Virus record (IMG/VR): IMGVR_UViG_3300003886_000034
Location: 1-30,528 of that record
From: a virus
DNA length: 30,528 bases
Direction: 5' to 3' (one strand)
Shown here: piece by piece, positions 1 through 30,528 of the stretch
Numbering within the stretch: the first letter of the stretch is position 1
How the letters are laid out: every line of letters starts with the position of its first letter
Program-made: the position numbers and the translations under genes
The notes under the pieces: model-generated
The model's input: only the letters and a program-made list of their open reading frames with translations
Databases searched by the model: none
Told to the model about the DNA's origin: nothing

Positions 1-1
1 A

Positions 2-244
2 ATCGATATGGCAGGCAGTTTTGCTGAAAGTGTGGTTGCTGCAACAGGGTCACCCGTTTATTTAGTAAAACAAAACGGTTCTCAGGTTGGTACCATTTCA
101 TTTACAGGTAATGTAGGTACTTTTGGTGGAATGCCCTCAGCTGTATCATTTGCAGTTGGGGATATTTTGACTGTGGAAGCACCTGCAACTGCTGATAGTT
201 CACACGACGAAATTTCGTGGACATTAGCAGGCACGCTTGTTTAA
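2..244 (+). CDS. Tail fibre-like protein, C-terminal fragment (cut by window edge)
   Basis: The reading frame is open back to the left edge (codons Ile-Asp precede the first Met at position 8), so this is the last 80 codons of a longer gene and the Met need not be the start. The C-terminus has the pattern SFAVGDILTVEAPATAD followed by DEISWTLAGTL. This FxxGDxLxVxAP...D...I..TLxG pattern recurs at the ends of phage tail or fibre proteins, where it forms a small beta-rich terminal domain. No catalytic motif is visible. It is followed at once by a strong hairpin terminator. Virion appendage is inferred from the pattern and from the virion-like gene downstream. Confidence 0.7.
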   Translation: MDMAGSFAESVVAATGSPVYLVKQNGSQVGTISFTGNVGTFGGMPSAVSFAVGDILTVEAPATADSSHDEISWTLAGTLV

Positions 245-270
245 AATAGCAATATTATAAAATATAATAG

Positions 271-296
271 AAAAGGGTGCTTATTAGCACCCTTTT
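271..296. terminator. Bidirectional hairpin terminator
   Basis: A perfect 10-bp inverted repeat, aaaagggtgc and gcaccctttt, flanks the loop ttatta. The A/T arms give a U-run in either direction. It sits between the stop of the rightward fibre-like gene (244) and the 3' end of the leftward tRNA-like gene (303), so it can end both transcripts. Confidence 0.9.
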
Positions 297-302
297 CCTT
301 TG

Positions 303-370
303 AGCAGTTAGGGGACTCGAACCCCATCTTCAACTGGAAGCTGATGTTTTTCCATTTAAACTAGCCCTGC
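303..370 (-). tRNA. Degenerate tRNA-Gly (anticodon TCC)
   Basis: Read on the minus strand this is a 68-nt cloverleaf-like sequence. It has a D-stem GTTT/AAAC with ATGG in the loop, an anticodon loop CTTCCAG (anticodon TCC) on a 4-bp stem TCAG/TTGA, and a T-arm GGGG-TTCGAGT-CCCC with a canonical T-loop. The layout matches phage and bacterial tRNA-Gly(UCC). The acceptor stem is poor: the outer four pairs GCAG/CTGC are good, but positions 5-7 (GGC against TAA) do not pair. The gene is a few bases short and CCA is not encoded. It may be a decaying tRNA or one that tolerates mismatches. Confidence 0.6.
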
Positions 371-462
371 ATGACATCATATAATATACTGCTTCTTGGT
401 AAGTAACACAACAGTTAATTATACAAATTTGGGATTGTGGAAAGTTCCGATATGTTATTCAC

Positions 463-470
463 CATAAATA
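463..470 (+). promoter_or_regulatory. Putative T4-type late promoter (CATAAATA)
   Basis: CATAAATA differs at one position from the T4 late consensus TATAAATA and ends 27 nt before the start codon of the virion-like gene at 498. That spacing matches the exact boxes found at 3508 and 18667. A good ribosome binding site (aaaggag) follows. Confidence 0.5.
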
Positions 471-497
471 ACGGATAAAGTCAAAGGAGTATGGATT

Positions 498-1634
498 ATG
501 AAAGAAGGGCTGGCAGTTAAGATAGCAGGCCACGTGAGGATCGTTGATGATCTGGGGTCAGTTCTCGTAGATAAGAAAAACGCGATACATCCAGAAAACC
601 TTGCAAGAGTAATTTCCCGAGCATTATCCAATGAAAATAATTTTTTTATTGAGCGAATGGCTTTTGGAAACGGCGGAACAAATATTGATGCAGCCCAATC
701 GATTACATTCAACTCACCAAATAATGGCGTTAATGATGGGCTTGGATGGCAATCAAATCTGTACAACGAAACGTATTCAGAAGTTGTAAATGAGAATATA
801 AATCTGGCAGGGATTGAAACAGAGAATCCGGATTTTGGTTCAGGTCCTGGGACAAATCCATCAGGAGATCCTTCATTCTCAGCACATAATGTTGATGGTT
901 TAGGTGTAGTCAGCCGTCCGGTTGGAACGCTTTCGGAAATTCGGGTTCAAGTAACGTTGAATGCTGGAGAGCCAGCAGGGCAATTGATCAATGATACAGG
1001 TAGTGTCGACACTGAAGGCGCATACATGTTTGATGAAATTGGGTTGTTTACAACTGGACTACCACAGGTTGCTACAGCGGGTTATCAAGATGTCAATGTT
1101 GGTTCAAAAGTACCAGCATCAAACACGGGGTTACTATTAAGTACTGATTATGAATTTCAAATTGGTATTGACGGATCATCTCCAGCAACAATCCTCTTTA
1201 ATTCAGGGTCAGGTTCAGGTGGGATCATCACGTACCAAGATTTATTACCTATTATCCAAGGACAGTTACCGGTTGGAAGCTCAATAGTAGAACTAGGGTC
1301 AGGCGCACAAACTGTTAATGGCCAAGAAACAGGATCTTTCGCCGCTGAAGGACATAATAAATTTCGGTTCAGAAGTTTATCAACCGGCAGTTTATCTACA
1401 ATCCAATTATTAGACGGGTTAGGCACTACTGGGTTACCACTTTTCAGTAACCTGCAAGATTTTGATGTTATTGAAAGTGCAGTTCCAGGATCACAAGCCG
1501 GTATAGCAAACGATGCGGTTACTCCGACAAATGAGGGGGAACGTATGTTAACTCATGTGATATTCAATCCAGTATTAAAAAGTGCCTCACGCACGTTGAC
1601 GATTAACTACACTATAACCGTATCTTTATTGTAG
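498..1634 (+). CDS. Putative virion structural protein (378 aa)
   Basis: The start ATG is preceded by aaaggag at a normal distance. The product is 378 aa, rich in Gly, Ser, Thr and Asn, with no membrane segment, signal peptide or enzyme motif. The N-terminal ~60 residues look like a compact domain (GHVRIVDDLGSVLVDKKNAI), followed by long beta-strand and loop stretches, a Gly/Ser linker near residue 235 (SGSGSGG), and a final strand-rich part ending in alternating hydrophobic residues. This is typical of tail, baseplate or fibre proteins. The gene stands between a fibre-like gene and a small protein gene and has a late-type promoter box. I recognise no named T4 homologue; virion location is inferred. 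Confidence 0.75.
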   Translation: MKEGLAVKIAGHVRIVDDLGSVLVDKKNAIHPENLARVISRALSNENNFFIERMAFGNGGTNIDAAQSITFNSPNNGVNDGLGWQSNLYNETYSEVVNENINLAGIETENPDFGSGPGTNPSGDPSFSAHNVDGLGVVSRPVGTLSEIRVQVTLNAGEPAGQLINDTGSVDTEGAYMFDEIGLFTTGLPQVATAGYQDVNVGSKVPASNTGLLLSTDYEFQIGIDGSSPATILFNSGSGSGGIITYQDLLPIIQGQLPVGSSIVELGSGAQTVNGQETGSFAAEGHNKFRFRSLSTGSLSTIQLLDGLGTTGLPLFSNLQDFDVIESAVPGSQAGIANDAVTPTNEGERMLTHVIFNPVLKSASRTLTINYTITVSLL

Positions 1635-1707
1635 ATATTTTCCTCTAACCCTACTTATAGTCCGGCCCAACTCTTCTATCACAAATAAGAATAGGAGAGA
1701 AAATAAC

Positions 1708-1860
1708 ATGGGGACGAGGATCCCACAGTACCAACAGGGTATTAGTATTGCAACTATAACGAGAAATGCTAATTGTTCTGCCGCATCGATTTGTACAATT
1801 CCCATAAATAGGGTACTAAGGAGCCCACCATGCTTAAAAAATATTTTTGGAATATATTAA
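1708..1860 (+). CDS. Possible small ORF (50 aa), doubtful
   Basis: ATG at 1708 has aggaga 8-10 nt upstream and opens a 50-codon frame beginning MGTRIPQYQQ. It overlaps the next gene (start 1830) by 31 nt. There is no recognisable domain, signal peptide or membrane segment. The only support is the ribosome binding site and the otherwise empty 190-nt space after the 378-aa gene. It may equally be an untranslated leader. Confidence 0.25.
   Translation: MGTRIPQYQQGISIATITRNANCSAASICTIPINRVLRSPPCLKNIFGIY
1802..1809 (+). promoter_or_regulatory. Putative late promoter box (CATAAATA)
   Basis: A second plus-strand CATAAATA, 20 nt before the ATG at 1830 and just upstream of the ribosome binding site aaggag. 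It is the same 8-mer as at 463-470. If used, it gives a very short leader. Confidence 0.35.
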
Positions 1861-2069
1861 TTTCATTGGACCAGCTGTTCAATACAGTACTTTTTGGCGA
1901 TCCAGATGAAACAATTAGTAGCCGATTAGGAAAGTGGTTAGAGTACCCAACTACTTCCACCCGCTATAAATTTGCGGAATTTACATGTAAGTTCTTGCAT
2001 ATGATTGACAAAAACCATTGTCGGAAGAGTGTTGAACCGGATGAGGGAAAAAATGGCATCATCGATTGA
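1830..2069 (+). CDS. Small conserved-type phage protein (79 aa)
   Basis: ATG follows aaggag with good spacing. The 79-aa product starts with an amphipathic or hydrophobic segment (ILISLDQLFNTVLFG) and then carries GDPDETISSRLGK, a sequence I associate with a widespread family of small phage proteins of unknown function. These are often encoded among late or lysis genes and usually have the form LDxLxNxLxxGDPDETxSSRxxK. The C-terminal part contains a conserved-looking H/C patch (DKNHCRKS). Its stop codon lies inside the hairpin that follows. No function is assigned. Confidence 0.8.
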   Translation: MLKKYFWNILISLDQLFNTVLFGDPDETISSRLGKWLEYPTTSTRYKFAEFTCKFLHMIDKNHCRKSVEPDEGKNGIID

Positions 2070-2079
2070 TGATGCCATT
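2052..2079. terminator. Bidirectional hairpin terminator between convergent genes
   Basis: Inverted repeat aatggcatcat / atgatgccatt (11 bp, loop cgattg) spans the stop codon of the rightward gene (2067-2069) and ends 5 nt before the end of the leftward gene at 2085. A/T-rich sequence lies on both sides. Confidence 0.8.
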
Positions 2080-2084
2080 ATTAA

Positions 2085-2474
2085 TTACTTTTTCTTTTTC
2101 ACAACCTTTTTCTTAGCGCCAGGCATTACGCGAGTAGTAATCGTGCCGCGCCGGCCCTCTACCATCTCAATAATCCTACCACCTTCCGTACGAATTTTGG
2201 TCAGTTGGTGGAAATAAGAAAGTGCATTAACACCGTTGTTGAGGGTAGTATTCTTCATCAAATCCCATAATTCGAACATTGAAGCATTACGACTTGTGAC
2301 GATATCAAACAATCGATTGCGGTCAATCTCGTCGAGTGCAGTCAAGGGGAAAAAGTAAACATCAGCATTTGATTTATCAACCCGCATAATTGCGGATTCG
2401 GTCATTATACCATCATCCTGGAGATCAATCCATTTAATGTGGGGGTATTTTGAATCTTGCATTACTGCTGGCAT
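2085..2474 (-). CDS. Hypothetical phage protein with Lys-rich tail (129 aa)
   Basis: ATG is preceded by ggaga at good spacing. The product is soluble and mixed alpha/beta. Two helices are suggested around residues 44-85 (DEIDRNRLFDIVTSRNAS, then FELWDLMKN), and the end is strongly basic (AKKKVVKKKK). The basic tail suggests contact with nucleic acid or with an acidic partner. It is the last gene of the leftward PAAR group, and a CGTAAATA box sits 34 nt before its start, so late expression is likely. I recognise no named homologue. Confidence 0.75.
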   Translation of the reverse strand: MPAVMQDSKYPHIKWIDLQDDGIMTESAIMRVDKSNADVYFFPLTALDEIDRNRLFDIVTSRNASMFELWDLMKNTTLNNGVNALSYFHQLTKIRTEGGRIIEMVEGRRGTITTRVMPGAKKKVVKKKK

Positions 2475-2508
2475 GATTGTTGTCTCCGTTATTGGTTATA
2501 TTTCCTAA

Positions 2509-2516
2509 TATTTACG
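2509..2516 (-). promoter_or_regulatory. Possible late promoter variant (CGTAAATA)
   Basis: The minus strand reads CGTAAATA, sharing the TAAATA core of the T4 late box. It lies 34 nt before the ATG at 2474, the same spacing as the exact box in front of the PAAR gene. It is weaker evidence than the exact copies. Confidence 0.35.
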
Positions 2517-2540
2517 GTGATCTAAAAATGGGTTACCAAT

Positions 2541-3197
2541 CTAATCAAGTGGGACCCAACGAAAGCCATTCCACTCAAATACCTGACCAATAACAGTCAA
2601 GGCACCATTGTCTATTGTCTCAGTTTCACTCTCAATAATGTTGATGAGAGAAAAAATAAATCCTGTACGTATCTTAGCAATTTTAGCGGGTGCTGTGGGT
2701 AATGCTTCTCCAGTAGAAATGGTGTCGGTATTAAATTCGCCCAAGTTCACGCCTTGATCAGTGGGAGCAAAAGGCAATTGAACATCTTCAACGGGGATCG
2801 ATAAGATGGGGTCGTTATTATTAATTAAGGTTCTTAATGCCGGTATGGCGCTGGTCCAAAACGCAAGCAAGGGGTCACCGCCTCCATTATTATAATTTTG
2901 TTCAGCCCAGTATGTGTTGATTTGTTCAACATTATCTTGATCCGGCCCAGTTACAATAACACGAACACTATTAACACTAGCTTGATCGCTGGTGGGTACT
3001 AATGCCCCAACAGGCTGACCACTACTCAAGGTATTAGTAAACCACGCTGATTGAATATTAATAGTGTGTTGACCGATAAACTTATTTCTCCACGCAGCAC
3101 CACCAGCAAGCACGCGCCCCCGCGTGAGGCTATATGACTTTATGACACAAGGAGGCGGCCCGGGAATAAATTTTGGTTTATATTTGTAGTCAGCCAT
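2541..3197 (-). CDS. Putative virion protein following PAAR gene (218 aa)
   Basis: The start ATG overlaps the end of the PAAR gene by 8 nt (ATGGCTGA), so the two are translationally coupled. The product begins with a Pro/Lys-rich stretch (KFIPGPPP) and has mixed beta and helical content without membrane segments. It ends in FEWNGFRWVPLD, a W-x-G-x-x-W-like ending also seen near the ends of other virion-like proteins here (YWDGAVWRRL in the 233-aa protein). Coupling to the spike-tip gene suggests a baseplate or tail-tip part, perhaps a partner or chaperone of the PAAR protein. No homologue is recognised. Confidence 0.75.
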   Translation of the reverse strand: MADYKYKPKFIPGPPPCVIKSYSLTRGRVLAGGAAWRNKFIGQHTINIQSAWFTNTLSSGQPVGALVPTSDQASVNSVRVIVTGPDQDNVEQINTYWAEQNYNNGGGDPLLAFWTSAIPALRTLINNNDPILSIPVEDVQLPFAPTDQGVNLGEFNTDTISTGEALPTAPAKIAKIRTGFIFSLINIIESETETIDNGALTVIGQVFEWNGFRWVPLD

Positions 3198-3474
3198 TTA
3201 TGAACACATTCCCCGAACCTCTTGCAATTACAGCTGGATGCCCACAATGCGGAGACTGTGAATCGGTTAATCTGGCAGCAGCTAAATTGTTGATAAAAAC
3301 ATTACCACTACCAACAACAATAGTACCAGGCGGTGGACACCCTGGGTGCCCAGAAGTTTTATCCGTTAACCGTGCCGCAGCCAAATTATTTGTAAAAACG
3401 TTACCACTTGCAATTACGATCTTATTTGCTGGATGATCGGACAGAAAGTCTGTCAAACGTGCGGCCGCTGGCAT
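3190..3474 (-). CDS. PAAR-motif tail spike tip protein (94 aa)
   Basis: ATG follows aaggag. Almost the whole 94-aa protein is three copies of one module, AAARLTD...H-P...I..GSGNVF(T/I)N, starting near residues 3, 32 and 65. This is the PAAR repeat. PAAR proteins fold into a small cone that caps the central baseplate spike of contractile tails and pierces the host outer membrane. His and Cys residues that could hold the apical metal ion are present (HPGC, HCGHP). The length is usual for a T4 gp5.4-type tip protein. Its TATAAATA promoter box and coupling to the 218-aa gene fit late virion expression. Confidence 0.92.
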   Translation of the reverse strand: MPAAARLTDFLSDHPANKIVIASGNVFTNNLAAARLTDKTSGHPGCPPPGTIVVGSGNVFINNLAAARLTDSQSPHCGHPAVIARGSGNVFING

Positions 3475-3507
3475 ATTTTATTCTCCTTATACTCCAATTC
3501 TAGTAAA

Positions 3508-3515
3508 TATTTATA
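3508..3515 (-). promoter_or_regulatory. T4-type late promoter (TATAAATA), possibly divergent
   Basis: The minus strand reads exactly TATAAATA 33 nt before the PAAR gene ATG. The plus strand reads AGTAAATA at 3502-3509, 30 nt before the rightward gene at 3540. The 65-nt gap may therefore hold two overlapping late promoters firing in opposite directions. Confidence 0.65.
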
Positions 3516-3539
3516 CTTAAAGGAACAGGAGTATAACAA

Positions 3540-3974
3540 ATGGACAGATTCGATAGTAACTTACACAAATTTCGTAAAATTCAGCTGTCAGTTGCTGAAA
3601 TGATTGATGCCTGGCGTATTATTCCACGAGTAATCATAGGAGGCTATGGTTATCTTGTAGGATACATGGTGTGGTACTTCCTTGCTTACGATGATATTCC
3701 AAAGATTGATTGTGATGCTGCTGTATTAAAGGTACTGTTAGATCAAGGCCAGCAACTACCTGCAGCAACAGAAATTGCTTGTCAGGTAGTCGATATTTTA
3801 GGCCCTCCGACATCACTGACAAGTTTGGTTGCTGTTATTGTTGGCGCAAGCGCCGCCGTATTCGGATTATATGGAAAGGGCAGTAGAGATTTTAGTAAAT
3901 CACCGACGTTTTGGAATGGTAGTAAGAAACCAGAAGATGTTGAAATTTTAGAAGAAGATAACCGAGATGATTAA
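3540..3974 (+). CDS. Two-TM membrane protein, possible holin (144 aa)
   Basis: ATG is preceded by aggag. Two hydrophobic segments are visible, about residues 30-48 (VIIGGYGYLVGYMVWYFLA) and 93-112 (LTSLVAVIVGASAAVFGLYG), joined by a ~45-residue loop with two Cys. The C-terminal tail is charged and acidic (EEDNRDD). Size and topology would suit a holin or another phage inner-membrane protein, but there is no diagnostic motif and the endolysin gene lies 7 kb away. The exported nuclease gene follows closely, so the two are probably co-transcribed. Confidence 0.7.
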   Translation: MDRFDSNLHKFRKIQLSVAEMIDAWRIIPRVIIGGYGYLVGYMVWYFLAYDDIPKIDCDAAVLKVLLDQGQQLPAATEIACQVVDILGPPTSLTSLVAVIVGASAAVFGLYGKGSRDFSKSPTFWNGSKKPEDVEILEEDNRDD

Positions 3975-3993
3975 TAGTCCTAAGGGAATACCC

Positions 3994-4461
3994 ATGATTA
4001 AAACAATATTATTTGTAATTACAGCATTATTTGTGTCGGGTACACAAGCAGGTAGTTATATGTTGATGCCTATTGATTCGGTCTACGACGGAGACACAAT
4101 AAAAACCCACTTCAGCGCCCGCAGGCTACCAGACGAGCTACGTTTTGTGAGTATTCGTATTAGAGGAATAGACACACCTGAATTACCAGCAAAAAGCTAT
4201 GCAACTACGGGTAAACTTGGGAGATCTAAGTGTGACAAGGAAGCGAAATTGGCGTTGAAAGCGAAAAAAATAGTTCAAGAATTAATTGCTAATACAGGTG
4301 CATCAAGGATGAAAATTGAGAATTTCAAGTGGGGTAAGTTCGGTTCACGAATTGTAGCGGATGTAAAAATCTCGGGGGTGGACATTGCTACTATGCTCAT
4401 TGAGAAGAGTCTAGCAATCCCGTATAATGGGGGCACTAAGACACACTCTTGGTGTGCCTAA
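3994..4461 (+). CDS. Exported thermonuclease-family (SNase-like) nuclease
   Basis: I place the start at the ATG at 3994, preceded by aaggga, because translation from there begins with a clear signal peptide (MIKTILFVITALFVSGTQA, cleavage near residue 19). An upstream in-frame ATG at 3967 would bury it. The mature protein has the staphylococcal nuclease fold signatures: YDGDT (residues 31-35), RIRGIDTPEL with Arg57, Asp60, Thr61 and Glu63, and a later FGSRIVADV with Arg119. These correspond to the calcium ligands and catalytic Arg/Glu residues, so it should be active. It would cut DNA or RNA in the periplasm or outside the cell. It is an unusual component for a T4-like phage. Confidence 0.88.
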   Translation: MIKTILFVITALFVSGTQAGSYMLMPIDSVYDGDTIKTHFSARRLPDELRFVSIRIRGIDTPELPAKSYATTGKLGRSKCDKEAKLALKAKKIVQELIANTGASRMKIENFKWGKFGSRIVADVKISGVDIATMLIEKSLAIPYNGGTKTHSWCA

Positions 4462-4496
4462 CAGTTGAACTATATTCATTAATATCCAATTCATTG

Positions 4497-4525
4497 TTGA
4501 CCCTAACTACTAGAGGCGTGATAGT
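4497..4525 (+). promoter_or_regulatory. Putative sigma-70 promoter
   Basis: TTGACC (5/6 match to the -35), a 17-nt spacer and GATAGT (4/6 match to the -10). It lies upstream of the three-TM gene at 4583 and shares GTTGAC with the stronger promoters at 19538 and 24381. The same bases form an imperfect hairpin (4500-4509 with 4522-4531), which could instead end the nuclease transcript. Confidence 0.45.
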
Positions 4526-4582
4526 GAGGGTTGTTGAGGGAAAGCATTCTGCCAATTTCTTCATATTACAAGGGATTAAACA

Positions 4583-4909
4583 ATGAGTACTGTGAATAAA
4601 ACGAATATACTAAATAGGGTTTGGAACGGGGACGTGTCAATGGTAGTCACGTTCTGGGTTTGGTTTTGGGCCCCGGGTGTTGTGCTTAATGCTATAGTAG
4701 ACTCTATACCACTGTCATATGTACTAATGTTTGTGGTGGTATCGTCGGTGTACTTTGTATTTGTGTTAGTGGGTCTGTATAGGTCTGCAAAAAAATACAA
4801 AGGAAGAAAATTTTGGCAGGTTCTGGTTTATATCATAATAGCATGGAATTGGTTGTTAATTTTGTCGGGTCTGTTGCAGTTGGGAGAGTTGTTGGTAGGA
4901 GGTGTATAA
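4583..4909 (+). CDS. Three-TM membrane protein (108 aa)
   Basis: ATG follows aaggga. Three hydrophobic helices are evident: residues ~19-38 (MVVTFWVWFWAPGVVLNAIV), ~43-66 (PLSYVLMFVVVSSVYFVFVLV) and ~80-104 (VLVYIIIAWNWLLILSGLLQ). A positively charged loop (YRSAKKYKGRK) lies between the second and third. The Trp-rich first helix and basic loop recall small bacterial or phage inner-membrane proteins of unknown function. It could be a holin or a superinfection-type membrane protein; nothing in the sequence decides this. Two hairpins follow. Confidence 0.7.
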   Translation: MSTVNKTNILNRVWNGDVSMVVTFWVWFWAPGVVLNAIVDSIPLSYVLMFVVVSSVYFVFVLVGLYRSAKKYKGRKFWQVLVYIIIAWNWLLILSGLLQLGELLVGGV

Positions 4910-4970
4910 TAGAATTATGATGCCATAATTCTATCCCTCTGTACGATTACTTTGACGGTGGTACAGAGGG
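4909..4970. terminator. Tandem hairpins between convergent genes
   Basis: Two perfect 10-bp inverted repeats lie back to back. The first is atagaattat/ataattctat (4909-4934, loop gatgcc). The second is ccctctgtac/gtacagaggg (4935-4970, 16-nt loop). They separate the rightward membrane gene from the leftward 5' nuclease gene and likely stop transcription from both sides. Confidence 0.75.
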
Positions 4971-4979
4971 TATTTACGC

Positions 4980-5891
4980 CTAACTTAACATCTTAACAAA
5001 GAGTTCAGCCTGTTCACTAATACGCTTAAGATCATACTTTCCACAGAACTTTAAGAAGTGAAAATGTGAGTAAGCCCCGGGATTAGATAATCCCTCCTCT
5101 ATAGTTGCATCCATCTTCTTGCGAATAGATTCAGGTTGGTCCGTTAGATCCATTAACAGCTTATTTTCATCAAACATATCTCGAACCAATACTGCATCAC
5201 CGTTTTCATTTGTCCACGTTTCGTTCATTAAGTTAACACAAAAAAACGGATCATCATATGCCTTACGAATTTTCGTTGAACGTATCCTGGGATATGCACT
5301 CTGGACATTATCACCCGCATCCCCCCTGAAGCATTTTTGAAACATAAAGTAATCTGCATCATTGTCGTAATCATCCAACGTTCTATTTTTACCAGTATCA
5401 GGACTTAATAATGTTACGTTTTTGTGTCGAAGCAGTTGCATTAAATCTTTGTCGGAACTGACCAAAATAACTTCATCTGTATCATTGTCACCAAACTTCT
5501 GAGCAATACCCGCCATTAAATCATCAGCCTCCAGACCATCTGCGGCCAAACAAACAACAGCTGTGTGGATTCTCATCATTGTTTCGAATTCAGTTAAATG
5601 TTCCAAGAAAAGTTCATATTTTGTTTTTTGTGACGGTGCCATACCCTTACGACGCTGTCCCTTATATATTTTCCACGTAAGACAACCACCCGACTTGGTG
5701 TATGTTTTACGCCAGTTAGGACGATCGAACGCAAGAACCAGCACATCAGGACGAAATTGTTTATAATATTTGTTTAATGTAGTCAACGCTCTGTGTTGTG
5801 CCAATCCAGCTATAGTTTTTCCGTCTTCCGCCTTATTTGCAAAAAAAGTTCTGTAGAGAATGTTGCTTATGTCAACCGTGAGTATTTTCAT
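4980..5891 (-). CDS. rnh: T4 RNase H-like 5'-3' exonuclease / flap nuclease
   Basis: The product is 303 aa, very close to T4 RNase H (305 aa), the FEN-1-family nuclease that removes RNA primers and flaps on the lagging strand. The metal-ligand motifs appear in order: D7 in ILTVDISN, D56 in LAFDRPNW, the ADGLEADDL block (E121, D123, D124), SSDKDL (D147, D149) and RGDAGDNV (D191, D194), followed by the basic helix-hairpin-helix region. No key acid is missing. It ends the leftward replication operon that carries the polymerase and clamp, matching its role in Okazaki fragment maturation. The ribosome binding site is weak. Confidence 0.92.
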   Translation of the reverse strand: MKILTVDISNILYRTFFANKAEDGKTIAGLAQHRALTTLNKYYKQFRPDVLVLAFDRPNWRKTYTKSGGCLTWKIYKGQRRKGMAPSQKTKYELFLEHLTEFETMMRIHTAVVCLAADGLEADDLMAGIAQKFGDNDTDEVILVSSDKDLMQLLRHKNVTLLSPDTGKNRTLDDYDNDADYFMFQKCFRGDAGDNVQSAYPRIRSTKIRKAYDDPFFCVNLMNETWTNENGDAVLVRDMFDENKLLMDLTDQPESIRKKMDATIEEGLSNPGAYSHFHFLKFCGKYDLKRISEQAELFVKMLS

Positions 5892-5932
5892 TATAAATCG
5901 CTCAGTATTATTTTATAGTTCGATGGAAGGTA

Positions 5933-6364
5933 TTACCCCGCAAACTCACTTGTATCGTCATTAGCCATGCTTTCCATCATATTTTGGTACAAATGTGTGA
6001 TCCACAATTGGACAATAGTTTCTTCATCTGTACCCTTGTAACCATTTGCTTTCAGGTAATCAATAAATGCATCGTTCCAATCAAGTTCCATCTTGATGCC
6101 TTTTTTCGGATCAATTCCATCACCAATAATCTCAACATGTGGTTCTTTAGTTTCTGTAACAATCCCCTTCTTCCGATGGAAGCTACTCGCTTCATCAAAA
6201 TGATCGCTACTAAGACCGTGATGTTTGATGTACTTTTTCAATGTTACAGTGTTTGCACTGACGGCTTTTAACCCCAAGGCTCTCAAGGTATCACTATAAC
6301 TGTTCGACTGTGTTAGTGCCCCTTCAATTAACTCTTTATCCTTCCAATCAACTTTCTTTTTCAT
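5933..6364 (-). CDS. HTH protein of replication operon, unknown function (143 aa)
   Basis: The start is preceded by aaaggt within 15 nt and follows the clamp gene by 6 nt. The N-terminal ~55 residues form a helix-turn-helix of the kind attached to phage homing endonucleases (NSYSDTLRALGLKAVSANTV, then LKKYIKHHGLSSDHF), but no HNH, GIY-YIG or Vsr domain follows. The rest is a separate acidic domain with an aromatic-rich helix (DWNDAFIDYLKANGY, LWITHLYQNMMESM). It may be a regulatory or accessory DNA-binding protein, or a domesticated homing-endonuclease N-terminus. T4 encodes clamp-linked late transcription factors, but no similarity to gp33 or gp55 is evident. Confidence 0.75.
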   Translation of the reverse strand: MKKKVDWKDKELIEGALTQSNSYSDTLRALGLKAVSANTVTLKKYIKHHGLSSDHFDEASSFHRKKGIVTETKEPHVEIIGDGIDPKKGIKMELDWNDAFIDYLKANGYKGTDEETIVQLWITHLYQNMMESMANDDTSEFAG

Positions 6365-6370
6365 AATGGT

Positions 6371-7081
6371 TCATACCTTTGGTAAGACGATTACATCCAA
6401 TCCATTAACTGCATATTTCAAGAAGCCATTATTAGCAATCTCAAACGTTCCTTCTGTATCTTGTTTAAATAAGGAGAGGAGAGTCTTTATGGGATATCTA
6501 TAAACGAAACTCGGGTCGGTACCAACAAACAAACTCTCAACTTGGTTTGTAACATTGTATGAAAATACATCATTAGTATTATCAATCATCTCAAACGCAA
6601 CCCCGTCTTGGTTACTGACAATTGTTACCAGGTCAGATCCCATCGCCGTTTGAGCTTTAACCATCATCATAACTGCTTCGGGGTTTAACGGAATACGAAA
6701 TTCCCATTTCATCGTCCCAGTCTTATCCAATGATGTTGGTGCCCTGACCGTCTGTGAATTCGCACAACGATAATCTACTTTTGTTCCATCACCTTTCAGT
6801 AATAATGATTGAACACTGCCCCCGTTTAAAACAGCTTCGATTATCATATTTTTGCGTGTTTCAACAACAGCAATTCTTGCATTAAATATATTAACACGAC
6901 TAATTGCTATTGAATTAAACGGTAACTCTGGAATGTTTCTGGTTTGGAAGATTAAAACAGTCTTGTCATCATCAATTGCTCGAATCCCACTCTCTTCAAT
7001 GACAAGACTATCAATTCCAATCAACTGTGCAGTTTTAACAGATGCTTTGATTAAGTTAATCAGTTTGGTATCTAATACCAT
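6371..7081 (-). CDS. Putative DNA polymerase sliding clamp (gp45-like)
   Basis: ATG follows agggagaa. The 236-aa product is near the length of T4 gp45 (228 aa). It has alternating strands and single helices in two similar halves, as in a two-domain clamp subunit that trimerises around DNA. It ends in a hydrophobic strand (NGLDVIVLPKV). It lacks enzyme motifs, as expected. The strongest support is position: directly downstream of the family B polymerase, whose C-terminus carries a clamp-binding peptide, and upstream of the 5' nuclease. Clamp-loader genes (44/62) are not in the window. The assignment rests on fold impression and context, not on a diagnostic motif. Confidence 0.75.
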   Translation of the reverse strand: MVLDTKLINLIKASVKTAQLIGIDSLVIEESGIRAIDDDKTVLIFQTRNIPELPFNSIAISRVNIFNARIAVVETRKNMIIEAVLNGGSVQSLLLKGDGTKVDYRCANSQTVRAPTSLDKTGTMKWEFRIPLNPEAVMMMVKAQTAMGSDLVTIVSNQDGVAFEMIDNTNDVFSYNVTNQVESLFVGTDPSFVYRYPIKTLLSLFKQDTEGTFEIANNGFLKYAVNGLDVIVLPKV

Positions 7082-7111
7082 TATTATTTTTCTCCCTATT
7101 GGCTGAGTATA

Positions 7112-10100
7112 TTAAAATTCTATGAAAGAATCAACAAATAGGCTTTGCTTTGTTGGTGGTTCTTTCTGAATAGCCTTTAAAATGTTATCTAATGGTTTGT
7201 CGACCAACCGAAGTATCTGGGCGTCGTAATCTAATTGTGGTACAAAGTGGTTTGTAAACCAGTCAGGAACAACTTCTATATCTGTCGGTAATGCAATACT
7301 TTTAAATTTACGGACGTGAACACTCTTGTTAACACCATAACTACGACAATGCTGTCCCTTCAAATAATATACCTTGATCTTCATTCCAGATGTGATTGGC
7401 GGACTGACCTTATCGTGGTTCTCCTCTAAACATTGGTTGTAAAAAATTGAGGCCGCTACGTGCCCAGGAAGACGAACAGCACTACCATACAGTTGCAATT
7501 GTTGCAGATAGTATTCAACCTTCTTGACACCTTTTGGGAGACCAATAGCCAACACTTCATTTTGAAGCAGCTCATCCTTATACGCAACAATATCCTCTGC
7601 AATAACATTCCAATCCTCGCCCTTAAGAAAACGTTCAATGAATTTATTCAATTGGGTGGAAATAACTTTCGGCAAGGTAGTCTTCTTTGTATCTAACCCC
7701 ATCACTTTGAGTTTGTCTGTTTTTTTGCCCTCATCATCTACTATATGTAATACGTACCGCTTTTTATCGACAAAAATACCTCGGTCAGAAACGACTTCCC
7801 GTGAAGTGCTAATAATGTTGGAAAAATCGGGTGCACATAGGAAAGTATTTCTCATATATTCAGGAAAAGAACTATTAACAAGGCCACCAACCCTATCAGC
7901 AACAAGAACTGCATCTCTTTCATTTTCAGTATGAGTTTTAAAATAAGACGAATCTGTGTTGTGGACAAGCAAGTCGTTAGCATAAAACATGTGAGTGTCA
8001 CCTACTTCGATATCGTAGACGAATTCAGGAGACTGAATCTCTTCTATGAGAGTGGGTGTAATAAGCGAGAACCCGTTTTGAAGTTCTCTATGCTTAGTTG
8101 GTTTACCGTGTATTACTGGAATATTTCTGTTTTTTTGATCCTGAATAAACCCAATACGATCCCCAAATTTAACTGAATCATATACAGTTAACCGTTTCGT
8201 GTATGTACCTGAATATACACCGTCGAAGGAATTTTCAGTAGTTTCAGTCCAATAATTAGATGGAATTCCACATAGTTTTAATAAACGATTTACACCCGTT
8301 ATAAAATCCATATTAGCTGAACTCACCCCAATAATGTGATTCTTATCAACAAAACCGCCAGCACTAAAGCATCCTGTTAAAAAATGTTCAATGTCTTCAA
8401 TATATTCTTCAGTTAAATTGGGAATTTGTTTTACGTTATTCTTATATAATAAGTTTCGTAAGAATTTCCATCCCTTAACTCCACATAATCGAATATCGTG
8501 TCCACTTCCCACATGAACGATAGAAGTAAACCATCCTTGTTGTATTAACGGAACAATCATCTTTTCGATTATTTCATCTTTATCGTCGCTCCCTAATGAT
8601 AGCCCCACTCCACCCTCTTGTTTACATTCGACATGCCCATCTCCAACCACAAATCCGATTAACTGCCACATTTCTTTGGACAGTTGATGCTTACTATCTT
8701 TAGATGCTTGTGGTAGGTACCCATTAATGATCAAACTATTGGTACCAATGTCAGTCGGTTTAACTTCAACAAACCCTGGTGTTTCCTGCGCCGAATTTGT
8801 ATATCCTATCAATGAATGGTCTTGAGTAACATCTAAATACCGAGTGTTCCCATACCACACCCTATACATTTTTTTGTTAACTTTATGCCTTACGACATAT
8901 TTAATTGGTCTAAATTCGTTTGTCTTTATATCAGCCACGTAAGTCAACGCACACACGGAACATCTGGAGTATTCTTTGGTTCCCTTAACATAATCAATTT
9001 CAGTAAACAAGTCTTCAATTTTAGTACTACCACGCTGAGTTTCAATTACAGTATCACCCGCAACAGAATCACCATATATCAATGATGTGTCGTTTTGGTA
9101 TCCAATGTGAATTTTTGGCAATTTAGTCTTACTGTCAATCCGTTCCTCGCTACGATTTGGCATCATATATTCACCGTCTAGTACTTTTACTGTCTCTGCA
9201 CATTGGTGCAGTAAAATCATACGCCCCGTTCCTGTGGTACTTTCTGCCATACGAAGATCGAAAAACTTGAAATATTTATTCGCTAATGCACCGTAATAAC
9301 TGTTCAGTTTAATTTTATAACAGTACTGAAGACGGTCGTAATATGATACTTTTTGCGTATCCCCCCCATCAAATGCATCTTTTTTCTTTTGTTGATACCC
9401 TTGCCGCGTTTCATACCAATCCTGAAGTATCATCGGCATCACCCCTTTGACCGTTTGGTCGAATACAGTACCATAACCACTAACTGCCCATCTGGAATCC
9501 TTCAGTTTTTTTCTCCAACTGGATGCTGGTAATGTATATTCTTGGCCTCCCTCAAGTACAAGTGTTAGCTCTTCGTCTGAATTTGTTGCAATGAGTTCTG
9601 GAGCTCTCGTGGTTTGATCGAATTGACCTCTAATAGTTTCAGGGCTGATATTAAGTGAACGAATAACACTTGGATATAGAGATTTAATATCAACACTCCC
9701 AATATACTCATGTAACCCAACTTGTGGTAGTAAGACACACGCCCCTTGAATCTTACCACTAGTAAGATTCCCCTCCATATCAAATGCAACTTCGGGTGGG
9801 GGTTTTGAATCAGGAGCAACGACATCTAATTTGTAGTGGCAATAGTTAATTGTCGATTGTTGAGCTAGTGCAATCGTTCCCTGAATATGTTGAAATAATC
9901 CTGTAGATAAATGTACCATTTCATTTGCGAGAGCAACGTACCCAAGCTTGCGTTCGAATCCATGTAGCACTTCTGTATCACGGATGTTGTATCGAACAAA
10001 CATTGGAAAGTTATCACGAAACAATCCGTGCAACGATCCCTCATATTCTAACTTTGGTAATTCTGGAACAACTTCATCAGCGATAGCTTCCAATTTATAT

Positions 10101-11008
10101 GAAGGACGCTCCTCCATTTCAAACTTTCGAAATAATTCCATGTAGTCAAGTTTAACACGTCCGGAAAGATCGAGTGTTACAGCTTCACTACCATACTTTG
10201 TCATCACGCCTCGATAAGGCTTATCTACGTGCATATCTTCTGGAGTTTTTGCATGCATTTCAAAATTACGCATGTCAAAGTTTAACGAACGTAATCCAGA
10301 TTCACCAAGCTTCTTTTTAAGACGTCGGCCGACGTATGGAATGTCAAAGAAGTCACTGTTCCAGCCGGACAAGACATCACTATCCTTAATTTCAACCAGC
10401 AACTTTTCTAATAATTCGGTTTCATCTTTACATATTTGCAGGTCGAATGTCATGTCAACTGGCAACGGTTCTCGAAGGTTAATCTCCTTAAGCAGGGCAT
10501 CCGTCGTCCATTCGGATTCGTGTCGCTCTGCAAGGACCTTATCCTCATGTACTAATGGTGGAACAACCAGAATAACATATTTGTCCAACCAGTCATGATA
10601 AAAAGCAACAGCATTTATAGGAGCGTATGCAGATTCAGCAGTCCGTGGACTGCTGAAGCCTCTGTCTTTATCGTAATCAACCTCAATATCGAAAAACGTT
10701 GTGTGTAATGTAGGAGCGGGAGCTTCGAAGTAATTTTTTGATAGTACTTTTAGTTCAGGACGAATGTCTGACTCAAACAATTCATAATCTTGTTTATAAA
10801 ACTTCCTAGCATTATAGAATTCACTGTTCGACTCAAAGTCACAACGAAGCAATTTGTCACCAAACAAACTTGTGTGCTCCCCATCCTCATGGGGAATATA
10901 GAAGTAGTATGGAGGGTCGTATTCTACTCGCGTGCGACCATCTTTGTTACGCTCCCACACTATTACTTTTTCGACCTTACGATCAAAGACTGCAGAGAGA
11001 TATGACAC
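7112..11008 (-). CDS. 43: Family B DNA polymerase (gp43-like), intein-interrupted
   Basis: The replicative DNA polymerase with proofreading. The precursor is 1298 aa; removing the intein (residues 648-1017) leaves 928 aa, close to T4/RB69 gp43 (about 900). Exonuclease motifs: Exo I TFFDIEVD (D107, E109), Exo II SGWNSDFFDIPY (near 214-225), Exo III YNIRDTEV (340-347). Polymerase motifs: A GSVDIKSLYPS (D440), B KIKLNSYYGAL (566-575), C YGD-TDS split by the intein (Asp647 | Asp1019). The C-terminal peptide KQSLFVDSFIEF resembles the clamp-binding tail of RB69 gp43. The start is GTG, 2 nt after the stop of the DsbA-like gene, so translation is probably coupled. Both catalytic centres look intact. 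Confidence 0.97.
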   Translation of the reverse strand: MSYLSAVFDRKVEKVIVWERNKDGRTRVEYDPPYYFYIPHEDGEHTSLFGDKLLRCDFESNSEFYNARKFYKQDYELFESDIRPELKVLSKNYFEAPAPTLHTTFFDIEVDYDKDRGFSSPRTAESAYAPINAVAFYHDWLDKYVILVVPPLVHEDKVLAERHESEWTTDALLKEINLREPLPVDMTFDLQICKDETELLEKLLVEIKDSDVLSGWNSDFFDIPYVGRRLKKKLGESGLRSLNFDMRNFEMHAKTPEDMHVDKPYRGVMTKYGSEAVTLDLSGRVKLDYMELFRKFEMEERPSYKLEAIADEVVPELPKLEYEGSLHGLFRDNFPMFVRYNIRDTEVLHGFERKLGYVALANEMVHLSTGLFQHIQGTIALAQQSTINYCHYKLDVVAPDSKPPPEVAFDMEGNLTSGKIQGACVLLPQVGLHEYIGSVDIKSLYPSVIRSLNISPETIRGQFDQTTRAPELIATNSDEELTLVLEGGQEYTLPASSWRKKLKDSRWAVSGYGTVFDQTVKGVMPMILQDWYETRQGYQQKKKDAFDGGDTQKVSYYDRLQYCYKIKLNSYYGALANKYFKFFDLRMAESTTGTGRMILLHQCAETVKVLDGEYMMPNRSEERIDSKTKLPKIHIGYQNDTSLIYGDSVAGDTVIETQRGSTKIEDLFTEIDYVKGTKEYSRCSVCALTYVADIKTNEFRPIKYVVRHKVNKKMYRVWYGNTRYLDVTQDHSLIGYTNSAQETPGFVEVKPTDIGTNSLIINGYLPQASKDSKHQLSKEMWQLIGFVVGDGHVECKQEGGVGLSLGSDDKDEIIEKMIVPLIQQGWFTSIVHVGSGHDIRLCGVKGWKFLRNLLYKNNVKQIPNLTEEYIEDIEHFLTGCFSAGGFVDKNHIIGVSSANMDFITGVNRLLKLCGIPSNYWTETTENSFDGVYSGTYTKRLTVYDSVKFGDRIGFIQDQKNRNIPVIHGKPTKHRELQNGFSLITPTLIEEIQSPEFVYDIEVGDTHMFYANDLLVHNTDSSYFKTHTENERDAVLVADRVGGLVNSSFPEYMRNTFLCAPDFSNIISTSREVVSDRGIFVDKKRYVLHIVDDEGKKTDKLKVMGLDTKKTTLPKVISTQLNKFIERFLKGEDWNVIAEDIVAYKDELLQNEVLAIGLPKGVKKVEYYLQQLQLYGSAVRLPGHVAASIFYNQCLEENHDKVSPPITSGMKIKVYYLKGQHCRSYGVNKSVHVRKFKSIALPTDIEVVPDWFTNHFVPQLDYDAQILRLVDKPLDNILKAIQKEPPTKQSLFVDSFIEF
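7958..9067 (-). mobile_element. Intein with LAGLIDADG homing endonuclease in polymerase motif C
   Basis: The insert covers residues 648-1017 (370 aa) and splits YGD|TDS, a known polymerase intein site. It begins SVAGDTVIET (Ser1 nucleophile, block A), has TQDH in block B (Thr728, His731), and ends VYDIEVGDTHMFYANDLLVHN before Thr+1. The penultimate His and terminal Asn needed for splicing are present. Between the splicing halves lies a two-motif LAGLIDADG endonuclease: P1 LIGFVVGDG (783-791, catalytic D790) and P2 LTGCFSAGG (877-885). In P2 the catalytic Asp is replaced by Gly884, so cleavage activity is doubtful. Splicing looks intact and must work for the polymerase to function. Confidence 0.95.
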
Positions 11009-11010
11009 AG

Positions 11011-11295
11011 CTAGTCTTCTTCTTCTACACTCTTACCTTCAACAATCGTTTCGTAGATAATTTCAAAGTCTTCGTTTTCAGACTGGAGGTCTTCATAGTT
11101 ACGCTTGTACATGGTTGAAGCGAGCTTGTTAATCATTTTGGTCGGAAGTTCAAATTGTGTTTTTACCTCACTAGCAATATCTTTCTTGGATTCCTTCTCC
11201 ATATCCATACGCTGCATACAATGAGTCATCTCAGAAATCATCATCTTGAGTTTTTTACGATCTTCAACGCTTGATGGGACGGTTACGTGTGTCAT
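11011..11295 (-). CDS. DsbA-like dsDNA-binding protein (94 aa)
   Basis: I choose the ATG at 11295 because aaggag stands 6 nt upstream; the frame is open further upstream but has no ribosome binding site there. The 94-aa product is helical and charged. A first helix (DRKKLKMMISEMTH) is followed by a long middle and an acidic end (FEIIYETIVEGKSVEEED). Size, helix layout and the sequence around KMINKLASTMYKRNYEDL resemble T4 DsbA (89 aa), a small dsDNA-binding protein linked to late transcription and replication. It is the first gene of the polymerase operon. The homology is inferred by pattern and moderately certain. Confidence 0.65.
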   Translation of the reverse strand: MTHVTVPSSVEDRKKLKMMISEMTHCMQRMDMEKESKKDIASEVKTQFELPTKMINKLASTMYKRNYEDLQSENEDFEIIYETIVEGKSVEEED

Positions 11296-11329
11296 TAGGT
11301 TCTCCTTATTGTTATAATTACTAGATGCC

Positions 11330-11359
11330 ATTATCTTATTCACACGCACACAAAAGCAA
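11330..11359 (-). promoter_or_regulatory. Possible sigma-70-like promoter of replication operon
   Basis: On the minus strand TTGCTT, 18 nt, then GATAAT (5/6 match to the -10), ending 35 nt before the DsbA-like start. The -35 match is weak. It is the best candidate in the 99-nt gap between endolysin and DsbA-like genes. Confidence 0.35.
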
Positions 11360-11394
11360 CGGTGATCAACTGCCAACATTAAGGTCTTTTGGTT

Positions 11395-11871
11395 TTATTT
11401 TTTAGCATAGAATATGTGCGATCCGATCCTGGCCGATACTCTCATCCTTGTTGACCATTCGGGAAACTTTTTCATCCAGTTTGCATGATAATGCAAAGCC
11501 CCACCAGTATTGTCCTGTAACAGTGTTGTGTGGTTTATTGCATCAGCAACCCAGGCATGAATAATATTGTATAAATTTTTATTGTATGGAGTATCGGATT
11601 TGCCATCCAAATACCAACTGAATTGCGCAACACGCCGCCCGGTTTTCCGGTGTCGTGTAATTTGTGTAACCACATGACAAATGGTGTTTGGGTAGGATTT
11701 ACTTGCCACTCGATTCATAGTGACAAAAAACACCGCAAGTTGCCCCTCAAGTGTTTCATTTCTAGCTTCGTGATATACATTGTACGCCATGCAGTCAACT
11801 TCACTGTTCATTCCCACCGCACCAAAGCCAATAGATGGGAGTAAGAGTATCCCACAAATCAATTTAATCAC
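11395..11871 (-). CDS. SleB-like cell wall hydrolase (endolysin), exported
   Basis: A 158-aa protein with an N-terminal signal or SAR-type segment (IKLICGILLLPSIGFGAVG) followed by the Hydrolase_2/SleB signature YHEARNETLEGQLAVFFVTM (residues 33-52) with catalytic Glu35. Later blocks QFSW and a C-terminal GALHYHANW...P.W suit the same fold. Members cut peptidoglycan glycan strands. Two hydrophobic-region features allow either Sec export or a signal-anchor release mechanism. It is the only lytic enzyme seen in the window. No holin is adjacent; candidates are the membrane proteins at 3540 and 4583. Its start is GTG or ATG in a Gly/Thr-rich leader, read here as the codon at 11871. Confidence 0.88.
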   Translation of the reverse strand: MIKLICGILLLPSIGFGAVGMNSEVDCMAYNVYHEARNETLEGQLAVFFVTMNRVASKSYPNTICHVVTQITRHRKTGRRVAQFSWYLDGKSDTPYNKNLYNIIHAWVADAINHTTLLQDNTGGALHYHANWMKKFPEWSTRMRVSARIGSHIFYAKK

Positions 11872-11906
11872 TCACACTACTCCTAATCAATTGCCACACC
11901 AACAAA

Positions 11907-11929
11907 CTATCGTTGTAATAATACGATAG
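11907..11929 (-). terminator. Hairpin after the oxygenase-like gene
   Basis: The minus strand reads ctatcgt-9 nt-acgatag followed by tttgttgg. A wider caattg/gcaatt repeat flanks it. It lies in the 67-nt gap between the 2OG-oxygenase-like stop and the endolysin start, and could end or attenuate transcription. Confidence 0.5.
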
Positions 11930-11938
11930 ACGCAATTG

Positions 11939-12556
11939 CTAGTCAACGTCTATGAACCAATTAGTATAGTCGCCAGGAAAGCCTGTGTGGTCATACAAAT
12001 ATGGTTTCTGAGCGGCAATCGACCAACGAACTTGGACCAGGTCTCCTGCCGCCACTGACGTTGTAATGTTGATAAAATGCGGATCACTTGGGTAAATAAT
12101 TAACGTACCGCGCTGTGGTTGAAAACCAAACCCGTGTTGCGGGAACTCCAACTTCCCACCATAACATTCCCAATCATCGTTGAAATCTTCCTTGTCATGG
12201 TAGTCAACTAAAAATAACATACAAGTTATGTCTCGATCGTAAACTCTTGCCCACTTATCGTTCACCCGCTTGCTATTTTCACATACGAAGTTACCCTCCG
12301 CCCCAGTGGGGTACCATTCAAACAACATCTCTTTTGAACCCCGATACTTTAGACCGTAGTGATGTTCAATTTCTGGGATAAGTGGTTGAAGTTTGTTGAA
12401 GATCAACTCCTCTGCATCATTATTATGAAGAGTTGTCCAGGGAATTAAGTTGTCCGTGATATCGGGATAGGTTAAATCCAAATCATCGATTATATGTTCA
12501 CATTGAAGTGGGCTTAAGAATTCTGAATATACCTTAAATGGGCTATTTGCTTGCAT
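11939..12556 (-). CDS. 2OG-Fe(II) oxygenase-fold protein with altered metal site (205 aa)
   Basis: The C-terminal half matches the prolyl-4-hydroxylase-like 2-oxoglutarate oxygenases found in many phages: RDITCMLFLVDY, YGGKLEFPQHGFGFQPQRG, then TLIIYPSDPHFINITTSVAAGD and QVRWSI. The distal His (H160) and the 2OG-binding Arg (R177) are present. Where the first His-x-Asp iron ligands are expected, just before RDIT, I read Val91-Cys92-Glu93-Asn94, so the metal triad may be broken or shifted. No strong ribosome binding site precedes the ATG; the start region forms a small inverted repeat. It follows the protease gene by 24 nt. The substrate is unknown. Confidence 0.75.
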   Translation of the reverse strand: MQANSPFKVYSEFLSPLQCEHIIDDLDLTYPDITDNLIPWTTLHNNDAEELIFNKLQPLIPEIEHHYGLKYRGSKEMLFEWYPTGAEGNFVCENSKRVNDKWARVYDRDITCMLFLVDYHDKEDFNDDWECYGGKLEFPQHGFGFQPQRGTLIIYPSDPHFINITTSVAAGDLVQVRWSIAAQKPYLYDHTGFPGDYTNWFIDVD

Positions 12557-12580
12557 ATAATTATATATGCTGGAGAATTA

Positions 12581-13504
12581 CTAGGTTGGGTCAAAGGGAA
12601 CTTCCATAAGGTGGTTCAAAACAGCAATAGCATCCTGAAGGGCTTCGACATCAAACTCGGAATCATCAATAACTTCCAAATCAGCAAATTCCTCTTGAAG
12701 CATATCCCAATCAACCTTCTCCATTTCTTCATTAACGGTAGGATCGATTAAAAATTTACCCTTCTCCAATATATTTTGACCGACCAATAGCTTATATGGC
12801 ATATCGCTTCGATCGTTGAGATTTATCAATACATCATTCAAAACAATATCGTTAACTTTGATGTTAAACCGAACTAATGGACGATTCTCCACCCCATTAT
12901 CAGCCGTTTGAACAGCTTGGTTATCCTGGAGAGTCATCTTATACCTCTTACCTTCGAAGGTAAACTTAACGAGATCGGAGCCGAGTCCCGAAGAGCCGAC
13001 AATCTCAACACTTTCGGCATGCAGAGAGGACATTGATGCCCCAGTATCGACCTTGCCTTTAATAGGTTGCCCACCATTAAAGTTGATTAATACTACATCA
13101 ACAGCGTCACCTATAAGTTTATTTTTATCCAGTGTTAGTTTATTTTCATCGTTTGCCACTTCCCTAACAATAACTTGTCCCATTCGAGCCCTTGAAACAA
13201 ACTTAACAATTGCTGGCCGTAACCGTAGTCGAATCATGGTCCAGACAAACACTAACCGGTCTTGGAAGCTTGTCGGGTCCTCTGCCTTTGTATGTAACTT
13301 CTCATATTTATCGACATTACCCGGTTCTCTGTTTAGGTTGTAAATAGCCATTGGTTTTTTACCAGCAGCCAACTGAAACATATCATACTTGGTGCTTTCA
13401 TACCTGTCATATTTGATCCCACCAACAACAAAAAAGGGTGGTAGGGAGTCAATACGACCAGTCGTAAACACTTGGATTAGTTGTTCGAGAGATTTGAATT
13501 CCAT
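12581..13504 (-). CDS. Retropepsin-like aspartic protease-domain protein (307 aa)
   Basis: The ATG at 13504 overlaps the previous stop by one base (TGATG). The N-terminal ~100 residues are of unknown fold with basic stretches (RLRLRPAIVKFVSRARMG). Residues ~135-265 form a retropepsin-like domain: a strand, then KVDTGASMSSLHA (catalytic Asp153-Thr-Gly) and, near residue 245, the second hallmark YKLLVGQNIL (hydrophobic-hydrophobic-Gly). With one DTG motif the enzyme should act as a dimer. The C-terminus is acidic. The RimB/ATP-dependent zinc-protease-like family is the closest I recall. It could process phage proteins, including head proteins, but the substrate is not shown. It is coupled to the 74-aa gene and the nuclease. 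Confidence 0.85.
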   Translation of the reverse strand: MEFKSLEQLIQVFTTGRIDSLPPFFVVGGIKYDRYESTKYDMFQLAAGKKPMAIYNLNREPGNVDKYEKLHTKAEDPTSFQDRLVFVWTMIRLRLRPAIVKFVSRARMGQVIVREVANDENKLTLDKNKLIGDAVDVVLINFNGGQPIKGKVDTGASMSSLHAESVEIVGSSGLGSDLVKFTFEGKRYKMTLQDNQAVQTADNGVENRPLVRFNIKVNDIVLNDVLINLNDRSDMPYKLLVGQNILEKGKFLIDPTVNEEMEKVDWDMLQEEFADLEVIDDSEFDVEALQDAIAVLNHLMEVPFDPT

Positions 13505-13728
13505 CAAGCCATATCCTTGTAATACTTCACGAGTGCAACTGCATGTTCATGCAATGCAGCGGTTTTTGAAGTCAGGTTTTGTAATTTGTCAGGTGATTGC
13601 TCTTTAGCCAATCGAGAAACAGTAGCAGCTAATTCTACAATCTTCGCTTGTAATTGTTCAGGCGTTATTTTGCCAACACTTGGTGATTGAATTAACCGTT
13701 GCTCTGATAAAATATCTGCCACCTTCAT
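13504..13728 (-). CDS. Small helical protein in nuclease-protease cassette (74 aa)
   Basis: Its start overlaps the stop of the nuclease (TAATG) and its stop overlaps the start of the protease gene (TGATG), so it is translated between them. The 74-aa product is almost wholly helical: VGKITPEQLQAKIVELAAT, then VSRLAKEQ and LTSKTAALHEHAVALVKYYK. It looks like a short coiled-coil or helical hairpin. There is no membrane segment or metal motif. The tight coupling suggests it binds one of its neighbours. No family is recognised. Confidence 0.75.
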   Translation of the reverse strand: MKVADILSEQRLIQSPSVGKITPEQLQAKIVELAATVSRLAKEQSPDKLQNLTSKTAALHEHAVALVKYYKDMA

Positions 13729-14399
13729 TAGTATGTTCCTTGTTTTTTGTAAAAAGTATTTATTCGTTCGAGTAACAGCTCAATATAATTGTCCACTTTT
13801 TCACGGAACATCAACGGCATCATACCTTTCTCAACCGCAATTAACACAACAAAATCGTTTATCTGAACATCAAACAATTCATCGTACATCAGCGCATATG
13901 CAGTACACTGCAATTTATAATCCAGGATCGTCTTGTCATCCTTGTTATTGTTTGATGTCTTAAAGTCAATAATTGACAACACACCATCATATTCGCCAAC
14001 ACAATCAACTCTCCCCGCTGTGCGTAATGAATGGGAATACATTGGGATCTCTTGAGCTCTAATGTTGTTAATTTTATTTAGTCGGAATTTAAGTTGATTG
14101 AACAACTTAATGTTTGCATCAGTGTGACCTTTGGTTGGATTTTCGGTGTTGTTTAAATAATGTTCAGCCATTAAATGAACAGCCTCCCCACGATCACAAC
14201 AACGCTTTGTTTCTCTATCAGCCTTTTTGGGACCAAGTGAATTCCGCCATTCTTCAATGGCCGGTTTTGGTTTGGATCCCAGAATAGTGGTAACAGAAGC
14301 ATACTTCTTTCCTGTAGGCACTGTATACCATCGACCATTAGCGGTAGTCGCAGCCTCCAATTCTTCAAACTGTGGAATGTTGGTGTGTTTAAAGGTCAT
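13728..14399 (-). CDS. PD-(D/E)XK exonuclease, MGME1/RecB-like (223 aa)
   Basis: The start overlaps the homing endonuclease stop by 4 nt (ATGA). The motifs of Cas4/RecB/MGME1-type nucleases are in order: SVTTILG, RGEAVHLMAEHYL (70-82, His75), a Glu in the IRAQEIPMYS strand (E117), AGRVDCVGEYDG (Asp132), IIDFKTSN (Asp145, Lys147) and the trailing Gln-Tyr motif QCTAYAL (Gln164). Such enzymes degrade single-stranded DNA ends in replication or recombination. All catalytic residues appear present. It heads a tightly coupled trio with a 74-aa helical protein and a retropepsin-like protease. I see no Cas4-type Cys cluster. Confidence 0.88.
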   Translation of the reverse strand: MTFKHTNIPQFEELEAATTANGRWYTVPTGKKYASVTTILGSKPKPAIEEWRNSLGPKKADRETKRCCDRGEAVHLMAEHYLNNTENPTKGHTDANIKLFNQLKFRLNKINNIRAQEIPMYSHSLRTAGRVDCVGEYDGVLSIIDFKTSNNNKDDKTILDYKLQCTAYALMYDELFDVQINDFVVLIAVEKGMMPLMFREKVDNYIELLLERINTFYKKQGTY

Positions 14400-15895
14400 A
14401 TATTATGTATACCATATCTGAGATGCCCGCAATCGTATATTCGATACCAATTATTTATGGCAGCATTGCTTTCGGCGGTGAGTTTGGGGTTAAATGCTTT
14501 CAATATCTTTGAAAGTTTGTGTTTTTGAAATGTCTGTCGGGTGATCCTCTTTGTGTTCGCAGTATCTACGTAAAAGAAATTTGGTGTTGTAACTTTTTCC
14601 ATTGTGAACCCGTTCTTAATATACACATCTCCACTTGACCACCGCAGATTAGCGTATGTAAAGATGTAGTCCCAATCTATGGTTCGTTTAAAGTGAGCAA
14701 GTAGCTTCGAAAACCCACCAACAACCGTCACCACCGTCGCATATCGGTTTAATTCGAATACCTTTCCGGGCCGCTGGATGAAGTTAATAACACCAACCAA
14801 CACCGCATCGTGGTACAATCCATAATTAATGCTTCCACACCCGTCACCCTGAATGTGATATTTGTCCAAGAACTTCCGTCTTATGGAGGTTGAAACAGGC
14901 CGTATTGTGCATTTTCTCGCAAACACACTATCATTGGATAGTTTTAGTTGATGTGTGATCTTGGATTTAACGATAGATTTTTTCTGTAACCACTCATCTT
15001 CAAAAATTGTCAACAAATGCACTCCATGATCAGCACATAATAGCTGTTTTCGTTGGTGATACTTGGAGTTAATTCGTGGATGTCGTGTGCTGTGCCAATA
15101 CAACCCACAGTATTCTATTGCGAGCTTATATTCTGGTAAATAAAAATCCAGTTCAAGTGGGCTGATAATCTCCCTATCATTGGTAGTAAAATCCACACTT
15201 TTACAAGTTAGAAAGTCTGAAATCTCTTGCTCTCCAGACGATCGATGGTAGTTGTGTCGGATTTTTATGTCTAGTTCGTTCATTTTCCGCAAAACACAAG
15301 TAGGAGAACATCCAAACCGTATACCAATTTGCTCAGCTGTCATTTTATCATCGACATGAAGTTGGTGAAGAAGGTTTCGGTCAACGTGAATGAGTTTCTT
15401 TGGTCTTGATATTGAATATTTTTTCAAATATCGAAGTACTGTAGTTTTGTTGGTACCCAAATCACTGGCAATCTCTATCGACGACTTATTATTCGTGACA
15501 TATTCATCGGACAACCAGTTCAGATCGTCTAATGTATTATCGAATTGTTGGTGCTTTAGTTTGTAGAGGTTATATTTCTGGATATACTTAGTAATAGTTC
15601 GATGGTGCACACCAAAATGTTTTGCAACTTGTTCAATTGTTTTATTAGCAATTAAGTATTGGTCGTTGAGTTCTGCTTCTGAAATCGTAGTAATGTCAAC
15701 AACCCGCGCATTTGAACGAGATCGAATTGGGATGTTGTGTTTACGGAGATATCGCAGCACCACACTACTAGAAGTACCAACCAATTTAGCGATTTTGTAT
15801 GAACTGAATCGATTATCTATATATTGCGTGGATAACCAATGGATATCATTGAGCAGTGTACTATGTCGTTGCTTTTTTTCCATAAGGTGCCGCAT
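14396..15895 (-). CDS. Vsr-like (EDxHD-type) homing endonuclease with four HTH repeats
   Basis: A 499-aa free-standing homing endonuclease. The N-terminal half holds four helix-turn-helix units (about residues 18-53, 71-110, 122-155, 163-193), each with an IA..LG....V.RYLKK-like pattern. The catalytic core is Vsr/EDxHD-like: PLELDFYLP (Asp230), LAIEYCGLYWH (Glu241, His248), a His/Arg stretch, and LLTIFEDEW (Asp280). The C-terminal domain with RWSSGDVYIKNGF and PNFFYVDT is shared with the second homing endonuclease here. Neither possible start (15895 or 15883) has a ribosome binding site. The gene overlaps the head-protein gene by 35 nt and the nuclease gene by 4 nt, so it appears threaded into an operon. 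Confidence 0.88.
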   Translation of the reverse strand: MRHLMEKKQRHSTLLNDIHWLSTQYIDNRFSSYKIAKLVGTSSSVVLRYLRKHNIPIRSRSNARVVDITTISEAELNDQYLIANKTIEQVAKHFGVHHRTITKYIQKYNLYKLKHQQFDNTLDDLNWLSDEYVTNNKSSIEIASDLGTNKTTVLRYLKKYSISRPKKLIHVDRNLLHQLHVDDKMTAEQIGIRFGCSPTCVLRKMNELDIKIRHNYHRSSGEQEISDFLTCKSVDFTTNDREIISPLELDFYLPEYKLAIEYCGLYWHSTRHPRINSKYHQRKQLLCADHGVHLLTIFEDEWLQKKSIVKSKITHQLKLSNDSVFARKCTIRPVSTSIRRKFLDKYHIQGDGCGSINYGLYHDAVLVGVINFIQRPGKVFELNRYATVVTVVGGFSKLLAHFKRTIDWDYIFTYANLRWSSGDVYIKNGFTMEKVTTPNFFYVDTANTKRITRQTFQKHKLSKILKAFNPKLTAESNAAINNWYRIYDCGHLRYGIHNI

Positions 15896-16340
15896 GTTTT
15901 TTTGCTGTGGTGATCTTCCGTCCAGTCAACCGTGCATTCATCCTTGCAACCATACGACTTACTGCTTGTTTCTTCTTAATAGCTGTTTTACGGATTCGAA
16001 CACCTTTTTTGGTCCTCGCGATTTTACGACCATGACGAACTTTTTTAGGATCTTTACGCTGGGCGCATGATTTTGGATCAGACACCATCTTACCATCCTT
16101 TGGCCCACCCTTACAACGGTAGTATCGTTTAATTGACTGACCTAATCGCTTGAACGCCCGTTGGGCTGCCTCAAATAAGTCTTCATCTGTTTCGAATAGC
16201 ACCGATTCTCCGTCTCGAAGAGCCTCAAATAATTGATCTTCGGTGATTTCAACATCACCACCATCAACCCACACCTCTTCACAGACAGGTTCTTCGTGTA
16301 ACCACTCTTCAACCAAAAATTCTTTAAAAGTCATGCTCAT
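15861..16340 (-). CDS. Head-interior-type protein: acidic N-terminus, basic C-terminus (159 aa)
   Basis: ATG follows aaggaa. The first 60 residues are very acidic and open with MTFKEFLVEEW, close to the capsid-targeting pattern of T4 internal proteins (TYQEFIxEA). From residue ~65 the protein turns strongly basic (RRYYRCKGG-like start, then KKVRHGRKIARTKKGVRIRK), ending in a run rich in Lys and Arg. The design suggests a core protein packed in the prohead, trimmed by the head protease to leave a DNA-binding part. The last 12 codons overlap the homing endonuclease gene, so its natural C-terminus may have been changed by that insertion. Function is inferred. Confidence 0.75.
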   Translation of the reverse strand: MSMTFKEFLVEEWLHEEPVCEEVWVDGGDVEITEDQLFEALRDGESVLFETDEDLFEAAQRAFKRLGQSIKRYYRCKGGPKDGKMVSDPKSCAQRKDPKKVRHGRKIARTKKGVRIRKTAIKKKQAVSRMVARMNARLTGRKITTAKKHAAPYGKKATT

Positions 16341-16351
16341 AATTTATTCCT

Positions 16352-17053
16352 TTATACGAGTGCAACATCATCAACCAACCGTCTCCACACTGCCCCATCC
16401 CAATACACTGTAGTGCTATTGCCAGAAACTAAATCAGGCTTAGCCCCAATCGGTCGGATCATATAGTGATATGTGTTCCAAAATGTTTCGCCTTGATCTG
16501 GTATGGTGTTAAGTCGGAGAGCTTCTTCAAATGTAGTTACCCCCGGAAAGCTGTAACGTGGGACCTCAACATATCCATTCATCTGATTAAAAAAGTGAAC
16601 AAAGCTTATCTGAACAGTAGAACCCACTCCTGTCGATAGTGATTCAATCTTAACATCACCACCATCAATCGAAGCAACAGCAACACCAGAAACCACTCCA
16701 TTAATCGCCACTAACACATCTGTGAATGTAGTAAGGATATTCCCATCAAACGTCATATCATAGTCTGTCCCATCGACGTTGACTAGTAATCGGTACTCTC
16801 CACTACCAATAATACCGGTAAGATCACCACCTGCAACAGACCCACCAAAACTAACAACATGCTTGCCAGCTGTAGGAGCAGCAATTGGGAGTGTTCCACC
16901 ATAAGCATTGACCAAATTCAAAAATCGGAGTTTATCGAGATTGCTTAGAATGTCGTGCACAATCAAATATTTAATACCACCAACATCGTTGATCACCAAC
17001 GACTCCGACAAGACTCCATTAAAATTCACATTTTCGTTCGTGAGAAATGCCAT
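16352..17053 (-). CDS. Putative virion protein with fibre-like C-terminus (233 aa)
   Basis: ATG is preceded by agggag. The product is beta-rich with many Gly, Val and Thr residues, no membrane segment and no enzyme motif. Its middle (EYRLLVNVDGTDYDMTFDG, then VLVAINGVVSGVAVASIDGG) reads like a repeated Ig- or fibre-type beta domain. It ends in STTVYWDGAVWRRLVDD, the short Y/W-x-G-x-x-W element that closes several virion-like proteins in this window. It is encoded between two head-interior-like genes and is likely expressed late. It could be a neck, head-decoration or fibre component. Confidence 0.75.
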   Translation of the reverse strand: MAFLTNENVNFNGVLSESLVINDVGGIKYLIVHDILSNLDKLRFLNLVNAYGGTLPIAAPTAGKHVVSFGGSVAGGDLTGIIGSGEYRLLVNVDGTDYDMTFDGNILTTFTDVLVAINGVVSGVAVASIDGGDVKIESLSTGVGSTVQISFVHFFNQMNGYVEVPRYSFPGVTTFEEALRLNTIPDQGETFWNTYHYMIRPIGAKPDLVSGNSTTVYWDGAVWRRLVDDVALV

Positions 17054-17064
17054 TCAGAAACTCC

Positions 17065-17607
17065 CTATTTGTCGTCTTTTACTTCTTGACGTAACTTTTT
17101 GATTTGTTCCCGCTTGGTACGCCGCCTCGCGCTGGGATTTTTATTACGACGCAATTGCATTCTTGCCTCCCGCCGTTTAATTGGATCTTTAATACGATTG
17201 ATATCTTCGTCGTTCATCTTAACAGTAACACTACGCTCTTGCTCATCATCAGCCATAGCCATGTCTATTAAGAACGCTTTAAACGAAGGAGCGAGTTTAG
17301 ATTCTTTCGTATCTTCTTTAGGTTTTTCGTTTGGTTTTTCGTTTGGTTTTTCTTTTGGGTCTTCTTTGGGTTTTTCGTTCCGACTTTCGCTATCCTTGTT
17401 GTTCTGTGAGTCAACGGCCGCTGAAACAGCTAGGCTCATCCGTCTCCGTGCATCTCCACTCAACTTACTTAGGTGAATTTTCATTGTTCCAGCTTCACCT
17501 TTGTCCTGAATAACTCTAATAACGTTGTCGATTGCTTCGCCTGATAACCCGAAAACATTTTTTAAAGTGCTTCTTAACGAAAAACCACCTAATCTTTCTT
17601 CTACCAT
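17065..17607 (-). CDS. Charged phage protein with (N/K)E(K/D)P repeats (180 aa)
   Basis: ATG is preceded by gggagcgagg. The N-terminal ~65 residues form a small domain (FSLRSTLKNVFGLSGEAID). A Pro/Glu/Lys linker of 4-residue repeats (about residues 78-100) follows. Next is LAPSFKAFLIDMAMADDEQ, which again resembles the FKxFLxE capsid-targeting motif. The end is basic and Arg-rich (KRREARMQLRRNKNPSARRR). The mix of an FKxFL motif and a basic tail parallels the 159-aa protein, so I infer a second head-core or DNA-associated protein. No family is recognised. Confidence 0.75.
   Translation of the reverse strand: MVEERLGGFSLRSTLKNVFGLSGEAIDNVIRVIQDKGEAGTMKIHLSKLSGDARRRMSLAVSAAVDSQNNKDSESRNEKPKEDPKEKPNEKPNEKPKEDTKESKLAPSFKAFLIDMAMADDEQERSVTVKMNDEDINRIKDPIKRREARMQLRRNKNPSARRRTKREQIKKLRQEVKDDK
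17321..17380 (-). repeat. 12-bp tandem repeat inside the 180-aa gene
   Basis: Five tandem 12-bp units (two exact ggtttttcgttt copies, then ggtttttctttt and two more diverged units) encode the 4-residue (N/K)E(K/D)P linker on the minus strand. Such repeats expand and contract by slippage, so linker length probably varies between related phages. Confidence 0.85.
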
Positions 17608-17619
17608 TGCCTCGCTCCC

Positions 17620-18636
17620 TTATGCTTGAACTTTTAAATGCTTGATGACATACGCCAAATATTTCTCTGAATCCATACCCGCATCGTCGGTTAGATCGTA
17701 TTCTTCTTCCTCACTCCCACTTACTGTTGTACCGATTGTTTCGTCTCCTGCATCAAGTTCTTCGCCAGCATCACGGGCCTTTTCGTGCCGATATCTCGCC
17801 AGGCTAGAAAGTGCTTTCGCTTCTTTCTGCTTTTTAGCCTTCTCAGCATTGTAGGTTTCCATGTCAAGAACCTCTTCTTCCCCTTTAATCTTTGCCTCTG
17901 CAGATTGGGCTGCATATTTACTTGAGTCTGCATCAGCTGCAGCCTTTTTTGCGTTTGCCTCAGCCTTTCGAGCATCAGCATCTGCTTTCATCATATCAAT
18001 AACAGATTGAAGGGCAGTTTTTGCATCAGCCTCACTATCAACCCCAACCCCACTATCAACCCCAACCTCACCATCAACCTCAACGTCAGCATCCATTTCT
18101 CCTTCCGCATCATCTTCAGGATTAGTATCTCCCTTGAGGTCAATCTCTTCTTCTTCGTCTTCTTGAACCGCGGGCCACTCAACATTAATAATATCGAATT
18201 TTTCCCGCAAACCAAACAATACCTCCGCAATTTCAGTGGTAGAATTTTCCATTTGGTCCAAAGCTTGACCCAATGCCGTTTCGAAATCTCCTGCCTGTTC
18301 AGCGCGAACATATACTTTTATTATCCGGCCATCTTCGTCTTCTAACCCAAATTGAACGGAATCACGAGAAACTTCAACTGATTTCTCGGATGCTTTGAGT
18401 TTGGACATTACGTCAGTAATATCAAAAGCTGCTTCATCGTCTGCTTCGGTTGTCAACATACGAGTAAGCATGGTCGTCTTGAGCTTTTTCTTTTTCTTTT
18501 TGCGCTTCTGTTCATTATCGGGATCTGGAGTTTCTTCTTTTCCGCCGAATAACGATCCACGAAAACCTGCAACACTGCCTGCAGCAGTCGCCCCAACCGC
18601 GGCCTCTTCGTCTAGCAGCTCTTTTAATAAATTCAT
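17620..18636 (-). CDS. Acidic prohead core / scaffold-like protein (338 aa)
   Basis: ATG follows agagga, with an exact TATAAATA late promoter 30 nt upstream. The 338-aa protein opens MNLLKELLDEEAAVGA, a short amphipathic N-terminal helix. It then has a Lys run (residues 44-53, KRKKKKKKLK), a folded-looking segment (~75-165), a very acidic low-complexity stretch with VDxEVGVDSGVGVD repeats (~170-210), and a long Ala/Lys/Glu helix (~210-290). High charge, acidity and helix content are typical of phage scaffold or core proteins such as T4 gp22, but I see no sequence proof. It leads the late head-gene group with the 180-, 233- and 159-aa proteins. Confidence 0.8.
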   Translation of the reverse strand: MNLLKELLDEEAAVGATAAGSVAGFRGSLFGGKEETPDPDNEQKRKKKKKKLKTTMLTRMLTTEADDEAAFDITDVMSKLKASEKSVEVSRDSVQFGLEDEDGRIIKVYVRAEQAGDFETALGQALDQMENSTTEIAEVLFGLREKFDIINVEWPAVQEDEEEEIDLKGDTNPEDDAEGEMDADVEVDGEVGVDSGVGVDSEADAKTALQSVIDMMKADADARKAEANAKKAAADADSSKYAAQSAEAKIKGEEEVLDMETYNAEKAKKQKEAKALSSLARYRHEKARDAGEELDAGDETIGTTVSGSEEEEYDLTDDAGMDSEKYLAYVIKHLKVQA

Positions 18637-18665
18637 GTCGCAGTCCTCTGTATAGAATTCTCCCT

Positions 18666-18800
18666 TTATTTATACGAAGAAGCTTTTAAACGTGAAGGTT
18701 TTAATTGTACTTTAGATAAACAAATATTACACATCAGATAATCCCAACATTCTTGGGTAAAATATGGAATCCTACGGAGAGTGCAAGTAATATAGATGTG
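18666..18800 (-). pseudogene. Possible Cys-rich gene remnant upstream of the scaffold-like gene
   Basis: A 44-codon open stretch without a proper start reads like coding sequence. It contains CWDYLMCNICLSKVQLKPSR, a CxxC pair followed by basic residues, as in the zinc-finger N-termini of phage homing endonucleases. It ends in a TAA that lies inside the TATAAATA late promoter box. It may be a decayed endonuclease gene or chance. Confidence 0.25.
18667..18674 (-). promoter_or_regulatory. T4-type late promoter (TATAAATA)
   Basis: An exact match to the T4 late consensus on the minus strand, in the gap before the acidic scaffold-like gene and 30 nt from its ATG. Position and spacing match the box before the PAAR gene. 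Confidence 0.7.
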
Positions 18801-18844
18801 TTAGTCCGGGGCGACACCCCCAGTGGTGGTATTAAACAAAGTTG

Positions 18845-18882
18845 CCACCCACAAATATTTAAATCAAATTATTTGTGGGTGG
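18845..18882 (-). terminator. 13-bp perfect hairpin in the 281-nt gap
   Basis: ccacccacaaata and tatttgtgggtgg pair perfectly around a 12-nt A/T loop. It lies 36 nt after the stop of the leftward 96-aa gene (18918) and so probably terminates that early-type transcript before the late promoter at 18667. No other gene is evident in 18637-18917 beyond a possible remnant. Confidence 0.75.
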
Positions 18883-18917
18883 TGATTTAATAGTATTGTT
18901 GGATGGTGGTTGGAGCT

Positions 18918-19208
18918 TTAATCGATCTCTGTTAGAGATTCACTTCTAAACGTGCGCCACTCAACATCAACGTCGTGCCCGGTATGATCAATCCAATTAT
19001 CAAACGAAAATATAGTTCGTTGTTGGTCACTCACGTACTGATTGTACTCCTTAACCAGTAAAACCATCTTCTCACGTTCCACGTTTGATAAATTAGTAAC
19101 TTCTATAGCTTTAACGTTAGATGTTGGTTTTGTAGTTGGTATAATGAAACGAGCAGAATTTTTTTCATCTACACCATAGTGAACTTTTGTTAGTTGATTG
19201 GTAATCAC
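18918..19208 (-). CDS. Hypothetical phage protein (96 aa)
   Basis: The start is GTG, overlapping the stop of the preceding gene (TAGTG), so translation is coupled. The 96-aa product has an N-terminal beta part (VHYGVDEKNSARFIIPT), a helix (NVEREKMVLLVKEYNQYVSD) and an aromatic end (FSFDNWIDHTG, then EWRTFRSESLTEID). It is soluble with no known motif. It is the last gene of a unit driven by the consensus promoter at 19538 and is probably an early gene. No family is recognised. Confidence 0.75.
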   Translation of the reverse strand: MITNQLTKVHYGVDEKNSARFIIPTTKPTSNVKAIEVTNLSNVEREKMVLLVKEYNQYVSDQQRTIFSFDNWIDHTGHDVDVEWRTFRSESLTEID

Positions 19209-19495
19209 TATACACTCCCACTGGTGGGTGTTTCAGGAACAACCACCTCATCCCCATCATCAGTCACCAACTTATCTTCTCGATGCTTACGAACAGTTGC
19301 AACGACTGAATCTGACAGATTACGAACAGCTGCATCTATCTTCATCTTCTCCAACATAGCAACCTCTTGGTCAGTTTTCCACCGATTCAAAATCATAACC
19401 ATTTGTTGGACTTCCGGACCCAACTCCGAAAGTGGGGTTCCAACTCCATCAATTGTAACTTCAGCTGGTTTTTGTTCTTCCAATTGTTCACTCAT
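19208..19495 (-). CDS. Small acidic helical protein (95 aa)
   Basis: ATG follows gaggaga. The N-terminal part, EVTIDGVGTPLSELGPEVQQMV, resembles a family of small phage and cyanobacterial proteins that start TIDGxxYxLxxLxxEA and continue in one long helix (here NRWKTDQEVAMLEKMKID). The C-terminus is a Val/Thr/Asp tail. No enzyme motif is present. It is the first gene after a perfect sigma-70 promoter, so early expression is likely. Function unknown. Confidence 0.75.
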   Translation of the reverse strand: MSEQLEEQKPAEVTIDGVGTPLSELGPEVQQMVMILNRWKTDQEVAMLEKMKIDAAVRNLSDSVVATVRKHREDKLVTDDGDEVVVPETPTSGSV

Positions 19496-19537
19496 TTTTA
19501 TGTCTCCTCTGATAGTTTTATATATTAGAATATACGG

Positions 19538-19566
19538 ATTATATTCATCCAGTTGTTAAATGTCAA
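19538..19566 (-). promoter_or_regulatory. Consensus sigma-70 promoter (TTGACA-17-TATAAT)
   Basis: On the minus strand both hexamers match the bacterial consensus exactly, with the ideal 17-bp spacer (-35 at 19561-19566, -10 at 19538-19543). Transcription should start near 19531 and run into the 95- and 96-aa genes. The stop codon of the homing endonuclease upstream lies inside the -35 box. It is the strongest host-type promoter in the window. Confidence 0.92.
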
Positions 19567-21197
19567 CGATTACATATGTATCGTTTGAGTCCACAATTCC
19601 ATATTCGCAGTATATTATTGTTGGCTGTATTTTCAGATTCGCTTAGGGTTTGGTCATACGAATCCCCCAGAAGCCTTTTGAGGTGTTCGTGTCTAAAATT
19701 AAACTTGTGAAAACGTTTCTGCCCAATAATATAACTATAATCCGGTGGTAATATTTTATCAAGCGTAAATCCTGTAGCCTCATATAAATTTCCTTCACTC
19801 CACCGCCGATCAGCAAAAGTAACTATCGAATTCCAAACGTTATGTTTTTTAAAATGTGCCAATAATTTGCCAAATCCACCGACAACTCTCTCACTCGTTG
19901 CAAATCTATTTAACGTATAACAACCATTCTGCTGAACGATAAAGGTAACTGCAGCAACCAGACGTTGACTATTTGTATATAAACCATAAGAAATACTACC
20001 CCGCCCATTTCGTTGAAGATGAAACCGATCAAAGAAGAGTTTTTTATCAACTGATGACAAAGGTGCAACTCTACACTTACGTGCAAAGGTAGCACTGCTG
20101 GATGGTCCACACAGAGCCAACAAAGTCCGCTTTACCTGATCCGGCCGCTGAATCCACTCATCCTCAAATATTGTAATCAAGCGGTACCCTTTTGCATTAC
20201 AATCAAGCAACTTCTGTAGATGGTAGTTGGAGTCAATCCGGGTATGTATGTCAGCATGCCAATATAACCCACAGTATTCAATAGCAATTTTCTTATCAGG
20301 AAGTACTATATCTAACTCCCTTGGTGCAATTATCCGTCGATCCCCTGAGACAACACAATCAACGTTAGATACAAGAAAATTATAAATCTCCGTTTCAGCA
20401 ATTGATTGGTAATAATATTGATGTTCAATATTATGTTTTTTCAAATAAGTCTTGACCATGGTAACACTGACCCCTAACGTATTAGCAATTTGCAATAGGG
20501 GACTCTGCCTAATTACATGTTGATCATACACCCATTGTTTATCATTTAATCGGGTGAACACACTCTCTGGAATATTTACCTGTCTTGGATACACGCACCC
20601 GTATCGATCTAGCATAGTTTGATCTTTTTTATCCTTGACAGTAGGTGATTGCGCTGAGTGAGCAACTCCATACTTACGTAGATTTGTTTGTTTGATCTGT
20701 TCCCTGATTTGGTGGGTTTGGAGGGGGTGTCCACCGTACTTTCTTTCGAAAGTTTCTTTAATTTTTGCTTTAACCTCCACGCTTTGACACGCTCGCCCAA
20801 CACCATATTTTCTGAGATTAGTTTGTTGAATTTTGTTTTTAACATCAGTTGATTGAAATGGGTTGTCTACACCATACCGTTGATTGTTAGTAGTGACCAT
20901 TTTTGCCTGTGTGGCGGAATCGCCACGAGCACACTTCCGACTACAATATTTAGCATACTTTCGAGTAGATTTTTGACGTTTTGTCGTCACAACCTTGCAT
21001 GTTAAACATAGTGGTGGTTGAATTTTATTTTTTAAACAATACAACCGTTCTGACAATGAACTGACAAAGTCTTCAGTAATGAACGGGGTTAGCTTTTCAA
21101 TTATTTGTTTTAAATGTGGATTTTTGTCAACAATAAGCCTTGCATTAGAATTAATCTGATTATCTTTTATTATTCCAAATTTTATTAATTCGTCCAT
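19563..21197 (-). CDS. Vsr-like homing endonuclease with zinc finger and YGV repeats (544 aa)
   Basis: I choose the ATG at 21197 (gagaga just upstream) over the in-frame GTG at 21209. Order of parts: a helical N-terminus; a Cys4 zinc-finger-like block (C64, C67, C85, C89: CLTC...YCSRKC); four repeats of the type RYGV-x-(P)-x-QS-x-V(K)xK (about residues 97-190); one HTH (PLLQIANTLGVSVTMVKTYL); then the same Vsr/EDxHD core as the other endonuclease: PRELDIVLP (Asp286), IAIEYCGLYWH (Glu297, His304), LITIFEDEW (Asp336). The C-terminal RRWSEGNLYEATGF block is also shared. It lies directly behind the helicase gene, 15 nt from its stop. Confidence 0.88.
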   Translation of the reverse strand: MDELIKFGIIKDNQINSNARLIVDKNPHLKQIIEKLTPFITEDFVSSLSERLYCLKNKIQPPLCLTCKVVTTKRQKSTRKYAKYCSRKCARGDSATQAKMVTTNNQRYGVDNPFQSTDVKNKIQQTNLRKYGVGRACQSVEVKAKIKETFERKYGGHPLQTHQIREQIKQTNLRKYGVAHSAQSPTVKDKKDQTMLDRYGCVYPRQVNIPESVFTRLNDKQWVYDQHVIRQSPLLQIANTLGVSVTMVKTYLKKHNIEHQYYYQSIAETEIYNFLVSNVDCVVSGDRRIIAPRELDIVLPDKKIAIEYCGLYWHADIHTRIDSNYHLQKLLDCNAKGYRLITIFEDEWIQRPDQVKRTLLALCGPSSSATFARKCRVAPLSSVDKKLFFDRFHLQRNGRGSISYGLYTNSQRLVAAVTFIVQQNGCYTLNRFATSERVVGGFGKLLAHFKKHNVWNSIVTFADRRWSEGNLYEATGFTLDKILPPDYSYIIGQKRFHKFNFRHEHLKRLLGDSYDQTLSESENTANNNILRIWNCGLKRYICNR

Positions 21198-21212
21198 ACA
21201 ATCTCTCACAAT

Positions 21213-22517
21213 TCAACTTATGTCCATTAGGTCCAATAAGGAATTATTTCGTCCACCTGCCTCTTTCTCCGGTAACTTCAACCCACTTGTCTCCTGCTTT
21301 GCTTTTGGATTGGTAATCCGCAACGAATTTCGATGCCAGTCTAAGTAAATGGTATTACCAACACCATCACTGGATCTTGTTTTTAAGAATTGCATCGCCA
21401 TCTCGCCCTTTGCTCTCATCACATCACTCATGATAATTGATACATGAACATCAACGGTATTCACCTTCGAAATACCACCAGCAATATGACTTTGATTTAA
21501 TTTGCCTTGTTCGCCTGCTTCAATTGCTCCCCGATTTTGTTGTGACGCAGTAAGTCCAATCATATTATAATCGACTAGAATATTTCTCAACTGCTCCGTC
21601 GACTGCTTGTCCTTTTCAAACACATTATCAGCAGATATCTTTTCATTTGAACCCATAATATCAAGATAATCGACGATTAGTACGTCTGGAACGAATCCCT
21701 TCTTTAGTTCAAACTCTTTTAAGTAAGACCGAAAATCAGTTGAACAGGATCCAGCGGGCATATACTTGATAGTCAGTGTTCCGCCGGATTTATTTTCCTC
21801 AACCAATTGTTCAATTTCAGGAATTCTTTTTCCAAAGTTATTTTTGTCAATTCCTGTAAACATTTGAACATAACGATCATCAACCATATCTTCGTATAGT
21901 TCTAAGCTAAGATACAATACGTTTAGACCTTGGTTCATCAAATTAATTCCAGCATTTGACAGTGTAATTGATTTACCACCACCAGAGTTTGCAGACAAAA
22001 GTGTTATTGTCTTTCTTGCAAACCCACCATTTGTAAATTTATCATATTCGTCCCATCCAGATGAATAGAATAGATCCTCTTGTTGTCTACCTTCTAACCG
22101 TGCTTTCACATCATCAAAGAAGTCAATCCCCAAATTTGTATGCAATGACACTGTTAATGCCGCCTTTAATAATTCTTCAATCTGACCATAATCTCCTTTT
22201 TCGATCAACGCAGGTGAGGCAAGAACCGCTTCTTCAATTGCTCTCCGCTTACAGAATTTTTCTATTTCGTATGAACAATATTCGACTTTGTCTTTGGTGA
22301 TACCATCGTGATACTTCAGTAAAACATCTGTCTCAGCTACAATCTGTTCTGTATCTGGTACTGTATTATACTCCTCGTAGTATTCGTGGATGAAATTAAC
22401 AGCAAGTCGTAGTTCTGGATCAAAATAACCTGTCTTTAGGATTGACGAACATAAAGCAAACACATCAGGCGATGATATTGAGTACTCTAACAACAATTTC
22501 TGTTTTGCGGTATTCAT
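21213..22517 (-). CDS. 41: DnaB-type replicative helicase (gp41-like)
   Basis: A 434-aa protein, close to T4 gp41 (475 aa). ATG follows aagggag. The N-terminal ~130 residues are the helical primase-interaction region. The RecA core has Walker A SANSGGGKS (Lys182), the catalytic Glu in YLSLE (Glu206), Walker B VLIVDYLDIM (Asp283) and a sensor Gln/Arg region (TASQQNRG). It unwinds the fork ahead of the polymerase. The C-terminus NNSLLDLMDIS resembles a clamp-binding tail. No primase or helicase-loader gene is visible in this window. A homing endonuclease gene sits immediately downstream. Confidence 0.95.
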   Translation of the reverse strand: MNTAKQKLLLEYSISSPDVFALCSSILKTGYFDPELRLAVNFIHEYYEEYNTVPDTEQIVAETDVLLKYHDGITKDKVEYCSYEIEKFCKRRAIEEAVLASPALIEKGDYGQIEELLKAALTVSLHTNLGIDFFDDVKARLEGRQQEDLFYSSGWDEYDKFTNGGFARKTITLLSANSGGGKSITLSNAGINLMNQGLNVLYLSLELYEDMVDDRYVQMFTGIDKNNFGKRIPEIEQLVEENKSGGTLTIKYMPAGSCSTDFRSYLKEFELKKGFVPDVLIVDYLDIMGSNEKISADNVFEKDKQSTEQLRNILVDYNMIGLTASQQNRGAIEAGEQGKLNQSHIAGGISKVNTVDVHVSIIMSDVMRAKGEMAMQFLKTRSSDGVGNTIYLDWHRNSLRITNPKAKQETSGLKLPEKEAGGRNNSLLDLMDIS

Positions 22518-22531
22518 ATTATTATTCTCCC

Positions 22532-22570
22532 TTCACTTGCAGCGTGTGAGCATACTTCAACTCAAGTGAA
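22532..22570 (-). promoter_or_regulatory. Hairpin in the helicase leader
   Basis: ttcacttg and caagtgaa pair around a 23-nt loop. On the minus strand the second arm runs directly into the helicase ribosome binding site (CAAGTGAAGGGAG), so folding could hide it and slow translation. It could also end the upstream transcript. Confidence 0.4.
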
Positions 22571-22582
22571 AGATCAAAGGTG

Positions 22583-23554
22583 TTATATGAAACGAATGTT
22601 AGGATAAATTGGCTCAAATAAAGCATCAGAAAGAAACAGTTGATTGTCTGTATACAGTGCCGCACTAGTGGCATTCGTTTCATTAATATCATTCATGTCA
22701 ATGACGTTATCAAGTATGCGATCGAACGAAGTGTATGGGGCTTTGGTAAGCATTATAAACGTATCCCGTCTTTCAGGAACGTTAAGGAAGTAAAAACTTG
22801 ATCCAGTTGGAATTCCAACTGGATCAATTTCAGCTGTACGGAGTGTGTAGGATTTGCCACTAATTAGAATTTTAAGAGCTCCAAACCATGGAGTTAGTTC
22901 CCCAGGCTGTCCAAAAGGTTGTTCGCTAAACGTTATTGTGAGTAGGTCAGCAATTGGCTCGAACGTTGTAGGAGATAAAAATTGCATTTCCATATCAAAC
23001 TCACTAGACGATGAATCCAATGTGGCAATTGTGATATATTGTTTTGCACCTGCAGTCATAGAGATTTGAGTTAAAGTAATTGCCACAGCTTCTGTGGTAA
23101 CAATAACATCACCAGTAGAAGTAGATCGAGCAATACACTGCGCCACCCCCCTCATTGGAGTAGTAAACATAACAGTTAAGGTATTTGCATCAATTACTGT
23201 CGTTAATTCGGGAGTAACTTCTGTTAACACACCATTTAGATAATCATCCTCAGTTAAATACACATATGTTTGAACCGATGGTTGATTGTTGAGGTTGTGT
23301 TTGATTTTCCACGTACTTGAAGATAATGGTTGGTTGTGATCATACAAAATCTTTCTAGGTACCCAATTATTCAAACCAGCAACATCAGGGGTTAACTGTC
23401 CAATCACATGATCAGGCTTAACTTTAACCTGATGCAGTCTACCCTTACACCCATCCGTAATAATGCACCGCCCAAACATATCGACCCCCTCTTTGTTTTG
23501 CTGAAGATCGATATCCCTCTTACATGTATCACACAAATAATTAATAATAGCCAA
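22583..23554 (-). CDS. Putative virion protein with Cys4 zinc-ribbon N-terminus (323 aa)
   Basis: Two starts are possible. A GTG at 23560 touches the ribosome binding site ggagaggtga; the TTG at 23554 is better spaced, and I prefer it. The N-terminus is a four-Cys ribbon (CDTC ... CIITDGCKG). Next come several beta-rich regions with Val/Thr repeats and a FYFLNVPERRD region that suggests a binding face. No membrane segment or enzyme motif is present. Size and composition suit a baseplate or tail protein, but it sits away from the other structural genes, in the helicase unit. The assignment to the virion is inferred. Confidence 0.75.
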   Translation of the reverse strand: MAIINYLCDTCKRDIDLQQNKEGVDMFGRCIITDGCKGRLHQVKVKPDHVIGQLTPDVAGLNNWVPRKILYDHNQPLSSSTWKIKHNLNNQPSVQTYVYLTEDDYLNGVLTEVTPELTTVIDANTLTVMFTTPMRGVAQCIARSTSTGDVIVTTEAVAITLTQISMTAGAKQYITIATLDSSSSEFDMEMQFLSPTTFEPIADLLTITFSEQPFGQPGELTPWFGALKILISGKSYTLRTAEIDPVGIPTGSSFYFLNVPERRDTFIMLTKAPYTSFDRILDNVIDMNDINETNATSAALYTDNQLFLSDALFEPIYPNIRFI

Positions 23555-23577
23555 AGTCACCTCTCCATGAGCAATAC

Positions 23578-23868
23578 TTAAGGCAAAGCAATACTTGATG
23601 TAGTTTGCATGTAGCCTTTTTCAAGTTCTGGGTTTGCTTCATACGGATCTAATGCCAAAATACAGTCTCGAAGAACCGTTTCAGTAATTTTGTCGTTCCC
23701 AACACACCACGGCGCAAACCCAATTTGTACTTGTTGTGTTTGGTGGTTAGGTTGTGCAATCACCGCCAACGGTTTTTCAATCAGATGGTTCCCATCTTGA
23801 TTTGTCCCAGCATACCGTGCAATGATCTCTTCACCACTGATTAACTTAAAGATTCTAACGTCATTCAT
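23578..23868 (-). CDS. Small Sm-like-fold phage protein (96 aa)
   Basis: ATG follows caggag inside the previous gene, which it overlaps by 8 nt. The pattern RIFKLISGEEIIARYAG at the start, LIEKPLAVIAQPN in the middle and GFAPW, then a helical end recurs in phage proteins with an Sm/LSm-like short beta barrel. I know no established function. The 96-aa size, and translational coupling to the membrane protein before it, are the other facts. It may bind RNA or act as a small adaptor. Confidence 0.7.
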   Translation of the reverse strand: MNDVRIFKLISGEEIIARYAGTNQDGNHLIEKPLAVIAQPNHQTQQVQIGFAPWCVGNDKITETVLRDCILALDPYEANPELEKGYMQTTSSIALP

Positions 23869-24157
23869 TTTCCGTTCTCCTGTATTTATTAAAGGTTGTT
23901 CTAATTATTATTGCATATAAGTCGAGTAGGATAAAAGACCCATTCAAAGCTAGTAGCGCTACATCACCACTGTATATGGCACTTGACGTCCACACTACAT
24001 GTCCGAAAAGGAAACCTAAAAACGCCCACCACCGATTCATTAGGGTGGGTGATACTGAAACCAAGACAGCGCTTAAAATGATTGGTATGTTTGCGCTCCA
24101 CTTTACGTATTGATCAGAGTCGACAAATATGAATTGTAATAATTCACTCACACGCAT
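23861..24157 (-). CDS. Small membrane protein (98 aa)
   Basis: The ATG at 24157 lies 14 nt inside the preceding gene; a longer upstream extension lacks a ribosome binding site. Three hydrophobic helices are visible: ~22-38 (ANIPIILSAVLVSVSP), ~42-62 (RWWAFLGFLFGHVVWTSSAI) and ~66-86 (DVALLALNGSFILLDLYAII). A basic, acidic-ended tail follows (RTTFNKYRRTENE). The layout resembles PnuC-like or small phage inner-membrane proteins without a signature residue set. It is coupled to both neighbours. Function unknown. Confidence 0.7.
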   Translation of the reverse strand: MRVSELLQFIFVDSDQYVKWSANIPIILSAVLVSVSPTLMNRWWAFLGFLFGHVVWTSSAIYSGDVALLALNGSFILLDLYAIIIRTTFNKYRRTENE

Positions 24158-24353
24158 TCTCACTGTCAATTCTACGGAAAATTGGAATTTTAACCTTATC
24201 ACCCGGCCGAGGAACAACAAATTTATTTAATTTGTTATACTCGTTCACAAGCATTTTAAGATCGTAATCATCTACGGCCATTTGATTAAGTTTTCGAATA
24301 ATTGCACGAATGGTCTCACCGGGTCCAAAGGTGTGGTCAACATGATCTAACAT
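24144..24353 (-). CDS. LysM-like small protein (69 aa)
   Basis: ATG follows ggag at good spacing, 21 nt downstream of a predicted transcription start. The whole 69-aa protein reads as one LysM-like unit: TFGPGETIRAIIRKLN, a central helix (YDLKMLVNEYNKLNK) and VPRPGDKVKIPIF. The classic GDT, N.....  and G..L.IP positions are present in altered form. LysM domains bind peptidoglycan or act as tail adaptors (T4 gp53 and gpX-like proteins). Without a signal peptide, a virion role seems more likely than a secreted one, but expression from a host-type promoter argues for early synthesis. Confidence 0.7.
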   Translation of the reverse strand: MLDHVDHTFGPGETIRAIIRKLNQMAVDDYDLKMLVNEYNKLNKFVVPRPGDKVKIPIFRRIDSENACE

Positions 24354-24380
24354 ATAGGCTCCATATACAATCGTTGACCT

Positions 24381-24409
24381 ACTATAATGAGTTACTGTAG
24401 TAATGTCAA
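24381..24409 (-). promoter_or_regulatory. Sigma-70 promoter (TTGACA-17-TATAGT)
   Basis: Exact -35, 17-bp spacer and a 5/6 -10 on the minus strand (-35 at 24404-24409, -10 at 24381-24386). It opens GTTGACATT, the same nonamer as the consensus promoter at 19538. The -35 lies in the last codons of the gene at 24392. It drives the LysM-like gene cluster. Confidence 0.75.
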
Positions 24410-24961
24410 CAAGTGATCATATTCAAGTATTGAAGCCCGCACGGCATAAAAATAAGGAATTCTATAAAGGATGATTTCTTTACCGCTCGAAATCCCCTCA
24501 TTCAAATTCTCAGATACGTAATTATACTTTAATAATTCAGAAAAGATATCTGCCGCATCATCACCAACTTTCTCAAGGAATATAGCAAAGGCAGCTTGGT
24601 ATTCTTTGTTGGAGGACTTAACATCCTGACTATAAAAGTAGTGATATCCGTTCTTCGGAAAAATATAAAATGGTTCAGATCCCTCAAGAAGGGTTGGGTC
24701 TTTGGATCCGTATGCAAAAATAGCACGTTGTACCAAGTTCGGGATATTTCCTTCAAATGCTTTATTAAACGTTGAATCAAACGCATCCTGTTGCTTCCGA
24801 AATCTCACCTTAACTTTATGCAAATCGTTGTAACCTATCGGTAAATTTTTGATTAACGGGTGGTCACCACTTTCACAGATGAACTGGGTACATTCCCGCA
24901 ACAACTGTGTGTCCAGTTTTGGAATTTGGTTACTTCTGGTAAATATATCAGATACACGCAT
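24392..24961 (-). CDS. Hypothetical protein (189 aa)
   Basis: I take the ATG at 24961 (MRVSDIFTRSN); an upstream ATG at 25006 has no better ribosome binding site and overlaps the divergent gene. The 189-aa protein is mixed, with a long middle of helices (FLEKVGDDAADIFSELLKY) and aromatic patches (FYIFPKNGYHYFYSQD). No Cys, signal peptide, membrane segment or known motif stands out. The last codons carry the promoter of the next unit. No family is recognised. A TATAAATA box lies 6 nt upstream. Confidence 0.7.
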   Translation of the reverse strand: MRVSDIFTRSNQIPKLDTQLLRECTQFICESGDHPLIKNLPIGYNDLHKVKVRFRKQQDAFDSTFNKAFEGNIPNLVQRAIFAYGSKDPTLLEGSEPFYIFPKNGYHYFYSQDVKSSNKEYQAAFAIFLEKVGDDAADIFSELLKYNYVSENLNEGISSGKEIILYRIPYFYAVRASILEYDHLLTLLQ

Positions 24962-24966
24962 AAAAG

Positions 24967-24974
24967 TATTTATA
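24967..24974 (-). promoter_or_regulatory. TATAAATA box immediately upstream of 24961
   Basis: An exact late-consensus 8-mer on the minus strand, but only 6 nt from the ATG at 24961. A T4-type start would then fall near the A of the ATG, giving a leaderless transcript. The other exact boxes are about 30 nt from their genes, so this one may be chance. Confidence 0.3.
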
Positions 24975-24997
24975 ACCATGCAATTGTTGGAGAAAGT

Positions 24998-25606
24998 ATG
25001 AAGCATTATGGCTTGGGGATTCCGGAAGGATCGGAAATTATAAACTTAACTGTACCAACTGGAACCATATTTCCAAGTGCGGCAAATAGTGGGGAAATGT
25101 TCTTTCGAACGGACGAGAATAAGTTGTATATTCATAACGGAACGAGTTGGGTTTCACCTGCCGCCAACAATGATGCTGGATCGTTGGATGGATTGGACAG
25201 TCTTCAGTTCTTAAGAAGTGATATTACAGATTATTTGAGCGCGAACTCATACATCGGAGCTGAAAATTCGGGTGCTGAAACCACTCGAATCGTAGGAATG
25301 GATTCAACTGCTAATATAATATATGTGGGTGGGATCGACAACCTAACAACTGATCCCGAACTACGCTTCCGCACTACTGGAATTGATCGAGTAACAATCG
25401 ATGTGAGTGGCAATATTGGTATTAACACCCCCTCTCCAACACAAAAACTCGACATAAATGATGATACCGTTCGTGTTCGGACAGCAAAAACACCTGCCTC
25501 AGCTACAGATACGGGAGCTGTCGGACAAATCGCTTGGGATGTAAACTATGTGTATGTATGTACAGCAACAAACACATGGAAGCGATCTGCCATAACAACT
25601 TGGTAG
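24998..25606 (+). CDS. Tail fibre-like virion protein (202 aa)
   Basis: I choose the ATG at 24998, preceded by ggagaaag; an ATG 138 nt upstream lies in the opposite-strand gene. The segment GEMFFRTDENKLYIHNGTSWV (about residues 33-53) is a pattern common in phage tail fibres. It is followed by a Ser/Asn-rich repeat region, GNIGINTPSPTQKLDIN, the usual start of a fibre chaperone or trimerisation element, and an end (TATNTWKRSAITTW). The product is likely an accessory fibre or a knob. It is isolated between leftward genes and ends at its own hairpin. Confidence 0.8.
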   Translation: MKHYGLGIPEGSEIINLTVPTGTIFPSAANSGEMFFRTDENKLYIHNGTSWVSPAANNDAGSLDGLDSLQFLRSDITDYLSANSYIGAENSGAETTRIVGMDSTANIIYVGGIDNLTTDPELRFRTTGIDRVTIDVSGNIGINTPSPTQKLDINDDTVRVRTAKTPASATDTGAVGQIAWDVNYVYVCTATNTWKRSAITTW

Positions 25607-25627
25607 CAACAGTATCTGGTTGCCGTA

Positions 25628-25643
25628 AAGGGCCGAAGCCCTT
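25628..25643. terminator. Hairpin between convergent genes
   Basis: aagggc-cgaa-gccctt, a compact 6-bp stem with a tetraloop, lies 21 nt after the fibre-like gene and 7 nt before the end of the leftward 84-aa gene. Confidence 0.65.
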
Positions 25644-25649
25644 AAACGG

Positions 25650-25904
25650 TTAACCGCCTAACGACTCAATCAACTGATTAGCATCGTTTATAGATTTCTT
25701 TGCTGAGAACAAAGGTCCTCGTTGAATCTCATCCAACATATAAGCGAAATCCTGTTCAAGACGATACAATTGATTGGGGAGGAACCTACCATCTTTTTCC
25801 TTCGGTCGAGCAGCACGAGGCATTGCTCTAGTCGCCGCATCAAACATTCTTTTTAGGTGAAAACAAGCTCGGCTTGCGTTAAATTCTTTCTCTTCTTTTT
25901 TCAT
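25650..25904 (-). CDS. Small basic helical protein (84 aa)
   Basis: ATG follows ggag. The 84-aa product is helical and positively charged at the start (MKKEEKEFNASRACFHLKRM), then FDAATRAMPRAARPKEKDGR and LYRLEQDFAYMLDEIQRG. It has no membrane segment and no motif that I recognise. It lies downstream of the RNA ligase gene with a 129-nt gap, which holds a TATAAATC sequence at 25984-25991 on the same strand and nothing else that I can identify. Function unknown. Confidence 0.7.
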   Translation of the reverse strand: MKKEEKEFNASRACFHLKRMFDAATRAMPRAARPKEKDGRFLPNQLYRLEQDFAYMLDEIQRGPLFSAKKSINDANQLIESLGG

Positions 25905-26033
25905 GGATAACTCCGTACTAAGGTTAATGAAAGGCGTAAAAACCCACCCATTTTGGTTAATGCATATCTTTCTGAGTGGTTACGATTTATATTCCTGGAT
26001 TTTAAGGGCAGTGGCAAGCGTTTTGTACGACTT

Positions 26034-27047
26034 TTATGTTAATGACATCACACAAGCCTTGTTACATTGCTCAAAGAAGAAGCGTTTTGCTCGCTCATTA
26101 ACACCTGGCACTAAGAATTTCCAATCAAACTCGCTAGCATCTACATGATGCATCTCTTCCTTGCGGATGTCAGTATTAATCCATTTCAAATACGAACCAG
26201 TGCTCTTAAGGTCAACTGGCAGTCCCAACTCACTAAGGTGTTCCAACCCTTGAAATAGCCTATCCTCAGGCAAAATTAATTCTATTAGGGTAGTTACGTT
26301 TCGATGAACGATCGGGTCCAACGTCTCTTTTTGGTGAGTGTTATTACCGCGTTTGTGCCGTGAACCCTTAACTTTGAACCACAACTGTGAATCATGGTAG
26401 TTTGTTGTTGGAGTCCAAACAATACCCTCACCAACACCCTCGATTCCAAATTGCTTTCCCCAAGGACACTGTTCTTCCACCTTTAACGTCAAAGTTTCTA
26501 GTTCTTCCAAAACATCCCCAGGGTTTTTAAAATCGATTGTAATTGAAAATGTCGGAACTCTTCCTATATTGTAAATGTGGTGATTGGGAATCTCAACTCC
26601 CCTGGGAATTTTAATGTATTGCTGTGCATTGTCATCCCAAGCACCGAATAATACCCACTGCTTATTCGGAAACTCGTTAACAGCTACTTTTCGTTGTATC
26701 CCAGGACCTATCCATTCACCAAATATTGTAACATCTGATGAAGTTCCATATACTTGATCAAACATCGAATGAAGTTCGGATTCGGGTATCGAACGAATAT
26801 GTGCTGCAAATCCATAACAATCGTTATCCCCTCCCAACACTTGCGTGCGGCTTTGGGGTATGAATTGGCCATTATGTCTACGGAGCCCTAAATTAGAGCC
26901 ATGTAATTTTACTGTCCCTGAATATTCGATAATTGGCATTTCGACACAATCACTTCCACTCTCAGATGTCTCGTTATGATAGTCACAGGTCAGTTGCATT
27001 TGTTTAACTGCCTGCTGGAACTGTTGAATGCTAGTAAATTTTTTCAT
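26034..27047 (-). CDS. RNA ligase, T4 Rnl2-type (337 aa)
   Basis: I choose the ATG at 27047 (ggtgat upstream). At 337 aa it matches T4 RNA ligase 2 (334 aa). The nucleotidyltransferase motifs are clear: I GTVKLHGSNLGL (adenylated Lys47), III FGEWIGPGIQ (Glu111), IV EGVGEGIVW (Glu203, Glu207) and V WFKVKGSRH (Lys225, Lys227). The C-terminal domain (~230-337) fits the Rnl2 C-terminal region. It seals nicks in double-stranded RNA or RNA/DNA after repair. It stands alone, with no polynucleotide kinase gene beside it. It could serve tRNA or mRNA repair during infection. Confidence 0.93.
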   Translation of the reverse strand: MKKFTSIQQFQQAVKQMQLTCDYHNETSESGSDCVEMPIIEYSGTVKLHGSNLGLRRHNGQFIPQSRTQVLGGDNDCYGFAAHIRSIPESELHSMFDQVYGTSSDVTIFGEWIGPGIQRKVAVNEFPNKQWVLFGAWDDNAQQYIKIPRGVEIPNHHIYNIGRVPTFSITIDFKNPGDVLEELETLTLKVEEQCPWGKQFGIEGVGEGIVWTPTTNYHDSQLWFKVKGSRHKRGNNTHQKETLDPIVHRNVTTLIELILPEDRLFQGLEHLSELGLPVDLKSTGSYLKWINTDIRKEEMHHVDASEFDWKFLVPGVNERAKRFFFEQCNKACVMSLT

Positions 27048-27436
27048 AAATATCACCATGAAATAAATAATTTCGTTGTTGATTATATTAAACGACTTCG
27101 ACATTATAGTCCACATAATACTACAGGAATTGTCAGGAATGAAATCGGCCCACCCCTAGCCCATATGGAAGCGCAGCACACGCGTATGCAAAACTTTCCC
27201 ACCCATGGTAAATTAGCAGGGTCTGCAGAATCTGGAACTGACACCATTGTGTTCTTAACTATCGCCCCTGTAAAAATGGTGCAAAAGTACTTGCGTGTAC
27301 CAAAATAAAGAAGGTATACTATTCTGAAATATACAGTAGTGATACAATCTGTGGTGGAGAGGGACTAGAACACCTAAAAAACACAATATTGAAACAGAAT
27401 AATTGCAAATAAAATAAAATAAAAAAGGATTAGTAA
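27048..27436. other. 389-nt divergent intergenic region, no gene assigned
   Basis: The spacer separates the leftward RNA ligase and the rightward RNR genes. A 47-codon frame on the plus strand (27163-27306) lacks a ribosome binding site. Features seen: TTGCGT-18-TATACT on the plus strand (27291-27320) as a weak promoter for nrdJ, a TATAAT at 27103-27108 on the minus strand for the ligase, and an A-rich run before the nrdJ start. No cobalamin riboswitch core or complete tRNA was found. Confidence 0.5.
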
Positions 27437-29974
27437 ATGACAACAAAGTTTGAAGATTCATTCTCAGAAGAGGTGTGGGCCAGTACATATAAAGATCATA
27501 ATGATGAGAATGTGGATGACACATTTCGAAGGGTATCTAAGGCAGTTGCGGGGGTGGAATCCCAAGAATTAAGAAAGGAGTGGGAACAGAACTTTTTTAA
27601 CATGTTATCAGAATTTAAAGTGACTCCAGGTGGGCGAATATACTCAAATGCAGGCACAGATTGGCACGGAACAACAATGATTAATTGCTTCACCGCTCCC
27701 AGAGATGATTATGACATTGATTCTCTTGATAATATTCTGAAGACGGTTCACAACCAAGCAAACACGTTGAAAGCTGAAGGTGGGTGGGGGGAAAATTTCA
27801 GTTATATTCGTCCTCGTGGAAGTTTCATTCATGGGATCGGGGTAGAAACCCCAGGTTCCGTTAAATACATGGAGTTATTTGATAAATCATCTGAAATCAT
27901 TACCTCGGGATCGGGGCAATCATCTAGGAACTCAAAGGCCAAGGGGAAGATCCGAAAGGGTGCAATGATGGCTATATTAGACATTTGGCATCCTGATATT
28001 AATGAATTCATCACCGCCAAACAGATCGCGGGGAGGCTTACCAAATTTAACATGTCTGTAAATTGCACAGATGAGTTTATGAATAAAATCACTACATTGT
28101 CGTCCATGTCTCCAGATGATCCTGCATATAAAGAACTTGATAAGTGGCTATTACGGTTTCCCGACACCACTTTTGCAAAGTACAAAGCCGAGTGGACCGG
28201 AGACATTGCTACCTGGGAGGAAAAGGGGTATCCAATTATCGTACACGCTACGGTATCCGCAGTTGAGTTGTGGAACCAAATAATGAAGTCAACATATTCA
28301 AGATCAGAACCCGGAATATTGTTTATGGACCGGGCTAATCATTACAATCCACTAAATTATCAGGAGCATATCTACGCAACAAATCCATGTGCGGAGCAGA
28401 TGCTTGCGCCTGGTGGGTGCTGTAACTTAGGATCTATAAATTTGACGCAATTTTTAAACCAAGATCGTACAGATTTTAATTACACAAAAATAAAAAAATA
28501 CGTTACGATATTGGTTCGATTCCTCGACAACATTAATACACTTTCCGATGTTCCACTCGAAGAATATGCAATTAATATGGCCACAAAACGCCGAATTGGA
28601 TGTGGAGTGTTGGGGTGGGGGTCAGCTCTCTTGTTATTAAAAGTTCGGTACGGCTCCCCAAAAGCCAATGATCTACGGACACGAGTGATGTCTACTTTAG
28701 CAAAGACCTCTTACATGGCGTCGATTGATTTGGCGGTAGAGAAGGGGATGTTTGATGTATGCGATCCCAAGCAACATGCAAATGGTGTTTTTGTGAAAGG
28801 ATTGGGACTATCTAAGAAGTACATGGAAATGTTATCCACCACAGGAATTCGAAATTCGAGTTTATTATCAGTTCAGCCTACCGGTAATACCAGTATTTTA
28901 GCAAATATTACAAGTGGCGGGTGTGAACCTGTATTCATGCATGAATATATCCGTACCGTTATTGTTAACACTATGCCAGATCATATTGTCGATGTAACAC
29001 CTAAGTGGTACGAAGGCGAATTTAACGAAACTGAAATGTTTAAGCTTGCCAAAGAAGGAGATGAGACAATCTTGCGTGGAGTAGATGACTATGGAGTGGT
29101 GTATAAGATTGATAGGAATCGTGGTCTAACCAAAGAAGTTTTGTGTGAAGATTATGGAGTTCGACATCTTAAACGGATGGGTGAGTGGGATAGTACTGCT
29201 GATTGGGCAGCCACTACAGAATTACTGAGCGTAGATGATCATCTGAACGAATTAAAGGGGTTCGCTAAATATGTAGATTCATCGTTATCCAAAACTACAA
29301 ATCTACCGAACAACTTTAAGTTTGAAGACTTCAAGGGATTGTATTTGGATGCATATAGTACAGGATATATTAAAGGTTTGACTACGTATAGAGCTGGGAC
29401 AATGACCACAGTGCTATCATCAAAAGAGAGTCTTGCTTCGAATGGTGAGGAAATAATCTTAGATGATGTTAAACTCCCCGACTCATCCCCCGCCGTAGTT
29501 AAGATTCTTAGGGCAGAAAAACGAAAATGGTATTTAACTGTCGTTTACCATGAAGACAACAACCGGCCGTTCGCGTTATTTGTCAAAACGAACGCCTTAG
29601 AAAAAAATGTTGTGGCGACGGAAACGGTTGAGTTGTTAATGAAATTAGCGAAAAAGAAAAAAATCCCAAAACGCCACCGTGACGTAGTGTCTGATAAAAT
29701 TCGAACAGATAATAACTCAAGTAAAATTACCAGAATGGTTAGTTTCTTGCTTCGCCATGGTGTTCTTATTAAAAATATCGTCGCAACTCTCGATAGAGTG
29801 GAAGATGCCTATGTAGGCACCTTTGTTTTCCAAATTAAAAAATTCTTGAGTAGTTATATTATGGACGGTGAAAAGGCAGAGGATGAAAAATGCACTGAGT
29901 GTGGGAGTGATAGTATAATCTTTTCCGAAGGTTGCCGTCTTTGTAAAAATTGCGGTGTGAGTCTTTGCTCATAA
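27437..29974 (+). CDS. nrdJ: Class II (B12-dependent) ribonucleotide reductase
   Basis: ATG follows aagga. The 845-aa protein has the class II architecture: N-terminal redox Cys in TTMINCFTAPR (Cys84), the active-site N-P-C-A-E (Asn316, Cys318, Glu320) followed by GGCCNLGS, a PTGNTS...GGCEP block, the KGLTTYRAGTM region, then a TSCPD-type domain (VVKILRAEKRKWYLTV, RPFALFVKTN) and the C-terminal Cys-rich redox module (CTECG..., EGC..C.NCG..LC). It reduces ribonucleotides using adenosylcobalamin; no small R2 subunit or thioredoxin gene is nearby, as expected. It raises dNTP supply for phage replication and suggests a host that has or imports B12. Confidence 0.95.
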   Translation: MTTKFEDSFSEEVWASTYKDHNDENVDDTFRRVSKAVAGVESQELRKEWEQNFFNMLSEFKVTPGGRIYSNAGTDWHGTTMINCFTAPRDDYDIDSLDNILKTVHNQANTLKAEGGWGENFSYIRPRGSFIHGIGVETPGSVKYMELFDKSSEIITSGSGQSSRNSKAKGKIRKGAMMAILDIWHPDINEFITAKQIAGRLTKFNMSVNCTDEFMNKITTLSSMSPDDPAYKELDKWLLRFPDTTFAKYKAEWTGDIATWEEKGYPIIVHATVSAVELWNQIMKSTYSRSEPGILFMDRANHYNPLNYQEHIYATNPCAEQMLAPGGCCNLGSINLTQFLNQDRTDFNYTKIKKYVTILVRFLDNINTLSDVPLEEYAINMATKRRIGCGVLGWGSALLLLKVRYGSPKANDLRTRVMSTLAKTSYMASIDLAVEKGMFDVCDPKQHANGVFVKGLGLSKKYMEMLSTTGIRNSSLLSVQPTGNTSILANITSGGCEPVFMHEYIRTVIVNTMPDHIVDVTPKWYEGEFNETEMFKLAKEGDETILRGVDDYGVVYKIDRNRGLTKEVLCEDYGVRHLKRMGEWDSTADWAATTELLSVDDHLNELKGFAKYVDSSLSKTTNLPNNFKFEDFKGLYLDAYSTGYIKGLTTYRAGTMTTVLSSKESLASNGEEIILDDVKLPDSSPAVVKILRAEKRKWYLTVVYHEDNNRPFALFVKTNALEKNVVATETVELLMKLAKKKKIPKRHRDVVSDKIRTDNNSSKITRMVSFLLRHGVLIKNIVATLDRVEDAYVGTFVFQIKKFLSSYIMDGEKAEDEKCTECGSDSIIFSEGCRLCKNCGVSLCS

Positions 29975-30189
29975 AAGAGACTTCAGATACGAAAAACCTC
30001 CACGTACCACTCGTGGAGGTTAAGTGTACTACTAGGGAAGATTGTTGGTGTCACCAGATCAAACACATCTTCCCCCTCCCCACTAATACAGAGCAGTGTT
30101 TAACACCAGAGGAAATGCTACAACAGAAAGAATTGTGTGGTGAGGATAGAGATTTTCTGAAAAATATTATAGCCCGGTCTTCTCAATAA
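29950..30189 (+). CDS. Small Cys-rich protein, start uncertain (up to 79 aa)
   Basis: No ATG exists in the frame. The longest start is a TTG at 29950, overlapping the end of nrdJ by 25 nt; a GTG near 30013 is another choice. The conserved-looking part is CTTREDCWCHQIKHIFPLP followed by QCLTPEEMLQQKELC, which recalls the CWC-type Cys-rich small proteins (CxxC... CWC ... P.. C) of Gram-negative bacteria. Metal binding is plausible. Continuous coding downstream of nrdJ supports reality, but the start and family remain weak. Confidence 0.5.
   Translation: MRCESLLIKETSDTKNLHVPLVEVKCTTREDCWCHQIKHIFPLPTNTEQCLTPEEMLQQKELCGEDRDFLKNIIARSSQ
29997..30019 (+). terminator. Hairpin after nrdJ, inside the next frame
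   Basis: cctccacg and cgtggagg form an 8-bp stem with a 7-nt loop, 22 nt after the nrdJ stop. An A-run precedes it but the trailing sequence is not U-rich on the plus strand. It may terminate nrdJ or attenuate the following gene. Confidence 0.4.
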
Positions 30190-30216
30190 ATCTCAATAGA
30201 CCTTTGTCTGAAGAAG

Positions 30217-30351
30217 TTACAGGTGATAATAAAGTACAATACCTAACGTTAATATAGATATTACAGTGTTAAATATTGATAACAACAACACTGGTCGAGC
30301 CATACGTTTAACTTTTTCTGCTGATGGAACTTCATTGCTATATGATTTCAC
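30217..30351 (-). CDS. Small single-TM membrane protein (44 aa)
   Basis: Too short for ordinary cut-offs. The start is GTG with aaggggg upstream. The 44-aa product has a short hydrophilic N-terminus (MKSYSNEVPSAEKVKRMARP) followed by one hydrophobic helix (VLLLSIFNTVISILTLGIVL) and YYHL. It begins 24 nt after the stop of the gene cut by the right edge, so the two are co-transcribed. The topology, basic before the helix, suggests N-in. No family is recognised. Confidence 0.7.
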   Translation of the reverse strand: MKSYSNEVPSAEKVKRMARPVLLLSIFNTVISILTLGIVLYYHL

Positions 30352-30375
30352 ACAACCCCCTTTATATTCTACAGA

Positions 30376-30528
30376 TCACACCCAAACATCTTGACGGTTA
30401 ACATATTGTGCTTTTGCGTAATTCACTTGATCGTCTGGAACAATACTAAGTAGGTTATCAACATAATAATTTTTTAAATGTTGCAATTCAACAACAACAG
30501 ATAATGGAAACCCACTCCGATGCACTCG
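30376..30528 (-). CDS. C-terminal fragment of a leftward gene (window edge)
   Basis: The frame is open from the right edge to a TGA at 30376, giving the last 50 residues. It reads as a helical coding sequence (VVVELQHLKNYYVDNLL, VPDDQVNYAKAQYVNRQDVW). Nothing more can be said about family or function without the upstream sequence. Confidence 0.6.
   Translation of the reverse strand, partial: RVHRSGFPLSVVVELQHLKNYYVDNLLSIVPDDQVNYAKAQYVNRQDVWV

Follow-up and report, generated by a model that had tools for sequence, protein, structure and literature searches.

The window analysed here, a 30,528-base virus record in IMG/VR that represents a single metagenomic contig, carries on its minus strand a T4-like family-B DNA polymerase gene interrupted by an intein (Table 1; insertion points are marked by a slash). 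The polymerase frame is unbroken, with no frameshift, and its product matches PHROG 262 DNA polymerase (7.3e-149) and the Pfam domains DNA_pol_B (3.2e-27) and exo1 (1.8e-11). The intein has the residues of a class 1 element (Ser1, TQDH, the terminal His-Asn and Thr+1), its junctions read IYGD/TDSSYF, and Pfam Intein_splicing is called at 41.8 bits against a cutoff of 35.8. Block B is TxDH in all relatives, with Gln in the window intein where the others have Glu. Given the YxD/TD insertion and the 34–46% full-length identity with phage and archaeal members of the pol-c site family, the element is best explained, from its sequence, as a class 1 intein of the pol-c type (polymerase motif C) that harbours a nested LAGLIDADG homing endonuclease and is carried by a large T4-like phage.

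Table 1. Features of the intein-containing polymerase gene and of the free-standing endonuclease genes in the window
Feature	Position	Strand	Remarks
Family-B DNA polymerase ORF (T4-like)	7112..11008	minus	1298 aa with intein, 928 aa after splicing
N-extein, residues 1-647, last residues IYGD	9068..11008	minus	Aligns with inteinless polymerases L149, XacN1, RAS14
Intein, 370 aa, polymerase residues 648-1017	7958..9067	minus	Inserted YGD/TDS in motif C
Block A, SVAGDT, nucleophile Ser1	9050..9067	minus	
Block B, TQDH (TxxH), residues 728-731	8816..8827	minus	
P1 motif LIGFVVGDG, Asp790 present	8636..8662	minus	Intein-model helix 131-143
Asp790 codon GAT	8639-8641	minus	
Lys860 (intein K213, KxIP), nearly invariant, retained	8429..8431	minus	Conservation in relatives' alignment
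P2 motif LTGCFSAGG	8354..8380	minus	Intein-model helix 223-237
Gly884 codon GGC, where second catalytic Asp belongs	8357..8359	minus	Asp in 30/30 relatives
Lys959 (intein K312), nearly invariant, retained	8132..8134	minus	Conservation in relatives' alignment
Block G, C-terminal His-Asn of intein (ends LLVHN), then Thr+1	7958..7963	minus	
C-extein, first residues TDSSYF	7112..7957	minus	
Free-standing homing endonuclease gene	14396-15895	minus	PHROG 3339; EDxHD/Vsr-like by inspection
Free-standing homing endonuclease gene	19563-21209	minus	PHROG 3339; EDxHD/Vsr-like by inspection

Full-length relatives were recovered from phages (L001, L044, L051–L055, L058 and L060) by scans with the single intein and then with two- and three-sequence alignments, and from archaeal PolB genes (L125–L145). 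Genome contigs yielded no relatives when scanned with the single intein protein and 24 archaeal loci when scanned with the three-sequence alignment; the plasmid collection gave no match. Wherever the N-terminal junction of a relative was readable, the insertion point was xxD/TD of motif C, usually following YGD or YAD, with M-A-D in L131 and Y-S-D in L142 as variants; L054 has no YGD before the intein, and the first residues of a few archaeal loci were not recovered. The phage pol-c inteins L001, L044, L051, L052, L053 and L060 (IMG/VR) share the site and polymerase family of the window intein at 42–46% identity and differ from it in retaining both catalytic Asp residues. The archaeal PolB pol-c inteins of the 389–390-aa Thermococcus type (L125–L127, L130, L134 and L139) share its YxD/TD site and architecture at about 35–40% identity over the full length, but have Asp in P2 and reside in an archaeal PolB gene.

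The preliminary description had placed the split at YGD/TDS in motif C with intact splicing ends, and had read Asp790 in P1 and Gly884, encoded by GGC, in P2; the translation bears out both readings. In an active LAGLIDADG enzyme an acid stands at the end of both helices, a place that in P2 is taken here by Gly884. Pfam LAGLIDADG_3 is called at intein residues 228–296, and Lys860 and Lys959 are presumably the candidate catalytic lysines of the first and second halves, respectively. In the alignment with other polymerase inteins, a comparison that the preliminary description had proposed, the P2 column holds Asp in all 30 full-length relatives with a readable motif (9 phage and 21 archaeal PolB; typically FLRGLFSADGT), with Gly only in the window and no other acid in that column. 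The whole-intein tree groups the window intein with L051 at 100% support, and both Asp residues are kept in L051 and L001, the closest inteins by tree or search score. Because every relative, including these two, keeps the Asp, the alignment indicates that its replacement by Gly is a derived change on the window's own branch.

The GGC codon had also been described as one base from GAC. The codon is as stated, but all nine phage relatives encode the P2 Asp as GAT, two substitutions away. This distance would be weak evidence only, since synonymous sites are saturated at such divergence, the nearest intein being only about 46% identical. It nevertheless bears on the suspicion that GGC stems from faulty sequencing or assembly or represents a minority variant, which we regard as decidedly unlikely: the record is one contig for which neither the intein nor the C-extein as query retrieved a near-identical second record in IMG/VR, but the reading frame is clean throughout, and an error from GAT would have to involve two bases.

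Two relatives depart from the consensus in P1 and have an intact Asp in P2. L054 (4001–5104) reads GNG, Asp to Asn, and L140 (5001–6143) reads GEG, Asp to Glu. Neither was counted as dead. L054 may, from its sequence, be another dead endonuclease, in this case through loss of the opposite half.

An AlphaFold model of the intein built from a 26-member alignment (pLDDT 90, pTM 0.88) has the two helices and the alpha-beta-beta-alpha-beta-beta repeat of the LAGLIDADG fold, and, in intein numbering, Asp143 and Gly237 are the very last residues of its LAGLIDADG helices. The best PDB folds returned by Foldseek were TliVMA, its deletion variant, PhoVMA, PI-PfuI and PI-SceI, with I-DmoI lower down. Gly237 is set in the residues C-F-S-A-G-G-F-V, and the next acid, Asp241, follows four residues on. 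Because Asp241 lies beyond the strand that comes after the helix, there is, judging from residue order and the modelled limits of helix and strand, no obvious replacement in the intein for the lost carboxylate. The modelling, likewise proposed beforehand, thus reveals no substitute acid at the end of the second helix. That the enzyme still cuts both strands, another residue standing in for the missing Asp, is highly improbable; the fold and the remainder of the domain look normal, but no acid lies at or beside the Gly and the acid is invariant in phage and archaeal relatives.

Loss of a catalytic acid with the fold retained in the model likens the window intein to the degenerate endonuclease of PhoVMA from Pyrococcus horikoshii (PDB 7qst; PMC8966425). 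PhoVMA is a natural intein with degenerate LAGLIDADG helices from which the active-site Asp residues are absent, and neither binding nor cutting of its homing site was detected; TliVMA cleaves its homing site and is an active endonuclease (PMC8966425). The two inteins have in common a full HINT plus LAGLIDADG fold, predicted here for the window intein, and a natural loss of Asp, but PhoVMA lacks both Asp residues and has a partly truncated block E, whereas the window intein lacks the second Asp only and its domain is otherwise intact. They also belong to different host genes and different domains of life.

We consider it probable that the intein is splicing-competent and newly homing-dead. Its intact splicing half would excise it to give a functional polymerase; the endonuclease, predicted to be still folded, lacks the metal-binding Asp with which its second LAGLIDADG helix should end, and without that residue it would make no double-strand break, so that the intein would not be copied into empty polymerase genes. 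The element would then represent an early point of the homing cycle, between intact inteins and endonuclease-free mini-inteins. Of the original proposal of a splicing-competent, homing-dead intein in the decay stage of that cycle, the intact ends and the loss of an Asp that all relatives keep hold up, but decay has at most barely begun: the remainder of the domain shows no visible decay, which puts the intein at the very beginning of that stage at most.

Nicking, the alternative offered in the preliminary description, would have the intact P1 half cut one strand, with homing, if any, starting from the nick. The P1 Asp and both conserved Lys residues are retained, single active-site mutations can convert LAGLIDADG enzymes to nickases (PMC3943268), and a PDB entry shows the I-DmoI variant Q42A/K120M together with nicked DNA. 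That variant, however, is altered in a Lys and a Gln and not in an acid, and in LAGLIDADG enzymes one metal ion often serves both active sites (PMC3943268), so that removal of a single acid should impair the cleavage of either strand. Literature searches on PI-TliI and on I-DmoI E117 mutants turned up nothing usable. Nothing speaks positively for nicking, and the selection signal is no greater than in the relatives. Given the shared metal, we think a nickase unlikely and, on this analysis, less likely than a dead enzyme; a natural one-strand cutter that homes from the nick, its domain under selection despite the missing second Asp, is very unlikely.

Since the intein is translated in frame with a presumably essential polymerase gene, stops and frameshifts are not expected to accumulate, and decay was looked for among missense changes. 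Where conservation in the other inteins reaches 88% or more, the window intein deviates at 6 of 35 columns of the endonuclease and 6 of 47 of the splicing part, compared with 5 of 36 and 6 of 48 in L051, which has both Asp residues. The ratio of endonuclease to splicing identity is 0.72 for the window intein and 0.69–0.75 for its phage relatives. On a fixed topology the terminal branch of the window intein has a length of 0.78 for the endonuclease and 0.48 for the splicing part, a ratio of 1.63 within a range of 0.65–2.56 over all tips. Neither the conserved-column and identity comparison nor the branch-length comparison with relatives therefore detected relaxed constraint in the endonuclease domain. 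As the rest of the domain shows no excess change, either the Asp was lost recently or the domain may still be constrained for other reasons; the lack of decay elsewhere is also in keeping with a domain that is still doing something.

One such possibility is that the domain is kept for another role, such as splicing support or DNA binding, or that a free-standing endonuclease, for example the product of either EDxHD-type gene in the window, mobilises the intein in trans. We hold this to be scarcely credible. No relaxed constraint was detected in the domain, and the two free-standing endonucleases are related, at 36% and 33% identity, to the endonuclease lying within the split polymerase of phage vB_PaeM_MIJ3; against this, mini-inteins of the same family manage without an endonuclease domain, and the free-standing genes are 3.4 and 8.6 kb away from the polymerase gene, with nothing pointing to their targets. 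The two free-standing endonucleases share 37% identity over 375 aa, and the gene at 19563–21209 follows a DnaB-like helicase gene at a distance of 3 bases.

The split polymerase inteins of phages PTm1 and vB_PaeM_MIJ3 also reside in motif C of a phage PolB. They were considered as occupants of the window intein's site and rejected, the insertion being two residues downstream (YxDTD/S); they are split, and their two halves flank a separate gene for a Vsr-like or HNH endonuclease. A different intein at this downstream position (YGDTD/S) was seen in many phages (L046, L047 and L065–L123), often split and likewise enclosing a gene for a Vsr-like or HNH endonuclease. Motif C thus has two adjacent sites, YGD/TDS and YGDTD/S, with two types of intein. 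In one contig (IMGVR_UViG_3300021431_000095; L103, 3563–6070, a contig shared with L150) a phage PolB carries two 166-aa mini-inteins in motif C, arranged as IYGD/intein/TD/intein/SAYLTME with two host residues between them. A regular-expression search over all fetched loci returned this as the sole double-intein case; inteins so close together look unusual, and the locus would test splicing of neighbouring inteins.

Mini-inteins and empty sites found at this insertion point in related phages lend weight to the homing-cycle reading of the window intein. The phage mini-inteins L056, L057 and L059 (157–170 aa) share its site and splicing domain but have the endonuclease domain deleted, and Thermococcus mini-inteins at the site (L146–L148, 162 aa) are also without endonuclease. 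L059 pairs with the full-length L060 in the intein tree (99%) and in the polymerase tree (96%), and L057 pairs with the full-length L051 in the intein tree (99%). We infer from these pairings that the endonuclease was deleted at least twice in phages. An empty YGDTDS is found in XacN1, RAS14 and L149, the last being the nearest polymerase (51% identical overall, 60% in the C-extein) and the sister of the window's in the polymerase tree. The nearest inteins (L051 and L057) differ from the nearest relatives of the polymerase, although the polymerase of L051 is partial. To judge from the trees, this mismatch is compatible with movement or loss of the intein, although L149 could be ancestrally empty.

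The homing cycle of inteins is established (PMC1654191), and with PhoVMA the underlying idea is not new. The window intein would add to it a phage example of an endonuclease just after losing a catalytic acid. At a single insertion site across related phages, intact, point-disabled, endonuclease-deleted and empty states all occur, and the pol-c site could serve to test in what order and how fast the endonuclease is lost.
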